From a virus, in IMG/VR virus record IMGVR_UViG_3300028025_003013, positions 1 through 64,000 of that record: DNA of 64,000 nucleotides, one strand, 5' to 3'. The notes beneath the pieces are model-generated. The model worked only from the letters and a program-made list of their open reading frames with translations, searched no databases and was not told the origin of the DNA. A program made the translations under genes and the position numbers. How positions within the stretch are numbered: the first letter of the stretch is position 1; each line of letters opens with the position of its first letter. This document shows positions 1 to 64,000 of this stretch, piece by piece.

Positions 1-2
1 CG

Positions 3-245
3 CCAGAGCCAGAAACCTCAACAGAAGCAAGTCCCACAGAATCAAACCCCTTTGATGGAAAAGACCTCAACAGTGGAAGTGCCAGTGGAAACCTCGTTGC
101 CAGTGGAGACACCAAAGTCGAACCCGATCCGCAATCTGTGGAATTGGTTGAAACAATCTATCAAAAAATAAACACTACAAATGGTAGTGATCTAAAAGAA
201 ATCTTGGAAAGACCAACTTCTGGAAGACCCGATCGTTATAAATAA
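3..245 (+). CDS. C-terminal part of an unrecognised protein (5' cut by window)
   Basis: The open frame runs in from the window edge and ends at TAA 243-245, giving about 80 residues. The visible part is low-complexity and rich in Pro, Ser, Glu and Thr, followed by a short acidic segment and an RPTSGRPDRY-type tail. No family is recognised. The stop codon lies inside an exact TATAAATA late-promoter box, so the next operon starts right on its end. Confidence 0.6.
   Translation, partial: PEPETSTEASPTESNPFDGKDLNSGSASGNLVASGDTKVEPDPQSVELVETIYQKINTTNGSDLKEILERPTSGRPDRYK
237..244 (+). promoter_or_regulatory. T4-type late promoter box TATAAATA
   Basis: Exact match to the T4 late -10 element TATAAATA, with no recognisable -35. 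It lies 35 bp upstream of the first gene of the membrane-protein/curli operon. The gp33 homologue at 40303 supports use of such boxes. Late timing of the operon is inferred. Confidence 0.6.
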
Positions 246-278
246 AAGTATATTCCCACTTATAATTATAACAAAAAT

Positions 279-554
279 ATGGAATTCTTCAAACTTGTAG
301 CGGAAGTTGGCTTTCCCATTGCTGCAGCAATTGCAGCTGGATATTTCGTTTTTCTTACGCTAAAATTCATTCTAGCAGGTGTTACCAGTTCCGTAAAAGG
401 TATGGCTGGTATCATTGGTGCACTTGATAAACGTGTATCAGCTATGAACCATGACGTCATTAGAATTGACACCAAGGTAAGTCATGCCCTTGGAATCCCT
501 CCAGACTTAGACCGAATTGCTCGTGCTGAGCAGTCTGATGCAAGGAGAGACTAA
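279..554 (+). CDS. Small membrane protein, possible holin-like
   Basis: 91 residues. A hydrophobic stretch with a GFPIAAAIAAGYFVF core lies at about residues 10-32, then an amphipathic region and a charged C-terminus. It resembles the protein encoded at 750 (GFPI.AA..GYFV, then a DND/HD-VIRI-type segment and a coiled tail), so the two look like diverged duplicates. One TM segment plus a charged tail fits a holin/antiholin-like or envelope-associated protein, but no catalytic or family signature decides it. It is first in the operon leading into the curli genes. Confidence 0.75.
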   Translation: MEFFKLVAEVGFPIAAAIAAGYFVFLTLKFILAGVTSSVKGMAGIIGALDKRVSAMNHDVIRIDTKVSHALGIPPDLDRIARAEQSDARRD

Positions 555-772
555 TGGAATTCGTAATCACAATTAATCTTTATTATATCGCCCTACTTGC
601 CTTAGGTTTTGGTCTTGGTTACCTTTGCTTAGCTGGTGTGGGACAACAACGTGAAACAAGGTTGGATCAAAAGAAGCATGATATCGAAGTGAAGAAAGAA
701 TGGTATCGAATGCTTGCAGAACAAAATAATAAAAAGAAAAGCAGCGGATATGGATATCGTAGGACTAATTAA
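554..772 (+). CDS. Small single-TM protein of unknown function
   Basis: 72 residues with an N-terminal hydrophobic helix (about 4-27) and a highly charged Lys/Glu/Arg tail. The start overlaps the preceding stop by one base (TAATG) and an AGGAGAG ribosome site lies just upstream. The geometry resembles Rz-like spanins or antiholins (one TM helix, then a charged coiled segment), but no lipoprotein partner is seen nested in it. Function is not assigned. Confidence 0.7.
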   Translation: MEFVITINLYYIALLALGFGLGYLCLAGVGQQRETRLDQKKHDIEVKKEWYRMLAEQNNKKKSSGYGYRRTN

Positions 773-1040
773 CAAATACGGATTCCCTATCGTCGCAGCA
801 GGTGGTATGGGGTACTTTGTCTACTATGTGTGGACATGGGTAACCACTGAAATTAAACCAGTAACGAGTGAAGCAAATAATGTGTTGATCGCACTAATCG
901 ATCGTGTCAGAATGTTGGATAATGACCTTATCCGATTGAATCAAAAAGTGAATGTTATCTTATCGTTGCGTCAACAAGAAGAAAAGCAAGATGAGAAAAA
1001 CAAAACTAGCAGTAGCGATAGCAGTACTAAGCCTGAGTAA
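750..1040 (+). CDS. Small membrane protein, paralogue of the protein at 279
   Basis: 96 residues from ATG 750; an in-frame upstream start at 714 is less likely because it lies deep in the previous gene. A GFPIVAAGGMGYFVYYVWTW membrane segment near residues 9-29 is followed by a helix with alternating Leu/Ile and Asp/Arg, then a Lys/Ser/Asp-rich tail. Proteins of this type occur in myoviruses without known function. The pairing with 279 suggests a hetero-oligomeric membrane component, perhaps a holin pair (inference). Confidence 0.75.
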   Translation: MDIVGLINKYGFPIVAAGGMGYFVYYVWTWVTTEIKPVTSEANNVLIALIDRVRMLDNDLIRLNQKVNVILSLRQQEEKQDEKNKTSSSDSSTKPE

Positions 1041-1476
1041 TGCCTATGCGGCAGAATTACAACATACCTTTAGCAGCCCAGCTTTTTCAGGTATAGGCTA
1101 TTCATCACATGTTCTAACTATCAAACAGTTAGAAGACCAGCAAAAAGAAAAGAATCAGGCAAAGGCAGATGCTTTAAAAGCAAAGGCTGAGGCTGATGCA
1201 TTGAATACTCCATCAGCGAGATTCCTTGCAAATCTCGAATCCCGTGTTTATGCTCAACTAGCAAAACAACTCACAGACTCAATGTTTGGTGAGGGTGCAA
1301 CCTGCACCACTAGGGGTATCGTTTGTGGAACAATCCCAGATCTCGGTGGTAATACCATTACCTGGAAACTAGGCGATGGTGCTGATAGAGGTTATATCAT
1401 TATCACCATTACCAATAACGCAAACCCATCCCAGACAACAATTATGAAAGTGCCATCTGGTACTTTTGCATTCTAA
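991..1476 (+). CDS. csgF: Curli assembly protein CsgF-like, exported
   Basis: 161 residues from ATG 991, chosen because it opens directly into a signal peptide (MRKTKLAVAIAVLSLSNAYA, cleavage near residue 20). The mature start has the CsgF-type motif F-x-x-P-A-F-x-G. A charged helix and a compact C-terminal beta region follow, ending in a peptide with an IMKVPSGTF core. Known role: CsgF is secreted and inserts its N-terminus into the CsgG pore, making a second constriction and coupling secretion to fibre nucleation. csgG lies 9 bp downstream, which supports the call strongly. Its central Lys/Ala helix is longer than in E. coli CsgF (138 residues). Confidence 0.85.
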   Translation: MRKTKLAVAIAVLSLSNAYAAELQHTFSSPAFSGIGYSSHVLTIKQLEDQQKEKNQAKADALKAKAEADALNTPSARFLANLESRVYAQLAKQLTDSMFGEGATCTTRGIVCGTIPDLGGNTITWKLGDGADRGYIIITITNNANPSQTTIMKVPSGTFAF

Positions 1477-1485
1477 GAGTAAGAC

Positions 1486-2679
1486 ATGACAAAGACAATT
1501 ATATCCTTAGCCATTGTTGCACTACTATCTGGATGTGCATCGAGTTCAGCACTGCGTGAAAAGATTACTGGCAATCAGTTCGATGATCCTACAGTAGAGA
1601 AAAGTAAGTTCCTACAAAAGGCACAGAACAAGATGCTTCCACCAGCTGGTGGTCCGATTCCTGTGGCAGTCTACAGTTTCCAAGATAAGACTGGTCAACG
1701 TAAGTCAATTCCAAACATTGCATCTCTTTCGTCAGCAGTGACACAGGGTGCAGAAAACTATTTGATCAAAGCACTACAAGACGTAGGTGATGGTCGTTGG
1801 TTCACAGTTCTTGAACGTGTAGGTCTAGAGAACCTCATTAAAGAACGCCAGATGATTCGTCAGATGCGTGAGCAATATCAGGGTCGTGAAGCAAAGCCAC
1901 TACCACCTATGGTCTTTGCAGGTATTATCATCGAAGGTGGTATCGTTGGTTATGATAGCAACACAATTACTGGTGGATCAGGCATGCGTCTGTTCGGTAT
2001 TGGTGCTTCCACTCAGTATCAGTCTGACACTGTTACTGTAACGCTACGAACAGTTTCTGTTAGTACAGGCGAAATTCTCACAACTGTTACAGTTACTAAG
2101 ACTGTTTTAAGTTACATGGATAAATTAACACTACTCAGATTCGTTGGAGATGGCACAGCAATCGGTGCTAACGCTACAGCGTTAGAAGGCGAGATTGGCG
2201 GAAGCGTCAATGAAAGTATTAACAAAGCGATTGACGTAGCTGTTCAGGCAGCTGTTGTTAATACAATTCAAGAAGGCAGTCGCAAGGGTGTATGGTCATA
2301 CAAGCAAGAGATTGCTGTTGTTCCAGAACCAGTGAAACTGATTGAAGTGAAAGAACCACCAAAGGAAGTGCCAAAGGAAATTGTAGAACCACCTAAAGAA
2401 GAACCTAAAGTAGAAATTAAACCTGCTGCTGTAGTTCCTCCTCCACCACCAGAAGTTCCAAAAACTGTTGTTGGTAAAAAGATGACTTTAATCGAGTCAA
2501 CATATGTTCGCAAGAACCCAACTTTAGATACAACAGGTTACAAAACTTTGGTATGGTTATTTAATAAGAATGAAGAAGTGGTAATAATTTCCCAGACTGA
2601 CAGTGACTGGGTAGAAGTAAAGAATACTATGGGTAGAAAAGGTTTTATTAAACTAGAAAAACTCAAGGAGATGAATTAA
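1486..2679 (+). CDS. csgG: CsgG-family outer-membrane secretion pore lipoprotein with C-terminal SH3-like domain
   Basis: 397 residues. Signal peptide with lipobox LLSGC (lipidated Cys17). Residues about 57-275 match CsgG along its length: VYSFQDKTGQ, RWFTVLER-GLENLI-ER, GIIIEGGIVGYDSN, FGIGASTQYQ, VSTGEIL and VLSY motifs. In the family, nine copies form the curli export channel in the outer membrane. The constriction segment equivalent to E. coli Tyr51/Asn55/Phe56 reads KSIPNIASLSS, so the aromatic ring residues appear replaced by Ile/Ser/Leu. A Pro/Glu/Lys linker (about 280-328) leads to an SH3-type domain (about 331-393, VRKNP and W-x-x-V motifs), absent from E. coli CsgG (277 residues) and possibly peptidoglycan-binding. 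Confidence 0.92.
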   Translation: MTKTIISLAIVALLSGCASSSALREKITGNQFDDPTVEKSKFLQKAQNKMLPPAGGPIPVAVYSFQDKTGQRKSIPNIASLSSAVTQGAENYLIKALQDVGDGRWFTVLERVGLENLIKERQMIRQMREQYQGREAKPLPPMVFAGIIIEGGIVGYDSNTITGGSGMRLFGIGASTQYQSDTVTVTLRTVSVSTGEILTTVTVTKTVLSYMDKLTLLRFVGDGTAIGANATALEGEIGGSVNESINKAIDVAVQAAVVNTIQEGSRKGVWSYKQEIAVVPEPVKLIEVKEPPKEVPKEIVEPPKEEPKVEIKPAAVVPPPPPEVPKTVVGKKMTLIESTYVRKNPTLDTTGYKTLVWLFNKNEEVVIISQTDSDWVEVKNTMGRKGFIKLEKLKEMN

Positions 2680-2682
2680 GCA

Positions 2683-3498
2683 ATGCTTGGTTCAAAACAA
2701 AATATGGCAATAAGCAAAAAATTATACACAGTACTGATGTTGGCAATGTTGCCGATATCAGGAATGGCTACAGCGAATCCATCTGTGGCTGGCAACTTAG
2801 TTTATATCGAACAGGTTGGTAACACTAACACAATCACAATCGAACAGGTCGGTGGTGGCAACAGTGTTGGTGGCGTTGCAGGTACAACTACTGTTGCAGC
2901 AACTGGAGTTACAACCCTAACACCTACAGCAGCAAGTGCAACAAACTATGGAACAATTACTGGAAACAGTAACCTCGTTGGTTTAACGCAAACTGGTGAT
3001 AGCAATACTGCTCAATACAATATTCGTGGTGGCAACAATACATACAACAGTACTGTTACTGGTAATGCTAACCAAACTAATATGATCATCGGTACTCAGG
3101 GTGCTGCAAACAATACGCAAAACGTAATCACTGAAACGATTGTTGGCGATACAAACACTATCATTCAGCAGATCACTGGAACACAAATTGCATCATTAAC
3201 TTTTATTACTGGTAATGACAACCAAGTTACCAATAGTTTATTGAGCAGTCGTGGTTCGGTATCGAATACAATCAGTGGTAACTTCAACATTACCAATTCT
3301 CAGCAGATTGATGGCGCTGGTGTTAATGGTCATCAATTGGTAATGAATACACTTGGCGATTACAATAGCATCACAACACAACAGCAGGGTATGAATGACA
3401 CAACAGTTAACATCTCAACAGTAGGAAGTAACAATACTATCACAGTTAGAACTAGCAGCACTGCTATTACTAGCCCAGTATCAGCAGTACCACGTTGA
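2683..3498 (+). CDS. Secreted curlin-repeat (CsgA/CsgB-like) protein
   Basis: 271 residues with a signal peptide ending near ATA-NPS. The mature part consists of imperfect Q-x-G-(D/N)-x-N-x-(I/V/A)-type beta-strand repeats such as IEQVGNTNTITIEQVG, TQTGDSNTAQ and QQQGMNDTT, the signature of curlin amyloid subunits. Asn, Thr, Gln, Gly and Ser dominate and Lys is nearly absent. It sits directly after csgF-csgG, as expected for a substrate of that pore. It is roughly twice the length of CsgA (151 residues) and less regular, so it could be a nucleator or a fibre subunit. Start 2683 has GGAG upstream; ATG 2704 is the alternative. Confidence 0.85.
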   Translation: MLGSKQNMAISKKLYTVLMLAMLPISGMATANPSVAGNLVYIEQVGNTNTITIEQVGGGNSVGGVAGTTTVAATGVTTLTPTAASATNYGTITGNSNLVGLTQTGDSNTAQYNIRGGNNTYNSTVTGNANQTNMIIGTQGAANNTQNVITETIVGDTNTIIQQITGTQIASLTFITGNDNQVTNSLLSSRGSVSNTISGNFNITNSQQIDGAGVNGHQLVMNTLGDYNSITTQQQGMNDTTVNISTVGSNNTITVRTSSTAITSPVSAVPR

Positions 3499-3504
3499 TT
3501 TGTT

Positions 3505-4596
3505 ATGAAATATGTATTTGTTATACTGTGCCTATTTACAGTAAATAGTTGGGCAGCAATAGGCACAGTTACTGAAAACAAAGGCGATGGCTGTCAAATC
3601 GTCCGAGGCAAAGGTAAATTATCTGGAGCCAAGGGTGCTGGTGTCGAATCTATGGACACCATCATTAATACATCATGCGACAGTAAGATAACATTCAAAG
3701 ACGACACAAAGGTCAATATCACAGCAAACAGTAAGCTGTTTATTGATGACTTTGTGTTCGATCCAAAGGCGAGTGACTCAGGTAAGTTAGCTCTTAAAGT
3801 AGCCATGGGTTCTGTCAGATACGCATCTGGTCAGATTGCTAAAAACAATGCACAACAGGTAGACATTAAAACTCCAACAGCAACTATCGCTGTCCGTGGA
3901 ACGGACTTCAATATGGTTGTTGATGAAACAGGAGAGAGCCTTGTCATCCTGTTACCATCCTGCAAAGACGACAAGGATGTTAAGAAGTTTGAGTTAGAAG
4001 AAAACAAATGCCGTGTTGGTAAGATTGAAGTTACTACATTGGCTGGTTCAGTAGTGCTTGAAGAAGCATTCGCTGGCACATATGTATTCAGCGCAAACAC
4101 TGCACCGACTGCTCCAAGAATTATCAATACAGTTGAAGCAAACATTGGTAACCATTTGTTGTTGGCCAATCCAAAAGAAATCAAACAGGCTATTCGTGAA
4201 GCCAATGGCAAGGACAGAGAAGAAAAGCAACGTGAACAGCAAGATCTTGATATGGCACGTGAGCAAAATAATAGAAATGGTAGTTCACACCAAGACGCAT
4301 TCCTGATGAAGTTTGGTCCAGGTAAAGGTGATGGTCTTTGCAATTCTATTACTAGCGTTTGTGTTTACTGGGAACGAGAAGATCAACCAGATCGTCCCAG
4401 CAAAGGTAGGGGTGTTGCGTATCGTGGGTCAGATCTAGATCACTACGCTGAAGTTAAGACACAGGGCTATACTTCGAATACCTTTGTTAACATTACACAA
4501 AACTGGATGGCTGCTACAGAGTTGATTGGTGACGGATCTCCTGGTGGTAATACTGTTACCATTATACAGAACATGGGTATAAGAAGAAGTCGATGA
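3505..4596 (+). CDS. Exported FecR-domain protein with curlin-like C-terminal tail
   Basis: 363 residues, signal peptide 1-18 (ending SWA). Residues about 20-160 form a FecR-type beta domain (KLSGAKGAGV-S-D-I, KI-F-D-T-V-I-S, G-VRYASGQIA, V-I-TPTATIAVRGTDF). A long Lys/Glu/Gln helix (about 225-265) follows. The last 50 residues hold short curlin-like units (Y-SNTFVNITQNW, GNTVTIIQNMG). FecR domains occur in periplasmic or surface proteins, here with no partner sigma factor nearby, so a scaffold or fibre-anchoring role is more likely than signalling (inference). The stop overlaps the next start (ATGA). Confidence 0.8.
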   Translation: MKYVFVILCLFTVNSWAAIGTVTENKGDGCQIVRGKGKLSGAKGAGVESMDTIINTSCDSKITFKDDTKVNITANSKLFIDDFVFDPKASDSGKLALKVAMGSVRYASGQIAKNNAQQVDIKTPTATIAVRGTDFNMVVDETGESLVILLPSCKDDKDVKKFELEENKCRVGKIEVTTLAGSVVLEEAFAGTYVFSANTAPTAPRIINTVEANIGNHLLLANPKEIKQAIREANGKDREEKQREQQDLDMAREQNNRNGSSHQDAFLMKFGPGKGDGLCNSITSVCVYWEREDQPDRPSKGRGVAYRGSDLDHYAEVKTQGYTSNTFVNITQNWMAATELIGDGSPGGNTVTIIQNMGIRRSR

Positions 4597-6227
4597 AAAA
4601 ACTCTTACTATCTCTTTTGTTAGTTTGTTCAAATTCCTTTGCTGCCATTACTGACGGCAAGTTCGGTATCAACCAAATATTTGACGTGCAGTACTGGTGG
4701 AATGGCAACACTCTAAATGCCAGTAGCTTCATCGCACCTTACAATAAAAACTTTCAAACAGTTACAGTTACCGCAGGGCAATACTTCCAGTTCTTTCCTA
4801 GCACAACCAATCCAGGTAAGTATGGATTGAAGTTAATGAACAGCAATGGTACACAGCATAGTATTGTGCATGACCATGGTGATATTACTGCACTGGGTAA
4901 TGGTGCTATCTTTTACATCGGCTCTGGTTTCTTTGGTAACGTGATTACAACAGCACAGGGTTACAGCTATGGTGCAAGTGCTCAGTTCACTAACATGGAC
5001 ACTAGCGTAAGTAGCACAGACTTAAACAATTATACATTTGCAAGTTCAACTCCGCTAACTGCTGGTCAAACAGCAGCGCCAGCTGGTCCTCCACCTCCTG
5101 CGCCAACAGCGATCTATATGAACAATGCTACTGTTAAGATTATAAGAGCAATACCTACTACTAACAACAGTCCAGGTAACGAAGGTCCAAACAACGCATT
5201 CGATAATAACGCATCAACAAAGTATCTAAATTTCGATAAGAAGAATGCTGGTGTTACTATTCAACTAAACGCTGGTAGAGCAGTCACTGGCTTCACTGTT
5301 ACGACTGCTAACGACTTTAGTGGTCGCGATCCTACAAGTTACAAACTGTATGGTAGTAATGATGGATCTACATGGACGTTAATTAAACAAGATGCCATCA
5401 GTTTAAGTGAAGCACGTTTTTCAACTAGCGCAGTAATTGATGTTGCAAACACCACTGCTTATGCATATTACTTTATGTTGTTCCCAACTACCAAAGCAGG
5501 TGAAGGTTGTGGACTTAACTGCGATAGTATGCAGATTGGCGAACTAACTTATTACTATGATGCAAATAACACGACAACATCTACAGCAACAAGTTCTACC
5601 ATTGTTGACCCTGTGACTGCAGCTTCTGTTCCACAACTTTGCTGTGGTGGTTCTGCTGCATCGTTTAGTTCAGATGCAACCAATACTGTAAAGGTTATGA
5701 CTTTCCAAAACAGGACTACATACGACAGTCAGGTATACATTGACCAGATTGGTAACTCAAACACCATCGAAGTTACTCAGAGTGGCACTAGAAACAATTA
5801 TACTAAGTATGAAGGTAACGGATCATTTAATGATATCGTTGTCACTCAATCATCGACCACTTCATCAGCAACAAACTATACAGACTTAGTAGTTAATGGA
5901 AACAGCAACAGCGTTACTATTACGCAGCAAAGCACTGGTGGAGCAAAGGGTGCATTCGTGAATATATCTGATAATAACAATACACTATTGTTGCAACAGA
6001 AAGATTCTGGCAATCACTATGCTGAAGTAAGTTTGTCTGGTGGGAATAAGAACGTGGATATTCTTCAACAGGGTTCTGCAGGACACATGGCTAGAATTGG
6101 ATTGACTGGTTTGCCGACAGATCTGAGTTTGACGCAGTCTGGTTCAACACAGAACTTTTATTCAATAAACTTCAACTGCGCCACTGCTGGTGGTTGCGCT
6201 AAGATTACAGTGACACAAGGTCAATGA
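4593..6227 (+). CDS. Exported adhesin-like protein: discoidin-like domain plus curlin repeats
   Basis: 544 residues with signal peptide (cleavage after SNSFA, about residue 17). Residues about 18-150 are a beta-rich PEP-CTERM/lectin-like region. After a Pro-rich hinge near 165, residues about 175-325 look like an F5/8 type C (discoidin) galactose-binding fold: NNAFDNNASTKYLNF, ITIQL-type strand, SYKLYGSNDGSTWTLI. The C-terminal 160 residues carry curlin units (IDQIGNSNTIEVTQSGTRNN, VTITQQSTGG, VDILQQGSAGH). This suggests a fibre-tip or minor subunit that binds carbohydrate and co-polymerises through curlin strands; that is inference from domain order. Confidence 0.8.
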   Translation: MKKLLLSLLLVCSNSFAAITDGKFGINQIFDVQYWWNGNTLNASSFIAPYNKNFQTVTVTAGQYFQFFPSTTNPGKYGLKLMNSNGTQHSIVHDHGDITALGNGAIFYIGSGFFGNVITTAQGYSYGASAQFTNMDTSVSSTDLNNYTFASSTPLTAGQTAAPAGPPPPAPTAIYMNNATVKIIRAIPTTNNSPGNEGPNNAFDNNASTKYLNFDKKNAGVTIQLNAGRAVTGFTVTTANDFSGRDPTSYKLYGSNDGSTWTLIKQDAISLSEARFSTSAVIDVANTTAYAYYFMLFPTTKAGEGCGLNCDSMQIGELTYYYDANNTTTSTATSSTIVDPVTAASVPQLCCGGSAASFSSDATNTVKVMTFQNRTTYDSQVYIDQIGNSNTIEVTQSGTRNNYTKYEGNGSFNDIVVTQSSTTSSATNYTDLVVNGNSNSVTITQQSTGGAKGAFVNISDNNNTLLLQQKDSGNHYAEVSLSGGNKNVDILQQGSAGHMARIGLTGLPTDLSLTQSGSTQNFYSINFNCATAGGCAKITVTQGQ

Positions 6228-6871
6228 AACATCTTGCATTGTTTATGCGCCATCCAGAGTGTTCAAAGGATTGTGCATACGCAATGGTTCATGCGTTGTC
6301 ATCCGATTACCAGATAAGAATATTCGATGAGAAGGAATTAGACGATGATACTTTCTTTGAGCATCTTGATGTTATTGCTTTTCCTGGTGGGATTGGGGAT
6401 AGCGACTCGTATCCTAATTTCTTCACTAGAAGGAGAGCGAACCGAATCGCCGAGTTCATATCAGGTGGTGGTCATTACCTTGGTATCTGCATGGGTGCTT
6501 ATTGGGCTGGAGAGCGTTATTTCGATATACTTGATGGTGTCAACCCTGTTCAATATATAAAACAGCCAAACGCAGACATTAGAAGAAGCTACGCAACAGT
6601 AGCTTCAGTCACATGGAACGACCAACAAGAGCATATGTATTTCTATGATGGTTGTGCTCTTGTTGGAGATGACTCCAAATTCAAAACGATTGCTCGTTAT
6701 TCCAACGGAGATCCCATGGCAATCATACAGGGAAGAATAGGATTGATAGGTTGCCATCCAGAAGCACCTCAATACTGGTTCGAAACCCCATGGCACTACA
6801 TCAATAAATACTATACCAAGGGTAAACATAACACCCTACTTCTAAATTTCGTGAATGAGTTAACACAATGA
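6224..6871 (+). CDS. Class I glutamine amidotransferase-like protein (BPL_N type)
   Basis: 215 residues, cytoplasmic. It has an elbow nucleophile motif GGHYLGICMGAYWAG (Cys89), the preceding AFPGGIGDSDSY loop and a C-terminal GCHPE giving His178/Glu180, so a full Cys-His-Glu triad is present. The pattern matches the biotin-protein-ligase N-terminal-like family of GATase-fold proteins, whose reactions are poorly defined (amidotransfer or peptidase). Four-base overlaps with both neighbours place it in the curli/cyclase operon. No partner synthetase lies next to it, so the substrate is unknown. Confidence 0.75.
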   Translation: MKHLALFMRHPECSKDCAYAMVHALSSDYQIRIFDEKELDDDTFFEHLDVIAFPGGIGDSDSYPNFFTRRRANRIAEFISGGGHYLGICMGAYWAGERYFDILDGVNPVQYIKQPNADIRRSYATVASVTWNDQQEHMYFYDGCALVGDDSKFKTIARYSNGDPMAIIQGRIGLIGCHPEAPQYWFETPWHYINKYYTKGKHNTLLLNFVNELTQ

Positions 6872-8937
6872 AAAAATTATTATCTCCATGGATGGCGCTG
6901 GTTACACTGGTGCTAATGATTGTGATTCGTTTGGCAGACCCAGCATTTGTTGAGTCTGTGCGACTTCGTTATTTCGATCAACTAATAACAAGCAAAGGTA
7001 CAACTACATCGCAATCGGTGCATGTTGTGAATATCGACGATGAGTTTATTCGCCAAAAAGGACAGTTCCCGTTCCCTCGTGGACAATACGCCACCATTAT
7101 TGCTGATCTGTATCGGCATGGTGCTGGGTTGGTTGTGTTTAACATTTACATGCCTGACTCTGATAGGTTTAATCAAGATGATCAGTTAGCACAAGCCCTC
7201 AAAAAGTATCCTGTAGTTCTACCTCATACAGCTACCAATGAGCCATTAGAAAATAAGTATCGTCCATTCCGACCAGGAGTTTCTGTCATCGGTGGTGATA
7301 CATCAAGCACAGGAATACTTTATGATAGCATACAACCAAATGTCAAAATACTTAACGATAACGCTGCTGGCGTTGGTGTCGTTAACACTTTCCCAGAAGT
7401 CGATGGCGTCGTGCGCAGAGTGCCCATGGTCATTAACTCAGGTGGTGAACTCTACCCAAGCATCTCCCTCGAAACCCTCCGAGTCGCAAGCAACGATCCC
7501 TCTTTCCAGATTAAAGTTGACGACGGAAATATCCAAGCTGTCCGAATTCCGAAGTTTGGAAAAATTCCAACAGACGAATACGGTAGAATCTGGGTGGATT
7601 GGTCATCCAGACCGACCGAACATTCCATGGCTAATCTGCCAAAGGACTTCAAAGGTGGAATCGTTATCGTCGGACTCACCGCAAGAGGGTTCAACAATCC
7701 AGTCGCAACTAGTCGAGGAGAAATCTATCCGCACTACTTGCAAGCCTCTGTACTAGACACAATAGCAGAGGGCAGTAACATCAGCAGACCAGAGTGGTCT
7801 ACGCTTGCTGAGTTATGTTTTATGATTGTAGCAGTTGCTCTTTCAATCTTACTCACAAGGTTCACTCATGGATACATCTTCGCAATCCTACTTGGATTCA
7901 CTGCCTACTATGGTGGCATGGAATTATTTTTACGATCTGGGTATCTACTTGATGCTGTCTTCCCGATTCTCGCCATTGGAGTCTGCTCCTTCCATGGATA
8001 CATTGTTAAATTTCTGGTTGAACTACGAGCCAAGTTACAGATCAAAAAACAATTCGGTGGATACGTCTCACCAGTAATTGTTAACCAGCTGGCAGAAGAT
8101 CCTGAAGGTGCTGCTGAACGATTGAAAGGTGAGAAGCGAGATCTGTCTATCGTCATGACAGACTTACGTGGCTTTACTACATTGGGTGAATCGTTCGGTG
8201 CTGATGTGCAAGGTTTGACTGCAGTTATGAATCGCTACATGGATGCGTTGTCAAAGCCAGTGCTAAAGAATGGTGGTTGCATTATTAAGTTCATTGGCGA
8301 TGCATCACTGCATGTGCACAATGCACCAGTTGACGATAAGGATCATGCTGTCACTGCCGTTAAGACTGCGCTTGAGATGATTCAGGCTATTGAAGAATTC
8401 AACAAAGAACTTCAGGCAGAAGGTCGTCCACCAGTTGGTATGGGTGCTGGTGTTAACACTGGTCCAACTTTGATCGGTAACATTGGTGCCAACGAAAGAT
8501 ACGGATACGATGTTCTTGGCGATTCAGTTTCCACTGCTGCACGTCTTGAAGGTCAAACAAAAGGTTACGGTGTTCTGTTGATCATTGGTCCAGAAACAAA
8601 CAAACTGATCCAAGATGAGTATGCAACTCTTGAACTTGATTGCATTGCTGTTAAAGGTAAGACTGTTGGTCTGAACATCTACGCTGTCGTTGGTCGCCAT
8701 GAAGAACTAGTGAAGACAACAGCCTATGTTCCAGAGACGCATGCGCATGAGAAGATGTTGGAACTATACCGCATCAAGAAGTTTGACATGGCGATCAAAA
8801 TGTGCAATGAACTCAAAGGTGCATTCAAAGGGTACATGGATCACTACTATGAAATTTGGATTGAACGCTGTGAGGAAATGAAAACCAAAGACTTACCTCC
8901 CGACTGGGATGGCGTTTACAGGGCTACCAGCAAGTAA
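6868..8937 (+). CDS. CHASE2-domain membrane class III adenylate cyclase
   Basis: 689 residues. N-terminal TM helix (about 8-22), extracytoplasmic CHASE2 sensor domain (about 30-310), three TM helices (about 312-385), then a class III nucleotide cyclase domain (about 425-600) and a short helical tail. Catalytic residues visible: metal-binding Asp432 (TDLRGFT) and Asp478 (KFIGDAS), ATP-selecting Lys474 and Asp548, transition-state Arg559 (AARLE). The usual transition-state Asn is Ser555 (GDSVSTAARLE), a variant I recall in CHASE2 cyclases of proteobacteria, so activity is plausible. It would make cAMP in response to an envelope signal. It is the last gene of the operon, followed by a terminator. 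Confidence 0.9.
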   Translation: MKKLLSPWMALVTLVLMIVIRLADPAFVESVRLRYFDQLITSKGTTTSQSVHVVNIDDEFIRQKGQFPFPRGQYATIIADLYRHGAGLVVFNIYMPDSDRFNQDDQLAQALKKYPVVLPHTATNEPLENKYRPFRPGVSVIGGDTSSTGILYDSIQPNVKILNDNAAGVGVVNTFPEVDGVVRRVPMVINSGGELYPSISLETLRVASNDPSFQIKVDDGNIQAVRIPKFGKIPTDEYGRIWVDWSSRPTEHSMANLPKDFKGGIVIVGLTARGFNNPVATSRGEIYPHYLQASVLDTIAEGSNISRPEWSTLAELCFMIVAVALSILLTRFTHGYIFAILLGFTAYYGGMELFLRSGYLLDAVFPILAIGVCSFHGYIVKFLVELRAKLQIKKQFGGYVSPVIVNQLAEDPEGAAERLKGEKRDLSIVMTDLRGFTTLGESFGADVQGLTAVMNRYMDALSKPVLKNGGCIIKFIGDASLHVHNAPVDDKDHAVTAVKTALEMIQAIEEFNKELQAEGRPPVGMGAGVNTGPTLIGNIGANERYGYDVLGDSVSTAARLEGQTKGYGVLLIIGPETNKLIQDEYATLELDCIAVKGKTVGLNIYAVVGRHEELVKTTAYVPETHAHEKMLELYRIKKFDMAIKMCNELKGAFKGYMDHYYEIWIERCEEMKTKDLPPDWDGVYRATSK

Positions 8938-8963
8938 AATCCCTTTAAAATCAACAACTTACG
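8936..8963 (+). repeat. 28-nt dispersed repeat, copy 1
   Basis: This 28-base element (begins AAAATCCCTTTAAAAT, ends AACAACTTACG) is identical to 26142-26169. It also matches 26 of 28 bases of the reverse complement at 17921-17948. It overlaps the stop codon of the cyclase gene and sits immediately before a terminator and an early promoter. Confidence 0.85.
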
Positions 8964-8967
8964 AATG

Positions 8968-8990
8968 ACCCTACTTTTTGTAGGGTTTTT
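8968..8990 (+). terminator. Rho-independent terminator after the cyclase gene
   Basis: Stem CCCTAC/GTAGGG with a T5 loop, followed by a run of Ts (8986-8990). It ends the curli/cyclase operon, and the next promoter begins 11 bp later. Confidence 0.85.
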
Positions 8991-9000
8991 CACATTTCGC

Positions 9001-9029
9001 TTGACGGAAATTGGAAATTAGGGCATAAT
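9001..9029 (+). promoter_or_regulatory. Early sigma70-like promoter
   Basis: TTGACG (9001-9006), 17-bp spacer, CATAAT (9024-9029). The extension GAAATT after the -35 and TTA--TTTAT after the -10 recur in other copies in this window. It serves the gene at 9060. Confidence 0.85.
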
Positions 9030-9059
9030 TACTTTATAGTGATTAGAAAAGGAAACGAA

Positions 9060-9317
9060 ATGAAACAGTTAAATGCCTTCATAGCCAAGAAGAACCAGTG
9101 GAATGCTATCTTCAAAGGTACGCAGTACGAGATTCAAACTGCCGCAGGTCGCCAGCGTTTGGCTGACTGCATCGATGCTGATCTCAGCCCAGAGAATTTA
9201 ACCTGCGATGGTGAGTTACCACGCAATGTCGTTCAGGCGAAGTATAATGAATTGACCACTGTTGCACGTCAACTTAAACAGTTGGATCCCTCAGTTAAAT
9301 TTTACGAATTTGAATAA
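9060..9317 (+). CDS. Hypothetical early protein
   Basis: 85 residues. Start ATG 9060 is chosen because AAAAGG lies at the right distance and the promoter -10 is 30 bp upstream; an in-frame GTG at 9039 is rejected. Basic N-terminus, then a mixed helical domain with two Cys (CIDADLS..LTCDGE). No family recognised. First gene of an early operon, a position often used for host-takeover proteins. Confidence 0.75.
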   Translation: MKQLNAFIAKKNQWNAIFKGTQYEIQTAAGRQRLADCIDADLSPENLTCDGELPRNVVQAKYNELTTVARQLKQLDPSVKFYEFE

Positions 9318-9326
9318 GGACTAAAG

Positions 9327-9482
9327 ATGAGCAAAGAATTTGCGGACATTCGTGTGGGTAGTTTGTTTCATGTGAATGGAAACGACTATCAAAAGAAGTC
9401 ATCACGCACAGCCATGTTGCTGTCGTATGGTAAAACCTTTTATTTCCGTAAGAACGAAGTTGTTCACCCCATTGCTTATTAA
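9327..9482 (+). CDS. Small hypothetical protein
   Basis: 51 residues (MSKEFADIRVGSLF...). AAGGACTAAAG precedes the ATG by a good spacing. It is predicted all-beta and basic, with a KTFYFRKNEVV core. No family recognised. It lies between two genes in the same direction with 9-bp gaps, and AAGGA at its end serves the next gene. Confidence 0.65.
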   Translation: MSKEFADIRVGSLFHVNGNDYQKKSSRTAMLLSYGKTFYFRKNEVVHPIAY

Positions 9483-9491
9483 GGATTGATT

Positions 9492-9704
9492 ATGAAATTG
9501 CGTGTTATTATTAATGGTGTTTCTTTTTATACTACATCCACTGCTATCAAGCAACGTCGTGTAGGTGACTTCTGTTTACAGAACGATGCCCTTGCGTATG
9601 CCTTGGTTTGCATGGGTAATGACTTGGGAATCGGTAAGACTGTTCGCTACTACGATCACAAGATGGTGCAACATACGTTTGATATTCAATTGACAAAGGT
9701 TTAA
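9492..9704 (+). CDS. Small hypothetical protein
   Basis: 70 residues from ATG 9492 (AAGGA six bases upstream); the TTG six bases earlier is rejected. Mixed alpha/beta, basic, with Tyr-rich segments (VRYYDHKMVQHTF). No family recognised. Confidence 0.7.
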   Translation: MKLRVIINGVSFYTTSTAIKQRRVGDFCLQNDALAYALVCMGNDLGIGKTVRYYDHKMVQHTFDIQLTKV

Positions 9705-9706
9705 TC

Positions 9707-9889
9707 ATGAGTAAAATGGCTGAGTTAGATATGGAAATTCGCGAAGCATTGGACAACCACACTGGTCCAAAATCATACCTGTCATGCGTTGACATTGCGA
9801 AGATGCTCGGTGTTCCCGTTGAGATGGTTCATCAGATCGTTGAAGAACGATGGGACGAAACACTTAAATCAAATGGGGTGACAGCATGA
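9707..9889 (+). CDS. Small HTH-like protein
   Basis: 60 residues. Residues about 25-50 read CVDIAKMLGVPVEMVHQIVEERW, a helix-turn-helix-like pattern in which a short helix, GVP turn and recognition helix can be drawn. The N-terminus (MSKMAELDMEIREAL) resembles the protein at 27226 (MSIMAEMVMEIQSDI), which has a similar helix pair, so the two may be paralogues. DNA binding is inferred. The stop overlaps the next start (ATGA). Confidence 0.7.
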   Translation: MSKMAELDMEIREALDNHTGPKSYLSCVDIAKMLGVPVEMVHQIVEERWDETLKSNGVTA

Positions 9890-10068
9890 TAGTGGTCCAG
9901 GAAACTACTAAGTGGGATTCTTCCAGTGCAGCAAACCATATATACGTACTCAGTGATGACAAGCGATCTATGATTGCCTATATCAAAGCTGGTACAAAAG
10001 AGGTAAAGAAATTTAGTAAACCACTTCCATTCTACGTGAAGGGAAGAACATTTAGGAAGATCAAATGA
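9886..10068 (+). CDS. Small hypothetical protein
   Basis: 60 residues, predicted beta-rich and basic (KEVKKFSKPLPFYVKGRTFRKIK C-terminus). It overlaps both neighbours by ATGA and is therefore translationally coupled to the DNA ligase gene downstream. No family recognised. Confidence 0.65.
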   Translation: MIVVQETTKWDSSSAANHIYVLSDDKRSMIAYIKAGTKEVKKFSKPLPFYVKGRTFRKIK

Positions 10069-11390
10069 ATATAAATGCATTCTTTAACGATCTGGCATCG
10101 AACAATTCTCGTATCTATAAGACCGAGCAATTACGTAAGCATGCTGGTGACGAGACACTGCGTGAGGTAGTGCGTCTGGCACTTGATCCATTTACGCAAT
10201 TCTATCAGCGGAAGATCCCTGAATATGAATTCGTTGGGGCTGACTCTGAACACCAAACATCTTTAGAGATGGCGATCGCAAACCTTTACTACTTGTCCAG
10301 TCGTGAAGTTACTGGCAATGCAGCGATTGCACATCTACGTGCTATCCTTTCTGGTCTTGAGCCAGATGACGCAAAGGTGATTGAACGAATCATCGACAAG
10401 AGTTTGGACTGTGGTGTTCAGGTATCCACTGCCAATGATGTTTGGCCAGGATTGATTAAAGAATATCCCTGCATGCTTTGTTCTCCCTTTGAACAGAAGT
10501 TGGTTGACAAAATCAAATTCCCTGCGTATGCGCAGATGAAGATGGATGGTATGCGCTTCAACGCTATCGTGCGGGAAGGTAAGGTAGAATTCCGTAGTCG
10601 TAATGGCAAACAGATTCTTCTGCTTGGTCATCTCGAGAAAGAGTTTGCCGCACTGGCTGGTGATGTTGATTGCGTGTTTGATGGTGAGTTAATGGTAATG
10701 TTCAAAGAAGATTATCAATTCGCAGATCGTCAGACTGGCAATGGTATTTTGAACAAGGCAAACAAGGGTACGATATCTGAAGCAGAAGCATCGTTGGTTC
10801 ATGCATCAGTATGGGATGTTATTCCATACCTGTACTTTACCGATGGTAACTGCCCTGTTCCATATTCCAAACGATTCAGTTCGCTGACTGATTTGGTTAA
10901 TAGTCAAACGACCACTATCGTCACTGGCAAAAGAATTCACTTGGTTGCCACCGAGATCGTTGAGACATACGAGAAGGCACAGGAGATCTTTAATGAGTAT
11001 CTCTCGCTGGGCTACGAAGGTATCATCCTCAAAGATGGTTCTGGCGAATGGGAAGACAAACGTGCAAAGCATCAGATCAAATTCAAAGGTGAGTTAGAAT
11101 GCGATCTGAAGATTGTTGCTGTTGAAGAAGGTACTGGCAAGTATGCTGGTCTGCTTGGTGCCATCGTTTGCGAGTCTGCCGATGGTGTTGTGAAGGTAAA
11201 CGTGGGAAGTGGATTCAACGACGCACATCGTAAGAATCTCAAAGAGAAAGACCTTGTGGGTAAGATTGTTGCTGTGAAGTATAATGCTCGCATTAAGAAT
11301 AAGCAGGGCGAAGAAAGTTTGTTTCTTCCAATCTTCGTTGAAGTGCGTGATGACAAAGATGAAGCTGATTCATCAAAGGATATAAAATGA
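10065..11390 (+). CDS. 30: ATP-dependent DNA ligase (T4 gp30-like)
   Basis: 441 residues, close to T4 ligase (487). Adenylation motif I is KMDGMR with nucleophile Lys159. Further motifs follow: FRSRNGKQ (motif III region), DGELMV, GYEGIILKD (IV) and IKFKGELECDLKIV (V), then an OB-fold C-terminus. It seals nicks in phage DNA replication, recombination and repair. It sits in an ATGA-coupled run of early genes. Among ligase types, the N-terminal helical domain favours the T4-like form over the short T7-like form. Confidence 0.93.
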   Translation: MNINAFFNDLASNNSRIYKTEQLRKHAGDETLREVVRLALDPFTQFYQRKIPEYEFVGADSEHQTSLEMAIANLYYLSSREVTGNAAIAHLRAILSGLEPDDAKVIERIIDKSLDCGVQVSTANDVWPGLIKEYPCMLCSPFEQKLVDKIKFPAYAQMKMDGMRFNAIVREGKVEFRSRNGKQILLLGHLEKEFAALAGDVDCVFDGELMVMFKEDYQFADRQTGNGILNKANKGTISEAEASLVHASVWDVIPYLYFTDGNCPVPYSKRFSSLTDLVNSQTTTIVTGKRIHLVATEIVETYEKAQEIFNEYLSLGYEGIILKDGSGEWEDKRAKHQIKFKGELECDLKIVAVEEGTGKYAGLLGAIVCESADGVVKVNVGSGFNDAHRKNLKEKDLVGKIVAVKYNARIKNKQGEESLFLPIFVEVRDDKDEADSSKDIK

Positions 11391-11602
11391 ACGAACAAAT
11401 TGAAATACTTTTTAAACAGGCTGGTGGATATTTCGAAATGGATGTGGAGGGAAACCTATTCACATACACACAGGACTTTGATCCTGAGTATTTTGCTCTA
11501 CTGATTATTAAAGAATCCGCTAGTGTTGCAGACAAGCATGTACGCCATGGCGATATTGATGTTGCTAGAATTATCAAACGACATTTTGGAGTTGAAGAAT
11601 GA
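11387..11602 (+). CDS. Small hypothetical protein
   Basis: 71 residues with two helices around FALLIIKESASVADKHV. The C-terminal pattern (hydrophobic-I-x-E, then AR-I-K--F) resembles the next gene product, so the two may be tandem duplicates of a small phage family. ATGA overlaps on both sides. Function unknown. Confidence 0.65.
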   Translation: MNEQIEILFKQAGGYFEMDVEGNLFTYTQDFDPEYFALLIIKESASVADKHVRHGDIDVARIIKRHFGVEE

Positions 11603-11802
11603 GTGAACGAATTAGAGAACTATCCAAAGAGGCATATGAAGCCACGATTAGAAATACTCCGAGTATGCTAGTCACCAGAGAGGATTTTGAGCATAACTTT
11701 GCCATGGCAATTATCAATGAGTGTCTTTCTATCTGCGAAGAACTCGGAGCAGACTTTGATTGTCACTATGCAGCAGATGCAATCTCGAGGAAATTCACAT
11801 GA
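11599..11802 (+). CDS. Small hypothetical protein, likely paralogue of the preceding one
   Basis: 67 residues, helical. The segment FAMAIINECLSICEELGADFDCHYAADAI aligns by eye with FALLIIKESASVADKHVRHGDIDVARII of the upstream gene. Such short proteins are common in early regions of large phages. No function assigned. Confidence 0.65.
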   Translation: MSERIRELSKEAYEATIRNTPSMLVTREDFEHNFAMAIINECLSICEELGADFDCHYAADAISRKFT

Positions 11803-12140
11803 GTCTAGATGTTGACCTAATGGTTACGCAACCATGCTCTGTTTACAGTTCTAACATTACCCATAATCTCGGTAAGATGGCTGGCGAGGTTAAACTGAGT
11901 AATGGTAAAACTTTATACGATGTGCTTTGGCGTCCCGAGGAACATGGGTTCTACTATGCCAAAGAGATCTCAGAGTTGCTTGACGAAGGTTGGAACATAC
12001 TGCTGGCAGATCCAACGCATTTTATGCAATGGGATCCATCGAATCATTGGGGTAGCTACGAAGGGCTATGCAACTTTGTTTACAATTATCGTAATGCATG
12101 CTGGGACAATCCAGATGCAGAGATAAGTGCCTCGAGGTAG
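11799..12140 (+). CDS. Conserved phage hypothetical protein
   Basis: 113 residues from ATG 11799, which overlaps the preceding stop. The HNLGKMA segment and two Trp-rich motifs (YDVLWRPEEHGFYYAKE, HWGSYEGLCNFVYNY) match a hypothetical protein family I recall from large phages and some bacteria. The fold looks compact alpha/beta. Function unknown. Confidence 0.75.
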   Translation: MSLDVDLMVTQPCSVYSSNITHNLGKMAGEVKLSNGKTLYDVLWRPEEHGFYYAKEISELLDEGWNILLADPTHFMQWDPSNHWGSYEGLCNFVYNYRNACWDNPDAEISASR

Positions 12141-12152
12141 TTTGGAACTGAC

Positions 12153-12181
12153 TTTACGGAAATTCTTTTTTGGAGTATAAT
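12153..12181 (+). promoter_or_regulatory. Early sigma70-like promoter
   Basis: TTTACG, 17-bp spacer, TATAAT (12176-12181). The GGAAATTC extension after the -35 matches the family consensus. Gene at 12188 follows within 7 bp of the -10, so its transcript would have a very short or no leader. Confidence 0.75.
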
Positions 12182-12187
12182 TGAGGT

Positions 12188-12331
12188 ATGAAGATAAAAC
12201 TTAAAACCAAGAAACCACGCAACCCAGTTGCGAAGGACTTGCGCACTCCAAAATATCGGATGCGAGTTGTCCTCTCCAAGAAAAAAGAAATCCCTGTGTT
12301 TGACTTTAAGAAAGAGATTGATTATGCATGA
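12188..12331 (+). CDS. Small basic protein
   Basis: 47 residues, strongly basic at the N-terminus (KIKLKTKKPRNPVAK). The stop overlaps the next start region. The A of ATG lies 7 bases after the -10 of a strong promoter, the same spacing as at 21098, 28270 and 39438. Possible nucleic-acid binder, but no family recognised. Confidence 0.6.
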   Translation: MKIKLKTKKPRNPVAKDLRTPKYRMRVVLSKKKEIPVFDFKKEIDYA

Positions 12332-12479
12332 CATTGATGAAATTCGTTTAGCACGTGCGTTGGGTAGAGTCATCGAAGAAGAAATCCGTAAAGGCAACAA
12401 GTTGCCAGATGAAGTCTTGCGAGCGTATGAGGAATTGTATAGACATTGGCAGTATCAAATGGATCGAGAATTGTCATGA
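12324..12479 (+). CDS. Small helical protein
   Basis: 51 residues from ATG 12324. Charged helical sequence (MHDIDEIRLARALGRVIEEEI, then YEELYRHWQYQMDREL). It overlaps the preceding gene by 8 bases and the next by 4. No family recognised. Confidence 0.6.
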   Translation: MHDIDEIRLARALGRVIEEEIRKGNKLPDEVLRAYEELYRHWQYQMDRELS

Positions 12480-13009
12480 GAAAAGAACTAGACGAAGCAC
12501 TCGTTGCAAAGTATCCGTTGATCTTTAGAGATCGCAATGGAGACATGCGCACAACTTTAATGTGCTGGGGTTTTGAATGTGGCGATGGTTGGTATAACAT
12601 CATCGATGTTCTTTGTGGAAAACTTTCCAGCGAATACATTTCTGCGAAGAGTCGCTATGACTTTATCAAAGATAGGGTTGGTGAGAAAGTGTATGGTGGC
12701 TCTGGTGATGTTATCACACAGGGTGAGATTGATCAACGCAAACTGGTCATGGAAGAAGAAGCAAGCAAGGTTCCAGTTGCTGTTCAGATTAAAGAGAAGT
12801 TCGGTGGACTACGATTCTATGTTCAGGCTGCAACCGATAAACATTATCAGTATATTAGTTTTGCCGAGAGTATGAGTTATCGTACCTGTGAACAATGTGG
12901 TGCTCCAGGCAAACGCTACACTGATGGTTGGCATAAAGTGCTTTGCGATATCCATGCAGCTATGGATGGTCGTGAAGAACAATACGAATCTGATGAGGGG
13001 GATGAATAA
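12476..13009 (+). CDS. Conserved phage protein with zinc-finger-like motif
   Basis: 177 residues from ATG 12476 (ATGA overlap). N-terminal half has LMCWGFECGDGWYNIIDVLC; the middle has a KEKFGGLRFYVQ strand-turn motif. The C-terminus has CEQCGAP--------WHKVLCDIH, a Cys/His set able to hold one zinc. The same architecture is familiar from unannotated phage proteins. A nucleic-acid or protein-binding role is possible, but no enzyme motif is visible. Confidence 0.75.
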   Translation: MRKELDEALVAKYPLIFRDRNGDMRTTLMCWGFECGDGWYNIIDVLCGKLSSEYISAKSRYDFIKDRVGEKVYGGSGDVITQGEIDQRKLVMEEEASKVPVAVQIKEKFGGLRFYVQAATDKHYQYISFAESMSYRTCEQCGAPGKRYTDGWHKVLCDIHAAMDGREEQYESDEGDE

Positions 13010-13368
13010 TGTTTTACGGTAAAGAATCAATCACAGAAACACTGGCGTTGATCCGCAGTAAGACTGACGGAGTTATTCATATTCCAATGTCAGAATACAA
13101 GTTGAGTGAACGATGGACTGATGAGTTCCGTATTCGTGATGGCCATATCAAACTCGAAGATGGCACATGGGTTACGGAAGTTGATGTTGGAGATTATCTA
13201 AACAAACTGGAAACCGATATCTTGGATTTGTATACCAGCTATCAAACTGGTCTAAATGAGATTCGTTTGCTGAAACAACAAAGGTACGAGATGGAATATG
13301 GTTTGCGTGTTGCAGAGAAGGCATTGAAGAAATCTCTTGCAATGACGAAAGAACTTATCCAAGATTGA
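13009..13368 (+). CDS. Hypothetical protein with C-terminal coiled coil
   Basis: 119 residues. The C-terminal 60 residues show heptad-like spacing (LETDILDLYTSYQTGLNEI, MEYGLRVAEKAL), suggesting a dimeric coiled coil. TAATG junction with the upstream gene. The next promoter overlaps its stop codon. No family recognised. Confidence 0.7.
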   Translation: MFYGKESITETLALIRSKTDGVIHIPMSEYKLSERWTDEFRIRDGHIKLEDGTWVTEVDVGDYLNKLETDILDLYTSYQTGLNEIRLLKQQRYEMEYGLRVAEKALKKSLAMTKELIQD

Positions 13369-13393
13369 CTTTAAATCAATCTAATGGTATACT
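13365..13393 (+). promoter_or_regulatory. Early sigma70-like promoter
   Basis: TTGACT, 17-bp spacer, TATACT (13388-13393). The -35 lies on the stop codon of the preceding gene. TTTAAAT follows the -35, marking the second promoter subclass in this window. Confidence 0.8.
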
Positions 13394-13425
13394 TGTGATT
13401 GATCTAACTAACTTAAGAGATAACG

Positions 13426-13863
13426 ATGACTCAGATTGCAGCTTTGCTAAGACCTCGTATGATATCCAGCGAAGTTACTACAACTAAGAAAGAAGTACGT
13501 ATGGTAAAAATTGCTATAAACAGATGCTTTGGTGGCTTTGGTTTATCCGACCCAGCATTTGAAAGATTGCTTGCTCGCAAGGGTATTGCATTCGAGAAAG
13601 TTAAAGGTGAATCCGCATTCTTGGGTGACAGCTACTACAAAGCTGGTCATGTAGGCGATGATGATCATTACCTGAGTGAACACACATTCTGCGAGGATCG
13701 TACAGATCCTGATTTGATTGCAGTCATCGAAGAGATGGGTAAAGAAGCAGAAGGTTGGGCAGCAGACATTGCAATCGTTGAAGTACCTGCTGGCGTTAAA
13801 TGGCACATCCATGAGTATGATGGATTAGAGCATGTGGCTGAAGACCACAGAACATGGAGTTAA
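13426..13863 (+). CDS. Conserved phage hypothetical protein
   Basis: 145 residues. The core INRCFGGFGLSDPAFERLLARKG and WHIHEYDGLEHV are features of an uncharacterised family I recall from phages and prophages. ATG 13426 follows an AAGAGA site; an internal ATG at 13501 is a shorter option that still keeps the conserved core. Function unknown; an alpha/beta domain is likely. Confidence 0.75.
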   Translation: MTQIAALLRPRMISSEVTTTKKEVRMVKIAINRCFGGFGLSDPAFERLLARKGIAFEKVKGESAFLGDSYYKAGHVGDDDHYLSEHTFCEDRTDPDLIAVIEEMGKEAEGWAADIAIVEVPAGVKWHIHEYDGLEHVAEDHRTWS

Positions 13864-13864
13864 T

Positions 13865-14089
13865 ATGAAGACACTTGAAATTGGGTTCAGTGAAGATTAT
13901 GAGGTACGTTTCAGCTGTGAAGAAATTCCACAGCCACCAGGAATGTATCACCTGCAGATTGTTTCAACATCTATTTGGAAAGAGCAAAAGATTGATAACA
14001 AGAAAGACTTCTTCCTAGAGAAGAAACAACTTATGATGATTTGTGATTATTTTAATGGAGTGAAAAATGAACTTAACGAGCAACAATAA
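13865..14089 (+). CDS. Small hypothetical protein
   Basis: 74 residues, beta-rich N-terminus (EIGFSEDYEVRFSCEEI), then a helix. ATG 13865 lies just after the preceding TAA. Its 3' end overlaps the next gene by 23 bases. No family recognised. Confidence 0.65.
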   Translation: MKTLEIGFSEDYEVRFSCEEIPQPPGMYHLQIVSTSIWKEQKIDNKKDFFLEKKQLMMICDYFNGVKNELNEQQ

Positions 14090-14396
14090 TATGGATTTTA
14101 TTGCCTTAGCGAAAGCGTCTGGCACAAACTTGGAAGAACTGATTACATCAGATGAGTTTGTAGATTGGTTTAAAGAGTATCTCTCTGAGAAAGAAATCAA
14201 TGTAACCTTTACCAAGAAAGATGGAACAAGTCGCAACATGCATTGCACTCGTGACTTCAGTAAGATCCCTGCGGATATGATTCCCACTGGTACTGGTGTC
14301 AAGACAACTGGCGATGCTGTTCAGGTATTCGATTTGACTATCAACGAATGGCGTTCTTTTAAAACTTCAACCCTAACACATATTGAGTGGCTATGA
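14067..14396 (+). CDS. Phage SH3-fold-like protein
   Basis: 109 residues. Residues about 45-109 contain VTFTKKDGTSRNMHCTRDFSKIP and VQVFDLTINEWRSF, a pattern seen in small phage proteins of the DUF2693/SH3-like type that often close an early operon. GGAG precedes the ATG at good spacing. Function in the family is unknown to me. Stop overlaps the next start. Confidence 0.7.
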   Translation: MNLTSNNNMDFIALAKASGTNLEELITSDEFVDWFKEYLSEKEINVTFTKKDGTSRNMHCTRDFSKIPADMIPTGTGVKTTGDAVQVFDLTINEWRSFKTSTLTHIEWL

Positions 14397-14659
14397 CACA
14401 ATCTATTTCATCTCCTGTTGATCGTGACAAGATCAAAAAAATGCTGGCAGAAATTTCTGGTAGCATGACACGTATCGAAGCCGAGCGTGATTACATTAAA
14501 GAATCCGTGAAGGAAATGTCAGCTGAGTTTCAGCTGTCCAAGAAAACATTGAACAAGATGGCTCGTGTATATCACAGACAGAACTTCAATGAAGAAGTTG
14601 CCTCGCATGAAGAATTCGAGGATCTCTATGAAACAATCGTACAAGGAAACAAAGAATGA
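14393..14659 (+). CDS. dsbA: DsbA-like double-stranded DNA-binding protein
   Basis: 88 residues, almost all helical. It aligns by eye with T4 DsbA (89 residues), especially KKTLNKMARVYHRQNF---VASHEEFEDLYETIV against the T4 pattern K-FN-LL-LYHK-N---E-E-EE--ELYDTV. T4 DsbA binds double-stranded DNA and is linked to late transcription. ATG 14393 is preferred over GTG 14387 because of the ATGA overlap. Confidence 0.75.
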   Translation: MTQSISSPVDRDKIKKMLAEISGSMTRIEAERDYIKESVKEMSAEFQLSKKTLNKMARVYHRQNFNEEVASHEEFEDLYETIVQGNKE

Positions 14660-14850
14660 AAACATTCGCAATCATCGGTGTAGTAGCATTGGTTATTTTC
14701 TTTCTAATCTTTGGACCACTGCTAACAATATGGGCACTGAACACTTTGTTCCCAGCACTTGCAATCGCTTACACATGGCAAACATGGGCTGCAATCGTCC
14801 TTCTTGGAATGTGGTTTCGTGGACTCGTGGACTTTAGGAAGTCTAAGTAA
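14656..14850 (+). CDS. Small membrane protein
   Basis: 64 residues with two predicted TM helices (about 4-26 and 32-55) and a short charged C-terminus. ATGA overlap with dsbA. Function unknown; inner-membrane location likely. Confidence 0.7.
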   Translation: MKTFAIIGVVALVIFFLIFGPLLTIWALNTLFPALAIAYTWQTWAAIVLLGMWFRGLVDFRKSK

Positions 14851-14874
14851 CCCTACAGGGTTGAGGGTTATCAC

Positions 14875-14903
14875 TTGACTTTAATTAGGTTCTCATGTAT
14901 AAT
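14875..14903 (+). promoter_or_regulatory. Early sigma70-like promoter
   Basis: TTGACT, 17-bp spacer, TATAAT (14898-14903), followed by the conserved TATATTAT downstream block. Drives the 368-residue gene at 14927. Confidence 0.85.
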
Positions 14904-14926
14904 TATATTATAAACTGGAGCGATAC

Positions 14927-16033
14927 ATGTCGAATACTATAAAACGTAAACAATTAGCCGAACGATTGTTGGGTGCAAATGAGCCAAAGTTAACTGAGGG
15001 CGATCGTTACACATCGTCTCTCATTATCGCATTGAATCATTACAACTCAGAAAACGATGACAAGGACAAACAAAAGTGGTTTGTTTCTTATGTAGCGCAG
15101 ACTGACAAGAAATTGGCAGTGGCGTTATTGAAGTTGGATCCTCATCTGTTTAGACATGCTGGTATCATCGCACGTTTGGTCATGCGTGAACAACCAGTTG
15201 CCGAAAAGGAATTGTCATTCCTACAAGAACGAACAGCTGTGCTTACTGAATTGACACAGAAGCCAGAGCCAGTTAAGGTTGTTGTTAAAGACGACAAGCC
15301 AGTGGCACCAGTGATCTCATTGCAAGATCGTATTGAAGCAAAAGCACGTGAGTTGGCTGGTGACTTTGATGGTGCAATTGATGACTTTGTTCTTGATGAC
15401 AAGTCATTCGATGCCAAAGATCTCATGAAGCGATTGAATGCTTCAGGACCAGTGGCTAAGATTATAGGTTCATTCTACGTCAATACAGTTGAAGAACTAA
15501 ACGAAGCCATCGAAGGCAAAGATCCTCAGTTGGTTGAAGGTTATTCAAACTTCAAGAAAGCCAAGCTGAAGAAACTTGCAGCATTGTATCAGTCAATCAT
15601 TGATGCAGCAGGTGCGCAGGTTCAGGTAGCCAAAGCGACTCGCAAGCCACGTCAACGCAAAGAGAAGCCAGCTGGCGTTATCGTTGCCAAGATGAAGTAC
15701 AAGAAGGAAGATACCGAATACGCTATCAAGTCTGTGCCAGCTTCTGGTATCGTCAATGCTCAGGAACTGTGGGTGTTCAATTCCAAGTATCGCAAACTGC
15801 AGGTATATCGTGCAATTGATCCAAAGGGTTTGTCTGTTAAAGGTACAAGCATCGTTGGTTACGATCCCGATAACTCTGGCTCCAAGACAATGCGTAAACC
15901 AGAGCAGGTAAGCGTATATGCAACGCTGACCAAGCGACCACTGAATCAGGCATTCAAAGGGTTGACCACGCAAGAGCAAAAGGTCAATGGTCGTATCAAT
16001 GAAGAATGTATTCTATTGAAAGTGTTCCAATGA
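14927..16033 (+). CDS. Hypothetical protein with basic C-terminal region
   Basis: 368 residues. An N-terminal helical domain (to about 130) includes a LLKLDPHLFRHAG segment. It is followed by a Val/Lys/Pro linker, a central helical region (DRIEAKARELAGDFDGAIDDF) and a basic stretch (ATRKPRQRKEKP). The C-terminal beta domain contains VFNSKYRKLQVYRAIDPKGLSVKGTSIVGYD. The domain order recalls a conserved hypothetical protein of T4-like marine phages. A DNA-associated role is possible from the basic linker, but nothing catalytic is visible. Confidence 0.75.
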   Translation: MSNTIKRKQLAERLLGANEPKLTEGDRYTSSLIIALNHYNSENDDKDKQKWFVSYVAQTDKKLAVALLKLDPHLFRHAGIIARLVMREQPVAEKELSFLQERTAVLTELTQKPEPVKVVVKDDKPVAPVISLQDRIEAKARELAGDFDGAIDDFVLDDKSFDAKDLMKRLNASGPVAKIIGSFYVNTVEELNEAIEGKDPQLVEGYSNFKKAKLKKLAALYQSIIDAAGAQVQVAKATRKPRQRKEKPAGVIVAKMKYKKEDTEYAIKSVPASGIVNAQELWVFNSKYRKLQVYRAIDPKGLSVKGTSIVGYDPDNSGSKTMRKPEQVSVYATLTKRPLNQAFKGLTTQEQKVNGRINEECILLKVFQ

Positions 16034-16206
16034 AAACAGTACAGCAACTAGAAACTGAAGCCATCCTAGCATTGGGTGAGTCTCATAACCATCAGCGTGA
16101 AGTAATCTACCGCATGGGAGAAAAACTATCAGAACTGGAACAACAACTTGCCATGGCCAATGACAGGGTTCGTCAACTAGAATCTCAACTGTATGGTGGC
16201 AAATAA
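16030..16206 (+). CDS. Short coiled-coil protein
   Basis: 58 residues from ATG 16030 (ATGA overlap). Nearly the entire protein is one amphipathic helix with leucine heptads (MGEKLSELEQQLAMANDRVRQL). Probably a small oligomeric adaptor; no family recognised. Confidence 0.65.
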   Translation: MKTVQQLETEAILALGESHNHQREVIYRMGEKLSELEQQLAMANDRVRQLESQLYGGK

Positions 16207-16376
16207 TGAGAATGATTTGTGACGACCACAACACATCATACTACTGGGTGGATGAAGAAACAGGCAAGCACCTAAGCCCACACTTTGATTATGAAGCGGA
16301 TGCTGTGCAGTGGAAGCACAATATTGAAAATAAGATTTATGAACAACTCGAACAGAGATTGAGAGAAACAAAATGA
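16206..16376 (+). CDS. Small hypothetical protein
   Basis: 56 residues (MRMICDDHNTSYYWVDEETG...), rich in Tyr, Trp, His and acidic residues, with a helical C-terminus. TAATG junction upstream and ATGA overlap with the RNase H gene downstream fix both ends. Confidence 0.65.
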   Translation: MRMICDDHNTSYYWVDEETGKHLSPHFDYEADAVQWKHNIENKIYEQLEQRLRETK

Positions 16377-17266
16377 TCCTAGTTGATTACAGCCAAGTAG
16401 CACTGGCAAACTTCCTGTCCTTTAAGGCAGAACTAACACGTGGCTCTGAGGCTGAGATCATTAATCTCATTCGTCATTCTACCCTGTCTACACTCAAGTA
16501 CTACAAGAAAAAGTATGGCAATGAGTATGGTGAGATGGTTATCTGTTGCGATGGTCGTAAGTACTGGCGCAGAGAATTCTTTGAACACTACAAAGCTGGT
16601 CGCAAGAAAGCACGTGATGCATCAGACCTTAACTGGACTTTGATCTTTGATACCCTGTCTCAGTTACGTAACGACCTCGTTGAGAATTTCCCTTACAGGG
16701 TTCTTCATCTCGATCGTGCAGAAGCCGATGACATTATCGCTGTGCTTGCAAAGTGGACACAAGAGAATGGTATGGTTCAGCAGGGACTGGTTGAAGAGCC
16801 ACAAAAGGTTCTTGTCTTGTCTTCCGATGGTGACTTCATCCAACTTCAGCAGTACGATAACGTAACGCAGTGGTCACCGATGCAGAAGAAGTATATCAAA
16901 GCCAATATGAAAGAACTTCATGAGAAGAAGATTACTCATATCGTTAAGGCAGGTGATGATGGCATTCCAAACATCCTTTCAGCCGATGATGTGTTCGTTA
17001 AGGGCGAGCGTCAAAAGCCAGTGAGTGCCAAGCGACTGCAAGAGTTTATTGAGAATGGTTTTATCGCATGTAAGAATGATGACGAACGTCGCAACTGGCA
17101 TCGTAACAGTACGCTGGTAGACTTCAACTTTATCCCAGAGGACATTCAGAACTCCATCGTAGATGCTTATATAAATAGTAAACCTGTCAAAGATAAGATG
17201 AAGATTATGACTTATCTTGCCAACCATCGATGCAAACTTTTATTAGAAGAACTTGAGGACTTTTAA
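16373..17266 (+). CDS. rnh: RNase H / 5'-3' exonuclease (T4 Rnh-like, FEN family)
   Basis: 297 residues against 305 in T4 Rnh. FEN-family motifs: N-terminal VDYSQVA, CCDGRKYWRREFFEHYKAGRK, DRAEADDIIAVLAK and LSSDGDFIQLQQY. The later GDDGIPNILSADD completes the acidic metal site. It removes RNA primers and flap DNA from Okazaki fragments. It lies upstream of a conserved T4-like gene. The intact acidic clusters indicate an active enzyme. Confidence 0.93.
   Translation: MILVDYSQVALANFLSFKAELTRGSEAEIINLIRHSTLSTLKYYKKKYGNEYGEMVICCDGRKYWRREFFEHYKAGRKKARDASDLNWTLIFDTLSQLRNDLVENFPYRVLHLDRAEADDIIAVLAKWTQENGMVQQGLVEEPQKVLVLSSDGDFIQLQQYDNVTQWSPMQKKYIKANMKELHEKKITHIVKAGDDGIPNILSADDVFVKGERQKPVSAKRLQEFIENGFIACKNDDERRNWHRNSTLVDFNFIPEDIQNSIVDAYINSKPVKDKMKIMTYLANHRCKLLLEELEDF
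17170..17177 (+). promoter_or_regulatory. Possible internal T4-type late promoter box TATAAATA
   Basis: Exact TATAAATA inside rnh, 90 bp upstream of the gene at 17268. It could be chance in a coding region, but the position suits late expression of the downstream gene. Confidence 0.35.
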
Positions 17267-17267
17267 C

Positions 17268-17690
17268 ATGGCTAGATTTATTCCTGAGATGCTTACGGAG
17301 ATCAATGATGATCCCAAGACACTTGAGAAGTGGAAAGACAATGCAGCACTGAAGATATTGTTCAAGCATGCATTTGAGAAAGAACATAAGTTTGTGCTAC
17401 CAGAAGGCGACCCACCATATACGGAAGATGCCGCACCGATTGGTATGTCACCAACAAACTTTACGCAAGAGATGCGTAGGATGTATGTGTTCTGTCGTGC
17501 AGATCTTCAACCGATCAAACGTGAAGCATTGTTCATTGGATTGCTGGAAAGCATTCATCCAAGTGAAGCAAAGATTTTGTTGGCAGTAAAGGATCAGAAA
17601 CTAAATAAGATGTATCCAAAAATTACCGCAAAGCTGGTTGCTGAAGCTGGTATGATTACCTTACCTGTCAAAGAAAAGAAAAATGTCTAA
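17268..17690 (+). CDS. Conserved T4-like phage protein (DUF6433-type)
   Basis: 140 residues from ATG 17268 (GAGGA upstream). The sequence MARFIPEMLTEIN---, PEGDPPYTEDAAPIGMSP-NF-QEMRR and LL-AVKDQKLNKMYPKIT matches a protein found next to replication genes in many marine T4-like phages. The last part is a basic helix. Its function is unknown; synteny with rnh suggests a replication or late-switch role (inference). Confidence 0.8.
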   Translation: MARFIPEMLTEINDDPKTLEKWKDNAALKILFKHAFEKEHKFVLPEGDPPYTEDAAPIGMSPTNFTQEMRRMYVFCRADLQPIKREALFIGLLESIHPSEAKILLAVKDQKLNKMYPKITAKLVAEAGMITLPVKEKKNV

Positions 17691-17925
17691 CACAATCATC
17701 CAAATTACCAATTCTGAGGGAAAGATCATTTCAGCCGAGTTGCGTAGTGCTGTACCCGAATCGCTACTTGTCTGCATTTACCGTGACTTTCATACCGCAA
17801 GGCTGGTTTCCGTAGCCATGGAGTGGCAAAAAGCCACGTCATCATGGCGATCTTCTGACGGATTCACCTGTGAATATGAGGTAGCTTCCCTTCCCAGAGA
17901 GGAAGTTTCGGTTCGGATCCCGTAA
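17683..17925 (+). CDS. Small hypothetical protein
   Basis: 80 residues, mixed beta strands, with a WQKATSSWRSSDGF segment. Start overlaps the preceding stop. The 3' end coincides with an inverted copy of a 28-nt dispersed repeat, so the last codons may have been shaped by repeat insertion. Confidence 0.6.
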   Translation: MSNTIIQITNSEGKIISAELRSAVPESLLVCIYRDFHTARLVSVAMEWQKATSSWRSSDGFTCEYEVASLPREEVSVRIP

Positions 17926-17948
17926 GTTGTTGATCTAAAAGGGATTTT
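17921..17948 (-). repeat. 28-nt dispersed repeat, inverted copy
   Basis: Reverse complement of the repeat at 8936-8963 and 26142-26169 with two mismatches. Like copy 1, it overlaps a stop codon (TAA 17923-17925) and is followed by the terminator/promoter cassette. Confidence 0.8.
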
Positions 17949-17960
17949 CCCCACTAAAAT

Positions 17961-17985
17961 AACCCTACCGAGTGTAGGGTTTTTC
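17961..17985 (+). terminator. Rho-independent terminator
   Basis: AACCCTAC-CGAGT-GTAGGGTT stem-loop followed by T5. Near-identical to those at 8968 and 38306. Confidence 0.85.
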
Positions 17986-17994
17986 ACATTTCGC

Positions 17995-18023
17995 TTGACG
18001 GAAATTCACTTTTCAGGCATAAT
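17995..18023 (+). promoter_or_regulatory. Early sigma70-like promoter
   Basis: TTGACG, 17-bp spacer, CATAAT (18018-18023). The block from the terminator T-run through -35, -10 and ribosome site is almost the same as 8981-9062, a duplicated control cassette. Confidence 0.85.
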
Positions 18024-18053
18024 TACTTTATAGTAATTAGAAAAGGAAATGAA

Positions 18054-18257
18054 ATGAAACGTAAATTTGTGACTCGTGATATCCGTACTATCGTAAACGA
18101 ATTCACCAAGCGCACCTATGAGCAGTCTGGCACATACGCTTATCCTGCTGGATACTTGGAAAGCATGATTGTTAGTTTGATCGCTGACGCACCTCGCCAC
18201 AAGCAGGTTGAATGCTTGGCTTCTTTGCAATGTGCTAACTACTCTTTAGGAAAATAA
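18054..18257 (+). CDS. Small hypothetical early protein
   Basis: 67 residues, basic N-terminus (MKRKFVTRDIRTIVNEFTKR). AAAAGGAAATGAA precedes the ATG. Located directly behind the duplicated promoter cassette, as at 9060 and 38581, though the three proteins are not similar. Confidence 0.7.
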   Translation: MKRKFVTRDIRTIVNEFTKRTYEQSGTYAYPAGYLESMIVSLIADAPRHKQVECLASLQCANYSLGK

Positions 18258-18259
18258 TC

Positions 18260-18424
18260 ATGCGTGGAACACTTCGTACTTTGTTAGGTTTCTTTATCGT
18301 GTTTGGTGCAGTTGGTGGTATCGATAATGCCACTGACTCAGAATTATTCTTGATTGCTGGCATTACTGCCATTGGTATGTTGTTAATGTTGTCTGGCGTC
18401 AAAGCCATGAAGGAGATCTCATGA
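18260..18424 (+). CDS. Small membrane protein
   Basis: 54 residues (MRGTLRTLLGFFIVF...), two predicted TM helices separated by a short DNATDSE loop. Two bases after the preceding TAA, ATGA overlap with the next gene. Function unknown. Confidence 0.65.
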   Translation: MRGTLRTLLGFFIVFGAVGGIDNATDSELFLIAGITAIGMLLMLSGVKAMKEIS

Positions 18425-18612
18425 ACGTATACGAAGGTGTTGACATGGCAGAAGTCAATCGTGACTTGGAAGACATCGCCAACAAAGAACGTGAGGCGAT
18501 GACCGAAGCTGAATTCGAAGCCATGATGGATGCGATGGAAGCTGACTATCTCGCAAAGCAGTACGAAGCCGAATCGTATGATTTAGATGCAACTTATTAT
18601 GGAGTGAAGTAA
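18421..18612 (+). CDS. Small acidic helical protein
   Basis: 63 residues, very acidic (Glu/Asp-rich: DLEDIANKEREAMTEAEFEAM). Nearly all helix. Acidic mini-proteins of phages can act as DNA mimics or enzyme inhibitors, but there is no specific evidence here. Confidence 0.65.
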   Translation: MNVYEGVDMAEVNRDLEDIANKEREAMTEAEFEAMMDAMEADYLAKQYEAESYDLDATYYGVK

Positions 18613-18764
18613 TGAACAAAGAATTAAAAGCACTGGTGATTAAAGCAGGTGCACCACCACCATTGCTTGACGAAATTTGGTTTAACATCTTCTGCCAGCA
18701 ATTTGCAGATGTGTTGTTGACTCAGGTTGAACAGGATGTTATGGAGAAAGAAATTAATGAATAA
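18612..18764 (+). CDS. Small hypothetical protein
   Basis: 50 residues (MNKELKALVIKAGAPPPLL...). TAATG junction with the gene before it; it overlaps the MazG-like gene by 8 bases. A Pro-rich turn sits between two helices. No family recognised. Confidence 0.6.
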   Translation: MNKELKALVIKAGAPPPLLDEIWFNIFCQQFADVLLTQVEQDVMEKEINE

Positions 18765-19059
18765 ATTTGCAGCAATGAAACAAAAGAATGCGATTGACAG
18801 TGAGATTCTGTTAATCACGCAGGAAGAATGTGCCGAAGTAAGCCAAGCGATTAGCAAGGTTTTTAGGTTTGGTATGGATGATGAATACAAAGGCATTACT
18901 AATCGTGAACATCTCGAAGAAGAGATCGGTGACCTGATGTGTATGATTGATCTGTTGATTGAGAATGGTATCGTTAGCGAGTCGGCAGTAATGACTGCAA
19001 AGAACGAAAAGATGAACAAGCTGATGACATGGTCTGGCATTTTTAAGGAGCAGGTATGA
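18757..19059 (+). CDS. MazG-like nucleotide pyrophosphohydrolase
   Basis: 100 residues from ATG 18757. The motif ITQEECAEVSQAISKVFRFG followed by HLEEEIGDLMCMIDLLIENG is the EExxE...ExxD metal-binding pattern of all-alpha NTP pyrophosphatases. Such enzymes cleave (d)NTPs or modified nucleotides to NMP and PPi. In phages they are proposed to adjust the nucleotide pool or alarmone level. A second, different family member is encoded at 31361. Confidence 0.82.
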   Translation: MNKFAAMKQKNAIDSEILLITQEECAEVSQAISKVFRFGMDDEYKGITNREHLEEEIGDLMCMIDLLIENGIVSESAVMTAKNEKMNKLMTWSGIFKEQV

Positions 19060-19283
19060 TTACGATTAGTGGAATTACCAAGCGTCAAAAGCGCATGCTA
19101 AACATCATGTGGAATTTGGATACCGAGGAAGACTACTTTGAGTGGTATGAATCTTTGGATGCCGAGTTGCAAGCTGAAGCGGATCTGCTACAGCGTTTGG
19201 TGATCTTGGAATCGTATGAAGAAGATCTCGGTGACTGTGTTGATGCCAAGAAAGTTCTTGGAAAATTTGCCAAACTTGACTAA
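19056..19283 (+). CDS. Small hypothetical protein
   Basis: 75 residues, acidic and helical, Trp-containing N-terminal half (MLNIMWNLDTEEDYFEWYESL). ATGA overlap with the MazG-like gene. Function unknown. Confidence 0.65.
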   Translation: MITISGITKRQKRMLNIMWNLDTEEDYFEWYESLDAELQAEADLLQRLVILESYEEDLGDCVDAKKVLGKFAKLD

Positions 19284-19295
19284 GTCTGGTATACT
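19267..19295 (+). promoter_or_regulatory. Sigma70-like promoter overlapping a gene end
   Basis: TTGCCA, 17-bp spacer, TATACT (19290-19295). A closer TTGAC at 19276 has wrong spacing. It precedes the gene at 19328, which has AAAGGA. Confidence 0.55.
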
Positions 19296-19327
19296 TGTCG
19301 GTGTCGGTTATGATAAAGGATTATATT

Positions 19328-19594
19328 ATGTATGATATTGAAGAAGAAAAGCCCAAGCATGCTACTGGCTTGATGGGTATTGACTACGAGACAGCAGATC
19401 GAATCACTCGGTTGACCTTAACTGAGTACCGAGATCGGTTGCAGCATGAATTGGACATGTGGAATGCAGATCCTCAGGATGAGACGAATCCCGATGGGTA
19501 CTGGATGCATCCCGAAGATGTAGTGCGTAACTGCAAGACAGTTAAACTTATTGATGTGCTTTTACAAGATTTTGGTGGAGAATTGTATGCCTAA
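19328..19594 (+). CDS. Small hypothetical protein
   Basis: 88 residues from ATG 19328 (AAAGGATTATATT upstream); a GTG at 19295 is rejected because it lies inside the promoter. Helical with a charged pattern (ADRITRLTLTEYRDRLQHELDMW) and a PDGYWMHPEDV turn. No family recognised. Confidence 0.7.
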   Translation: MYDIEEEKPKHATGLMGIDYETADRITRLTLTEYRDRLQHELDMWNADPQDETNPDGYWMHPEDVVRNCKTVKLIDVLLQDFGGELYA

Positions 19595-20084
19595 TTGGTG
19601 CTATAACAGCGTAGTTATTTCTCATGATGATGAGACACTTATTGATGCCTTGGAACAGGAATTGATGAAGGGTGATGATGCCAAGGTGTTTAATCATCTT
19701 GTGCCTCGTCCAGTCGAAGAGGAAGAAAACTGGTACGCATGGAACATCAACGCATGGGGTACAAAGTGGGATGTGACTCCGTATGATTGGGATCGTGATG
19801 GTAATTCTATCACTATGACTTTTGATTCTGCATGGTCGCCACCGATTAATCTGTATGAAACACTGACTGAAGAAGGTTGGTATGTTAATGCAAAGTATCA
19901 TGAGCCTGGATGTGTATTCATTGGAAAGTTTGAAGATGGCTTTGATGAATATTATGAGTACGACATTACAGACGAAGATGCAATCAATGAGTTGCCAGAA
20001 GAACTGATTGAGTTCGGTAACCTGTTGGAAGAGCATGAGAACTGGAAAGAAAATAATGAAGCTACAGACGAAACTGAAGATTGA
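19587..20084 (+). CDS. DUF1281/Api92-like phage protein
   Basis: 165 residues from ATG 19587. It begins MPNWCYNSVVIS and has WGTKWDVTPYDW and F-SAWSPPINLYE, the hallmark motifs of this ferredoxin-like family found in phages and mobile elements. The C-terminus is a long acidic tail. The biochemical role of the family is unknown to me. Overlaps the preceding stop by 8 bases. Confidence 0.8.
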   Translation: MPNWCYNSVVISHDDETLIDALEQELMKGDDAKVFNHLVPRPVEEEENWYAWNINAWGTKWDVTPYDWDRDGNSITMTFDSAWSPPINLYETLTEEGWYVNAKYHEPGCVFIGKFEDGFDEYYEYDITDEDAINELPEELIEFGNLLEEHENWKENNEATDETED

Positions 20085-20193
20085 GAATTTCTTTAATCAG
20101 ATTCAGCGTAACTTTACGTTGATGGAATGGTTCGTTATAATGCTGGTTGTTTACATGTTGGGTAATGTATTGTTTAACTGGATCTTTAGATGA
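20056..20193 (+). CDS. Small single-TM protein
   Basis: 45 residues from ATG 20056, starting inside the preceding gene and ending in an ATGA overlap with the deaminase gene. The C-terminal half is one TM helix (WFVIMLVVYMLGNVLF). Confidence 0.6.
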   Translation: MKLQTKLKIENFFNQIQRNFTLMEWFVIMLVVYMLGNVLFNWIFR

Positions 20194-20669
20194 AACAAAA
20201 GTGGCTTGATGCGTTCATGGACACAGCCGAGCGATTTGCTCAGTTGTCGAGTTCGCGAAGATTGCATGTTGGTGCAGTTGTCGTAAAGGATAATCGCATC
20301 ATCTCGATCGGCTACAATGGTATGCCAGCTGGTTGGACTAATGACTGCGAGCATAAGATCTATTGTGATGATGGAGATTATTCTGAACAGCTTCTTCCTA
20401 AGGATTCGAATCAGTGGGTAAAGTATAAACTTGTCACAAAGGATGAAGTTATCCATGCTGAGGCGAATGCCATAGCCAAGTTAGCCAGAGATGGCGAAAG
20501 CGGAAGTGGCAGTGCTATGTTTTGTACTCATGCGCCATGTGTGCAGTGTGCCAAACTAATCTATGGGGCTGGTATCACCAAGATGTTCTATAGAGACAGC
20601 TATCGGGATGCTGATGGGATAAACTTCCTTACAGCTACAGGTGTTGAGGTAATACCCTACAAAAAGTAA
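20190..20669 (+). CDS. cd: dCMP deaminase
   Basis: 159 residues. Zinc-binding deaminase motifs HAEANA (His and catalytic Glu) and PCVQC are present, with HVGAVVVKDNRIISIGYNGMPAGW at the N-terminus, the ComE/T4 Cd signature. It converts dCMP to dUMP, feeding dTMP synthesis, a standard T4-like pathway step. T4 Cd is 193 residues; this shorter form lacks part of the allosteric insert but keeps a CDDGDYSEQL region. Confidence 0.9.
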   Translation: MKQKWLDAFMDTAERFAQLSSSRRLHVGAVVVKDNRIISIGYNGMPAGWTNDCEHKIYCDDGDYSEQLLPKDSNQWVKYKLVTKDEVIHAEANAIAKLARDGESGSGSAMFCTHAPCVQCAKLIYGAGITKMFYRDSYRDADGINFLTATGVEVIPYKK

Positions 20670-20685
20670 GGTTTTAATAAAATAC

Positions 20686-20714
20686 TTGACGGAAATTCAA
20701 AACTGAGGTAGAAT
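20686..20714 (+). promoter_or_regulatory. Early sigma70-like promoter
   Basis: TTGACG, 17-bp spacer, TAGAAT (20709-20714). A TATAAATA late-type box follows at 20719-20726, so the gene at 20744 may be under both early and late control. Confidence 0.75.
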
Positions 20715-20718
20715 TGGT

Positions 20719-20726
20719 TATAAATA
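20719..20726 (+). promoter_or_regulatory. Possible late promoter box TATAAATA
   Basis: Exact T4-type late -10 sequence, 18 bp upstream of the start codon at 20744 and just after an early promoter. Confidence 0.45.
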
Positions 20727-20743
20727 CTTAAATGGAGTTCAAA

Positions 20744-21052
20744 ATGAAAAAGATCGTAAAATTTGCAGTTGCTTCTCTTGTGGTTTCTTTTGGCTTTGCA
20801 TCGACAGCGCATGCATGGGGCGAAAGAGAACAAGGTGCTCTTGCTGGTGTAGCTGGTCTTTGGATATTTCAACAATTGTCCAAGCCACAAGTTGTAGTTC
20901 AGCAACCACCAGTTGTGTATGCTCCTCCGCAAGTTGTGTATACTCAACCACCAGTTGTAGTATATAACCCTGTGAGACAATGGTGTGAGACCAGAGTTAT
21001 TATCGACCAAAATGGTTTTCATCGCACTGCTCAGGTTTGTTGGTATCAGTAA
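20744..21052 (+). CDS. Secreted Pro/Val/Gln-rich protein
   Basis: 102 residues from ATG 20744 (GGAG six bases upstream). Signal peptide with cleavage after AHA (about residue 24). A Gly/Ala segment (GALAGVAGLWIF) is followed by repeated QPPVVY/PPQVVY units and a C-terminal domain with two Cys (WCETRVIIDQNGFHRTAQVCW), probably disulfide-bonded in the periplasm. Similar small exported proteins occur in bacteria; function unknown. Confidence 0.75.
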   Translation: MKKIVKFAVASLVVSFGFASTAHAWGEREQGALAGVAGLWIFQQLSKPQVVVQQPPVVYAPPQVVYTQPPVVVYNPVRQWCETRVIIDQNGFHRTAQVCWYQ

Positions 21053-21062
21053 GTTGTAAGTG

Positions 21063-21091
21063 TTGACTTTAAAAGAAAAGAAACGTATAAT
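21063..21091 (+). promoter_or_regulatory. Early promoter for the tRNA array
   Basis: TTGACT, 17-bp spacer, TATAAT (21086-21091). The predicted start point falls on the ATG at 21098. Leads into a leader with terminator, then the tRNA genes. Confidence 0.8.
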
Positions 21092-21097
21092 TCAATT

Positions 21098-21279
21098 ATG
21101 TTAAAAATAGTTTGTTCCTCGTTGGCTAAACATCTACCACTCAATAGTGGCTGGACAAACACACGCCCACAGTCAACAGACGTATTTGCGATTGAGTATA
21201 GTGAGGGTTTTGGAAACTAGATTAGACAACAAGTCTACTTCCCAAAACCCTCTGAGATGAAAGTCCAGAGGGTTTTTTG
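21098..21279 (+). ncRNA. Structured leader / small RNA ahead of the tRNA array
   Basis: Between promoter and first tRNA lies a 180-nt transcript with three hairpins: CCACT-CAAT-AGTGG (21137-21150); an 11-bp pairing of GAGGGTTTTGG (21203-21213) with CCAAAACCCTC (21242-21252); and a terminator. The last two share bases 21246-21252 and so exclude each other, which is the layout of an attenuator. A 40-codon frame (ATG 21098 to TAG 21220) spans the 5' part. It has no ribosome site and would be leaderless. It could be a leader peptide or the region could simply be a small RNA. Confidence 0.5.
21246..21279 (+). terminator. Intrinsic terminator upstream of the tRNA array
   Basis: Stem AACCCTCTG (21246-21254) / CAGAGGGTT (21266-21274) followed by T6 and TTTT. 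It would stop transcription before the first tRNA unless the alternative 11-bp upstream pairing forms. Confidence 0.8.
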
Positions 21280-21328
21280 TTTTAGGGCATCGTCCCAAAT
21301 TAGATCTTTAACAATTTGAAGTTTCTGT

Positions 21329-21402
21329 TCCCTGATAGTGTAGCGGTAACACAGCTGACTTTGACTCAGCTATCGCAGGTTCGAATCCTGCTCGGGGTGC
21401 CA
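21329..21402 (+). tRNA. tRNA-Gln (UUG)
   Basis: Cloverleaf with anticodon loop CTTTGAC in stem GCTGA/TCAGC, normal TTCGAAT T-loop, encoded CCA. U1 and discriminator G73 match glutamine identity. Pair 1-72 is U-U. Confidence 0.92.
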
Positions 21403-21440
21403 TAATAAAGCATATTGCAAAGTATGCTTTGATATGATAT

Positions 21441-21514
21441 GGGGGTAAAACTTTAAAGTGAAGTAACTGGCTTTTAACCAGTAAAACTAGGAGCGTTACC
21501 TAGTACCCCTACCA
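21441..21514 (+). tRNA. tRNA-Lys (UUU), divergent T-loop
   Basis: Acceptor GGGGGTA/TACCCCT, anticodon loop CTTTTAA in stem ACTGG/CCAGT, encoded ACCA. T-arm CTAGG-AGCGTTA-CCTAG has A54 and T58 instead of T54/A58, position 8 is A, and the D-loop lacks GG. Confidence 0.82.
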
Positions 21515-21522
21515 GATACAAT

Positions 21523-21598
21523 GGTGTCCATAGTGTAAAGGTTAGCACCCAACTCTGTGAAAGTTGTAGAAAGGGATCGTTCCCCTTTGGATACCCCA
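21523..21598 (+). tRNA. tRNA-His (GUG), divergent T-loop
   Basis: Anticodon loop CTGTGAA. Acceptor GTGTCCA/TGGATAC with encoded G-1 opposite C73, the histidine identity feature, and encoded CCA. T-arm AAGGG-ATCGTTC-CCCTT carries the A54/T58 swap. Confidence 0.87.
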
Positions 21599-21600
21599 GT

Positions 21601-21675
21601 GGTGATATAGCACAGCGGTAGTGCACTTCCTTCATACGGAATAGGTCGTTTGTTCGAATCAAACTATCACCACCA
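21601..21675 (+). tRNA. tRNA-Met or tRNA-Ile2 (CAU), copy 1
   Basis: Acceptor GGTGATA/TATCACC, anticodon loop TTCATAC, normal TTCGAAT T-loop, CCA encoded. G1-C72 excludes an initiator. Sequence alone does not separate elongator Met from lysidine-type Ile. Confidence 0.9.
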
Positions 21676-21686
21676 AAGATTAATAT

Positions 21687-21773
21687 GGGTGTTGCCCACT
21701 ACGGCAGTCTGTAAAACTGTTCCTGAAGGTAGTGAAGTCAAGGCACGTGGAGCGTTACCATCAACACCCACCA
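21687..21773 (+). tRNA. tRNA-Tyr (GUA), divergent T-loop
   Basis: Class II tRNA, 87 nt, with long variable arm. Acceptor GGGTGTT/AACACCC, anticodon loop CTGTAAA. T-loop AGCGTTA is identical to that of the tRNA-Lys here. CCA encoded. Confidence 0.85.
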
Positions 21774-21779
21774 TATTAT

Positions 21780-21856
21780 GCCCCGATGACGGAATTGGTA
21801 TACGTGTTGGTCTTAGAAACCAAATTTTGGGAGTTCGAGTCTCCCTTGGGGCACCA
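21780..21856 (+). tRNA. tRNA-Leu (UAG), short variable region
   Basis: Acceptor GCCCCGA/TTGGGGC, anticodon loop CTTAGAA, Leu-type D-arm, TTCGAGT T-loop, CCA encoded. Variable region only about 5 nt, unlike class II leucine tRNAs. Confidence 0.9.
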
Positions 21857-21864
21857 AGTATTTT

Positions 21865-21939
21865 GCATCGTTAACTCAGCGGTAGAGTGTCTCCCTTACA
21901 AGGAGAAGGTCGGCAGTTCGATCCTGTCACGATGTACCA
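21865..21939 (+). tRNA. tRNA-Val (UAC)
   Basis: Acceptor GCATCGT/ACGATGT (G1-U72), anticodon loop CTTACAA in stem TCTCC/GGAGA, T-loop TTCGATC, ACCA end. Confidence 0.92.
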
Positions 21940-21946
21940 GTTTTAT

Positions 21947-22022
21947 GCCAAGATAGCTCATCAGGTAGAGCACCAGTTTGAAGCATTGGGTGTGGTCGGT
22001 TCGAGTCCGACTCTTGGTACCA
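21947..22022 (+). tRNA. tRNA-Phe (GAA)
   Basis: Acceptor GCCAAGA with matching 3' strand, anticodon loop TTGAAGC, T-arm GTCGG-TTCGAGT-CCGAC, encoded ACCA. Confidence 0.92.
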
Positions 22023-22026
22023 GTTT

Positions 22027-22101
22027 TGCCTTATAGCTCAGAGGAAGAGCAATCGCTTGATAAGCGATAGGTCGACATTTCGAAATTGTCTAAGGCAACC
22101 A
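22027..22101 (+). tRNA. tRNA-Ile (GAU)
   Basis: Acceptor TGCCTTA/TAAGGCA, anticodon loop TTGATAA in stem ATCGC/GCGAT, T-loop TTCGAAA, ACCA. The T-stem has one T-T mismatch. Confidence 0.88.
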
Positions 22102-22102
22102 T

Positions 22103-22179
22103 ATCCCAATGGCGCAATTGGTAGACGCACCTCTCTCAAAAGGAGTCTGTTGAAGGTTCGAGTCCTTCTTGGGATACCA
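22103..22179 (+). tRNA. tRNA-Leu (CAA), short variable region
   Basis: Acceptor ATCCCAA/TTGGGAT, Leu-type D-arm, anticodon loop CTCAAAA, T-loop TTCGAGT, ACCA. The anticodon stem has a C27-T43 mismatch and the variable region is short. Confidence 0.87.
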
Positions 22180-22185
22180 GATTAT

Positions 22186-22261
22186 GCCCCATTAGTAAAA
22201 TGGATGATTACGCTGTGCTACGAACGCAGAGGTGGAGGTTCAATTCCTTCATGGGGTACCA
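22186..22261 (+). tRNA. tRNA-Arg (ACG)
   Basis: Anticodon loop CTACGAA in stem CTGTG/CGCAG; A34 would need deamination to inosine to read CGN. Acceptor GCCCCAT/ATGGGGT, ACCA encoded. Confidence 0.9.
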
Positions 22262-22269
22262 AAGTTTAT

Positions 22270-22361
22270 GGAAGATAATGCAGCGGGGTTGGTCCTGCGA
22301 CCAGCCTTGAAAACTGGGTTCTCAGAAATGGGATGGGGTTCGACTCCTCTGTCTTCCGCCA
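22270..22361 (+). tRNA. tRNA-Ser (UGA)
   Basis: Class II, 92 nt, long variable arm, anticodon loop CTTGAAA, G73 discriminator, CCA encoded. Pair 31-39 is a C-A mismatch, also seen in the tRNA-Cys here. Confidence 0.9.
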
Positions 22362-22377
22362 ATATAAGGAGCATGAT

Positions 22378-22572
22378 ATGCAAATAACGAGAGCAGAACA
22401 GGCAAACATTAAACAGCATAACTTGGAGCAACGTCGTCTTCAAGACAAGAGAGATGAAGACTATCGCAAGGTAGTTGAGAAAAGATCGTATGAACGAATC
22501 ATAGAAGATCGAGTTGATCGCAATCGTCGCCTGGATTTAGACAAAGGTAGGAATATAGATATTGAATGTTAG
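22378..22572 (+). CDS. Small Arg/Lys/Asp-rich protein inside the tRNA array
   Basis: 64 residues from ATG 22378 (AGGAG nine bases before). Highly charged single helix (EQRRLQDKRDEDYRKVVEKR, DRVDRNRRLDLDKGRNID). The gene lies between two tRNA-Ser genes and its TAG stop overlaps the first two bases of tRNA-Ser(GCU). The charge pattern suggests RNA binding or a coiled coil; no family recognised. Confidence 0.65.
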   Translation: MQITRAEQANIKQHNLEQRRLQDKRDEDYRKVVEKRSYERIIEDRVDRNRRLDLDKGRNIDIEC

Positions 22573-22656
22573 AGAGTGGGCAGGATGGTAATGCAGCAGT
22601 TTGCTAAACTGTAGATCCGAAAGGGTCAAAGGGTTCGACTCCCTTACTCTCTGCCA
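22571..22656 (+). tRNA. tRNA-Ser (GCU)
   Basis: Class II with 17-nt variable arm, acceptor AGAGAGT/ACTCTCT, anticodon loop TTGCTAA, T-loop TTCGACT, GCCA end. Starts within the stop codon of the preceding gene. Confidence 0.9.
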
Positions 22657-22658
22657 AT

Positions 22659-22733
22659 ACGGCATTCGTTCAACGGATAGGACATGAGTCTTCTAAACTC
22701 AGAATGGTGGTTCGATTCCTCCATGCCGTGCCA
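22659..22733 (+). tRNA. tRNA-Arg (UCU)
   Basis: Acceptor ACGGCAT/ATGCCGT, anticodon loop CTTCTAA in stem TGAGT/ACTCA, T-loop TTCGATT, GCCA encoded. Confidence 0.92.
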
Positions 22734-22739
22734 GTGTTC

Positions 22740-22814
22740 GGGCTGATAGCTTAATGGTAAAGCGTTCGACTCATAATCGATTGAGTCTGAGTTCAATTCT
22801 CAGTCAGCCCACCA
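22740..22814 (+). tRNA. tRNA-Met or tRNA-Ile2 (CAU), copy 2
   Basis: Acceptor GGGCTGA/TCAGCCC, anticodon loop CTCATAA, T-loop TTCAATT, ACCA. Not an initiator by the 1-72 pair. One of the CAU tRNAs may read AUA after lysidine modification. Confidence 0.9.
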
Positions 22815-22856
22815 GTGTAATGTTAAATAGAGGTAATGCAGTAAGAAAGGTCTAAT

Positions 22857-23414
22857 ATGAATATCCTAGCACTTGATGCAAGTGGTCTACCTAGAAAGTG
22901 GATCAACTTTGAAGATGCAATTACGTACCATGCCAAAGGGCAGGTTGTATGGTCTCTTGGAGATCCTGTTGCAAAGTTTCGTGGTGGTTTGCAAAATGAT
23001 GGCACATTGTCTTACATCGAGTCGCCATCTATCATTGCGATCAAAGGTAAAGGATATTCACTTGACAAAGTCGGGAGAGTAATCCTGACAAACAAAACTT
23101 TGTTTGGTCGTGACAGACATCTGTGTGCTTATTGTGGTGATGTATTTTTACCAAGCAAGTTATCACGTGACCATGTTGTGCCTGTATCAAAGGGTGGTGA
23201 AGATAGTTGGACAAACGTAGTAACATCATGCGTCAAGTGCAATACGCACAAGGGTGCTAAGACACTTGAACAAAGTGGCTTGCAGTTGCTGTATGTTCCA
23301 TACGAACCAAACCACTACGAGAATATGATTTTACAAAACAGAAACATTCTTGCTGATCAAATGGAGTACTTGTTATCAGGTGTTCCAAAGAACAGTAGAG
23401 TGCATCTGCTATAG
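22857..23414 (+). CDS. HNH endonuclease-like protein
   Basis: 185 residues. C-terminal half carries an HNH domain: CAYCGD, LSRDHVVPVSKGGEDSWTNVVTSC and CVKCNTHKG, giving the DH dyad and the two CxxC zinc pairs. The N-terminal part (MNILALDASGLPRKWINFEDAITY) matches stand-alone HNH proteins found in phages and bacterial genomes. It may be a homing-type nuclease that maintains the tRNA array, or a host-DNA degrading enzyme. The TAG stop overlaps the first bases of tRNA-Cys. Confidence 0.87.
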   Translation: MNILALDASGLPRKWINFEDAITYHAKGQVVWSLGDPVAKFRGGLQNDGTLSYIESPSIIAIKGKGYSLDKVGRVILTNKTLFGRDRHLCAYCGDVFLPSKLSRDHVVPVSKGGEDSWTNVVTSCVKCNTHKGAKTLEQSGLQLLYVPYEPNHYENMILQNRNILADQMEYLLSGVPKNSRVHLL

Positions 23415-23490
23415 TGCGATACCCGAGCGGTCTAAGGGCACAGCCTGCAAAACTGATGATTCGTGGGTTCGAATCCCACTCGCACTTCCA
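23413..23490 (+). tRNA. tRNA-Cys (GCA)
   Basis: Acceptor AGTGCGA/TCGCACT, anticodon loop CTGCAAA, discriminator U73 (cysteine identity), CCA encoded. Begins inside the HNH stop codon. Pair 31-39 is C-A. Confidence 0.9.
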
Positions 23491-23499
23491 AGATAGTTG

Positions 23500-23528
23500 T
23501 TGACCTTAATTCAGGTTTAGTGTATAAT
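23500..23528 (+). promoter_or_regulatory. Early sigma70-like promoter
   Basis: TTGACC, 17-bp spacer, TATAAT (23523-23528). Serves a 45-codon gene inside the array. Confidence 0.8.
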
Positions 23529-23549
23529 TGATTTTTAGATGGAGAAAAA

Positions 23550-23687
23550 ATGTTTAAAGATGATGTGGCACTGGGCGAATTTTTGGAATTTTTGGGTGAC
23601 CTGTCCCTCGAGGGGGAGTCTTTTGAAATATGTCTGGCTGCACTGAAACTGCAGTCCGCACTGAAAGAAATTTATCCGCAGTATTGA
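23550..23687 (+). CDS. Small acidic protein inside the tRNA array
   Basis: 45 residues (MFKDDVALGEFLEFLGDLSL...), with GGAG nine bases before the ATG and its own strong promoter. Acidic, helical and amphipathic. A second promoter begins 10 bp after the stop. Function unknown; a small regulator or inhibitor is possible. Confidence 0.7.
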   Translation: MFKDDVALGEFLEFLGDLSLEGESFEICLAALKLQSALKEIYPQY

Positions 23688-23696
23688 AAATACTGC

Positions 23697-23725
23697 TTGA
23701 CTTAAATTAGCATTTGATGTATAAT
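23697..23725 (+). promoter_or_regulatory. Early sigma70-like promoter for the second tRNA block
   Basis: TTGACT, 17-bp spacer, TATAAT (23720-23725). Transcribes a structured leader and then tRNA-Glu onward. Confidence 0.82.
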
Positions 23726-23731
23726 TAGAGT

Positions 23732-23816
23732 TCTGAAGTCCTCTATTAGTCTTTACGTAAAGTCGGAAGCATGAGGCTTGGGGTGTGGCTCATCGTGAGA
23801 TGCCCAGTCACCCCAC
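23732..23816 (+). ncRNA. Structured leader before tRNA-Glu
   Basis: The palindrome CTTTACGTAAAG (23751-23762) is followed by a GGGGTG (23780-23785)/CACCCC (23809-23814) stem enclosing a CTCA-TCG-TGAG hairpin. There is no open frame and no long T-run, so this is more likely an RNA processing or regulatory leader than a terminator. Confidence 0.4.
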
Positions 23817-23820
23817 CTTT

Positions 23821-23895
23821 GCACGATTCGTCTATCGGTTAGGACACCAGCCTTTCACGTTGGTAAGATGGGTTCGATTCCCATATCGTGTACCA
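23821..23895 (+). tRNA. tRNA-Glu (UUC)
   Basis: Acceptor GCACGAT/ATCGTGT (G1-U72), anticodon loop CTTTCAC in stem CCAGC/GTTGG, T-loop TTCGATT, ACCA. Confidence 0.92.
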
Positions 23896-24124
23896 TATTA
23901 AATTGTATTGGGTTGCCAATGCCAGTAGGTAATTTAGTTCGCCCCCAACTGACGGAGTTGGACTGCTAAGTTACACGAAACCTTGAGATCATATCAGGAG
24001 GACGCTGGACAAAATTGGAACGTAATGTGGTTAACAGACAAGTCCATGGACGTCATGGTAGGGCAGGTTCAAAACTGTTATTTCTGTTAAACATCCCAGT
24101 ATAATTTAATATGGTAAAGTTTAT
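23896..24124 (+). other. Structured non-coding spacer in the tRNA array
   Basis: 229 bp with no tRNA or credible gene. Pairings seen: ATTGG-GTTG-CCAAT; GTAATTTAG (23929-23937) with CTAAGTTAC (23966-23974) around a 6-bp hairpin CCAACT/AGTTGG; TTAACAGA with TCTGTTAA, extended by ATGT/ACAT, around CCATG-GACGT-CATGG. It reads as one or two RNA modules between tRNA-Glu and tRNA-Asn. Identity unknown. Confidence 0.4.
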
Positions 24125-24200
24125 TCCCTAGTAGCACAGCGGTAGTTGCACTTGACTGTTAATCAAGGTGTCCGTGGTTCGATCCCACGCTGGGGAGCCA
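24125..24200 (+). tRNA. tRNA-Asn (GUU)
   Basis: Acceptor TCCCTAG/CTGGGGA, G73, anticodon loop CTGTTAA in stem CTTGA/TCAAG, T-loop TTCGATC, CCA encoded. Confidence 0.92.
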
Positions 24201-24204
24201 ATAT

Positions 24205-24281
24205 CGCGATGTATGGAAGTGGTCATCCGCCCAGTCTCATAAGCTGTGGAATCGCTGGTTCGAATCCAGCCATCGCAACCA
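24205..24281 (+). tRNA. tRNA-Met (CAU), initiator-like
   Basis: Acceptor CGCGATG/CATCGCA leaves C1 opposite A72, the hallmark of bacterial initiator tRNA. Anticodon loop CTCATAA, T-loop TTCGAAT, ACCA. The three G-C pairs expected at the base of an initiator anticodon stem are absent (CCAGT/GCTGT). Confidence 0.85.
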
Positions 24282-24510
24282 AACGTGCCGAGTGTCTTTG
24301 GCTAATGTGATCCGCATGACGAGAAACAGTGTGACAACTGTAGGATGGTTCTTCTTCTGTAATGGAAGTCATGGGTAACCATGGGTCGACCTAACCAGCG
24401 TTGGCAACACGAAAGTCTTGTGCATGGCGAGTGGGTGGAAGGTACGTGTGATGGGTGCGATAGCGTCGTATCTTGATGTGCTATAATTACCACGATGTGC
24501 AGGAAGCAAT
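24282..24510 (+). other. Non-coding spacer in the tRNA array
   Basis: 229 bp without a tRNA. Short hairpins are present (ACAGT-GTGACA-ACTGT; CATGG-GTAA-CCATG; GATA-GCGTCG-TATC). An extended -10 promoter TG-C-TATAAT occurs at 24479-24487, just before tRNA-Thr. A 31-codon frame from ATG 24380 contains a CDGC motif but lacks a ribosome site. Nature unknown. Confidence 0.35.
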
Positions 24511-24584
24511 GCCCTTGTAGTATATTGGTATTACAGTTGCCTTGTAAGCATCAAAAGAAGGTTCGATTCCTTACTGGGGCACCA
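24511..24584 (+). tRNA. tRNA-Thr (UGU)
   Basis: Acceptor GCCCTTG/CTGGGGC with one T-T mismatch, anticodon loop CTTGTAA, T-arm GAAGG-TTCGATT-CCTTA, ACCA encoded. Confidence 0.88.
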
Positions 24585-24592
24585 AGTTTTTA

Positions 24593-24667
24593 GGTCTCAA
24601 AGTGTTCATGGACGCACATATGCCTGTCACGCATAAAGAAGGGGATCGTTACCCCTTGAGACCGCCA
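24593..24667 (+). tRNA. tRNA-Asp (GUC), divergent T-loop
   Basis: Acceptor GGTCTCA/TGAGACC, G73, anticodon loop CTGTCAC in stem TATGC/GCATA. T-loop ATCGTTA has the A54/T58 swap and position 8 is A. Its CCA is the first part of an 18-bp inverted repeat. Confidence 0.85.
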
Positions 24668-24812
24668 TTGTTAAGTGTTATCAAGGTATCGTGTATGGAC
24701 CCATACACTACTCGACAGTAAGGGTGCGACTGACACTGTCTGATATAACTGTTATTCGCTCGCCAGTGCTAGCTACATTTTTGGCAAATCGGCAGATAAC
24801 ACTTAACAATGG
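24665..24812 (+). repeat. Perfect 18-bp inverted repeat enclosing 112 nt
   Basis: CCATTGTTAAGTGTTATC (24665-24682) is the exact reverse complement of 24795-24812. The left arm begins with the CCA tail of tRNA-Asp; the right arm ends 4 nt before tRNA-Ala. Inside are a GTGTATG-GACC-CATACAC hairpin (24690-24707) and GACAGT/ACTGTC. There is no open frame. It could be an RNase III-type processing stem, a folded RNA, or a small mobile element. Confidence 0.7.
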
Positions 24813-24816
24813 TTTT

Positions 24817-24891
24817 GGGGGATTAGTGATAATGGGAGCACATGTGCTTTGCAAGCATGAAGTGGGAGTTCGATCCTCCCATCCTCCACCA
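24817..24891 (+). tRNA. tRNA-Ala (UGC)
   Basis: Acceptor GGGGGAT/ATCCTCC with the G3-U70 alanine identity pair, anticodon loop TTTGCAA, T-loop TTCGATC, ACCA encoded. Confidence 0.93.
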
Positions 24892-24899
24892 AAATATAT

Positions 24900-24976
<77 letters not shown>

Positions 24977-24990
24977 ACATCGAAGGTAAT

Positions 24991-25443
24991 ATGTTACATC
25001 TTATTGAAACTCTAACCGATAAGTTTTTTGAATTGCTTGCAGATGATCCTGTGAGACCAACCATACCACATGTGGACAGAGTTGGTGAGAACAAGGACAT
25101 CTTTGTATTTCGTGATGAGAACGATACAGTGAAAGCTATTACCTGCGTCAGCTATCAGGCAACCATACCTACCAAGGAATCAGAGTTGTTTGAGCAATGC
25201 GACAATCCTACAATTGCGATCTTTTACACCATCTGGAGTTATGCTCCTGGTGCTGGCAGAAAACTAATCTTTGATGCAGTGCGACATATCAAAGAAAACG
25301 ATACATGCATAGAACGATTCATTACACTTTCTCCAAAGACTGAGATGGCTAGAAAATTCCATCTAGGAAACAAAGCCATCATCCTAAGAGAAAATGAAGA
25401 GACTGTCAACTACGAATATATACAGGAGAAAACCAATGGCTAA
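24991..25443 (+). CDS. GNAT-fold-like protein
   Basis: 150 residues. The segment AIFYTIWSYAPGAGRKLIFDAVRHIKE resembles the beta4/P-loop-like turn/alpha3 of GNAT acetyltransferases, followed by ERFITLSPKTEMARKFHLGNKA, a typical beta5-alpha4 region of such proteins. It may acetylate a small molecule or protein, but the acyl-CoA loop (Q/RxxGxG/A) is only partly matched (GAG). The start follows AAGG behind tRNA-Pro. Confidence 0.65.
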   Translation: MLHLIETLTDKFFELLADDPVRPTIPHVDRVGENKDIFVFRDENDTVKAITCVSYQATIPTKESELFEQCDNPTIAIFYTIWSYAPGAGRKLIFDAVRHIKENDTCIERFITLSPKTEMARKFHLGNKAIILRENEETVNYEYIQEKTNG

Positions 25444-25570
25444 TGTTAAGCAGGGTAATCTTACAAAGAGTCCTCAGTGGTGGAAACACCTCAAGGACTT
25501 TAAGCGTTTCTTCTGGAAAGCAGAACGCAAAGCACAAAACAATGACATCAAAGGGAGACTGCATGAGTGA
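25436..25570 (+). CDS. Small basic aromatic protein
   Basis: 44 residues (MANVKQGNLTKSPQWWKHLK...), basic with Trp/Phe cluster (QWWKHLKDFKRFFWKAERK). AGGAG precedes the ATG. It overlaps both neighbours by 8 bases. Possibly nucleic-acid binding; no family recognised. Confidence 0.6.
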   Translation: MANVKQGNLTKSPQWWKHLKDFKRFFWKAERKAQNNDIKGRLHE

Positions 25571-25754
25571 TACACCATCTACATTTAAGCAACAGTGGGA
25601 AGCCAAGAAGTTACTTAAACGTGCAAAGAAGAAAGCCAAGCACCAGCTACAAAAAGAAGGTTTCTCTAAGAACGAAGCCACCAAGCAGGTTAACTCAGCA
25701 TTGAATCGTATTGTGGCTAATCCGATTCGCAAAGCAAGTGGTCGAGGTGGATAA
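25563..25754 (+). CDS. Small Lys-rich protein
   Basis: 63 residues from ATG 25563 (AAGGGAG upstream). Lysine-rich helix (EAKKLLKRAKKKAKHQLQKEG) with an RKASGRGG tail, a nucleic-acid-binding look. TAATG junction with the next gene. No family recognised. Confidence 0.65.
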   Translation: MSDTPSTFKQQWEAKKLLKRAKKKAKHQLQKEGFSKNEATKQVNSALNRIVANPIRKASGRGG

Positions 25755-26053
25755 TGAGTTATAGTCGCTGGGGTGGTTCTGTATGGTATAGTTTTTACAA
25801 CTGCAGTTCAGGTGACACCAGAGACACTCAGGTGCTATCTCTGTGGTACAGCATGGATCATATCATCGACTGGTTGTATGCAGATCTAGAAGATGTTACA
25901 GCTGAAGATATTGTAGAAATGTATAAATGTACGCATGCAGAAGCTACAGAAGCCATGGAGATCATAGGCTGGTTCATGGATGATGTAATGGAAGATTATC
26001 CTGATGCACTGCAAATTCTTGATAAAATAGACAAAATCGGTGAGCCCAGATGA
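25754..26053 (+). CDS. Hypothetical phage protein
   Basis: 99 residues. Aromatic N-terminus (SRWGGSVWYSFYNCS), then an acidic helical region (IVEMYKCTHAEATEAMEIIGWFMDDVMEDYPDA). The last 10 bases of the gene form the 5' end of tRNA-Leu(UAA), so protein-gene and tRNA maturation overlap. Function unknown. Confidence 0.7.
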   Translation: MSYSRWGGSVWYSFYNCSSGDTRDTQVLSLWYSMDHIIDWLYADLEDVTAEDIVEMYKCTHAEATEAMEIIGWFMDDVMEDYPDALQILDKIDKIGEPR

Positions 26054-26120
26054 TGGAATTGGTATACATATCAGACTTAAAATCTGAGTTCTGAGGGTTC
26101 GAGTCCCTCTCTGGGCACCA
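26044..26120 (+). tRNA. tRNA-Leu (UAA), short variable region
   Basis: Acceptor GCCCAGA/TCTGGGC, Leu-type D-arm, anticodon loop CTTAAAA in stem TCAGA/TCTGA, T-loop TTCGAGT, ACCA. The 5' 10 nt lie in the upstream coding region. Confidence 0.92.
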
Positions 26121-26141
26121 AACCCTCCCCATACAGGTAGA

Positions 26142-26169
26142 AAAATCCCTTTAAAATCAACAACTTACG
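26142..26169 (+). repeat. 28-nt dispersed repeat, copy 2
   Basis: Identical to 8936-8963. As there, it precedes a terminator and an early promoter of the TTGACGGAAATT type. Confidence 0.85.
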
Positions 26170-26171
26170 TA

Positions 26172-26195
26172 ATCCCCTCAGTTTCTGGGGGTTTT
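26172..26195 (+). terminator. Intrinsic terminator after the second tRNA block
   Basis: CCCC-T-CAG / CTG-GGGG stem around TTT, then GTTTTGC. Ends the array that closes with tRNA-Leu(UAA). Confidence 0.7.
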
Positions 26196-26206
26196 GCAGA
26201 AACTTG

Positions 26207-26235
26207 TTGACGGAAATTGGGTTCTCATGCATAAT
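26207..26235 (+). promoter_or_regulatory. Early sigma70-like promoter
   Basis: TTGACG, 17-bp spacer, CATAAT (26230-26235), with GAAATT and TTATGTTAT blocks typical of the family. Drives the AAA+ gene. Confidence 0.85.
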
Positions 26236-26270
26236 TATGTTATTGAGTTAGAAAACTGTTTGGAGATTAA

Positions 26271-27215
26271 ATGATGAATGCCGTGAAAACTACTGTGAAT
26301 TTCGATCGTGTTACTGGTAAAAACATTGTGATGGTCGGTGATGCTGGTCCTTTTAAGACTGCAAAAACTGGCGTTGAATTAGAACGTGCTGTTGAATTCT
26401 TTTTTAAGAAAGCCACTGGCGTGAAAAAAGATTACGATCAAATTATGGGTGGTGTGTCTGTGTCCTCTGAGCCAAAAGAAGAAAAGTATGACATCAATAC
26501 ACGATTCGGTTTCGTCGAGAAACTCGTGTCGATGGTTGCGTCTGGTGTCCAGCCCTCTGCTGTGATTACTGGTTCTGGTGGTCTCGGTAAGACATACACT
26601 GTTACAAAAACATTGCAGTCTTCTGGCTACAAAGATATCTCTGACTTGGCTGAGTTCCAAGTCGGTTCTGTGATTAACACTCGCAAGTGCTTTACCTTTG
26701 TTAAAGGTTATTCTACTCCAAAGGGTTTGTATCGCACTCTGTTCGAAAACAACAAGTCCATCATCGTGTTTGATGATTGCGATGCAGTGTTGAAAGATCC
26801 AGTTGCTTTGAACCTGTTGAAAGGTGCTTTGGATTCTTACGGCAAACGTATCATCAGCTGGAATGCTGACATGCGTGACGATGACCTGCCACGTAGCTTC
26901 AACTTCGAAGGTCGTGTGATTTTCATTAGCAACATGAGCCAAGACAAAATTGATCAGGCTATCCGTAGTCGTTCAATGATGATTGATCTGAGCATGACTC
27001 TTGACCAGAAGATTGATCGTATGGAGCACATTGCTTTGTCTGATGAGTTTATGCCTGAGTACACAAAGACTCAGAAGCAAGATGCTCTGGGTTTGATCCG
27101 TGACATCAAAGATGAAGCCAAGGAAATTTCCCTGCGCACTTTGATCTCGGTTACCAAGATCCGTGCCAGCAACGATGACTGGAAAGATCTTGCTACTTAC
27201 ATGTTGACTGCTTAA
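26271..27215 (+). CDS. AAA+ ATPase
   Basis: 314 residues. Walker A GSGGLGKT (101-108), Walker B IIVFDDCD (164-171) and a sensor-1-like VIFISNMS (Asn) are visible. An IRSRSMMIDLS arginine-rich segment may hold the Arg finger. The 90-residue N-terminal part is family-specific. The family is common in large phages next to early genes, with no known substrate; remodelling of host or replication complexes is a guess. GGAG at 26262 fits ATG 26271 or 26274. Confidence 0.85.
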   Translation: MMNAVKTTVNFDRVTGKNIVMVGDAGPFKTAKTGVELERAVEFFFKKATGVKKDYDQIMGGVSVSSEPKEEKYDINTRFGFVEKLVSMVASGVQPSAVITGSGGLGKTYTVTKTLQSSGYKDISDLAEFQVGSVINTRKCFTFVKGYSTPKGLYRTLFENNKSIIVFDDCDAVLKDPVALNLLKGALDSYGKRIISWNADMRDDDLPRSFNFEGRVIFISNMSQDKIDQAIRSRSMMIDLSMTLDQKIDRMEHIALSDEFMPEYTKTQKQDALGLIRDIKDEAKEISLRTLISVTKIRASNDDWKDLATYMLTA

Positions 27216-27225
27216 GGAGAAAGGT

Positions 27226-27459
27226 ATGAGTATAATGGCTGAGATGGTTATGGAAATACAATCTGATATCGCTGATGGTATCCTGTCCTTTGGTGCAATT
27301 GCTGAACGATATAACATTAATCGTGCGGATGTGGAATTGATTGCCGATGAGATGATGGAACAGCAATACGATGAGTCAATGGATGGTGACTTTGATTCTG
27401 CCATGGCCAGTGCTGGTTATGGAACTGACGAAGATTATGGTTATTATGGAGATGAATGA
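27226..27459 (+). CDS. Small HTH-like acidic protein
   Basis: 77 residues. IADGILSFGAIAERYNINRADVELIADEM reads as a helix-turn-helix; the C-terminal half is very acidic with Tyr/Gly (DEDYGYYGDE). Resembles the 60-residue protein at 9707 in its N-terminus and helix pattern. AAGGAGAAAGG precedes ATG 27226. DNA binding is inferred only. Confidence 0.68.
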   Translation: MSIMAEMVMEIQSDIADGILSFGAIAERYNINRADVELIADEMMEQQYDESMDGDFDSAMASAGYGTDEDYGYYGDE

Positions 27460-27460
27460 T

Positions 27461-27700
27461 ATGTACGTATCTTATACTGAAGCCCGAGTGGCTACCCTAC
27501 AATATAATCAAGAGCATGGTTCGTTCTTTGATCGTGGATCCGCTGACTCATACTATGGTCGTGAACCGATTCCCCATCGTGGTGGTGTAGGTGGTGCTTC
27601 TGGTCCAAGAATTGAATCCAACCATCCTGAAGATGTTCAGGCTTACATGGCTGGTTATGAGTTCAACGAAATGTATGGCGACAAGAAAGACTGGGGTTAA
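27461..27700 (+). CDS. Hypothetical protein
   Basis: 79 residues from ATG 27461 (GGAG nine bases upstream). Gly/Ser/Tyr-rich central part (YYGREPIPHRGGVGGASGPR), then an acidic C-terminus (YEFNEMYGDKKDWG). No family recognised. Confidence 0.62.
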   Translation: MYVSYTEARVATLQYNQEHGSFFDRGSADSYYGREPIPHRGGVGGASGPRIESNHPEDVQAYMAGYEFNEMYGDKKDWG

Positions 27701-27701
27701 A

Positions 27702-27902
27702 ATGATATTAGAAATGGCCAATGGCTCTAAAAGAAAGTTTGATGTCAACAACAAGAAAGATGTTGAGTTGTATAGAACTTTTTTAATGACTCGTCGTTGG
27801 GGTGGCACTGGTTGTCCTTTTGTTTTAGAATTCCCGCATCTGACGATCCCAGATATGATCAAAGATAAGATGATGCATAAGTATATGAAGATAGAAATTT
27901 AA
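27702..27902 (+). CDS. Small hypothetical protein
   Basis: 66 residues from ATG 27702, basic. Beta-hairpin N-terminus (MILEMANGSKRKFDVNN), then a helix and an IPDMIKDKMMHKYMK tail. The stop TAA is followed directly by the first base of tRNA-Trp. Confidence 0.65.
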   Translation: MILEMANGSKRKFDVNNKKDVELYRTFLMTRRWGGTGCPFVLEFPHLTIPDMIKDKMMHKYMKIEI

Positions 27903-27976
27903 GTCTCGCTGGTGTAATGGCAGCACGATGGTCTCCAAAACCATTAGTCGGAGTTCGAGTCTCTGGCGGGATGCCA
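27903..27976 (+). tRNA. tRNA-Trp (CCA)
   Basis: Acceptor GTCTCGC/GCGGGAT, G73, anticodon loop CTCCAAA in stem ATGGT/ACCAT, T-loop TTCGAGT, CCA encoded. Abuts the stop codon of the preceding gene. Confidence 0.9.
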
Positions 27977-27982
27977 AATAAT

Positions 27983-28057
27983 GCAGGTATAATTCAGTGG
28001 TAGAATGTCTCGTTGCCAACGAGAATGTCGTCGGTTCGAACCCGACTACCTGCTCCA
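27983..28057 (+). tRNA. tRNA-Gly (GCC)
   Basis: Acceptor GCAGGTA/TACCTGC, U73, anticodon loop TTGCCAA in stem TCTCG/CGAGA, T-loop TTCGAAC, CCA encoded. Confidence 0.93.
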
Positions 28058-28064
28058 CGTTTTC

Positions 28065-28138
28065 GCAGGGTTCGTATAGTGGTAATACCTTAGCCTTCCA
28101 AGCTAATGCTGAGAGTTCGATTCTCTTACCCTGCTCCA
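28065..28138 (+). tRNA. tRNA-Gly (UCC)
   Basis: Acceptor GCAGGGT/ACCCTGC, U73, anticodon loop CTTCCAA in stem TTAGC/GCTAA, T-loop TTCGATT, CCA encoded. Confidence 0.93.
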
Positions 28139-28142
28139 ATTT

Positions 28143-28218
28143 GCTGATATGGCTCAGTCGGTAGAGCACATCCTTGGTAAGGATGAGGTCACCAGTTCGA
28201 TTCTGGTTATCAGCACCA
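28143..28218 (+). tRNA. tRNA-Thr (GGU)
   Basis: Acceptor GCTGATA/TATCAGC, anticodon loop TTGGTAA in stem CATCC/GGATG, T-loop TTCGATT, ACCA. Last tRNA of the array. Confidence 0.93.
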
Positions 28219-28234
28219 TAGTTTGGAAACAGAC

Positions 28235-28263
28235 TTGACGGAAACTTCAAATTGGAGTATAAT
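28235..28263 (+). promoter_or_regulatory. Early sigma70-like promoter
   Basis: TTGACG, 17-bp spacer, TATAAT (28258-28263). The A of the downstream ATG lies 7 bases after the -10, so the mRNA should be leaderless. Confidence 0.82.
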
Positions 28264-28269
28264 TATATT

Positions 28270-28557
28270 ATGAATGATCTCTTTAAACCTACCTTTGACT
28301 GGATTCGTGATGACTTTGTTAGTAATCGCACTCGTTTTCTTGTGGAGTTGCTTGCTTGGGCTATCAGCATTGGCTGTAGTATCACGATGGCACTCACTGT
28401 CCCCACTCCCCCTCTTCTTGCTTTGTACCCTGTTTGGATCGCTGGTTGCGCCATGTATGCTTGGGCTGCTTATACTCGGCAATCGTTTGGGATGTTGGCT
28501 AACTACATCCTGCTTACCCTTATCGACACAGTGGGTTTGATAAGGATGCTAACATGA
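28270..28557 (+). CDS. Membrane protein, probably from a leaderless mRNA
   Basis: 95 residues from ATG 28270. Charged N-terminus, then three hydrophobic segments (about 22-45, 48-66, 72-92). The predicted transcription start coincides with the ATG and there is no ribosome site. Alternative in-frame starts downstream would truncate the first helix. Function unknown. Confidence 0.68.
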   Translation: MNDLFKPTFDWIRDDFVSNRTRFLVELLAWAISIGCSITMALTVPTPPLLALYPVWIAGCAMYAWAAYTRQSFGMLANYILLTLIDTVGLIRMLT

Positions 28558-28727
28558 AGTGGTTACGCTATTCAGGTATAACTTTGGGGATGACTCTCAA
28601 TCCCTTTCACTGGACGTTTGTTGCTCGTTGGATTAAGCCAACTGATATGGATCCCTGTCAATATGGGTTCTATGTTTCGCTGGGATTTATTTGGTTGCGT
28701 ATATGGATTGATAATGGAGACTGGTAA
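28554..28727 (+). CDS. Small aromatic membrane-associated protein
   Basis: 57 residues (MKWLRYSGITLGMTLNPFHW...), Trp/Phe-rich with a hydrophobic C-terminal half (YVSLGFIWLRIWI). ATGA overlap with the preceding gene, TAATG with the next. A similar short protein type is common in phages; no role known. Confidence 0.65.
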   Translation: MKWLRYSGITLGMTLNPFHWTFVARWIKPTDMDPCQYGFYVSLGFIWLRIWIDNGDW

Positions 28728-28930
28728 TGAAAATCGAAGATGCAGATTTTGTTTTGACAAGAAGCCAAATTTTAAAGCTGGCAGAATTGGCCAATCATTT
28801 TAAAGACACAAAGTTTTTTAATCTGTACGAAACCAATGACAATGGTATCGGACCATCAACGCATGTTCGGTTCGATCTGTTTGAAGAGGATGATACGAAA
28901 CTTAACATAACTGATGTGAGTACATGGTAA
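28727..28930 (+). CDS. Small hypothetical protein
   Basis: 67 residues, mixed charge (MKIEDADFVLTRSQILKLAELANHFKD). Ends in a TAATG junction. No family recognised. Confidence 0.65.
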   Translation: MKIEDADFVLTRSQILKLAELANHFKDTKFFNLYETNDNGIGPSTHVRFDLFEEDDTKLNITDVSTW

Positions 28931-29142
28931 TGGACGACAACAAACTTGAGAAAATCGCTTATGAGATTGATGACTTTCTTGCAGAGTTGATTACGAAGTA
29001 TGAATTGGATGCGCTTGTTGCATCATCTATCATACTGGCTCGTTTGACTCGCATGAATGTTGAGGTAGATGGCGGAGAAGAATTTAAAAACCTAATGCGT
29101 AGCGCAATGGGTAAGACACTTGAACGAAATAATATACACTAG
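28930..29142 (+). CDS. Small helical protein
   Basis: 70 residues from ATG 28930; ATG 28924 would add two residues. Helical with LEKIAYEIDDFLAELITKYELDALVASSIILARL. This pattern (helix, hydrophobic stretch, then E-F--LM) recurs in small phage proteins of unknown function. Confidence 0.65.
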   Translation: MDDNKLEKIAYEIDDFLAELITKYELDALVASSIILARLTRMNVEVDGGEEFKNLMRSAMGKTLERNNIH

Positions 29143-29150
29143 GAAAAACT

Positions 29151-30023
29151 ATGAAAATCGCAATTTGCTCGGATGTCCACCTTGAATTTGGACAATTGAA
29201 TTTGGAGAATACTGACAATGCTGAAGTTCTTGTTCTATCTGGTGATATCTGTACTGCTGTTGATCTTCGTGTTACCGATAGCATTCTTTCTTCTGCCAAA
29301 ACTGATCGCTATCTTGATTTCTTTACTGCTTGTAGTCGTAACTTTCCTCATGTGGTGTATGTCATGGGCAATCATGAGCATTATCATGGCGACTATGCTA
29401 CTTCTGCTGGTTTTCTAAAAGATGCCATGAAGCAATGTGGTGATAACATTCACTTCCTCGACAAAGAAGTTTGGGAACTGAACGACCATGTGTTTATCGG
29501 TGGCACTCTTTGGACTGACATGAATGGCGAAGATGAGATGACGATGAATCATGTGTCTCGTCGTATGAACGATTTTCAGATCTGTGAGAACAGTGCGGAG
29601 ATGGTTAACTACAGAACATTTGATACTGAAGATGACCACAAGAAAGTACGATTCAAAACTCGTCCAGCAACTTTGTCTCCAAGGCATGTAGTGGAAGACC
29701 ACAAAGCCATGCTAAAGGTAATTGAAGATACTTACGACAACACTCCTCCATGGAAGACTATTGTTGTTTGTACGCATCATGCACCAAGCAAAGGTTCTGA
29801 GCATCCACGTTACAAGACGGATCAATTGATGAATGGTGCTTACAATTCTCAGTTGGATGGCTTTATCATGGATCGTCCAGGTATCAAACTGTGGACTCAT
29901 GGTCACACTCATGAAGACTTTGACTACATGATTAAAGGTTGCCGTGTTGTTTGCAACCCTCGTGGTTACATTAACTACGAAGATCGTGCAGATCGTTTCG
30001 AACTTAAATTTGTTGAGGTATAA
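29151..30023 (+). CDS. Calcineurin-like metallophosphoesterase
   Basis: 290 residues. Complete metal-site motif series: DVH (Asp8, His10), SGDIC, GNHEHYHGD, CTHHAPS and THGHTHEDF, then VVCNPRGY. The enzyme would hydrolyse a phosphomonoester or phosphodiester; the substrate is not readable. Members occur in many large phages. AGGAAAAACT precedes ATG 29151. Confidence 0.88.
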   Translation: MKIAICSDVHLEFGQLNLENTDNAEVLVLSGDICTAVDLRVTDSILSSAKTDRYLDFFTACSRNFPHVVYVMGNHEHYHGDYATSAGFLKDAMKQCGDNIHFLDKEVWELNDHVFIGGTLWTDMNGEDEMTMNHVSRRMNDFQICENSAEMVNYRTFDTEDDHKKVRFKTRPATLSPRHVVEDHKAMLKVIEDTYDNTPPWKTIVVCTHHAPSKGSEHPRYKTDQLMNGAYNSQLDGFIMDRPGIKLWTHGHTHEDFDYMIKGCRVVCNPRGYINYEDRADRFELKFVEV

Positions 30024-30024
30024 T

Positions 30025-30144
30025 ATGGGACTGTTGAAGTCTATTCGTGAATGGTTTGTCAATGCGTTTAAAACTAGATGCACTGGCGACTGCAACCAAG
30101 GAAGGAACTGCACATGTCGGATTACAGACCAGATAAGTGGGTAG
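30025..30144 (+). CDS. Very small Cys-containing protein
   Basis: 39 residues from ATG 30025, one base after the preceding TAA. A basic amphipathic N-terminal helix (MGLLKSIREWFVNAFKTR) is followed by CTGDCNQGRNCTC, four Cys that may bind metal. Overlaps the next gene by 31 bases. Short but preserved as part of the operon; moderate confidence. Confidence 0.5.
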   Translation: MGLLKSIREWFVNAFKTRCTGDCNQGRNCTCRITDQISG

Positions 30145-30449
30145 TTGTTAAAATTACTAGCAAAGAATATCCAGCAATTCATAAGGTGTTTGCCTGTTGG
30201 TATGGTGGATGGGCTGGTTCTGATTCATGGAAGCTGAACAGTGGTATTACCAAAGCTACTCTCGAAGGCAATGTATATTCCTTTGAGGGTAGTTCTGGTT
30301 CTGTTTATGAATGTCACAAAGACTGCTACGGAACGAATGGGTATGGTAGTGGTGTTCTCAATAATATGATTGACAGAGTTGAGAAGATTGGTGGAACAGT
30401 AGAAGTCCTACCAGAAGAAACGAATTGGTTGGAGATAAATTATGAGTAA
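30114..30449 (+). CDS. Conserved phage hypothetical protein
   Basis: 111 residues from ATG 30114 (AAGGAAGG upstream). Beta-rich protein with W-V-VKITSKEYPAIHKVFACWYGGWAGSDSW and GSVYECHKDCYGT motifs, typical of a hypothetical family recurring in T4-like phages. No function known. Confidence 0.75.
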   Translation: MSDYRPDKWVVVKITSKEYPAIHKVFACWYGGWAGSDSWKLNSGITKATLEGNVYSFEGSSGSVYECHKDCYGTNGYGSGVLNNMIDRVEKIGGTVEVLPEETNWLEINYE

Positions 30450-31062
30450 ACCCTGCAATGAACATCCTGATGCACCCCATGGGTTCATGCGAGACGCATC
30501 TCATGACGCAGGGGAATACGTTTGTGAATGTCATTTTTGGAACCCAGAGGAAGACTATCATAGCGACAAAGGTTATGAAGTTGGAACATTGGAAGATTGT
30601 GAAGCATTTGACCGAAAACGAAATATGAAGTATACTATAACTGTAGAGGAAGATCCTGTAACTGGTGAACTTGTTTTACCTTTTACGGATGAAATCATAG
30701 AGCAAGTGGGCTGGAAGATCGGTGATACGATCGACTGGAAAGATAATCATAATGGGAGTTTTACCTTGAGCAAAGTTGATAAAGTTTGGGTAATGGTTGA
30801 TACGATCTTTACCTATCGCATGCGTTACTGCGTGCAAGCACCTGCCAGCAATCCAGAGTATGCTTTGGATGACGTAACGATGGAAACTGCAAAAGAGTTT
30901 TCGCAGTTGCCTATTGGGGAACACATTGTTTCTCATCGAGTTGTTTCTGAAGCAGAAGCAATCGCCATGTGTGATGTTGACAATGACTACTGCAAAGAAT
31001 GGACTTCTGAAAAGAAGGTTGAAGTGTTTTTTACTAAAGAAGGTGAAAAGGTACAACTATGA
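30442..31062 (+). CDS. Phage protein with AbrB-like segment
   Basis: 206 residues. N-terminal region with several Cys/His (C-EHPDAPHGFMRDASHDAGEYVCECHFW). Middle YTITVEEDPVTGELVLPFTDEIIEQVGWKIGDTIDW resembles the swapped-hairpin AbrB/SpoVT fold, often DNA binding. The C-terminus is alpha/beta without motifs. A transcriptional or antitoxin-like role is possible but unproven. GGAG precedes ATG 30442. Confidence 0.65.
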   Translation: MSKPCNEHPDAPHGFMRDASHDAGEYVCECHFWNPEEDYHSDKGYEVGTLEDCEAFDRKRNMKYTITVEEDPVTGELVLPFTDEIIEQVGWKIGDTIDWKDNHNGSFTLSKVDKVWVMVDTIFTYRMRYCVQAPASNPEYALDDVTMETAKEFSQLPIGEHIVSHRVVSEAEAIAMCDVDNDYCKEWTSEKKVEVFFTKEGEKVQL

Positions 31063-31361
31063 AATATACGCTGACATGTGAACAAGGTTCTTTTAAGAAC
31101 ACAGTGCAGTTTGAAGAAGACTTCCTGCCGTCTGTTCTAGAGAATATGCAACTGTTTTTAAAGGGTTGTGGCTTTCACTTTGATGGTACGTTGGATATCA
31201 TTAACGAAGAAACTGAAGAACTGTATAGCGACACCCATGACTTTCGTGGTATGGACTGGGAACAAACTGTTAAGGTTACTAACCTTAACCAGACAGATAT
31301 GTTTGACTCCATGGATCTTCAGCATGCACCCAATTACTACGATACAGAGAGAAACAAATAA
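31059..31361 (+). CDS. Hypothetical protein
   Basis: 100 residues, acidic. FEEDFLPSVLENMQLFLKGCGFHFDGTLDII is the pattern of a small phage family. Overlaps with both neighbours by a few bases. Function unknown. Confidence 0.7.
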   Translation: MKYTLTCEQGSFKNTVQFEEDFLPSVLENMQLFLKGCGFHFDGTLDIINEETEELYSDTHDFRGMDWEQTVKVTNLNQTDMFDSMDLQHAPNYYDTERNK

Positions 31362-31714
31362 TGGGAATGCCACTTGATGTTCTTTTGTTTCAGCAGGCAT
31401 GTGACCAGAAATCTTCTGAGGCTAACGCTGATCTATACAAACTGTTGATCTCAGAAGAGGTCAAAGAGTTTTGGGATGCTGATGCTGAAGAAGATGACGT
31501 AGAAAGATTGGATGCCTGCATGGATATGATCTGGGTTATACTTGGATACTGTCACATGAAAGGTTACAATGTTGCTGGCGCATGGGACGAAGTTGTTCGT
31601 ACCAATATGGCAAAGGTTGATCCAGTAACAGGCAAAGTCCGTCGTCGTGAAGACGGAAAGATTCTTAAACCAGAAGGGTGGAAGCCACCCGATATGAGTA
31701 AATTTATAAAATGA
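31361..31714 (+). CDS. MazG/PRA-PH-like nucleotide pyrophosphohydrolase
   Basis: 117 residues. ADLYKLLISEEVKEFWDADAEED and ERLDACMDMIWVILGYC give the ExxE...ExxxD-type metal site of the all-alpha NTP pyrophosphohydrolases. The C-terminal DEVVRTNMAKVDPVTGKVRRREDGKILKPEGWKPPD is the conserved tail of the phage branch. Distinct from the one at 18757, so the phage carries two such enzymes. Confidence 0.85.
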   Translation: MGMPLDVLLFQQACDQKSSEANADLYKLLISEEVKEFWDADAEEDDVERLDACMDMIWVILGYCHMKGYNVAGAWDEVVRTNMAKVDPVTGKVRRREDGKILKPEGWKPPDMSKFIK

Positions 31715-32211
31715 TTACGTTATACTTAGACATGGATGGTGTGCTTTGTGATTTTCATAAAGCATACATCGCACTACCTGGAGTTGTTCCAGGAGAATTC
31801 GATCGCAAGAAATTTCGATCAGCAGTTCTCGATTACAAAATCTTTGAAGATCTGGATATGATGCCAGACACTCAAGAACTGTTGAACCATGTTTCTAAGT
31901 TAAATGTTAAAATTGAGATCCTGACTTCCATGGGTACGCATGACCCATTTCAGGGTAACGAAGCCAAGCATCAGAAACAACACTGGTTGAACAAGCATAA
32001 CATTCCTTACAGGGCTAACTTTGTTCGCAGTAAGCCAGAAAAGGCTGAGTATGCTACACCAACATCTATCTTGATTGACGACTCTATTGGTTGCGTCAAG
32101 CCATTTGAGTTTGCTGGTGGTCATGCGATCCTTCATACAAAGGCAAAGAAAACTATTGCAGAACTGGATAATCTCATCCTTCAAATCACTGCATTGAGCA
32201 CACTACGATGA
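31711..32211 (+). CDS. 5'(3')-deoxyribonucleotidase-like HAD phosphatase
   Basis: 166 residues. HAD motif I LDMDGVLCDF (nucleophile Asp5, Asp7), motif II ILTSM, motif III Lys (KPEKAEYA) and motif IV ILIDDS are all present. Matches small phage/bacterial 5' nucleotidases that dephosphorylate dNMPs or balance pools. ATGA overlaps on both sides. Confidence 0.87.
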   Translation: MITLYLDMDGVLCDFHKAYIALPGVVPGEFDRKKFRSAVLDYKIFEDLDMMPDTQELLNHVSKLNVKIEILTSMGTHDPFQGNEAKHQKQHWLNKHNIPYRANFVRSKPEKAEYATPTSILIDDSIGCVKPFEFAGGHAILHTKAKKTIAELDNLILQITALSTLR

Positions 32212-32744
32212 ACATCTTCTATCTTGATAATGATCCGAAAGTCTGTGCAGAAATGCATGTTGATAAACATTGCGTAAAGATGATACTTGAATATGCTCAA
32301 CTTCTTTCTACTGCTCATCGTATTCTTGATGGCACTGAATTTACTGGCGTCAGTAAAACTGGTCGGAAACAAACTCGATTCGTTCTTTCTGACAGCCGTG
32401 AATCTGTTCTGTATAGTGCTACTCATGTCAACCATCCTTCAGCTGTTTGGGTAAGAAAGTCCTACGAAAACTATGAGTGGTTGTATCAACTGTTCGTTTC
32501 GTTGCTGAACGAATATACCTATCGCTACGGCAAAGTTCATGCGACACAAAGGTTAGTGGATGACCTGTATACACCACCAAGCAATATCCCGAAGGGTATC
32601 GGATTCACCGAACCAACCCCAGCCATGCCAGACACCTACAAAGTCTCTGGCGATTCCATTTCGTCATATAAAAACTACTACCTCGGTGACAAACAGAGGA
32701 TGTTCTCATGGAAAAATCGTCCAACACCAAACTGGATTCGCTAA
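32208..32744 (+). CDS. Conserved phage hypothetical protein
   Basis: 178 residues. Opening MNIFYLDNDPKVCAEMHVDKHCVKMILEYAQLLSTAHR and later HPSAVWVR-S--NY-WLY-LF--LL-EYTYRYGK-HA mark a family widespread in T4-like and other marine phages. The His/Asp/Lys-rich N-terminal motif suggests an enzyme, possibly acting on nucleic acid, but no reaction is established to my knowledge. Confidence 0.8.
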   Translation: MNIFYLDNDPKVCAEMHVDKHCVKMILEYAQLLSTAHRILDGTEFTGVSKTGRKQTRFVLSDSRESVLYSATHVNHPSAVWVRKSYENYEWLYQLFVSLLNEYTYRYGKVHATQRLVDDLYTPPSNIPKGIGFTEPTPAMPDTYKVSGDSISSYKNYYLGDKQRMFSWKNRPTPNWIR

Positions 32745-32747
32745 ATA
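32741..32747 (+). promoter_or_regulatory. Possible late promoter box CTAAATA
   Basis: CTAAATA at the end of the preceding gene, 26 bp before ATG 32774. One mismatch type relative to TATAAATA; similar boxes precede 36587 and gp32. Confidence 0.35.
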
Positions 32748-32773
32748 CTATTATCCCATTACTGGAACATTGA

Positions 32774-33016
32774 ATGCCTACATATAGTTTTAGAAATAAA
32801 AACACTGGTGAGATACATGATGAAGTTATGCGCATCGCTGCTAGAGAGCAGTATCTACTAGATAATCCCCAACTCGAATCAATCATAACAAGTGCACCTG
32901 CATTTGCTGGGGATCATATCACAATCAAAACCGACTCAGGATTTAAGGAGGTGCTACAGAAGATACATGAACGAACCCCAGGAAGTCAGCTAAACAAATC
33001 TTCATCTCAACTCTAA
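32774..33016 (+). CDS. FmdB-like small T4-type protein
   Basis: 80 residues. The MPTYSFRNKNTGEIHDEVMRIAAREQYLLDNPQLESI start is the pattern of phage proteins annotated as FmdB-family or neck-region proteins in T4-like phages, though the Cys pairs of true FmdB zinc ribbons are absent. The function is uncertain. Confidence 0.7.
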   Translation: MPTYSFRNKNTGEIHDEVMRIAAREQYLLDNPQLESIITSAPAFAGDHITIKTDSGFKEVLQKIHERTPGSQLNKSSSQL

Positions 33017-33026
33017 GGAAGTCTAA

Positions 33027-33794
33027 ATGGCTCGTACCGCAGCAGCAAAAAGAATAGATAATGTACAAAGTGAGCCAGTTAAATTAAAGACAGTGAATAA
33101 TCAATTACGCATACGAATTGATGACCTAAAAACTTTTCAACCCTTAACAGACAATCAAAAGTTATTCTTTGAAGCGTATAAACGTGGTGACTATTTCATG
33201 GCACTGCATGGTGTCGCTGGAACAGGTAAAACCTTTTGTGCGTTATACAAAGCGATTGAAGAGGTACTGGATAAAGCAAATCCTTTCAACAAGATTATTG
33301 TAGTTCGTTCCGCAGTTCAGTCTCGTGAGATTGGACACTTACCAGGAGATGTGGATGAGAAGATGGAAATCTATCAACAGCCATATCGTCAGATTTGCCA
33401 TACACTGTTCGATCGCAAAGACGCATGGGACAGATTAGAAGAACAACATCATATCGAATTCATCTCTACCTCATTCATTCGTGGTATGTCCTTTGATGAT
33501 GCAATCATTATTGTTGACGAGATGCAGAATATGACGTATGAGGAAATTGATACAGTCATGACACGTGTTGGTTATCGCTCCAAGATTATCTGGTGCGGAG
33601 ACTATCGTCAGACTGATCTAAATAGACGTAAGAACGATGTTACAGGAATTCTTAAATTCTTTGACATCGCCCAGCACATGAGTGCTTTCACAAGAATTGA
33701 ATTTACCGTAGATGACATTGTACGTTCGTCTTTGGTTAAAGATTATATTTTGGCCAAACTCCGTTACGAAGATTACGAGGATAAAAAGAAATGA
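33027..33794 (+). CDS. phoH: PhoH-like ATPase
   Basis: 255 residues. Walker A GVAGTGKT (62-69), IIVVRSAVQSREIGHLPGD, IIIVDEMQN (Walker B) and WCGDYRQTDL match PhoH. It is an auxiliary gene very common in marine and freshwater phages, with a P-loop helicase-like core and an uncertain role (phosphate stress or RNA metabolism). AAGGA precedes ATG 33027. Confidence 0.92.
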   Translation: MARTAAAKRIDNVQSEPVKLKTVNNQLRIRIDDLKTFQPLTDNQKLFFEAYKRGDYFMALHGVAGTGKTFCALYKAIEEVLDKANPFNKIIVVRSAVQSREIGHLPGDVDEKMEIYQQPYRQICHTLFDRKDAWDRLEEQHHIEFISTSFIRGMSFDDAIIIVDEMQNMTYEEIDTVMTRVGYRSKIIWCGDYRQTDLNRRKNDVTGILKFFDIAQHMSAFTRIEFTVDDIVRSSLVKDYILAKLRYEDYEDKKK

Positions 33795-34405
33795 TTACTG
33801 TAGAACAATTTACCGAAATGTTCCCAAAGAACAAAAACCCACAGGCATGGACAGCAGCACTAAATGAAGTGTTGCCTACCTACAAGATTGATACACCAGA
33901 ACGCATTGCATCGTTCCTTGCTCAGTGTGGTCATGAGTCTGCTGGATTCACTGTGCTTCAAGAAAACCTAAACTACTCTGCTGATGGTCTAAACAAGATC
34001 TTCAAGAAATATTTTCCTACACTTGATTCCGCACAACCATACGCACGCAAGCCAGAGATGATTGCTAATCGTGTTTATGGTGGTCGCATGGGCAATGGCG
34101 ACGAATCGTCTGGTGAAGGATATAAGTTCCGTGGACGTGGTCCGATCCAGTTGACTGGTAAAGACAACTACGCTGCATGCTCTGACTTTTTGTTCCAAGA
34201 CGACACATTGATTCAGAATCCAGATATGCTTCTTGATCCAGAGTACGCATTGCACTCAGCATGCTGGTTCTGGTGGAAGAATGATCTAAACAACTACGCA
34301 GACTCTGCTGATCTAGTTACCATGACCAAGCGTATCAATGGTGGCACTATCGGTCTCGAAGATCGTATTAAACATTACAATCATGCGATGGAAATCTTTG
34401 CGTAA
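33791..34405 (+). CDS. GH19 endolysin (chitinase-like lysozyme)
   Basis: 204 residues. Catalytic region AQCGHESAGFTVLQENLNYSADGL has the GH19 glutamate; FRGRGPIQLTGKDNYAACSDFL and WWKNDLNNYADS complete the fold. It would cut the glycan strand of peptidoglycan at lysis. No signal peptide, so holin-dependent. A second GH19-like domain occurs in the tail hub protein at 51187. Confidence 0.9.
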   Translation: MITVEQFTEMFPKNKNPQAWTAALNEVLPTYKIDTPERIASFLAQCGHESAGFTVLQENLNYSADGLNKIFKKYFPTLDSAQPYARKPEMIANRVYGGRMGNGDESSGEGYKFRGRGPIQLTGKDNYAACSDFLFQDDTLIQNPDMLLDPEYALHSACWFWWKNDLNNYADSADLVTMTKRINGGTIGLEDRIKHYNHAMEIFA

Positions 34406-35058
34406 TGTTCAACCGCATATATCATGATATTCCAAAATTGGAACGTGCCACCGCACCTGATGGCAGTCGAGTTTATAAGACGCCATCGGGTCGAGCCTAT
34501 CCTAGCGTCACAACAGTTACGGGACAGTACAACAAAGCAGCAATCATCGAATGGAGAAACCGAGTCGGAGAAGCAGAAGCCAACCGAATCAGTTCAACAG
34601 CTGCAAAGCGTGGAACCAGAGTCCATACCCTGTGCGAATCCTATCTCAACAATGAGTCTGTTGAACCAAATATGTTTGATGCAGAGACTTTCAAAGCAAT
34701 CAAACCATACCTAGATAACATACAAGACATTCACTGTCTTGAAACTGCGTTATACTCAGACCACTTAGAAGTTGCAGGAACAGTTGATTGCATCGCTAAA
34801 TATAATGGTAAGATGTCTGTCATTGACTTTAAAACTTCCAAGAGAAGAAAGAGTCGTGATGATATTCACAATTACTTTATGCAATGCTCTGCCTATGCAG
34901 TCGCCTTTGAAGAACGCACTGGTGTTCCTGTAGGTAAGATTGTTATCATAATGGCAGTTGATGATGACGACACGATAATCTTTGAAGAGAATCGTGATGA
35001 GTGGATCAATGGGTTCATTGGACTCAGAGCGGATTACAAATCTTGGAAAGGTATTTAA
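34405..35058 (+). CDS. PD-(D/E)XK exonuclease (RecB/Cas4-like)
   Basis: 217 residues. GTRVHTLCESYL (motif I His/Glu helix), VAGTVDCIAKYNGKMSVIDFKTSKR (the D...DxK catalytic core) and YFMQCSAYAVAFEERTG (motif IV Gln/Tyr) are complete. Similar exonucleases are found in cyanophages and near PhoH in other T4-like phages. Likely role: host DNA degradation or recombination. Confidence 0.88.
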   Translation: MFNRIYHDIPKLERATAPDGSRVYKTPSGRAYPSVTTVTGQYNKAAIIEWRNRVGEAEANRISSTAAKRGTRVHTLCESYLNNESVEPNMFDAETFKAIKPYLDNIQDIHCLETALYSDHLEVAGTVDCIAKYNGKMSVIDFKTSKRRKSRDDIHNYFMQCSAYAVAFEERTGVPVGKIVIIMAVDDDDTIIFEENRDEWINGFIGLRADYKSWKGI

Positions 35059-35192
35059 TGAACGACAAGATGAAGATATGCATAGTGTGTGTAGAGTACA
35101 ATGCAGAAAAGAAAGTCTGTAACAAATGTGGATGCTACATGCCGTTAAAGAGTACGATTCCCTTTGCCAAGTGTCCACTGGGTAAATGGTAA
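35058..35192 (+). CDS. Small zinc-ribbon protein
   Basis: 44 residues from ATG 35058 (TAATG). CIVCVEYNAEKKVCNKCGCYMPLKS with a further Cys near the end forms a CxxC...CxxC zinc ribbon. Such mini-ribbons follow the exonuclease gene in other T4-like phages. Possibly an accessory to a nucleic-acid enzyme. Confidence 0.7.
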   Translation: MNDKMKICIVCVEYNAEKKVCNKCGCYMPLKSTIPFAKCPLGKW

Positions 35193-35203
35193 TCATGGAA
35201 CGA

Positions 35204-35232
35204 TTGACTTAAATTTAAAAATAGGGTAAACT
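35204..35232 (+). promoter_or_regulatory. Early sigma70-like promoter before 35234/tmRNA
   Basis: TTGACT, 17-bp spacer, TAAACT (35227-35232). The ATG at 35234 is only one base beyond the -10, so the true start of that gene or of transcription is uncertain. It could also drive the tmRNA precursor. Confidence 0.6.
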
Positions 35233-35233
35233 T

Positions 35234-35437
35234 ATGTTATATCTTGATTACACCTTTGATCTAAATGATAACATGATCGGGTTCGACAAGGAATTAAAAC
35301 TCCATGGGCATGTTAATGGAAACAGTTGGGGCAATTTGCCTGAGAGTTGGAAAGAGGGAGATCTTTGGAAACTCATGCTCGATGCCAACGGAAAAGTTTG
35401 TATGATGAGGATTAAGGATAGTGCAAGTAACATTTAA
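35234..35437 (+). CDS. Hypothetical protein, start uncertain
   Basis: 67 residues (MLYLDYTFDLNDNMIGFDKELKLHG...). ATG 35234 lies right at the promoter -10; no ribosome site is seen. Compact alpha/beta sequence with GNLPESWKEGDLWKLMLDANGKVCMMRI. If transcription starts near 35239, the real start could be the in-frame ATG at about 35273. Confidence 0.55.
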   Translation: MLYLDYTFDLNDNMIGFDKELKLHGHVNGNSWGNLPESWKEGDLWKLMLDANGKVCMMRIKDSASNI

Positions 35438-35570
35438 ATTGGTTGAGTACAGAGATGCTGGTATGATGACATACACATACTTCTGGACATTGAACAGTAA
35501 ACATGTTGGACCATATTTTAATAGTGAGAGCGAAGCAAAAGATTGGCTGAACGAAAGATTGGCCATTTGA
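35421..35570 (+). CDS. Small hypothetical protein (GTG start)
   Basis: 49 residues from GTG 35421 with AAGGA six bases ahead. TYTYFWTLNSKHVGPYFNSESEAKDWLNERL resembles short phage proteins. It ends immediately before the tmRNA acceptor piece, so the two may share a transcript. Confidence 0.55.
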   Translation: MQVTFKLVEYRDAGMMTYTYFWTLNSKHVGPYFNSESEAKDWLNERLAI

Positions 35571-35635
35571 TATTGCTGTATGAAGCAAAGAGAAAAGTGT
35601 CTTGGACGAGGGTTCGATTCCCTCCACCTCCACCA
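35571..35635 (+). ncRNA. ssrA: Permuted tmRNA, acceptor (3') piece
   Basis: This segment contains the tRNA-like 3' half of tmRNA. It has a TTGCT/AGCAA hairpin (35573-35588), CTTG able to pair with CAAG 35751-35754 (P2), T-arm GAGGG-TTCGATT-CCCTC (35608-35624), acceptor strand CACCTCC (35625-35631), A73 and CCA (to 35635). It pairs with GGGGGTG at 35724-35730 over 7 bp, including G3-U70, the alanine identity pair. It lies upstream of the 5' half, so the gene is circularly permuted. The 5' end of the piece is estimated. Confidence 0.88.
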
Positions 35636-35723
35636 AAAGTATTCTAAACTGGACGCAGGATCTAAGAAGGTTAAAAGTGGGTTGATCACCACAAGTAAGC
35701 TGGAGATCGAGAATGCTTTTGAT
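35636..35723 (+). ncRNA. Intervening segment of the permuted tmRNA precursor
   Basis: 88 nt between the CCA end and the mature 5' end, presumably removed by processing. AAAGTATTC (35636-35644) pairs with GAATGCTTT (35711-35719), nine pairs with one G-U, extending the acceptor helix. This is the expected closing loop of a permuted precursor. Confidence 0.8.
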
Positions 35724-36015
35724 GGGGGTGACTAGGTTTCGACAGGGCAACAAGTAAATGCGTGGACAGCACGACACAGATAGTCGTAAAAAGTAAAACA
35801 ACGTAAACGCAAACGACGAACAGTTCGCATTAGCAGCCTAAACACTGCTTAGGGTTTCGGTAGCTTTCCTCGTAACAGAATAAGCTACCACAAATTTGAG
35901 AGTTGGTAGGTCTCTTTAAAACCTATCGTTAGTTAGTCTTTGCTAATCAACAGCAACCGATACCTTAGTATCTTGTACTGTAATGATGGTGACGAAGCTG
36001 ATGAATTTGTTAGTT
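35724..36015 (+). ncRNA. ssrA: Permuted tmRNA, coding (5') piece with tag ANDEQFALAA
   Basis: Begins GGGGGTGACTAGGTTTCGAC, the conserved tmRNA 5' end. The tag frame GCA...TAA at 35809-35841 encodes ANDEQFALAA (E. coli: ANDENYALAA). Downstream stems GGTAGCTT/AAGCTACC (35859-35889) and GGTAGGT/ACCTATC (35905-35927) fit the pseudoknot domain. No acceptor-type 3' end exists downstream, which confirms the permutation. It would rescue stalled ribosomes and mark products for proteolysis. The 3' end is approximate. Confidence 0.9.
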
Positions 36016-36043
36016 TAACTTTTTAATTTTCTAAGGAAATGAT

Positions 36044-36238
36044 ATGAAAACATTGATCGCTACAATTTTGTCCGCATTCGCTTTGACATCTTTCGCTGCA
36101 GAGCCAGCTAAAGCCACAGCACCTGCACCAGCCAAGGCAACAGCACCAGCTGTAGCTACACCTGCGCCAGCACCTGCTAAGGCAGAGGCTAAGAAAGAAG
36201 AGAAGAAGGTAGAAAAGAAAGCCGAAGCTAAGAAGTAA
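36044..36238 (+). CDS. Secreted Ala/Pro/Lys-rich protein 1
   Basis: 64 residues. Signal peptide ending SFA-AEP (about residue 18), then low-complexity PAPAKATAPA repeats and a KAEAKKEEKKVEKK tail. Periplasmic, intrinsically disordered, strongly basic/acidic mixed charge. Paralogue of the next gene (same leader and AEPAKA start). CTAAGGAAATGAT provides the ribosome site. Function unknown. Confidence 0.75.
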   Translation: MKTLIATILSAFALTSFAAEPAKATAPAPAKATAPAVATPAPAPAKAEAKKEEKKVEKKAEAKK

Positions 36239-36249
36239 TTAGTTTTGCT

Positions 36250-36273
36250 GGGTGGGGATGAAAGTCTCCACCC
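36250..36273 (+). terminator. Hairpin between the two secreted-protein genes
   Basis: GGGTGGGGA / TCTCCACCC, nine pairs with one G-U, loop TGAAAG. Followed by ATTTATT, a weak T-tract, so it is a partial terminator or mRNA-stabilising stem. Confidence 0.5.
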
Positions 36274-36293
36274 ATTTATTCTAAGGAAAACAA

Positions 36294-36509
36294 ATGAAAC
36301 ATTTAATCGCTACACTCTTAATGGCATTTACTGCTAGCACCTTTGCCGCAGAACCAGCCAAAGCCCCACAACAACCTGCTGGTGCCAAAGAGCGCAAGCA
36401 GGTTACCCCAGATTTTAGCAAAAAGAAAGAAAAGGCTCCAGCCAAGAAGCCAACTTCTAAGCCAGTTCCTGCGCCAAAGAAAAAGCCAGCCACTGAGCCA
36501 GCGAAGTAA
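36294..36509 (+). CDS. Secreted Lys/Pro/Ala-rich protein 2
   Basis: 71 residues. Signal peptide (MKHLIATLLMAFTASTFA), then AEPAKAPQQPAGAKERKQ and KKKEKAPAKKPTSKP-type sequence, highly basic. A tandem paralogue of 36044 with identical CTAAGGAAA ribosome site context. Could coat or neutralise envelope charges; no evidence beyond composition. Confidence 0.75.
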   Translation: MKHLIATLLMAFTASTFAAEPAKAPQQPAGAKERKQVTPDFSKKKEKAPAKKPTSKPVPAPKKKPATEPAK

Positions 36510-36515
36510 AAATGC

Positions 36516-36522
36516 CTAAATA
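36516..36522 (+). promoter_or_regulatory. Possible late promoter box CTAAATA
   Basis: CTAAATAATAG, 65 bp before ATG 36587, similar to T4-like marine-phage late boxes. Confidence 0.4.
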
Positions 36523-36586
36523 ATAGACAGTGGGTTGAAGGATCCCAATAAAACCTTCATTACACACAACACAAAAGGAGTATTTT

Positions 36587-36859
36587 ATGTCAAATATGAC
36601 ACCCTTCGAGATTCGCCTCGAACTTTTAAAAATGGCGAAAGACATGCTTTCCGAGGACTATCATGGAAAGCGTGAAGTAATTAGCAACGACTGGCATATG
36701 AAAGTCGAATCTGCTAAACTAAATGGTGGCGTGATTCCTGATCATCCAGGATTCCCAGTCTACCCTGCTGAAACCGATATCATTGCGAAAGCACAGATAC
36801 TCAATGGTTTCGTCAGCAATATCCCACTAGAAATTAAGACTAGCAAAAAGTCCACCTGA
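36587..36859 (+). CDS. Conserved T4-like phage protein
   Basis: 90 residues beginning MSNMTPFEIRLELLKMAKDMLSEDY, a conserved opening in marine T4-like phages. A central DHPGFPVYPAETDIIAKA segment leads into a helix. AAAAGGAG precedes ATG 36587. Function unknown; usually near late-regulation or structural genes. Confidence 0.75.
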   Translation: MSNMTPFEIRLELLKMAKDMLSEDYHGKREVISNDWHMKVESAKLNGGVIPDHPGFPVYPAETDIIAKAQILNGFVSNIPLEIKTSKKST

Positions 36860-36870
36860 TAGGGATCGAG

Positions 36871-36893
36871 GGTGTGCATCCGCACACCTTCCT
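36871..36893 (+). terminator. Hairpin/terminator-like element
   Basis: GGTGTGC-ATCC-GCACACC stem followed by TTCCTT. It lies between two genes in the same direction and could weakly terminate or protect mRNA. Confidence 0.5.
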
Positions 36894-36915
36894 TAAACTA
36901 AGAAAGGAGATGACT

Positions 36916-37584
36916 TTGCCTAAAGCAAAATTCCAAATCATCGCAACATTTATAGTAGTCCTACTGACTGCTATAGCAGTAACAATAGATCAGAGATCAC
37001 TACTCCCGATCAAAGCAACATTCAAACAGCTAACACCTACAGCGCAAAAAGAAGTATTGTGTTTGGCTGATAACATCCTGTTCGAAGCAGGACATGAACC
37101 AAAAGATGGTCAAATGGCAGTTGCCGTTGTCACACTCAATCGCCTCAAGTCAGGCAACTTTGCAGATTCAATCTGTGGTGTGGTAAAACAAAAGACTGGC
37201 AACGTCTGTCAGTTCTCATGGTGGTGCGAAGACAAACCGAGAATGACTTCCATTACAAGAAACTTGACTAGTGCTCAACAGTCGGTGTATAATTCTATAT
37301 TAGACATGGCAGTGTACGCATACCTTAACTCTGAAATATTAAGAGACAATACAAAGGGTGCTACCTACTACCATGCTGATTACGTTAATCCTAACTGGAA
37401 ACGTCTAGAGAAAACAGTGCAAATTGGAAGACATATATTTTATAAGAATGGAGAAGTTGATGTCAAATATGATGAAAAAGCTAAACCTAGCACTGGAACA
37501 GGACGATTTAAGCCACTCGTATTTTCTACTAATGGAAGAGATTACAATGGCTACCTGCAAGCAAACTATCGAATGGATTTTTGA
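36916..37584 (+). CDS. Cell-wall hydrolase, SleB-like
   Basis: 222 residues from TTG 36916, six bases after AAAGGAG; ATG 36910 abuts the ribosome site and is less likely. N-terminal TM/signal anchor (about 8-25), then a hydrolase domain with LADNILFEAGHEP--GQMAVAVVTLNR (catalytic Glu) and VCQFSWWCEDK. GATYYHADYVNPNW and IGRHIFYK follow, the SleB/CwlJ signature. Lytic transglycosylase-type attack on peptidoglycan is expected. Its last 125 bases overlap the ClpP gene. Confidence 0.85.
   Translation: MPKAKFQIIATFIVVLLTAIAVTIDQRSLLPIKATFKQLTPTAQKEVLCLADNILFEAGHEPKDGQMAVAVVTLNRLKSGNFADSICGVVKQKTGNVCQFSWWCEDKPRMTSITRNLTSAQQSVYNSILDMAVYAYLNSEILRDNTKGATYYHADYVNPNWKRLEKTVQIGRHIFYKNGEVDVKYDEKAKPSTGTGRFKPLVFSTNGRDYNGYLQANYRMDF
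37264..37293 (+). promoter_or_regulatory. Internal sigma70-like promoter upstream of clpP
   Basis: TTGACT, 18-bp spacer, TATAAT (37288-37293) inside the SleB-like gene, about 165 bp upstream of the ClpP start. Sequence matches the early promoter family except for spacer length. Confidence 0.55.
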
Positions 37585-38026
37585 TTCGAACTTTGCTGAG
37601 GAACGACCAGAAGTTCTAAACTTGATTGTTTGTTCTCCTGGTGGTGATTTGAATGCTGCGTTTGCAGTAATTGATACAATGCGTGGTAGTAAGATTCCAG
37701 TCCATACGATCGGACTCGGACAGATTGCTTCCGCTGGATTGTTAATCTTTATTAGTGGTGTCAAAGGTAATCGTGTTCTTACACCGAACACTTCTATCTT
37801 GTCTCACCAATATACATGGGGTGCTTTTGGTAAAGAACATGAACTGTTTGCTACCGTAAAGGAGTTTGATCTTACAACCAAACGACTAATTGCACATTAC
37901 AAAAAATGTACTGGGATGAACGAAGCCCAGATCCGTGAAGTTCTTCTGCCACCGCATGATGTATGGCTTGATGCGCAGGAGTCTAAGAAACTTGGTCTTT
38001 GCGACTTAGTGAAAGATCTTAAATAG
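37460..38026 (+). CDS. clpP: ClpP-like serine protease
   Basis: 188 residues from ATG 37460 (GGAGAAGTTG upstream). ClpP landmarks: NLIVCSPGGDLNAAFAVIDTM, nucleophile Ser91 in GQIASAGLLIF, His116 in TSILSHQYTWG and Asp167 in HDVWLDA, so the triad is complete. The fold forms a tetradecameric proteolytic chamber that needs a Clp ATPase, here presumably the host's. In T4-like marine phages a ClpP-type gene may serve prohead or protein turnover. The start lies inside the preceding gene. Confidence 0.87.
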   Translation: MSNMMKKLNLALEQDDLSHSYFLLMEEITMATCKQTIEWIFDSNFAEERPEVLNLIVCSPGGDLNAAFAVIDTMRGSKIPVHTIGLGQIASAGLLIFISGVKGNRVLTPNTSILSHQYTWGAFGKEHELFATVKEFDLTTKRLIAHYKKCTGMNEAQIREVLLPPHDVWLDAQESKKLGLCDLVKDLK

Positions 38027-38035
38027 GAGAAAACT

Positions 38036-38281
38036 TTGAATCATGAAAAACTCACACTCATTATCTGCACAACGATTGTTGTACTCAGTGCTATCTTTGG
38101 TTGCACCTACTACTACACAAATCAATCTAAAATTATGGCAGACACGATTGCAGCTGCTTCAGCGAAAGGTGTTGACCCACTAGCAGTACGCTGTTCCTTT
38201 GCGTCAAACCAAGACACAATCTGCTTGGTCTATGCGTCAACCCTTCATTCTGGCTCGCCCAGCCCAGCCTATAAAAAGTAA
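38036..38281 (+). CDS. Small membrane-anchored protein (TTG start)
   Basis: 81 residues from TTG 38036, six bases after TAGGAG; no in-frame ATG fits. One N-terminal TM helix (about 6-27), then a periplasmic part with two Cys (VRCSFASNQDTICLVY) that may form a disulfide. No family recognised. Confidence 0.65.
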   Translation: MNHEKLTLIICTTIVVLSAIFGCTYYYTNQSKIMADTIAAASAKGVDPLAVRCSFASNQDTICLVYASTLHSGSPSPAYKK

Positions 38282-38521
38282 TACTTTTAGGTTACCACAG
38301 GAAATAACCCTACCGAGTGTAGGGTTTTCCGCATTAGGGCTAGGATTCCCCTGAAAATAACCCCAAAAAGACCCTTTTAGGACTGCTTAGATCGCCCTAG
38401 GATCGCTTCAGAGGGTTTCGGGGGAAGGTTACCCACCCCTAAGTCCGAAAAGGGCTAAAAACACCCCAAAAAGCGTTGCGAAAAAGCAACGAAAATACCT
38501 TTCCAAACTTGCAGAAAACAC
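38282..38521 (+). other. Non-coding structured region
   Basis: 240 bp without a gene. It holds a terminator (38306), a 16-nt pairing of 38369-38384 with 38441-38456 (14 of 16 pairs) around two GATCGC units, several C-rich/A-run blocks (ACCCCAAAAAG type), and a CGTTGC-GAAAAA-CGCAACG-like hairpin at 38474-38491. It separates the terminator and promoter halves of the control cassette that are contiguous elsewhere. Possible small RNA or replication origin; not identified. Confidence 0.5.
38306..38328 (+). terminator. Rho-independent terminator
   Basis: AACCCTAC-CGAGT-GTAGGGTT followed by TTCC, the third copy of this terminator in the window. Confidence 0.8.
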
Positions 38522-38550
38522 TTGACGGAAATTCAGAATACAGGCATAAT
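38522..38550 (+). promoter_or_regulatory. Early sigma70-like promoter
   Basis: TTGACG, 17-bp spacer, CATAAT (38545-38550), with the same downstream block and ribosome site as the promoters at 9001 and 17995. Confidence 0.85.
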
Positions 38551-38580
38551 TACTTTATAGTGATTAGAAAAGGAAACGAA

Positions 38581-38823
38581 ATGACTGAATTTGAAAAAAA
38601 CTGCTACGGTATGACCGAAGCCCAAATCCGTGAAGAATACATGAACGGCATTACTGCCAAGTTTTCTGGTCTGGAAATGGTTGCGATGAGTGTGTTGTCT
38701 GATGCGCAAGAATTGATGACCTTTGGTCATGACCAAGCAACCGATCAGGCTCGCAAAAACATCAACATCGCAAAGTTCATTCTGTCAGAAATGATGGAAG
38801 CCAAAATGTCTGCAACAGTTTAA
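38581..38823 (+). CDS. Hypothetical early protein
   Basis: 80 residues from ATG 38581 (AAAAGGAAACGAA). Helical: MTEAQIREEYMNGITAKFSGLEMVAMSVLSDAQELM, then a conserved-looking NINIAKFIL. Short phage proteins of this pattern are frequent; function unknown. Confidence 0.72.
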   Translation: MTEFEKNCYGMTEAQIREEYMNGITAKFSGLEMVAMSVLSDAQELMTFGHDQATDQARKNINIAKFILSEMMEAKMSATV

Positions 38824-38832
38824 GGGGAAATT

Positions 38833-39036
38833 ATGAGTCAGGTATTGTACAAATCAAAAGCCGAAATGCGTGTCGAGGGTGAGAAGGCTCTCAAGAAATT
38901 CTTGAAGTCTGGTGGTGTCGTTGAGATTGTCAAAGCCAAACGTGCACCCAAGCAAAAAATGCGTGCCAAGAACAGCAAGGGTTTTCTTGGTAGCACTGCT
39001 CCCTCTGGCGTAACCTCTTCTAACTTTTGGAGATAA
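38833..39036 (+). CDS. Small Lys-rich protein
   Basis: 67 residues, basic (KSKAEMRVEGEKALKKFLKSGG, KAKRAPKQKMRAKNSKG) with a Ser/Thr/Gly tail. GGGG precedes ATG 38833. Nucleic-acid binding is plausible from composition only. Confidence 0.65.
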   Translation: MSQVLYKSKAEMRVEGEKALKKFLKSGGVVEIVKAKRAPKQKMRAKNSKGFLGSTAPSGVTSSNFWR

Positions 39037-39037
39037 T

Positions 39038-39406
39038 ATGAAGATCGTAATCACAACTCAGTTTCGCGAAAACTATGGTGCTCATGATTGGGATGGCACA
39101 GGTGAGTGCCCTCAGTACTGGAAGTTTAAGGGTGGTTCTGAGTACATCATCGACAACATCCAAGAGCATGTCAAGATGAATGACTTCTTTGGCAAGAAGT
39201 GCGAGATGATCGTTGACGGAATCCGTGCCAAGATTGAGCACAAGAGTGACTACGCAGAAGAGTACATTCTTGGCTGGACGATCGAAGAGGACAGCTACAT
39301 GTCTGAGTTCGAAAGATCGCAGTTGGAGTATGATGGTGTTATCACATACAAAGAGCCACGTTTAGATATCGATGGCAACCTTGTGAAAATCTTGCAAGCT
39401 GCTTGA
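39038..39406 (+). CDS. Conserved phage hypothetical protein
   Basis: 122 residues. ITTQFRENYGAHDWDGTGECPQYWKFKGGSEYIIDNI is the signature of a family found in many large phages and some plasmids. Alpha/beta, no catalytic motif evident. TTGGAGATAAT precedes the ATG. Its stop TGA (39404-39406) lies inside the -35 of the next promoter. Confidence 0.78.
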   Translation: MKIVITTQFRENYGAHDWDGTGECPQYWKFKGGSEYIIDNIQEHVKMNDFFGKKCEMIVDGIRAKIEHKSDYAEEYILGWTIEEDSYMSEFERSQLEYDGVITYKEPRLDIDGNLVKILQAA

Positions 39407-39431
39407 CTTTAAATCATTAATAGGGTATAAT
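39403..39431 (+). promoter_or_regulatory. Early sigma70-like promoter
   Basis: TTGACT, 17-bp spacer, TATAAT (39426-39431). The ATG at 39438 is 7 bases after the -10, predicting a leaderless mRNA. Confidence 0.82.
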
Positions 39432-39437
39432 TACATT

Positions 39438-39590
39438 ATGGAAATTACAATCAGAAAAGTCGCCAATGGTTACATTGTGCGCACAGAGGGTGAAGACCCT
39501 GTCGAGGGTTTCGTGACGAAGGAATTTATCTTCACGAGAAAATCGCAGGTCATTAAATTCTTTAGAGAAACTTTCTCAGCGGGAGAGTAA
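39438..39590 (+). CDS. Small protein from a predicted leaderless mRNA
   Basis: 50 residues (MEITIRKVANGYIVRTEGED...). The N-terminal beta-hairpin followed by KEFIFTRKSQVIKFFRETF is a recurrent small phage family pattern, which supports ATG 39438. No ribosome site and no room for a leader. GGGAGAG at its end serves the next gene. Confidence 0.68.
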   Translation: MEITIRKVANGYIVRTEGEDPVEGFVTKEFIFTRKSQVIKFFRETFSAGE

Positions 39591-39592
39591 AC

Positions 39593-39928
39593 ATGGGTAT
39601 GATATTTGTTCGTGACAAATCTTCCAAGAAGCGTAAGCCCACAAAGGCTCAACGTGAATTGAAAGAGCAGTGGGAAGCCATGCTGAAGAAGTACGAAACA
39701 AAACCTGTATCGGGTAGAGCAGTTGCATTGCCAAAACCCAAGGCATACGTGCGGGAAACTGCATATCATCCTAGTTTGAATAGTGGTCATCATGACACCA
39801 GTGCCAAACCTGCAAAGGTTTACACAGGAACTAAGATGCTTGGTATTGGTACAATGCACAAGTCAAACTCGGTGCCAATCTTCAGTAATGAGGAAGCAGT
39901 AGAAATCGCAACGATGCGGAGGGGTTAA
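39593..39928 (+). CDS. Basic hypothetical protein
   Basis: 111 residues, Lys/Arg-rich N-terminus (MIFVRDKSSKKRKPTKAQRELKEQWEAMLKKYE), disordered middle, then an SVPIFSNEEAVEIATMRRG tail. That tail is found on several unrelated phage proteins I recall from T4-like genomes. Function unknown. Confidence 0.7.
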   Translation: MGMIFVRDKSSKKRKPTKAQRELKEQWEAMLKKYETKPVSGRAVALPKPKAYVRETAYHPSLNSGHHDTSAKPAKVYTGTKMLGIGTMHKSNSVPIFSNEEAVEIATMRRG

Positions 39929-40050
39929 TGTTCTTTAACCTTATGGCTGCAGCACTTTTAGTTCTTGCTGTGTTGTTGTTGATTCTTGGTAATGTTAGCT
40001 GGGGTTTGTGTTGCCTAGCTGGATTCTTTTTGATTAAAATTTGGAGTTGA
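39928..40050 (+). CDS. Very small membrane protein
   Basis: 40 residues (MFFNLMAAALLVLAVLLLIL...), two hydrophobic stretches with a short GNVSWG break. TAATG junction upstream; TTGGAG at its end is the ribosome site of the next gene. Confidence 0.6.
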   Translation: MFFNLMAAALLVLAVLLLILGNVSWGLCCLAGFFLIKIWS

Positions 40051-40052
40051 TT

Positions 40053-40334
40053 ATGGAACTTTCTATTACAGAAATGCGTGACAAAGTATCACTGTGCGTT
40101 GTTGATCAAGACATGGACGCACTGGCAAAGATACATAACTTTCTTTTGACCCAGTCCAAGATCATGGACAAGTGGTTCGACAAGTATCTCGACATGTTCG
40201 AGAAGAAAATGAAACCTGATGAACCGAATACCAACATTTGGAAAATGTATCACAACAAGTCCAATGAGTATTCAGAACTTCAATCACTAATTAGGACTAC
40301 AGATGCTTACCTCAGAAAATACAAATCAGTTTAG
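40053..40334 (+). CDS. Hypothetical protein
   Basis: 93 residues from ATG 40053 (TTGGAG upstream). Almost entirely helical, Met/Lys-rich (KWFDKYLDMFEKKMKPDEPNTNIWKMYHNK). Overlaps the gp33 gene by 32 bases, as expected for a coupled small late-regulation operon. No family recognised. Confidence 0.65.
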   Translation: MELSITEMRDKVSLCVVDQDMDALAKIHNFLLTQSKIMDKWFDKYLDMFEKKMKPDEPNTNIWKMYHNKSNEYSELQSLIRTTDAYLRKYKSV

Positions 40335-40542
40335 TACTGCCTCATCGTTCTCTCTGTTCATTGAGAAACGAGCCAGAGAAAAACGCATGCCGTATATGGA
40401 TGCTGTGCTTGAGTATTGCGCAGAGAACTTTATTGATCCGCAGGACATCGCTTCACTGATTAACAAATCCCTCAAGGATAAGATTCAGTTGGAGATGATT
40501 AACGCAAACATGCTACCTAAACAGGCACAGCTGGATGTTTAA
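40303..40542 (+). CDS. 33: Late transcription coactivator gp33-like
   Basis: 79 residues. FSLFIEKRAREKRMPYMDAVLEYCAENFIDPQDIASLINKSLKDKIQLEMINANMLPK aligns with the gp33 pattern of marine T4-like phages (IE..V-.......Y.DAI..YCE...lE.E.v.kLI...LK.KI..EA..LN.L). In T4, gp33 binds the beta flap of RNA polymerase and couples late transcription with the sliding clamp. Supports use of the TATAAATA boxes. Confidence 0.8.
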   Translation: MLTSENTNQFSTASSFSLFIEKRAREKRMPYMDAVLEYCAENFIDPQDIASLINKSLKDKIQLEMINANMLPKQAQLDV

Positions 40543-40726
40543 ATACACTTGGTTAGCCGTACCAGTTTTAATCTTTTTTATTATGATGGGTGCGATTGTT
40601 TTTATGGGAGAGCAGGCAGACAAGAACACCATCAGGTATGATTGTCGTCAGTTGATTGGTGGTTGGCATCCCGATGTTCCACCTGAGGTAATTGAAGAAT
40701 GTAGGAAACGAAGTGGACGGATTTAA
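40535..40726 (+). CDS. Small single-TM protein
   Basis: 63 residues. N-terminal TM helix (about 5-26), then DKNTIRYDCRQLIGGWHPDVPPEVIEECRKRSGRI with two Cys on the likely periplasmic side. Overlaps both neighbours. The C-terminal motif Y-CR-LIGGWHPDVP--VIE-CR occurs in small phage membrane proteins of unknown role. Confidence 0.68.
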   Translation: MFKYTWLAVPVLIFFIMMGAIVFMGEQADKNTIRYDCRQLIGGWHPDVPPEVIEECRKRSGRI

Positions 40727-41318
40727 TGTATACAAATACTACATGGCTGTTAAGTTGCACTTTACCACTGATGGCTATGACGTATTTGAAACTAATGGAC
40801 ATGTGAAAGGATCACGAGATGTATTTTCTAGCCGTAATGATAGGTTCATTTTTGAGAAACTTGGAAGAAAGTTTGATAAACCTTTTGATGTCATACAGTA
40901 TTTTGTTGCGAACTTTGCTTATGGTAACGATGCCGTGGTATACTGCGATGCTGAGTCAGATGCTAATCTCGTAACATGGCAACGAAGAAAACAATCCCTA
41001 ACACAAACATTTAAAAACGACATTGACGCATTATTGCTACATGTTGAAAAGAACAAACACACACATGACAGAGTCTTCAAATTCGTACAGGGTGACCACC
41101 CAGAACTACTCAAGTTGTTTCTTGGAAGTCACATCAGTATTGAAACTATGGTTATCCTCGATTCATTCGAGAACTATCTTTCTGATTGGAAGTCAAATAC
41201 AAACTTGCTTTGGGAAGAAGAATATCGTAGAATCATTAAGTGTAAGAGATTCATTAAGTTTGACTCTTCCAAGCTAATGACAACCTATCAGGAACTAAGT
41301 GAGGGATTTACATTCTGA
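40713..41318 (+). CDS. 59: DNA helicase loader gp59-like
   Basis: 201 residues from GTG 40713 (AGGA six bases upstream); TTG 40692 is the alternative. DGFNVYKYYMAVKLHFTT--YDVF, RNDRFIFEKLGRKF, YFVANFAYGNDAVVYCDAE and SHISIETMVILDSFENYL match T4 gp59 (217 residues) along its length. In T4 it loads helicase gp41 onto gp32-coated forks. Adjacent gp32 gene agrees with T4 synteny. Confidence 0.88.
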   Translation: MDGFNVYKYYMAVKLHFTTDGYDVFETNGHVKGSRDVFSSRNDRFIFEKLGRKFDKPFDVIQYFVANFAYGNDAVVYCDAESDANLVTWQRRKQSLTQTFKNDIDALLLHVEKNKHTHDRVFKFVQGDHPELLKLFLGSHISIETMVILDSFENYLSDWKSNTNLLWEEEYRRIIKCKRFIKFDSSKLMTTYQELSEGFTF

Positions 41319-41322
41319 TATC

Positions 41323-41523
41323 ATGGGCAATAGTAAACGTAATTTCAGTCATGAGTACGATGACGAAGAGCGCAATAACAAGCGCAAGAAGCACCCGAAA
41401 CATTCACCAAATGTCAAGGGACAAGGTATGAGAACGCTAAATAGTTATGTTGAGGAAGAAGACTTCGATCTAGAAGACGACGACCAAGACGAAACAAAGA
41501 TACGTTTTTATACAACACATTAA
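41323..41523 (+). CDS. Small highly charged protein
   Basis: 66 residues from ATG 41323. Clustered charges (EYDDEERNNKRKKHPKH then EEEDFDLEDDDQDE), likely disordered. A CTAAATA late-type box lies inside it (41437), upstream of gp32. No family recognised. Confidence 0.6.
   Translation: MGNSKRNFSHEYDDEERNNKRKKHPKHSPNVKGQGMRTLNSYVEEEDFDLEDDDQDETKIRFYTTH
41437..41443 (+). promoter_or_regulatory. Possible late promoter box upstream of gene 32
   Basis: CTAAATAG inside the preceding small gene, 108 bp before ATG 41551. Weak evidence by itself. Confidence 0.3.
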
Positions 41524-41550
41524 TATACTTTTTATACAAGGAAACATACG

Positions 41551-42468
41551 ATGGACATTCAAGCACTCCGCAACATGCGTAAAACAGACTTCAGCAAAAT
41601 CTCTGCTGAGTTTGACAAGATTGCCAACCCAGAGGCTGGTGGCAAAAAATCTTATCAAGACGATCGCTTCTGGAAACTAGAAGCCGACAAAGCAGGCAAC
41701 GCAACTGCTGTAATCCGATTCCTACCACGTGTTGAAGGCGATGAACTCCCATGGGTTCGTATCTTCAATCATGCTTTCCAGGGTCCAACTGGCAAGTGGT
41801 ATATCGAAAACTCTCTCACCACACTCAACGAAAAAGATCCTGTTGGAGAACTCAACTCCAAACTGTGGAACTCTGGCTCTGAGGAAAACAAGAAAGTCGC
41901 ACAAAAGCAAAAGCGTAAGTTATCTTACATTGCCAACGTGTTGATCATCTCTGATCCTAAGCATCCTGAGAACGAAGGACAGGTTCGTTTGTATAAGTTT
42001 GGTAAAAAGATCTTTGACAAGATCATGGAAAAGGCTAATCCTACCTTTGAGGATGAAAAGCCAGTTATCGTATTTGATCTTTGGGAAGGTGCAGACTTTA
42101 AACTGCGTCAACGTAAAGTCGATGGTTACGCTAACTATGACCAGTCTACCTTTATGGAACCATCCGCATTGTTCGGTGGCGATGAAGACAAACTGTTGAA
42201 GGTTGTTAACTCACAGGTTAAACTGGTTGAGTTTACTGATCGTAAGAACTTCAAGACCTTTGAAGAACTCGCTCGCAAGTTGAACGATGTTCTTGATGGT
42301 GGTTCTACTCCTGTTGCTTCTGCTGCTAATATGGCTGAAGATGAGAACTACACACCACCAGTGCGTACACCTGCGCCAGCTGCAAAGCCAGTAAGTGTAG
42401 CAAAGGTTAGTGCTGGAGATGATGAAGACGTAATGTCTTATTTCCAGAAGATTGCTGACGAAGCATAA
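41551..42468 (+). CDS. 32: Single-stranded DNA-binding protein gp32
   Basis: 305 residues (T4: 301). Basic N-terminal cooperative region (LRNMRKTDFSKI), OB-fold core with RFWKLEADKAGNATAVIRFLPR, KWYIENSLTTL, YIANVLIISDPKHPENEGQVRLYKFGKKIF and VIVFDLWEGADFKLR, and an acidic C-terminal tail (GDDEDVMSYFQKIADEA) for partner binding. The T4 zinc-binding Cys residues are absent from the WYIEN...DPVGELNSKLW loop, as in cyanophage relatives. Coats ssDNA in replication and recombination. Confidence 0.95.
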   Translation: MDIQALRNMRKTDFSKISAEFDKIANPEAGGKKSYQDDRFWKLEADKAGNATAVIRFLPRVEGDELPWVRIFNHAFQGPTGKWYIENSLTTLNEKDPVGELNSKLWNSGSEENKKVAQKQKRKLSYIANVLIISDPKHPENEGQVRLYKFGKKIFDKIMEKANPTFEDEKPVIVFDLWEGADFKLRQRKVDGYANYDQSTFMEPSALFGGDEDKLLKVVNSQVKLVEFTDRKNFKTFEELARKLNDVLDGGSTPVASAANMAEDENYTPPVRTPAPAAKPVSVAKVSAGDDEDVMSYFQKIADEA

Positions 42469-42484
42469 TCGCTTCTAGCATTGA

Positions 42485-42511
42485 GAAAGCCACCTTCGGG
42501 TGGCTTTTTTG
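42485..42511 (+). terminator. Strong terminator between convergent operons
   Basis: GCCACC-TTCG-GGTGGC (42489-42504) with T6. Flanking AAA on the left side gives partial function on the minus strand as well. Sits between gp32 and the minus-strand tail genes. Confidence 0.9.
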
Positions 42512-44554
42512 TTATGTACCGTATCGTTTCTGCATTTGATTCTGAACACCTTGATTTGGATTACGCACTGGTGGCTTAATCGCATAGGTGCTAGAACTAT
42601 TGTTGTTAACGCTACTCATTGGAGCAATAACTGTGCTTGACGAAGAAGCTGGAGCATTCTTTGCCATCTCGCTTTCAGCAGACTGTGCAGCAACCTGATT
42701 GCCTGTCTGTGGTTGCGATGGTGTGAGTTTTGCTGATGTGCCTTCAGCGATCTGTTTTAATTTATCTGCACCACCGAATGCTTCGATGTCTCGCTTGCTG
42801 CCATTATCAAGAATGTTCTTAGCTTCTTCTGCAGTTATCTTAGCCTTAGACATATCCGGATTAGCAACTGCCTTTGGTGCATCAGAACTTGGTTTAGCTG
42901 CAGCGCCAGCTTCTCCACCACCTGCTGGCGCAGGAGCAGAACTTTCTTTCTTGAATGGGTAGAATGGTCCGATTGAAACTTTCTTACCAATAACTGGAAT
43001 TGTGAATCCAACTTCTGGTATACCGAATCCTTCTAAGAAACCAAACACCTGATCTTTAATGTTCTTAAAGAAGTCTACAAGTGGTGTAAAGAATGTCTTT
43101 ATCGGTTCAACAATATACTCATTAAGCATATCGCCAACAGCTGACACCGCACTCATGATCGGTTCAGCAATATACTTGTCGAATGCTTTACCCAAGAATC
43201 CAAAGAAATCTTTCAATGGTTGAATAATGTAGTCGTCAATAAAGCCACTGAACCAGTCTACGATAGAACGAATTGTCTTGGCATCAATTAGACCGAATGT
43301 CAAGAATGAAAGAATGCCACCAAAACCAGCGATCAATGCTTCAGCAATTGATCCAGTTTCCATGAATGCTTTAAAGCCATCGATGATACCATTGACCAGA
43401 GAGCCAATAATCATTGCAGGCAATAAGAACTTTGTGAATGCTTTGAGCAGGTTCTTGGGATTAAACAGGAACTTGGCTGCATTAAGAATACTACTTCCAA
43501 GCATGCTCATGATGCCGTCTAAGAATCCGCCACCACTTTCTGCTTTTGGTTTCTGAGCATCGTTTGGTTTTGCGCCACCACCAGTATTCTCTGCGATTGT
43601 TTTAAGCAAGTCAGTTTGCTCTTGTTCCTTCTTCTGGCTTTCCATATCAGCTTCTGACATGTCAGCTGGTCCGAGACTCGAGGATTGTGTTTCTGGGAAT
43701 TTAATTATCTTAGCCGTTGTGCTTTCTGGGGCAGCTTCTTCTTTGGCTTTTTTAACTCTTGTAAAGGTTCTTACACGACCTTCATCCGATGGGTCAAGTG
43801 AACCTTTTGTAGATGTAGTACGTACATCTGCTTCCTTGACCATTTTGTTTCTGGCTTCTTTACCCATCTCATGGTAACGTCCAGTGTCGGCATTAAACTT
43901 AACTCTGCCTTCATTTACCTTACGAATTACCGACTGCTCTTCCAGCGACTTCTGTAGCTTCTCAACAACAATAGGTGAATTGTCTGCAATGATTTCAAGC
44001 AATTCAATTTGCTCTCTCATCAAATCAGCATTCTCATTCTTTGCTGGCTGTGCGTCATTTGGTTTGACATCAACAGGTTGGGCAACAGGTTCTTCCTGTG
44101 GTTTAAACTTATTCTCTCTGTTCTCGAGATACTTGTCAGCTACACGACCTGGACCAGTTTCATTATGACCACGTTTAAGAATACTTGTCTTGTCCAAGAA
44201 TCCACGCACAGTGAACAGATCTTTCATCCACTCTTTGCCAGCACCAACCAATCCTGGTGGTCCGCTTTTTGTCTGCGCCATACCCTTGGCTGGGGCTACA
44301 TTAACCTGTATGGTGTTTAATGTTTTAGATAATTCACCTTTGTCACCGAGACTATCAACCATAGTCTTATTCAGTTGTTCTAACTGAGCAAGTTGCTTCT
44401 TGGCGAAGTCTACGTAAAGTACATTGTTTTCTTTGGTTAGTGTTTCCAGTTTAGACGTTGATGTTCCTCCCAGACCTTCTGAGGTTTGCATCTTTTGTTT
44501 GTCTAATACTTGTTTCATTTGCTTTGCATCCTTTGTTTTTCTTCTTCTAACCAT
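42512..44554 (-). CDS. Probable tail tape-measure / tail-length protein
   Basis: 680 residues. N-terminal basic/coiled region with TLTKENNVLYVDFAKKQLAQLEQLNKTM, then disordered charged segments. A hydrophobic/amphipathic central part follows (about 345-520: ILNAAKFLFNPKNLLKAFTKFLLPAMIIGSLVNGI and repeated EPI/FFTPLVDFFKNI units), with an Ala/Pro/Ser-rich C-terminus. Position directly after the frameshifted gp26-like chaperone is that of a tape measure. It is comparable in role to T4 gp29 but without recognisable similarity, so the call rests on size, hydrophobic segments and context. Confidence 0.65.
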   Translation of the reverse strand: MVRRRKTKDAKQMKQVLDKQKMQTSEGLGGTSTSKLETLTKENNVLYVDFAKKQLAQLEQLNKTMVDSLGDKGELSKTLNTIQVNVAPAKGMAQTKSGPPGLVGAGKEWMKDLFTVRGFLDKTSILKRGHNETGPGRVADKYLENRENKFKPQEEPVAQPVDVKPNDAQPAKNENADLMREQIELLEIIADNSPIVVEKLQKSLEEQSVIRKVNEGRVKFNADTGRYHEMGKEARNKMVKEADVRTTSTKGSLDPSDEGRVRTFTRVKKAKEEAAPESTTAKIIKFPETQSSSLGPADMSEADMESQKKEQEQTDLLKTIAENTGGGAKPNDAQKPKAESGGGFLDGIMSMLGSSILNAAKFLFNPKNLLKAFTKFLLPAMIIGSLVNGIIDGFKAFMETGSIAEALIAGFGGILSFLTFGLIDAKTIRSIVDWFSGFIDDYIIQPLKDFFGFLGKAFDKYIAEPIMSAVSAVGDMLNEYIVEPIKTFFTPLVDFFKNIKDQVFGFLEGFGIPEVGFTIPVIGKKVSIGPFYPFKKESSAPAPAGGGEAGAAAKPSSDAPKAVANPDMSKAKITAEEAKNILDNGSKRDIEAFGGADKLKQIAEGTSAKLTPSQPQTGNQVAAQSAESEMAKNAPASSSSTVIAPMSSVNNNSSSTYAIKPPVRNPNQGVQNQMQKRYGT

Positions 44555-45410
44555 TGAATCAACATAGTCACATATATCTCTCGTTCAAACGGGAACATTT
44601 CCTCTAACTCTTCCAAACTATACTTATGGTATTGCATAAGAGCAAAGTTTGTTTTGTAGTAGTTATAGAGAGACTCATGACAAAGGTTTATTAAAAAAAA
44701 CTGTTAAGACCCTCGATCACCTTTTCATGGTGATGCTTACATACAGGGCAGTCGTACTGCACTTCCTTTGACAGCTTTGGCATTGTTTCGAAGAACTGTT
44801 GAATCTTCTTAAATTGATCTTGGGTTAAATTCTCCAAGAACTCTTGTAACTCTGTTTCGGTTTGATCTTTGGCATAGTGCAACTCGTCACCATCATAGAT
44901 CAAATCGATAGAACTGGTAATAACTTTAAAGACTGAATCGGCATCAGCCTGATCCATACCTTCTAGATCTTTGATCATACTCAGGGATGGGTATCTCATC
45001 ACAACACCTACATCATCGAACAACCCAATCTTCTTGGTGTGTCCTTCTGGAAAATTAACCTGCAACTTAGATAGATCAAAGGTCAACTTAACTCTTGCCT
45101 TTGTATCTTCGTCTGGGCATACGTCACAGGCAACTACGATCTCTACGATCTCGCCAACAGACTTAGATCTAAGCTGGGCAAAGATATACTCAATATCGAA
45201 CAGCGCCAGCTTTTCTACATCTAGTTCTGTTCTTACGCAGGACTTGATAATCTGCTTAAGCGTATCTAGCATTGCAACTGGATCTTCGCTTTGCTGGGCA
45301 ATGAGAAGTGCCTTTTCTTCTTTAACTAAAAAGGCACGAAACTTAATCTCTTGTTTCGTCGAAGGTACTGTTGCGGTATATACTGCTGCATTCTGAATAG
45401 GTAATGCCAT
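44515..45410 (-). CDS. gp26-like protein extended by -1 frameshift
   Basis: A T8 slip site (plus-strand A8 at 44693-44700) ends the gp26-like frame in AGT-TTT-TTT-TAA. A -1 shift gives a continuous further 59 residues to TGA at 44515, containing SLYNYYKTNFALMQYHKYSLEELEEMFPFERE-Y. That extension has no start codon near its beginning yet is clearly protein-like, which supports expression by frameshifting. Short/long product pairs of this kind precede tape-measure genes in many tailed phages. The extension overlaps the tape-measure start by about 40 bases. Confidence 0.75.
44691..45410 (-). CDS. 26: Baseplate hub assembly protein, T4 gp26-like
   Basis: 239 residues (T4 gp26: 208). Matches the T4_baseplate family: LPIQNAAVYTATVPSTKQEIKFRAFLVKEEKALLIA at the N-terminus, then TLKQIIKSCVRTELDVEKLALFDIEYIFAQLRSKSVGE. 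A CDVCPDED segment and a C-terminal CPVCKHHHE suggest zinc binding. Acts in hub assembly. It is also the short partner of the frameshift product above. Confidence 0.85.
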   Translation of the reverse strand: MALPIQNAAVYTATVPSTKQEIKFRAFLVKEEKALLIAQQSEDPVAMLDTLKQIIKSCVRTELDVEKLALFDIEYIFAQLRSKSVGEIVEIVVACDVCPDEDTKARVKLTFDLSKLQVNFPEGHTKKIGLFDDVGVVMRYPSLSMIKDLEGMDQADADSVFKVITSSIDLIYDGDELHYAKDQTETELQEFLENLTQDQFKKIQQFFETMPKLSKEVQYDCPVCKHHHEKVIEGLNSFF

Positions 45411-45413
45411 ATG

Positions 45414-45836
45414 TCAAACTCCTTTGTTCATGTTATCAATCAATTTGCTCAATTCCGCAGTGCTACCCACGAATATCGCATTATTATTTGTTACTTGTTT
45501 CGCTGCCTCGGTCTTGCTTGGTGCGTCAAGTATTCGCTTCTTGCCATGCAGATCCATTAACTGATGGTTAATGTCCGCAAGCTGTTTCATCAAATTACCC
45601 ACTACCTCAAAGGCACGTGGATGCTCTGAAGATTTTGCAACCTCCAGCGCATGGTTCAATGCATCCTGTCCCTGCTGTAGCAGGTTGTGTAGATTACCTC
45701 TTGATTTGTCATAATCATAATCCACTCTATCATCGGGAGGGAGAATCACTTCTCCACTCTTTGTAATGATCTCACCTGTTACCTTTTCAGCAGGTTCAAG
45801 GTCAAAGATCTCACTCATATTATTATCAATTTTCAT
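45414..45836 (-). CDS. 16: Small terminase subunit gp16-like
   Basis: 140 residues. NLHNLLQQGQDALNHALEVAKSSEHPRAFEVVGNLMKQLADINHQLMDLHGKKR followed by VTNNNAIFVGSTAELSKLI is the pattern of gp16 in T4-like phages (helical core that forms rings, conserved NN--FVGST tail). It recognises phage DNA for packaging and regulates the large terminase. ATG 45836 or the in-frame ATG 45818 may be the start. The large subunit is not in the window. Confidence 0.82.
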   Translation of the reverse strand: MKIDNNMSEIFDLEPAEKVTGEIITKSGEVILPPDDRVDYDYDKSRGNLHNLLQQGQDALNHALEVAKSSEHPRAFEVVGNLMKQLADINHQLMDLHGKKRILDAPSKTEAAKQVTNNNAIFVGSTAELSKLIDNMNKGV

Positions 45837-45841
45837 AGTAA

Positions 45842-46258
45842 TTATAGACTTGGTCTTGGACGTGGTCTTGGTGTTTCGCTTGTTGGTGTAGGTTCTACGC
45901 TTGGTGTTGGCATTGGGTCTGGCATTGGTAAGCTAGATGATGTTCCCATTGCTGGTGGTGTATACGGTACTGGTGTTGTATTGCTTGCTGCGCCAGCTAC
46001 CTTTTCCTGAGTGCGACCCCATGCAGCGATACCCAACACAGCACCCATGGCTAAGTGAAACAATCCAGCACCCTGTAAGGTTAGCGGATTCCACTGAGTC
46101 ACTGGTTGCTTTAGTAATGTTTGTAGTAGTGCCCATGCGACAGGGAATATAACCATGTCACAGAAACAAACGACCATGTACATCCAACCCATGGCTGGAC
46201 GCCATTTCTTTTGCATCCAATCTTCTTCTTTCTTTTCTACTATAACTTCTTCTGCCAT
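45842..46258 (-). CDS. Holin-like protein with Pro-rich tail
   Basis: 138 residues. RPAMGWMYMVVCFCDMVIFPVAWALL begins the first TM pair; a third helix near FHLAMGAVLGIAAWGRTQEK is the phage 3TM-holin pattern. The C-terminal 45 residues are Pro/Thr/Ser-rich and likely disordered. AAGGAAG precedes the ATG on the minus strand. Together with the GH19 endolysin it could form the lysis pair. Confidence 0.75.
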   Translation of the reverse strand: MAEEVIVEKKEEDWMQKKWRPAMGWMYMVVCFCDMVIFPVAWALLQTLLKQPVTQWNPLTLQGAGLFHLAMGAVLGIAAWGRTQEKVAGAASNTTPVPYTPPAMGTSSSLPMPDPMPTPSVEPTPTSETPRPRPRPSL

Positions 46259-46279
46259 TGTACTTCCTTATTATTGTTA

Positions 46280-47089
46280 TTAGAACTCGAAATCACCAAG
46301 AAAATCTTCTACCACACCTTCACTTAAACTTTGCGCATCTGCAAATACAGAATCACCAGCACCAGTAAATATGTTTTGGGCATCACCGAATATCTGATCT
46401 TGATAACCACCAAAGTCGTTGAAGTATTCGTTTGGTATCTCGAATGCAGAATTTATCTGTGACGACAAAGATCTGGTAGTGAAGCCATTCATGTTAGACA
46501 AGTCACTGCCCACAGTACTAAATCTATCGTTATCTCTAAGAACACTTCCCTGCGTTGCATCAGCTATAGCTGAGGATCTCCAATACTTGTAGTTCATGGA
46601 GATGTTTACCTTTAGCGTTTCCTTTGCAGCATAATCCATTGTTATAGCTTGCATCTGTTTTGGATAGCACTCATACAACTTAACACCGTAAACTGCTCTA
46701 CCATCGTTATTGAAAGTTAAGATATCAATGTTTGGTGCAATGTAATTGTCGTAGTAATTCCAGTGGCGTGTTTCTCTGTCGGAGATCGACTGAATCCAGT
46801 TATCAAAGAATTCCTTGACGATGTAGTTGGAGTCGCAGTAGAATGAAAAGTTTACATTGCCGTAAAGGTTCTCGTACGGCATCTCACGAACTTCACCATA
46901 TGTTCTTAGCTGAGCAGTGCTGATGTTCTGGTCTGGTAACTGAGTTTGATCGCAGAACAAACGCATTAGTCGTAGCGAATCGCTGGCGTTATTAAAAGCA
47001 ACACCCTTTGGCTGCGCAATAGTTACCATGAACTTGCTTGGGTTAGCTAAACCACGTGTCTTAACTTCTGTGATGAATTCTGATAGCAT
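46280..47089 (-). CDS. 54: Baseplate tail-tube initiator gp54-like
   Basis: 269 residues. SKFMVTIAQPKGVAF, QTQLPDQNISTAQLRTYGEVREMPYENLYGNVNFSFYCDSNYIVKEFFDNWIQSI and YPKQMQAITMDYAAKETLKVNISMNYKYW are gp19/gp54 tube-fold signatures. The role is to nucleate tail-tube polymerisation on the baseplate; the C-terminal Phe/Gly/Asn-rich tail is variable. Overlaps the next minus-strand gene by one base. Gene 48 lies on the other strand here rather than next to it. Confidence 0.83.
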   Translation of the reverse strand: MLSEFITEVKTRGLANPSKFMVTIAQPKGVAFNNASDSLRLMRLFCDQTQLPDQNISTAQLRTYGEVREMPYENLYGNVNFSFYCDSNYIVKEFFDNWIQSISDRETRHWNYYDNYIAPNIDILTFNNDGRAVYGVKLYECYPKQMQAITMDYAAKETLKVNISMNYKYWRSSAIADATQGSVLRDNDRFSTVGSDLSNMNGFTTRSLSSQINSAFEIPNEYFNDFGGYQDQIFGDAQNIFTGAGDSVFADAQSLSEGVVEDFLGDFEF

Positions 47090-47670
47090 TAAATTTTTCC
47101 TAGTGAGTCTTGCCAGACTTGGATCTTGGTGGCACCGACAAATCTCTCAACTGGAAGAAGCATGGCCATGGACCAGTCTTTTGAATTGATTTTCACAAAA
47201 GGCGATCGAACATGAGCCGTTAAGTATTCTTTTACGCATGGCTTTGCTAGATTAAACCTAGCAACTCCGTTGATTGTCGCCCATGACATACGTAACTTGG
47301 TGTTACCATCCATCTTGTCGTTATTACGAAACTGCTGTAGTCTGTCCAACAGCTTAATACGAATCGGATACGCCAGATAGTGCATATTCAATCCACGAAA
47401 ACCATTCGGTGTTTTAGCAAAGGGAAACACCAGCGGAAACCTATCATAGTAAGGTAGCGTATCTTTATGTTTCGGGTCATACATATACAGGTAGCAGTTA
47501 CCTGGAATGATCTGAGACCTATTTTGAGATGGGCTATTCTTCACCAACTTATTTGGTGTTGAAACTTGTTTGGACAAAAGCAAGACCTGTTGATCGAACC
47601 ATGTTTTGGAACGATACTTTATGGTTGGATCGTAAACTGCTTTGTCAAAGATTTTTTGGTATGTATCCAT
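47089..47670 (-). CDS. Conserved myovirus protein of uncertain role
   Basis: 193 residues. IIPGNCYLYMYDPKHKDTLPYYDRFPLVFPFAKTPNGFRGLNMHYLAYPIRIKLLDRL is a highly conserved block in T4-like and jumbo phages. Position beside gp4 suggests a head-completion or DNA-end protein; some relatives may be annotated as DNA end protector, which I cannot verify. The C-terminus is basic. Confidence 0.75.
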   Translation of the reverse strand: MDTYQKIFDKAVYDPTIKYRSKTWFDQQVLLLSKQVSTPNKLVKNSPSQNRSQIIPGNCYLYMYDPKHKDTLPYYDRFPLVFPFAKTPNGFRGLNMHYLAYPIRIKLLDRLQQFRNNDKMDGNTKLRMSWATINGVARFNLAKPCVKEYLTAHVRSPFVKINSKDWSMAMLLPVERFVGATKIQVWQDSLGKI

Positions 47671-47679
47671 ATATTCTAT

Positions 47680-48117
47680 TTATTTGATTCCTAGATGATG
47701 TTCTGTAAGTATCTTGAATTCCCATCCACGATCTTTTGCATATTCAGTTGCAGCTTTCCACTTAGCCTCATTTTTACCCCATGTCATTACTTCAGTGATA
47801 TAACGCTGTGTAACTCTGCTGGGAGGGACAGGTGGACGAGTCTGAGAATCTGGCTTAATTTCAACTAGATATGTGGCTAAATTGCCGTCTTTATTACGCA
47901 CCTGTATCTGAAAGTCTACGAAATAGCGATGAATTCTATTGTCGGTAGGACAGACGTACGGAATTACAGTCTCCTCGGACTTCCACTTTACAACATTTTG
48001 GTTACGATCGCACCATGTGGCAAACTTTGTTTCCCATGAGGAACGCATAATGATGTTAGTTGGATCTCCAGAATACTTCTCTGGTTTCGTTGGAACGAAC
48101 TTTCTTTTATGATACAT
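47680..48117 (-). CDS. 4: Head completion protein gp4-like
   Basis: 145 residues from ATG 48117 (T4 gp4: 150). KPEKYSGDPTNIIMRSSWETKFATWCDRN, W-SEETVIPYVCPTDNRIHRYFVDFQIQV and YLVEIKPDSQTRPP match gp4, including a PD-(D/E)XK-like E...D-x-EIK core. It acts at the end of head filling. A longer frame to 48462 is rejected because its upstream part is antisense to gp48 and lacks homology. Confidence 0.87.
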   Translation of the reverse strand: MYHKRKFVPTKPEKYSGDPTNIIMRSSWETKFATWCDRNQNVVKWKSEETVIPYVCPTDNRIHRYFVDFQIQVRNKDGNLATYLVEIKPDSQTRPPVPPSRVTQRYITEVMTWGKNEAKWKAATEYAKDRGWEFKILTEHHLGIK

Positions 48118-48130
48118 GGCTTTTTTGGCT

Positions 48131-48138
48131 AATAAATA
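48131..48138 (+). promoter_or_regulatory. Possible late promoter box AATAAATA
   Basis: AATAAATAATAG lies in the 54-bp gap between divergent gp4 and gp48, 33 bp before ATG 48172. Confidence 0.5.
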
Positions 48139-48171
48139 ATAGACTACCCCTCCATTATTTAGAGAAAACCT

Positions 48172-49404
48172 ATGGCAACTGAATACGATCAACAAGGCAA
48201 TCCCATCGGCGATTATAGTGCCGTTGCTGGCGCAACAAGCGGATTTCTTGGATCTGCAGCACCTTCCTATGCTGATACACCAGAAGGTATTCGCCCACCA
48301 ATTTCCTCTACAAGAGCAAGTAACAAATACGCTGTTGGCATTAGATCTTTTCCCAAAGATGTCACCACAGCTCAAATGCAGAACTACATTAAGTTCTATA
48401 TCAACGTGCAATCTGATTCTAAGGTAGCCAGAGATAACTCTGAAGAGATGGCTGTTGTTCAACCAGATCGTTCTGCCATGAATAGTTTAGTGGGTAAGAC
48501 AACCAGTTCTACCGCATATGCAGCAGCAGCTGCAGCACAGGGTGCTGTTCTGGGATTCGTTGGTGGTATAGCTTCTGGTGCAGCTGGGGCTAAAGATGCT
48601 GTCGGTGCTATTGGTGGTGTCGCTGGTGGTGGTGCAAAAGGTGCACTGGGTGGCGCACTAGTGGGTGGTGGCGTTGCGGCAGTACAAACAACTGTGCTAG
48701 AATCAGCTGGAATTAAATTCGGTGCGCCAGCCAAACGTGTAAAAGAAGCTATAGTTCTCTATACTCCGCAACAACTTAGTGTTCGTTACGGTATGCAATG
48801 GTCCGAAGAAGATGTAGGTATTGCTGCTGCCTTAGCTACCAATCCAGAATTGGCAAACCAGTTGTCAGCTGCTGGTGAGTCTATGAAAGCTGGTAACGTA
48901 AAAGATGGTGCAGCACAGGGTGGTGCTGGTATTGCCAATGCAGCAAAGGGTGCTATTTCCTCAGAGATTTTAAAAGCCAATGCTGGTCTTTCAGCAATGT
49001 CTAGGTCTGCAGGCAATCCAAGAAAAGAACAAATCTTTAAAGGTGTGGACTATCGTAGGTTTACCTTTGACTATCAGTTTGCACCAAGAGATGCAGCTGA
49101 AGCACAGGCTGCATTAAACATTATCTGGTTGTTTAAGTATCACATGCACCCAGAGTTTAAAGATGCAAACAATTTCGTTTATGTTTATCCATCTGAATTT
49201 GACATTGAGTACTACATCGGTGAGAGGCAAAACACCAGTTTAAACAAGATATCATCATGCGTGCTTACAGAGATGAACGTAAACTACTCACCGAATGGTG
49301 TATTCACTACATTCCCAGATGGAACTCCGACTCAGATCAACGTAACTCTTAACTTCGTTGAACTAGAGACACTAACCAAAGAACGTATCGAGGCTGGTCT
49401 ATAA
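48172..49404 (+). CDS. 48: Baseplate tail-tube cap gp48-like
   Basis: 410 residues (T4: 364). AIVLYTPQQLSVRYGMQWSEEDVG, KEQIFKGVDYRRFTFDYQFAPRDAAEAQAALNIIWLFKYHMHPEF and VYPSEFDIEYYIG are gp48 landmarks. A Gly/Ala-rich insert (about 115-190) may be a flexible or membrane-like segment. It caps the tube and holds gp54. Divergent from gp4. Confidence 0.88.
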   Translation: MATEYDQQGNPIGDYSAVAGATSGFLGSAAPSYADTPEGIRPPISSTRASNKYAVGIRSFPKDVTTAQMQNYIKFYINVQSDSKVARDNSEEMAVVQPDRSAMNSLVGKTTSSTAYAAAAAAQGAVLGFVGGIASGAAGAKDAVGAIGGVAGGGAKGALGGALVGGGVAAVQTTVLESAGIKFGAPAKRVKEAIVLYTPQQLSVRYGMQWSEEDVGIAAALATNPELANQLSAAGESMKAGNVKDGAAQGGAGIANAAKGAISSEILKANAGLSAMSRSAGNPRKEQIFKGVDYRRFTFDYQFAPRDAAEAQAALNIIWLFKYHMHPEFKDANNFVYVYPSEFDIEYYIGERQNTSLNKISSCVLTEMNVNYSPNGVFTTFPDGTPTQINVTLNFVELETLTKERIEAGL

Positions 49405-49901
49405 TGTACTTCGACAATATGCAAGACATGTACTACGATTTCCAGAAAGCCAATGGAGAAATAGATTACGTAAAATTAAAAGACATAACGCAGAACGTGC
49501 GCTTTAAGATGGCAGTTCTAGAGAACATCAGTCTTTACGAATTCTATGATATGAACGACAATGATACTCCAGAGATCGTTTCGGAACATTTTTATAATTC
49601 TCCAAAGTATCACTGGGTAATTATGATTGCCAATCAAAAGTATGATTACGTTGAAGACTTCCCGATGGCAGTCGACAGGCTAGAAAAGAAAATCACAGAA
49701 AAGTATGGTGCTGGTAACGAGTATGATACTCACCACTATGAGTTCAATGGTTGGATAGTTGACAACATTAGTTATCCAACGGCATCTGCAGTTTCAAACT
49801 ATCAATATGAGTTTGACCAGAACGAAGCAAAACGTAGAATACGAATCATCAGTCCAGGATTGCTTGATCAGGTCTTAACCGAATTTAGAAATATAATGTA
49901 A
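49404..49901 (+). CDS. 53: Baseplate wedge gp53-like
   Basis: 165 residues (T4: 196). VRFKMAVLENISLYEFYDMNDNDTPEIVSEHFYNSPKYHWVIMIANQKYDYVEDFPM is the gp53 signature. It holds wedges together in baseplate assembly. TAATG junction with gp48 and overlap with gp27. Confidence 0.88.
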   Translation: MYFDNMQDMYYDFQKANGEIDYVKLKDITQNVRFKMAVLENISLYEFYDMNDNDTPEIVSEHFYNSPKYHWVIMIANQKYDYVEDFPMAVDRLEKKITEKYGAGNEYDTHHYEFNGWIVDNISYPTASAVSNYQYEFDQNEAKRRIRIISPGLLDQVLTEFRNIM

Positions 49902-51190
49902 TGGCGCAAAAAGATGGTCTAAGATTTGCTGGCGACGTAGACATTGAACGAGTTGAGATAGTTTCCTCAGCTGGTCGTGGTGTTGAAGTTACCAATATGA
50001 TTGCAGAGATTCAGATATTTGAGGATATCTTTTCTCCCTGCGTTACAGGCACAGTTACAATAACTGACAGTATCGATCTGGTAAACGTCTTTCCCTTTGT
50101 TGGTGAAGAAAAGATTATTCTTAAAATTCGAACACCAGCCATTCCTGATAAGATGAAGGAATCTAGAATTGATCAACAGTTCTTTATCTACAAGATGTCT
50201 GATCGCAAGGTGCTTGGTGATAAGAACGTATTCTACATCCTGCACTTTTGTTCCTACGAATTAGTTTCCGATGCCAACTTAAAACTGTCTCGAGCATTTG
50301 AAGGTAAGATCTCTGATCTGGCCAAGAAGATAATGAAGACTGAGATCGTTAAGTCCGATCTTCCAATGGACATTGAAGAAACCAAAAACTCCGTAAAGTA
50401 TATCTCCAACTATTGGTCTCCGTATAGGAACATGAACTTTCTGGCTGAGAGAGCAATCAGCAGTAGCAATGTTCCAAACTACGTGTTCTTTGAAAATCGC
50501 CATGGGTTAAACTTTGTTTCGCTGTCAGGTTTATTCAGTAAGAAAGACCGAGAGCAGTATACATATGACTCATTTGAACGTGTGCCGAGAGAACGTGGTT
50601 CCATTGTCAATCCAGAAGCAACATTCTCTCGATTCTTGGACTATACAATTGAAACTGGCTTTGATTACATCGAGCGTATCAACAGTGGTATGTTTGGTAG
50701 CAAGATGATTTCGCATGATATTCTGACCAAGAAGTACAGTACGCAGAACGTGAACATGTTCACTAACTTTGAACAAGAAAAACACCTTAACAAGTATCCA
50801 GTTTCTACACAGGATGTGTTGGCACGTTATAATTCAAACATCTTTAATTACCCTAAGTACAATAGCCATATGAATGGTTCTGGGGATGATGGTGCTCAGA
50901 ACTGGTTACAGCGCAGAGTATCACTAATGGCACAGGCGCATGCGTACAGAATGACAGCTGAAGTTCCAGGTAGAACAGATATTACTGTCGGTGAGATCGT
51001 TAAAGTTCAGATTTATAAGTCTTCGCAGACACTTAAAGAAGATGTTAACCAATCGTTGATTGATAATATGTTCTCTGGTAGATACATTATTAGCGCATTG
51101 AACCACCGCATTACTCGTGAGAAGCATGAGATCCATATGGAATTATTAAAAGATTCCTTGATCGTTGATCCTAAGACAGGAAAGAAATGA
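49901..51190 (+). CDS. 27: Baseplate central hub gp27-like
   Basis: 429 residues (T4: 391). IAEIQIFEDIFSPCVTGTVTITDSIDLVNVFPFVGEEKIILKI forms the first tube-like domain. WSPYRNMNFLAERAIS and the late RRVSLMAQAHAYRMTAEVPGRTDITVGEIVKV belong to the hub family. A trimer of this protein connects the tube to the spike. ATGA overlap with gene 5. Confidence 0.88.
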   Translation: MAQKDGLRFAGDVDIERVEIVSSAGRGVEVTNMIAEIQIFEDIFSPCVTGTVTITDSIDLVNVFPFVGEEKIILKIRTPAIPDKMKESRIDQQFFIYKMSDRKVLGDKNVFYILHFCSYELVSDANLKLSRAFEGKISDLAKKIMKTEIVKSDLPMDIEETKNSVKYISNYWSPYRNMNFLAERAISSSNVPNYVFFENRHGLNFVSLSGLFSKKDREQYTYDSFERVPRERGSIVNPEATFSRFLDYTIETGFDYIERINSGMFGSKMISHDILTKKYSTQNVNMFTNFEQEKHLNKYPVSTQDVLARYNSNIFNYPKYNSHMNGSGDDGAQNWLQRRVSLMAQAHAYRMTAEVPGRTDITVGEIVKVQIYKSSQTLKEDVNQSLIDNMFSGRYIISALNHRITREKHEIHMELLKDSLIVDPKTGKK

Positions 51191-54039
51191 AATTATATAC
51201 TGGTGTAGTTGAAAATCGTAAAGACCCATTAAAGCTGGGTCGTTGTCAGGTTCGTATTGTCGGGTTACACACCGAGCAAAAAACAGTACTACCAACGGCA
51301 GATCTGCCATGGGCATTCCCGATGCAGCCAGTTACCTCTGCTGCGATGAATGGTATTGGCCATGCGCCAGTCGGTCCAGTTGAAGGCACATGGGTCATTA
51401 TCTTCTTTAGAGATGCTGACGAACAACAGCCGATTATGATGGGTACGATCGGTGGTATCCCTCAGGTCGATTCCAAGAAGATAGACGAGTTTACAGACTT
51501 TGTTGAATTGTTTCCAAGTTCAATTGCTCAGACAGGAACTAAGAGTGGTGACGTACCACAGAACGTAGCTACCGATGGTTCTGGTAATCCGATAGCAGTT
51601 GGTTCGGGTGGCTTTTTAACTACTGGCAATGCTGATACACCAGCACAGGCTGCAACTACAGCTAATCAGGCATCCACTGCAGCAAAAGTTGACGCACCAA
51701 TTCCTGGATCTCCACCATACGGTAAAAGAGAAGGTTCTTCGGTAAACATTCCGCAGACATCTTACAAAGGTATTCAAGCACTGGGTAATGCCATGACCTC
51801 GCTGGGTATTACAGCTAGGTATGCACGTGCAGCTATCCTTGGTATTGCCATGGGTGAATCAAAGTGTATACCACAGAACGAAGCATATACTTACAATGCA
51901 GCTAGGTTAAAGCAGGTTTACAGCTGGATTGATGAAGAGAATGCAGCAAAGTATGCTAACTGGAAAGGTTCTCGCGAAGACTTTTTCCGCTACATCTACG
52001 GACCAACAACTCGTTCTGGTAAATCACTGGGACATACTGCTGCTGATGATGGCGCAAAATACTGGGGTCGTGGTTACATTCAGTTAACTGGTAAGGGCAA
52101 CTATACCAAGTACGCAAAGCTGTCTGGCGTAGATATTATTGCTTCACCAGACCTAACCAACGACTACGAAAAAGGTGCGTTAGTTGCTGTTGCTTACTTT
52201 AAAGATCGTGTCAAGGTTGAACAAAATGATCCATCATACTTTGAAGCTGCATGTCGTGCGGTAGGTTATAACGTACCAGACATTAAAGCTGCAAAGAAAG
52301 CATACTACGAATACTTCCTTGGTGAAACTGCTGCAGATGATAAGTCCGCAGTTCCAGGAGAAACACCTGCCAACGTAGCAGTAAACGAACAGGGCATTCC
52401 ACTAGATCGTGTTCAAAATATGGACACAGGATTCTCTGATCCTGATATGAAGTATCCACTAAGATCTCATATCAACGAACCAGATACAAACCGACTGGCT
52501 CGAAGCAAAGTCCCTGGAACTGCAGTTGAAAAGAAAGATGCCACACGTTTAAATGGATTGCCAGTTGCCGATGGTACTACCTTTAGCCAACCAGCTGTTC
52601 CTTACAACGCCAAGTATCCATACAACCATGTGTTCGAATCTGAGTCTGGACATATTCAAGAATTTGACGATACACCAGATAATGAACGTGTTCACCTGTA
52701 TCATAAGACAGGGACATTCCTTGAGGTTGACGTAAACGGCACTCAGGTTAATCGTATCACTGGCGATGGCTATACAATCATCGACAAGAACGGCTATATC
52801 TATATCAAGGGCGCATGTACCATTACAGCAGAAGGTGCTACAAACATCTTTGTTAATGCTGATGCCAACATTAAGGTTGCAGGTCTAACTCAGATCGATC
52901 TACTCAACGATGCTGCAATTAACGTGGCTGGCAATCTAGACTTAAACGTGGCTGGTGCATTTCAAGTTAAGTGCGATACCTTTACACTTGAAACTACTGG
53001 TGACTCTGTAGATATAACTTCTGCCACTGGAATAAACATTCAGGGAGAAGAAGCGATTAATGTAAAATCCGCTGCAGAAGTTAATATTCAAGGTGAAGGT
53101 GATGTTAACGCAAAGTCTGCTGGCGCAGTTAATCTGCAAGCTGGTGCTGATGTTAGCCTTAAAGCTGGTGGTAATGTTGCTGCCGATGGTTCTATTATCG
53201 ATCTGGCCAATGGTTCTTCTTCGGATGCAGCAGATGCTGCTGATGCAGCCAAGACTGATCTCGGTGATCCGCCAGCTGTTGGTAGTCCAGAAAACAATGT
53301 GTTTCAAACACTGGAAGTTCCAACTCGTAATATGGAAGATGAAGCAGCATACGAAACTCCAGAAGACAATGCTTCACCAGAAGGACAAGCAGCAAACAAA
53401 CGTGAGGTGGTTGGTGAAAAGAGCACTCCAGAAAACACTACTGCTACTGAGTCTGCACCTGCGCCAGCAAACAATGTTAAACCTCAGGGAGCAAACTGCG
53501 ATCTGATCTACACAATGAATACTTTCCCGACATCGTTTAGATTGTCACCGAATGTTAATGTGGGAACTATGATTGCTGGTAGCCATATCCTACAGGGTCA
53601 ACAGGCTCTTGGCAAGATGATGAGTATACAAGAGATCGTTTGTAATATGAAAGGTCTTGCAGAAAACTGTATTGAACCGATCATGGCTCTTGCTGGTGGT
53701 AAGGGTGGTATTATTATTACGTCTGGCTTTAGGCAGAATGGTGTAGTGAGTAACTCATCTGCTACTTCTCAACATCCTGCGGGACAAGCATTCGACTTCC
53801 AATTGACTGGTAAGATTAATGACTATCAGGCTACCTATGACTTTGTTCAGAAAGTTGCCGCAAGTGTGCCATTTGATCAATTGATTCTGGAGTATAGAGA
53901 TCCAGGGGTGAATGGTAATAACAGAAAAGTTCGCATCTGCTGGGTTCACTGCTCATTCAAGTACACTGGAAACCGTAAGATGGCATTCACTATGTTGAAC
54001 GACAAGACCTATAAGAAAGATGGTTTCGCTTTAGTATGA
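51187..54039 (+). CDS. 5: Tail spike hub gp5-like with GH19-like and M15 peptidase domains
   Basis: 950 residues (T4 gp5: 575). N-terminal OB domain (about 1-95: GRCQVRIVGLHTE, GPVEGTWVIIFFRDADEQQPIMMGTIGG). A GH19-like lysozyme follows (about 190-400: AILGIAMGESKCIPQNEAY, YWGRGYIQLTGKGNYTKY), then a beta-helix spike (about 480-680, regular V-I-G/N repeats). A Ser/Pro/Glu linker leads to a C-terminal peptidase M15-like domain (about 820-950: SQHPAGQAFDF, WVHCSF). T4 gp5 carries one lysozyme; here two different peptidoglycan cleavage activities sit on one spike. Confidence 0.88.
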   Translation: MKLYTGVVENRKDPLKLGRCQVRIVGLHTEQKTVLPTADLPWAFPMQPVTSAAMNGIGHAPVGPVEGTWVIIFFRDADEQQPIMMGTIGGIPQVDSKKIDEFTDFVELFPSSIAQTGTKSGDVPQNVATDGSGNPIAVGSGGFLTTGNADTPAQAATTANQASTAAKVDAPIPGSPPYGKREGSSVNIPQTSYKGIQALGNAMTSLGITARYARAAILGIAMGESKCIPQNEAYTYNAARLKQVYSWIDEENAAKYANWKGSREDFFRYIYGPTTRSGKSLGHTAADDGAKYWGRGYIQLTGKGNYTKYAKLSGVDIIASPDLTNDYEKGALVAVAYFKDRVKVEQNDPSYFEAACRAVGYNVPDIKAAKKAYYEYFLGETAADDKSAVPGETPANVAVNEQGIPLDRVQNMDTGFSDPDMKYPLRSHINEPDTNRLARSKVPGTAVEKKDATRLNGLPVADGTTFSQPAVPYNAKYPYNHVFESESGHIQEFDDTPDNERVHLYHKTGTFLEVDVNGTQVNRITGDGYTIIDKNGYIYIKGACTITAEGATNIFVNADANIKVAGLTQIDLLNDAAINVAGNLDLNVAGAFQVKCDTFTLETTGDSVDITSATGINIQGEEAINVKSAAEVNIQGEGDVNAKSAGAVNLQAGADVSLKAGGNVAADGSIIDLANGSSSDAADAADAAKTDLGDPPAVGSPENNVFQTLEVPTRNMEDEAAYETPEDNASPEGQAANKREVVGEKSTPENTTATESAPAPANNVKPQGANCDLIYTMNTFPTSFRLSPNVNVGTMIAGSHILQGQQALGKMMSIQEIVCNMKGLAENCIEPIMALAGGKGGIIITSGFRQNGVVSNSSATSQHPAGQAFDFQLTGKINDYQATYDFVQKVAASVPFDQLILEYRDPGVNGNNRKVRICWVHCSFKYTGNRKMAFTMLNDKTYKKDGFALV

Positions 54040-54088
54040 TCCCTAACACCGTAATTATGCACCAAGTCAAGTTTGGAGTCAAGTTTAG

Positions 54089-54670
54089 ATGACAGTTAAA
54101 GTTACTCAATTGAATCCAAGCGGATTTGGTGCAGTGGCTGGAGATCCACTTGCTGCAATTACCGAAGATGGGTCAACTGCATATTCCAACTTTATTCCAA
54201 CAGTATACGAAGGTGCGGTGTTTTCCATAGATTTACAATTTCAAGGTTCGTATGCCAGTGCAGCCGAGCCACCAGTAATTACTCTTGAAAATGCCACTGC
54301 TGTTTCGCTGACTACAAACCTTTCAGCAAATGGGTTAACTGCTACGAAACCTAATGCTTATACGTATAGGATTACTGGCTCATGGGCTAATGCTTTTACA
54401 AATAGTTACTATCAGTTTAAAATGAGAGACTATTCTTTAAAGGTTTTACCACCAACCACTACGGAAGACTGGATTGCTTTGATACGTTATCAGATGCCGT
54501 CTCCAACTTCAATACAAAAGGACATTGTGTTTAGTGTAACGATTCCACCAGATCCATTATTGGGTGGTCATCCAACTACAGAAAATGTCACCATAAGTCA
54601 GTGGGTATTCTGGAACTTTGCTTCAGCCAGAGCAGCAGTTATTAGCCTAGTGGCACAGGGAGAAATATAA
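54089..54670 (+). CDS. Virion structural protein (baseplate region)
   Basis: 193 residues, beta-rich, with Ser/Thr/Pro-rich composition (IPTVYEGAVFSIDLQFQGSYASAAEPPVITLENATA). Lies between the hub spike and PAAR tip genes and overlaps the latter by one base, where marine T4-like phages often have an unassigned virion protein. A spike or baseplate decoration role is inferred from position. Confidence 0.7.
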   Translation: MTVKVTQLNPSGFGAVAGDPLAAITEDGSTAYSNFIPTVYEGAVFSIDLQFQGSYASAAEPPVITLENATAVSLTTNLSANGLTATKPNAYTYRITGSWANAFTNSYYQFKMRDYSLKVLPPTTTEDWIALIRYQMPSPTSIQKDIVFSVTIPPDPLLGGHPTTENVTISQWVFWNFASARAAVISLVAQGEI

Positions 54671-54984
54671 TGCCAGCAGTAGCAAGAGCAGGAGATACCG
54701 TACTTTCTATCGATGGAACAGGGTTCAAGTGTCGTCAACCCATGCAGACCTCTGTGGGTGCGGTTAATGGTAATAACGTATTTGCCAATGGTATCCTTAT
54801 CGTGGTTCATGGTAAACTGATAGCACCCCATCCTAAGTCTGGATGTCAACCAGATACTTCTACTTTATCCACGTCATCCAGTAAAGTTAAGATCGGTGGA
54901 CTGGGAGTTGGAAGAATCGGAGACGATTATGGTGGAATTAACACAATTACGCAAGGTTCTTCAAATGTGTTCGCAGGTGGATAA
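54670..54984 (+). CDS. PAAR-domain spike tip protein
   Basis: 104 residues. MPAVARAGDTVLSIDGTGF and the VHGKLIAPH...C pattern match PAAR proteins, which cap the trimeric spike with a metal-sharpened cone (T4 gp5.4 analogue). Directly downstream of the hub/spike genes. Confidence 0.85.
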   Translation: MPAVARAGDTVLSIDGTGFKCRQPMQTSVGAVNGNNVFANGILIVVHGKLIAPHPKSGCQPDTSTLSTSSSKVKIGGLGVGRIGDDYGGINTITQGSSNVFAGG

Positions 54985-54990
54985 TAAATA
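54983..54990 (+). promoter_or_regulatory. Possible late promoter box AATAAATA
   Basis: AATAAATA overlapping the PAAR stop codon, 6 bp before ATG 54996, so any transcript starting here would be leaderless. Confidence 0.35.
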
Positions 54991-54995
54991 ATCAA

Positions 54996-55397
54996 ATGGC
55001 TACAGCAACTAAAAAACAACGCACCTTTTCGGACTTGGATCTGAATTTTACCGCACATCCAGTTACGGGAGATGTAGCACGGCTATACGACGAGAATGCC
55101 ATCAAGCGTTCAGTGCGAAACCTGCTTCAAACAAACAACTTTGAACGACCATTTCATAGCGAAATAGGTTCTCAGATCCGTGCCTTACTATTTGAACCAG
55201 CATCCCCAGTTTTAAATACCATGCTAAAGCGAGTTATTGCTGACACCATTGCTACCTTTGAACCAAGAGTTGTGGTAAACAGTGTTACAGTTTCTTCAAA
55301 CGCAGACAATAACGCATTGAATGTTACCTTGGTATTCACCATAGTGAACACAGTTAACCCAGTAACAATGAATGTTGTTTTACAGAGAACACGATAA
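54996..55397 (+). CDS. 25: Baseplate wedge gp25-like
   Basis: 133 residues (T4: 132). FSDLDLNFTAHPVTGDVARLYDENAIKRSVRNLLQTNNFERPFHSEIGSQIRALLFEP is the conserved gp25/lysozyme-like core found in all contractile tails. It initiates the sheath at the wedge. TAATG-type junction with gp6. Confidence 0.93.
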   Translation: MATATKKQRTFSDLDLNFTAHPVTGDVARLYDENAIKRSVRNLLQTNNFERPFHSEIGSQIRALLFEPASPVLNTMLKRVIADTIATFEPRVVVNSVTVSSNADNNALNVTLVFTIVNTVNPVTMNVVLQRTR

Positions 55398-57223
55398 TGG
55401 ACAATAAAAGAATTAGAGTCACCGAACTGGATTTTGACCAGATCAAAGACAACTTCAAGAACTTCCTAAAAGGTCAAAGCGAGTTTCAGGACTATGACTT
55501 TGAAGGTTCTGGCGTTAATGTGTTGCTGGATATTCTGGCTTACAATACTCACTACAATGCGATGTATGCCAACCTTGCCATGAACGAGGCATTCTTGGAC
55601 TCAGCTTCCAAACGAAACAACGTAGTTTCCCATGCCAAGTCGTTGGGTTATATTCCAGTCCCAGCCAAGTGTGCTGAGGCAGTTGTTAACATTACCGTTT
55701 TCAATGCCACAAATTCTCCAGACACACTTACGCTTCCAGCGTTTACTCAATTCTCAACTTCCATTGATAAAGTAAACTACAACTTTTACAGCAGAAATGC
55801 TATAACAACAGCACCAGTTAATGGCATTTATACCTTTAGCAATGTAGTTATTACCGAAGGTACGCCACTGCGTTTTCAGTATATCGTCAATGAAGGTGTT
55901 TCGTTCCTAATTCCGAATCCTGGTGCAGATCTTTCTACGCTAAGTGTTCGTGTTCAAGACAGCACCAGCACTAGTGGTTACGTGGTTTATACACGTGGTG
56001 ATGACCTAACGCTGGTTAAGCCAGATGATACAGTTTTCTTTGTTAAGGAAATTGATAATGAGTTGTATGAAGTTTACTTTGGTGATGGCGTAACTGGTCG
56101 TCCAGTTATTTCTGGTAATGTGGTTACCTTGGATTACTTTGTTTCCAATAAGGAAGCTGCAAACAACGCCAAGGCATTTACCTGCAACACTAACATTGGT
56201 GGTGGCACTGTTGCGGTTACTACAGTTTCCATGGCGCAGGGTGGTTCTTCTATCGAAAGCATCGACAGCATTAAGTTCAATGCACCACGCAACTATGCAG
56301 CACAGAATCGTGCAGTTACCGCTGAAGACTATAAAGTTATTCTACCTTCCATCTATCCGAACATTGAATCGGTAAACGTATGGGGTGGCGAGGAAGCGGA
56401 TCCTCCACAGTACGGTAAGGTATTCATCTCTATTAAACCAAAGTCTGGCGAAACCCTTACTACTTCTACCAAAGAAATCATTAAGAAAAACATTCTCCGC
56501 AGCAAGAACATTGTTTCTATTACTCCAGAGATCGTTGACGCAGACTTTTTGTATGTGAACGTATACACCGCAGTATACTACAATCCTTTGCAAACTGAGA
56601 AAAACCCAGACACTATAAAAACGCTGGTAAACAATACGATCAATAAGTATGATAATGATGACCTTCGTAGGTTCGGTGGTATGTTTAGGTACTCGAAATT
56701 GTCTCGTTTAATCGATGCAACTGATGTTTCTATAACAAGTAACATCACAAATGTTACCTTTATGAAGATACTTACACCAGCCTTCAATACAAAGGCTAAA
56801 TATAACATAACTTTCAACAACCCAATACATTCCTCTCTAGCTGCAGATGAGTCTATAAAAAGCACTGCGTTTTACATCTCTTCCACAGAACAACCAGTTT
56901 ATATTGACGATGATGGTGTTGGAAATTTAAGAATGTTTTACTATACTGGAACGAACACAAAAGTGTTTATTAACAAAACTCTCGGTACAGTAAATTACTT
57001 AACTGGAAAAGTTGTGATCAACGATTTAGTTATTGCTTCTGCTCCAAATAATATCATCGAATTACACTGTACTCCAGATTCTAACGACGTAGTTTCTGTT
57101 AGAAATCAAATCGTAGCACTTAATCAGAACAGCACCAGAGTTAACGTAATCGTTGACACAGTTGCTTCTGGACAATTCGCTGGTGGAACGAACTTTATAT
57201 TCTCCTCAAATAACGCAAGATGA
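55397..57223 (+). CDS. 6: Baseplate wedge gp6-like
   Basis: 608 residues (T4: 660). ITELDFDQIKDNFKNFLKGQSEFQDYDFEGSGVNVLLDILAYNTHYNAMYANLAMNEAFLDSA is the gp6/gpJ signature, and RNYAAQNRAVTAEDYKVILPSIYPNIESVNVWGGEEADPPQYGKVFISIKP the second. Forms the inner wedge ring. ATGA overlap with the next gene. Confidence 0.93.
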   Translation: MDNKRIRVTELDFDQIKDNFKNFLKGQSEFQDYDFEGSGVNVLLDILAYNTHYNAMYANLAMNEAFLDSASKRNNVVSHAKSLGYIPVPAKCAEAVVNITVFNATNSPDTLTLPAFTQFSTSIDKVNYNFYSRNAITTAPVNGIYTFSNVVITEGTPLRFQYIVNEGVSFLIPNPGADLSTLSVRVQDSTSTSGYVVYTRGDDLTLVKPDDTVFFVKEIDNELYEVYFGDGVTGRPVISGNVVTLDYFVSNKEAANNAKAFTCNTNIGGGTVAVTTVSMAQGGSSIESIDSIKFNAPRNYAAQNRAVTAEDYKVILPSIYPNIESVNVWGGEEADPPQYGKVFISIKPKSGETLTTSTKEIIKKNILRSKNIVSITPEIVDADFLYVNVYTAVYYNPLQTEKNPDTIKTLVNNTINKYDNDDLRRFGGMFRYSKLSRLIDATDVSITSNITNVTFMKILTPAFNTKAKYNITFNNPIHSSLAADESIKSTAFYISSTEQPVYIDDDGVGNLRMFYYTGTNTKVFINKTLGTVNYLTGKVVINDLVIASAPNNIIELHCTPDSNDVVSVRNQIVALNQNSTRVNVIVDTVASGQFAGGTNFIFSSNNAR

Positions 57224-60200
57224 CAAGTTTAGTCAAAGCCAAAGTTTCCACTGTAGTATCCAAACAGGCTCCAGAGTTTGTTCGTGAGGAACATGCTAAG
57301 TTCATTCAATTCTTAGAAGCATACTATGAGTGGATGGAGCAACAGGGCAATGCTGGCTTTACGATGCGTAATATTGAAAGCGCACGAGACATTGATAAGA
57401 CTGTAGACGACTTTGTCCAGTACTTTCAAAAGGAGTTAATGGTTGCTATCCCTGAGTATGTTATCAGCGATAAGCGTATGCTGGCTCAGCGTATCCATGA
57501 CCTGTATCGTGCCAAGGGTACTAATCAGTCCTACGAATTACTATTCCGTATTCTATACGACGAACCAGCGGAGATCTACTATCCCAAGGTAGACTTACTA
57601 CGTTCTTCGGACGGCAAGTTTGACAGACGCACTGTTATTAAAGTTATCGAGAATGCTGGTGATGCGTTTAACTTAGTTGGACAAACAATCACTCAGGCTG
57701 CAGATTTAGGTAATGGTATTACTTTGGCATCGGCTAGAGTAGAATCAGTTATTAAGACTTCTGCTGGCACAAACATTATTGCAGAAATAAACATTAATCC
57801 CACAACACTTGTTGGAACATTTATTGCTGGTGCCACCATTACTGGTTTAGACAATCAAACCGATTCTCTAATCTCCATGACCTCACAAACCCTAATCTCC
57901 AATGTTAGATTGGACACAAAGGGTTCGTATTACAGCATTGGTCAAAAGTTTACCACTGCAGCTGGTTCTGGTTTAGACTTTCTTTGTGAAGTTGCCACTG
58001 TTCAAACAGGTAGTATTTCTGGCATCTTTGTTCAAAACCCTGGATCTAACTATCGCAAGGGTGACTTAATCAATTTCAATAATACAGATACTGGTGGTTA
58101 TGGTGCCAGTGCCGTTGTTGAAGAAGTAGATCAAACAGCGTTCCTATTGGAAACTACCACTGGTGCGTTGTTCTCCACAGGTGCACTAACCTTTGATATT
58201 GGTGACGCAACCAATACCTATGTTGGTCTTCCAACTTATAACAATCTGGCAGGAACACGTTTAACTGGTACAGGTACTGGTGCAGCGTTCAATGTAGGCT
58301 TCACTGAGGGTTCTCCAGACGTTTACACAATTGGTATCTATGCTGGTGGTAATAACTACACTGTTGGCGATACAATTAAAATTCTAGGAACATCAGTTGG
58401 TGGTGCCACAACTACCAATGATATTACTATTACTGTTGCCACACTAAGCGACATTCAGGCTACAGCTGGTGACTTTATTGTTGGTCAGACATGGATTGTT
58501 GCAGATTTAGGCAGTACTACTCAGTTGCAATGGAATCAGATCGCAGGAACAACTGGTCAGGTATATACTGTGGGATCTCGATTCACTGCTGCCATAGAAG
58601 GTTACGGCAGGGGTTCTGGTAAAGCAACACAAACTTCTATTGATACTGTTACCTTTACTGGCACAGCGCCAGCAGTTTCGGTAAGTCCAGATATTGATCG
58701 CAGCAGGGGTCGTATCTCTGATACAGCATTGACTTCTTCAACTGCATCATTTATGTTGTTGGAAGATGGTGGTAAAATTATTCCTGAAGATGCCACCATC
58801 GGTGGTATTAAGAGTGTTAGGGTTATTGATGGTGGTAAGTTTTATAACAAAACCCCAATCCCAACAGCTGCAAATTCTTCAGGCAGTAACGCAAAGTTAG
58901 TTGCTTACGGTGAAGACATCGGTAGGATCACAGGTATAAACATCACAAACCTTGGTGTTTACTATGAATCCAAACCATCTGTTGCTTCTCCAGTTAATGC
59001 TATCATCAACAATTTAAACAATACCAACTTTGTTCCTGGTGAGGCTATCTACAGCGAACCAGAAGTATTGTTATTGGAAACTGGTGGTGAGTTGCTTCTT
59101 GAGAATAGCTATAGCGATAGGCTACTCAATGAAGAACAAAGTGGTGGTTATGGTTTATTCGAATCCTTTAACACATCAAGAAACCTACTAACTATTAGCC
59201 CAGCTAATATTAAGAATCGTATAGTTTCTGAGAATGGATTAAACTACATTACCTTTGAAGATCAACGTAAGGTTGTAACTGAAGATTCTGGTGAGTTTAC
59301 TGGCAATCAGGTTATTCGTGGTCTAACCTCTGGCGCACGTGCTCGAATCATGAGCATTGGCCATGCGGAAGTTACGCCACAACGTGGTGCAGTGGGTAAG
59401 TATGTTGGTGTGTTTATTGGTGCTGATGGTAAAGTTTCTGAATCATCAAAGCGCATGCCAGACAATCTTTACCACCAAGAGTTTAGCTACGTTATTAAAG
59501 TTGGTCTGTCCATCGATAAATACCGTGATGCAGTAAAGCGTATTCTACACCCAGTGGGTCTTGCACTATTCGGACAGGTTGCTATTCAGTCCTTTGGCGA
59601 CGCAAAAATGCCAGGACTTACTTCCACTGATTTGTTCCGCACTCTTAGCCTTGGTATTAGACAGATTATTGATGCCAAGATGAAGTCGTTACACCACAAT
59701 GTAACTTTGGTATTCCCGTTGTTCGACAAAGCAAATATGCGCATGCATATTCTGGCGTCAGACTTCTTACCAGTACTTCACTTCCCACGTGCGGAACCAC
59801 TCAGCGTATATGTTCTGGATTTGAGATCCAAGTCTATAACCGACTGGCATACTCATATCTGGTTAGATCCTATGGATCTTCGTTCTCAAATTAGACAGAA
59901 CGTAGTTAGCATCGAATCTAAGGTTCTTAGAAGTGGTGTGCAATTGGTTGGTGGACCAAGACTTGGTAATCTAGAAAAATTCAAATTCTTCATACCACCA
60001 TATGAAGCTGGAACTAAAAATTCTTTAAATCTGAATCGTGAAGCATGGGATCAGGTATACCCTGCTCCGAATAATACCTATTGGAATACATACGGCACAA
60101 CTCAGATTAAAGACTTCGGCGATATCGTATTGGCAGATGTCATAAATAATCCAGAGAGAAAGGTCGATTTTATCATAATCGATGCTCATATCGACATAGT

Positions 60201-60354
60201 CTCGAACCCTCCTGGGGAAGTTACTTTCGATTATGGTTTATCTTATATTACAATGGATAATTTAGGGTTTACAATGGACTTAGATACAGAAAGATCTGAC
60301 TCCGATGACATCTTCATGGACGATATTCAAACAACAATGGACTCTACAAAATAA
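57220..60354 (+). CDS. 7: Baseplate wedge protein, gp7-like in position and size
   Basis: 1044 residues (T4 gp7: 1032). N-terminal helical domain APEFVREEHAKFIQFLEAYYEWMEQQGNAG...DDFVQYFQKELM--IP...RIHDLYRAKGTNQSYELLFRILYDE is typical of marine T4-like wedge proteins. A long beta-rich Gly/Thr/Asn-rich middle and a C-terminal alpha/beta region follow. Position between gp6 and gp8 supports gp7. Sequence similarity to T4 gp7 itself is not visible to me. Confidence 0.75.
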   Translation: MTSLVKAKVSTVVSKQAPEFVREEHAKFIQFLEAYYEWMEQQGNAGFTMRNIESARDIDKTVDDFVQYFQKELMVAIPEYVISDKRMLAQRIHDLYRAKGTNQSYELLFRILYDEPAEIYYPKVDLLRSSDGKFDRRTVIKVIENAGDAFNLVGQTITQAADLGNGITLASARVESVIKTSAGTNIIAEININPTTLVGTFIAGATITGLDNQTDSLISMTSQTLISNVRLDTKGSYYSIGQKFTTAAGSGLDFLCEVATVQTGSISGIFVQNPGSNYRKGDLINFNNTDTGGYGASAVVEEVDQTAFLLETTTGALFSTGALTFDIGDATNTYVGLPTYNNLAGTRLTGTGTGAAFNVGFTEGSPDVYTIGIYAGGNNYTVGDTIKILGTSVGGATTTNDITITVATLSDIQATAGDFIVGQTWIVADLGSTTQLQWNQIAGTTGQVYTVGSRFTAAIEGYGRGSGKATQTSIDTVTFTGTAPAVSVSPDIDRSRGRISDTALTSSTASFMLLEDGGKIIPEDATIGGIKSVRVIDGGKFYNKTPIPTAANSSGSNAKLVAYGEDIGRITGINITNLGVYYESKPSVASPVNAIINNLNNTNFVPGEAIYSEPEVLLLETGGELLLENSYSDRLLNEEQSGGYGLFESFNTSRNLLTISPANIKNRIVSENGLNYITFEDQRKVVTEDSGEFTGNQVIRGLTSGARARIMSIGHAEVTPQRGAVGKYVGVFIGADGKVSESSKRMPDNLYHQEFSYVIKVGLSIDKYRDAVKRILHPVGLALFGQVAIQSFGDAKMPGLTSTDLFRTLSLGIRQIIDAKMKSLHHNVTLVFPLFDKANMRMHILASDFLPVLHFPRAEPLSVYVLDLRSKSITDWHTHIWLDPMDLRSQIRQNVVSIESKVLRSGVQLVGGPRLGNLEKFKFFIPPYEAGTKNSLNLNREAWDQVYPAPNNTYWNTYGTTQIKDFGDIVLADVINNPERKVDFIIIDAHIDIVSNPPGEVTFDYGLSYITMDNLGFTMDLDTERSDSDDIFMDDIQTTMDSTK

Positions 60355-60369
60355 GAGTTAGGAGAAAAA

Positions 60370-61764
60370 ATGGCTGCTATTATTACAAACAAATTTCGCA
60401 TTCACAATGCAATGTCCTTTAAAGAAGGCTTTGGTGAAGCGTCGCCGACACAGATGTATCTGTTTATCGGTCGTTCACAACCATGGGCTTCGGACGCTGC
60501 GCCAGATACCCCAGTAGACACAGTTGAATCTGAATACTTTAACTACGATGATATGATTGCTATGAAACGCATTCAGGCATCAGACGTTTCCCATGCTATT
60601 CTGCGTCGTAACTGGACTTCTGGTAAGTACTATGACATCTATCGTCACAACTACAACAACAGTGCTAATCAGGGTGTTGACATCGATGCTGGTACTGGCA
60701 CAACTCGTCAAACATTATTTGATGCAAACTACTTTGTTGTTACTGAAGAATACAACGTATACAAGTGTTTAGATAACCGCAACGCTGCAAGCGTAGTTGC
60801 TCCTTCAACACAACAACCGACTGGCACTTCAACTTCCGCATTTACTACATCTGATGGTTACACATGGAAGTACATGTACTCTATCTCTCCTGCTGATACA
60901 TTGAAGTTTGTTTCTACAGACTTTATTCCAGTTAAGACTTTGACTGGTAACCCAGGATCTACAGATTCATACTACAGCCAGTGGCTTGTTCAGGCTGCAG
61001 CTACAAGCGGTTCTATCGACAACATCGTTATCACTAATAATGGTACTGGTTATACCAGTGCTCCAACTGTTGCTATTTCTGGTGATGGCACTGGTGCTAC
61101 GGCAACTGCCACTGTAACAGCTGGTGGAGTTACAGCGATAAATATTACCAACCCAGGAAGTGGTTACACTTATGTAACTATTTCTTTCTCTGGTGGTGCT
61201 GGCGCAAATGCATCAGCATCTGCTATCATCTCGCCAAAGGGTGGTCATGGTTCAGATCCTGTCAAGGAACTTGGTGGTTTCTATGTAATTATGAACGTAC
61301 GTCTTGAGTACGCTGATGGTGGTGGTGACTTCCCTGTTGATAATGATTATCGTCGTATCGGTATTATCAAAGATCCAATCTTGTTTGGAACAACCAACCT
61401 TGCAACAACTTCAACCCTAAGAGCAACAAAGACTTTGACTCTGCAGGCTGGCGTTTCTGGAACCTTTATCGTTGACGAAGTTATTACTCAGTCAACCACT
61501 GGTGCAACTGGTCGTATCGTTTCTTATGATCCTACTACACGTGTAGTAAACTACATCAAACAACAGGGTGTTCAAAACAACATCGACTTTACAACTGGTA
61601 ACAATATTACTGGTGCTGGCTCTGGTGCTGTTGGTAACGTATCTGCTTTGGGTAACCCAGAAGTTGCTATCGACTCTGGTGAGATCATTTACTTTGAGAA
61701 TCGTCGTCCAATTAATCGTGCTTCGGACCAGTTAGAAGACATTAAGATCGTTGTTGAGATGTAA
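60370..61764 (+). CDS. 8: Baseplate wedge gp8-like
   Basis: 464 residues (T4: 334). FRIHNAMSFKEGFGEASPTQMYLFIGRSQPWASDAAPDTPVDT and DGYTWKYMYSISPADTLKFVSTDFIPVKTL are gp8 signatures of marine T4-like phages. A Gly/Thr-rich beta insertion (about 215-300, NNGTGYTSAPTVAISGDGTG units) explains the extra length. AGTTAGGAGAAAAA precedes the ATG. Confidence 0.88.
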   Translation: MAAIITNKFRIHNAMSFKEGFGEASPTQMYLFIGRSQPWASDAAPDTPVDTVESEYFNYDDMIAMKRIQASDVSHAILRRNWTSGKYYDIYRHNYNNSANQGVDIDAGTGTTRQTLFDANYFVVTEEYNVYKCLDNRNAASVVAPSTQQPTGTSTSAFTTSDGYTWKYMYSISPADTLKFVSTDFIPVKTLTGNPGSTDSYYSQWLVQAAATSGSIDNIVITNNGTGYTSAPTVAISGDGTGATATATVTAGGVTAINITNPGSGYTYVTISFSGGAGANASASAIISPKGGHGSDPVKELGGFYVIMNVRLEYADGGGDFPVDNDYRRIGIIKDPILFGTTNLATTSTLRATKTLTLQAGVSGTFIVDEVITQSTTGATGRIVSYDPTTRVVNYIKQQGVQNNIDFTTGNNITGAGSGAVGNVSALGNPEVAIDSGEIIYFENRRPINRASDQLEDIKIVVEM

Positions 61765-61770
61765 TAAATA
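61763..61770 (+). promoter_or_regulatory. Possible late promoter box AATAAATA
   Basis: TAATAAATAGTAG right after the gp8 stop, 37 bp upstream of ATG 61807. Confidence 0.45.
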
Positions 61771-61806
61771 GTAGTTGAATGCACCGAATAAACATAGGCT
61801 GAGAGA

Positions 61807-64000
61807 ATGACTATCAATTTTAACGTAGATCCGTACTTTGACGATTACAACGAAGATGACAAATATCTTCGTGTTCTGTTTCGTCCAGGATACCCAGTAC
61901 AAGCACGTGAGCTAACACAGGCGCAAACTATCCTGCAAAATCAGGTTACTCGCTTTGGTAACCATGTGTTCAAACAGGGTTCGATGGTAACTCCTGGTCA
62001 GGTGGCTTATGATGGTGAATTCAACTACATCAAACTACAAACGATCTACAACAACACTGAAGTTACATCTTATGTAGAAGAGTTTGTTGGACAAGAAATT
62101 GTTGGGTCAACCAGTGGCATTCGTGCACTAGTACTTTACGCCACTGAGTCTACCGAAACAGATCCTCCAACACTGTACGTTAAGTACATGAACTCTGGTA
62201 CTGATACAACTACCAAAGTTTTTGCCGACAATGAACAGATTATTTCTCAGGATAATACCAACCAGCGTTTTGCGTTCACTTATACGCAGGGTGCAACTGG
62301 TTTGGGTTCATCGGCTTCTATTCAGAAAGGTATCTATTTTGTAAATGGATTCTTTACTCAGGTAGATACTCAAACTGTTATTCTTGACAAGTATTCAAAC
62401 ACTCCAACTTATCGTATCGGTCTTGATGTTACTGAAGATGTAGTAACTCCTGAAGAAGATGCAAACCTATTTGATAACGCACAGGGTTCATCTAACTTTG
62501 CTGCTCCAGGTGCTCACCGCTACAAAATTACTCTAGTATTAGAAAAACGTCCAACTGACGATGATGGCGATAAAGACTTTATCGAGTTGTTACGTATTAA
62601 AGATGGCGAAACTCAGTTTCAGGTTAAGAATGCTGCATACGCAGACATTATGGATACCATGGCTCGTCGTACCTATGATGAGTCTGGTAACTACAGCGTA
62701 AGACCTTTTGGTATTGATGTTCGTGAACACCGTAACAACGATCGTGGTACATGGGATGCTGGTGTTTCTTATAACATCGGTGACATTGTTGCCAATGGTC
62801 TTGGCCAGTTCTATGTTGCAAGAACCTCTGGTATTTCTACAACCAATAAACCAGTTCACACACTTGGTGTTTCCTATGATGGAACATCCTTGTACTGGGA
62901 ATATACAACAGCACCACCATACAATCGTGGTGTTTACTCTGTTGCTGATGGTGGCGATGAAGCATATCTCGCCATGGGTATCGAAAAGGGTAAAGCATAC
63001 GTACAGGGTTACGAGATCGAAAAACTCGCAACCACTTACATTAAAGTTCCAAAGTCTAGAGCATTCAAGCAGATTCTAGATGGTAAGATTTCCACACCAG
63101 TTGGAAACTTCGTACAGGTAACTAACCTGTATGGTCCTCCAAACCTTCCTACATTCCCAGTGGTTTATCTACGTGATGCCAAGACAGTAACTCGTGGTTC
63201 TGCAGCTGGCAATCAGGTTGGTACTGCACGTATTCGTGGTATCGAATTAGAATCTGGTGCAAACGGATCGGTTACAGCATACTACAAAGTAATGTTGTAT
63301 GACATCGAGATGAACACAGGTGTAACTGATGTTGTTATCAACAGTGGTGGTACTGGTGCTTCTAGTCCAACAATTACCATTGATGATCCATTCATCAATG
63401 GCGTAAGTGGTAATGTCGTTGCTTCATGGACCAGCGGAATGTCTTCTGCCGTGGGCAATATTATTTCTTATGTTAACTCTGGTGTCAAGAACTTCTACAG
63501 AGTTACTGCATACAGTGCTGTTTTAAGTTCAAGCGCACCGACCCATACATTTGGTGTTACAGCTTATGGTGGCGCATCGCTTGAATACATCGGTACAACT
63601 GCCACAGCTACAGCTGTAGTTTCTAGTGGCGCAGTGGTTGCTGTTCAGGTAACACGTCCAGGTAATGGATACGTAACTCCACCGACCTTTACCTTCTCCA
63701 GTGGCTCTGCTTCAGTGTCATGCTCTGTTGGTAAGTTGGACTTTTCTCGTTTAGTTAAGCAACTTCACTATCCAACCGATGCAGCTGGCAATGCTTTCTC
63801 TGCAGATGCTTATCCAATATACAATGTTGGCGCAGGACAAATTACCTGCACTGGTGCTGGATCAAGTGCATTGGTTGTTGGTAATGGAACATACTTCTTA
63901 CGACAGACTAAAGTTGGCGATTTGATTCGTGCAACAACTACAGCTGGCGCAGTCTCAGAATTTAAAGTTGGTTACATTATTGATAACACAACACTATATG
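61807..64000 (+). CDS. DUF4815-type tail/baseplate protein, 3' end outside window
   Basis: Open frame of at least 731 codons, continuing past the edge. Opening MTINFNVDPYFDDYNEDDKYLRVLFRPGYPVQARELTQAQTILQNQVTRFGNHVFKQGSMV is the DUF4815 signature found in large baseplate/tail-fibre-associated proteins of marine T4-like phages. TNKPVHTLG and NNGTG-like beta units suggest repeated beta domains later. Likely replaces T4 gp9/gp10 functions in linking fibres (inference). Start has GAGAGA at -6. Confidence 0.85.
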   Translation, partial: MTINFNVDPYFDDYNEDDKYLRVLFRPGYPVQARELTQAQTILQNQVTRFGNHVFKQGSMVTPGQVAYDGEFNYIKLQTIYNNTEVTSYVEEFVGQEIVGSTSGIRALVLYATESTETDPPTLYVKYMNSGTDTTTKVFADNEQIISQDNTNQRFAFTYTQGATGLGSSASIQKGIYFVNGFFTQVDTQTVILDKYSNTPTYRIGLDVTEDVVTPEEDANLFDNAQGSSNFAAPGAHRYKITLVLEKRPTDDDGDKDFIELLRIKDGETQFQVKNAAYADIMDTMARRTYDESGNYSVRPFGIDVREHRNNDRGTWDAGVSYNIGDIVANGLGQFYVARTSGISTTNKPVHTLGVSYDGTSLYWEYTTAPPYNRGVYSVADGGDEAYLAMGIEKGKAYVQGYEIEKLATTYIKVPKSRAFKQILDGKISTPVGNFVQVTNLYGPPNLPTFPVVYLRDAKTVTRGSAAGNQVGTARIRGIELESGANGSVTAYYKVMLYDIEMNTGVTDVVINSGGTGASSPTITIDDPFINGVSGNVVASWTSGMSSAVGNIISYVNSGVKNFYRVTAYSAVLSSSAPTHTFGVTAYGGASLEYIGTTATATAVVSSGAVVAVQVTRPGNGYVTPPTFTFSSGSASVSCSVGKLDFSRLVKQLHYPTDAAGNAFSADAYPIYNVGAGQITCTGAGSSALVVGNGTYFLRQTKVGDLIRATTTAGAVSEFKVGYIIDNTTLY

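Follow-up and report, generated by a model that had tools for sequence, protein, structure and literature searches.

A circularly permuted tmRNA gene of beta type in a T4-like virus record

tmRNA rescues stuck ribosomes and marks the unfinished protein for destruction. The locus described here raises the question of whether a phage carries an intact two-piece form of this gene and what use it might make of it. The DNA analysed (the window) comprises 64,000 nucleotides, positions 1 to 64,000 of the IMG/VR virus record IMGVR_UViG_3300028025_003013, which has 73,486 bases in all and derives from a lake-type, T4-like myovirus.

Investigation of the 64,000-nt window with Rfam models and ARAGORN revealed a permuted tmRNA gene at about 35574-35913 on the plus strand. 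Searching all Rfam families with cmscan gave matches over the full length of two models, RF04321 (tmRNA_permuted) at 35574-35841 (131.7 bits against a cut-off of 47 bits, E 1.5e-25, model positions 1-213 of 213) and RF01850 (beta_tmRNA) at 35534-35913 (125.8 bits against a cut-off of 84 bits, E 6.5e-38, model positions 1-331 of 331). The sole permuted tmRNA call of ARAGORN ('tmRNA*') spans 35543-35932 on the plus strand, with the tag ANDEQFALAA encoded at 35809-35841, and no tmRNA was called in 60 dinucleotide-shuffled copies of the window. The reading of the initial annotation, a phage-borne circularly permuted two-piece tmRNA, is thereby borne out, as covariance models, structure, relatives and tree agree on it and indicate the beta type. 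The parts of the gene are as follows.

35574-35635, plus strand: 3' (acceptor) piece of the tmRNA with a P2 strand, from the RF04321 and RF01850 alignments and the sequence
35608-35624, plus strand: T arm, read directly from the sequence
35625-35631, plus strand: 3' acceptor strand CACCUCC, followed by A73 at 35632 and the encoded CCA at 35633-35635
35636-35723, plus strand: intervening segment of 88 nt, with a closing helix formed by 35636-35645 and 35710-35719
35724-35913, plus strand: 5' piece with the mRNA-like region, its 3' end approximate (end of the RF01850 match)
35724-35730, plus strand: 5' acceptor strand GGGGGUG, pairing with CACCUCC over 7 bp
35809-35841, plus strand: tag frame ANDEQFALAA plus TAA, from ARAGORN

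The order of the pieces is permuted, the 3' acceptor half (35574-35635) lying upstream of the 5' half that begins at 35724. The acceptor stem is tRNA-Ala-like, with CCA encoded and the G3-U70 pair formed by G35726 and U35629, and the 5' piece contains the acceptor strand, the GGUUUCGAC motif, the P2 partner, the tag and a 3' helical domain. A second acceptor half was looked for downstream of the coding piece and none was found. The positions initially given for the T arm and CCA end (35608-35635) and for the start of the 5' half, the 7-bp stem with its G3-U70 pair, the 88-nt separation of the halves, the tag and the lack of an acceptor end after the coding piece all agree with the sequence and, for the tag, with the frame called by ARAGORN. 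The helix proposed to close the 88-nt segment exists but has 10 bp, G-U included, rather than 9, and its fold has a z-score of -4.3 against shuffles; in the fold of the precursor (z-score -4.3) this helix extends the acceptor stem. The range first assigned to the gene, 35571-36015, does contain the tmRNA but reaches too far to the right, as the beta_tmRNA model stops at 35913; the 3' end of the mRNA-like piece is bracketed between that position and the ARAGORN end at 35932.

The remainder of that range, 35913-36015, was considered as a tmRNA 3' domain and ruled out, because the RNA found there is a leader that belongs to the next gene and changes place between relatives.

35929-36017, plus strand: a structured RNA of its own, the 5' leader of the gene at 36044-36238, whose start codon follows after 26 nt
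36044-36238, plus strand: gene of a small secreted Ala/Pro/Lys-rich protein with a signal-peptide-like start, homologues of which lie downstream of the leader in relatives
Copies of the leader in related contigs: L267:2833-2923, L281:4618-4709, L303:4642-4732, L301:4591-4683, L312:4603-4693, L393:6569-6658, L397:6836-6926 and L378:6309-6398

The position of the leader relative to the tmRNA varies, from 430-590 nt beyond it in some relatives to 1.1 kb before it in another, and at all 12 loci examined a gene for a small secreted Ala/Pro/Lys-rich protein has its start codon 20-28 nt after the leader. It folds as a long interrupted hairpin of 20 pairs with conserved internal loops. Among 19 distinct sequences, in an alignment fitted to the model, 95.8% of cells pair, 6 pairs have double changes and the covariation score is reached by none of 500 shuffles, and an independent alignment of 15 sequences gives 4 pairs with double changes and 98.1% pairing. 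No Rfam family matches the leader at E<=1, and it is a candidate for a new cis-regulatory RNA of freshwater T4-like phages. The neighbouring genes at 36044-36238 and 36294-36509 (plus strand) encode small secreted proteins rich in Ala, Pro and Lys (MK..FAAEPAKA...) that look like paralogues and recur downstream of the leader in relatives.

Regarding genome context, T4-like genes are present on both sides of the tmRNA, including those for the gp59 loader, gp32, baseplate wedge and hub proteins and T4 RNase H, and ARAGORN detects 25 tRNA genes on the contig. The local order is PhoH, a GH19 endolysin-like gene, a PD-(D/E)XK nuclease, small ORFs, the tmRNA, the small secreted proteins, a cell-wall hydrolase and a ClpP-like gene, and the same order was found again in diverged viral contigs. 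Viral homologues of the tmRNA are both near-identical and diverged; one viral contig (L235) matches the window at 91% over 3.4 kb and at 99% over the tmRNA region.

Phylogenetic trees were built with FastTree from 254 distinct sequences under three alignment and trimming treatments; the sequences had been collected by searching with acceptor, tag and neighbour genes, which makes the sample a biased one. In all three treatments the window's tmRNA clusters with betaproteobacterial permuted tmRNAs, apart from those of other Pseudomonadota, and its kinship with the beta type is firm. Within this cluster it groups with 138 viral contig sequences, the isolate Synechococcus phage BUCT-ZZ01 and one contig from a metagenome-assembled genome (MAG), and all 74 viral tips with the tag ANDEQFALAA fall inside the same group. 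It consists of viruses alone in two of the three treatments (support 0.85 and 0.96), and in the third 8 betaproteobacterial sequences are nested inside it; the betaproteobacterial sequences are thus the nearest bacterial relatives, and the alignment decides whether they form a sister group or some of them fall within the viral group. The beta affinity suggests a freshwater Burkholderiales-type host; the host of BUCT-ZZ01, whose tmRNA sits in the same clade, is a cyanobacterium.

The betaproteobacterial two-piece tmRNAs described by RF01850 and RF04321 have the same order of pieces, the G3-U70 pair, P2 and a similar place for the tag, and the window's tag is one residue away from the betaproteobacterial ANDERFALAA. 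The window's gene differs from them in being viral, in its 88-nt intervening segment (5-49 nt in the bacteria sampled) and in the tag ANDEQFALAA itself, which is hardly seen in permuted bacterial genes. Permuted bacterial tmRNAs sampled from the relevant order and families mostly have ANDERFALAA or ANDERFAIAA, ANDESYALAA and ANDENFALAA.

The initial annotation had implied that a permuted tmRNA in a phage would be new. This does not hold, since a 2022 survey, isolate phages and IMG/VR contigs already contain such genes. A two-piece tmRNA was reported in the T4-like methylophage Melnitz by a study that found 53 such structures across 18,146 phage genomes (PMC9004378), a 'Betaproteobacter-class' phage tmRNA is given in the paper on phage Marzo (PMC8928761), and tmRNAs and SmpB are mentioned in a paper on huge phages (PMC7162821). 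A first permuted tmRNA in phages is thus ruled out by the literature and by isolate records. RF04321 scores above its cut-off in 10 isolate phages (Bhz51, DLP_6, Rb1, X1, QDWS595, BUCT-ZZ01, Phosso, Melnitz, Mosig and HTVC008M), which are phages of Stenotrophomonas, Xanthomonas, Alcaligenes, Synechococcus, Sinorhizobium, Methylophilales and Pelagibacter. Permuted tmRNA was also detected in at least 140 IMG/VR contigs, and two pattern scans of IMG/VR gave at least 57 and at least 94 loci with a permuted call by ARAGORN.

Several of these phages invite comparison. Melnitz (Methylophilales), Mosig and HTVC008M (Pelagibacter) are likewise T4-like myoviruses of aquatic bacteria with a permuted tmRNA; that of Melnitz is reported to be alphaproteobacterial in kind and to lie under a glutamine riboswitch (PMC9004378), whereas the window's is of beta type. 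The Stenotrophomonas phages of the genus Menderavirus (Mendera, Moby, Marzo and Bhz51) share with the window a beta-class permuted tmRNA, a T4-like genome and many tRNAs, but their tmRNA has the tag VAANDDSYTVRIAA (ARAGORN) and a shorter intervening segment and forms a separate branch in the tree. Unusual longer tags, VAANDDSYTVRIAA, ANDDNFRPALRLAA and VAANDADYSVARYA (ARAGORN), were seen in the permuted tmRNAs of three Stenotrophomonas and Xanthomonas phages (L002, L004 and L005). The hosts of these three phages are bacteria that presumably have a one-piece tmRNA. Among isolates, BUCT-ZZ01 is nearest to the window in the tmRNA tree and encodes the most similar ClpP-like protein, and it differs from the window in its tag, ANDETFSMALAA, and in the distance between the two genes (see below). 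Phage-borne tmRNA genes are also present in mycobacteriophages of the Bxz1 group and in DS6A, the latter having only a tRNA-like domain without a tag, and none of them is described as permuted in PMC4131195.

Regarding the distribution of the tag, a scan for any coding of ANDEQFALAA followed by a stop, in one bacterial or archaeal genome for each of 84,980 species, gave 16 matches, comprising 15 one-piece tmRNAs and a single permuted one; the same scan of viral contigs gave at least 94 permuted calls and 1 other among the matches listed; in viruses, permuted genes with this very tag are common. The one permuted match lies on the MAG contig that joins the window's tree group (L133; GTDB MAG contig CAIMTR010000195.1), which is 3 kb long, has 7 tRNAs and, over 392 nt, shares 93% identity with a 104-kb virus record. 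As a bacterial carrier of the permuted ANDEQFALAA gene this tRNA-array contig is ruled out by that identity, which marks it as a phage contig that ended up in a MAG. Between them, its stretches 72-481 and 1442-1503 comprise a permuted tmRNA and, among tRNA genes, a second, partial copy of the tmRNA 3' half (65 nt, 86%).

Permuted tmRNAs with the same tag were also observed in three virus records of jumbo-phage size (L155, L161 and L204; 320-357 kb), and the position of L155 and L204 within the tree group of the T4-like phages suggests transfer of the gene between phage lineages. On balance we lean slightly towards regarding the ANDEQFALAA beta-type permuted tmRNA as in effect a viral gene, belonging to a large lineage of such genes in T4-like and jumbo phages (records of up to 357 kb), passed among phages, having a characteristic long hairpin-forming intervening segment and almost without a chromosomal counterpart in bacteria (the single case in 84,980 species lies on a phage contig), so that phages would maintain and evolve their own branch of trans-translation RNA.

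The best explanation of the locus as a whole, and one in which we place high confidence, is that of an intact permuted ssrA gene of beta type that would be processed, charged and used in ribosome rescue in the host. Marks of selection were evident in a clade of 141 members with diverse sequences. Acceptor pairs 4 and 5 alternate between G-C, C-G and A-U with compensation, G3-U70 is retained in 114 of 116 well-registered relatives, and the ends of the tag, AND...(A)LAA, are constant, with synonymous changes in codons 7-10. The intervening segment is closed by a helix of 5 bp or more in 126 of the 141 relatives, compared with 7 of 141 shuffled copies, and has a median length of 86 nt in the viral clade versus 5-49 nt in the sampled betaproteobacteria.

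Processing, alanine charging, tagging and a benefit to the phage are what we infer from this anatomy, with bacterial two-piece tmRNAs as the model for cutting, alanine charging and the use of SmpB (PMC11915505). One precursor transcript would comprise the 3' piece, the intervening hairpin and the 5' piece, its acceptor stem lengthened by the intervening helix. By analogy with known permuted tmRNAs, host tRNA-processing enzymes would excise the 88-nt segment, leaving a two-piece tmRNA joined by the acceptor stem and P2, which the host alanyl-tRNA synthetase could charge by virtue of G3-U70. With host SmpB, the charged tmRNA would enter stalled ribosomes and append ANDEQFALAA, directing the tagged proteins to destruction by ClpXP-type proteases, which the host probably supplies. 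SmpB must also come from the host, since smpB was detected neither in the 73-kb record, a fragment in which its absence alone proves little, nor in 53 viral records, 44 of them with a permuted tmRNA above the cut-off (control genomes were positive). The benefit would probably be continued ribosome rescue at a time of massive mRNA turnover, when the phage, equipped with 25 tRNAs, breaks down host mRNA and assumes control of translation.

A ClpP-like gene lies nearby.

37424-38026, plus strand: ClpP-like protease gene (PF00574, E 7e-28), 1.5 kb downstream of the tmRNA, its true start probably inside the listed ORF

The encoded protein aligns to ClpP chains; it is not obviously a T4-type prohead protease, and its closest isolate homologues are in BUCT-ZZ01 (58.5%) and Sinorhizobium phage Phosso. 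The tmRNA and this gene could form one phage module for tagging and degrading proteins, and in this sense Ser, His and Asp are retained at the catalytic positions and a permuted tmRNA lies upstream on the same strand at 54 of 57 informative ClpP loci of this family, mostly 0.9-3 kb away. These loci, however, belong to related phages sharing the order PhoH, GH19, nuclease, tmRNA, hydrolase and ClpP, and gene order shared within one lineage is a simpler account of the adjacency than a functional link. ClpP shows no excess in whole records with a permuted tmRNA (24 of 44) compared with those without (5 of 9), a control that is small, partly picked via the tmRNA or ClpP scans and weak in both directions, and in BUCT-ZZ01 the PhoH-ClpP cluster is a counter-example, lying about 40 kb from the tmRNA. 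The module was accordingly rejected as an explanation and is kept as an unlikely rival.

Use of the RNA as a decoy, sequestering SmpB or ribosomes against host trans-translation instead of rescuing, is very improbable: the tag-less tmRNA-like RNA of phage DS6A does inhibit host tmRNA (PMC11915505; PMC4131195), but the window's gene has a full tag frame ending in LAA and a stop codon under purifying selection, which a decoy would not need. Still less credible is the view that the gene is a fossil or a passenger, captured from a host ssrA and now out of use. The capture of ssrA pieces by phages at integration sites has been discussed (PMC9004378) and the MAG contig described above does hold a second, partial 3' half; the compensatory acceptor changes, the near-invariant G3-U70 pair, the synonymously conserved tag and the closing helix across the 141 relatives nevertheless indicate selection and argue against a fossil gene, and the annotated T4-like neighbours include no integrase. 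That the window is bacterial or chimeric, with a tmRNA from a bacterial chromosome, is suggested by the resemblance of the tag to betaproteobacterial ones such as ANDERFALAA and has next to no likelihood, being already refuted by the syntenic viral contigs, one of them 99% identical over the tmRNA region, and opposed by the flanking T4-like replication and baseplate genes and the near absence of permuted ANDEQFALAA from bacterial genomes.

Thus, the intact permuted ssrA gene adds a clean example of beta type to the known phage tmRNAs. Permuted tmRNA genes are common in viral contigs, and this lineage has a tag that bacteria with permuted tmRNA use rarely or never. Peptides tagged with ANDEQFALAA would differ from the host's own, and the tag could therefore be used as a marker for phage-driven protein tagging in infected freshwater bacteria.
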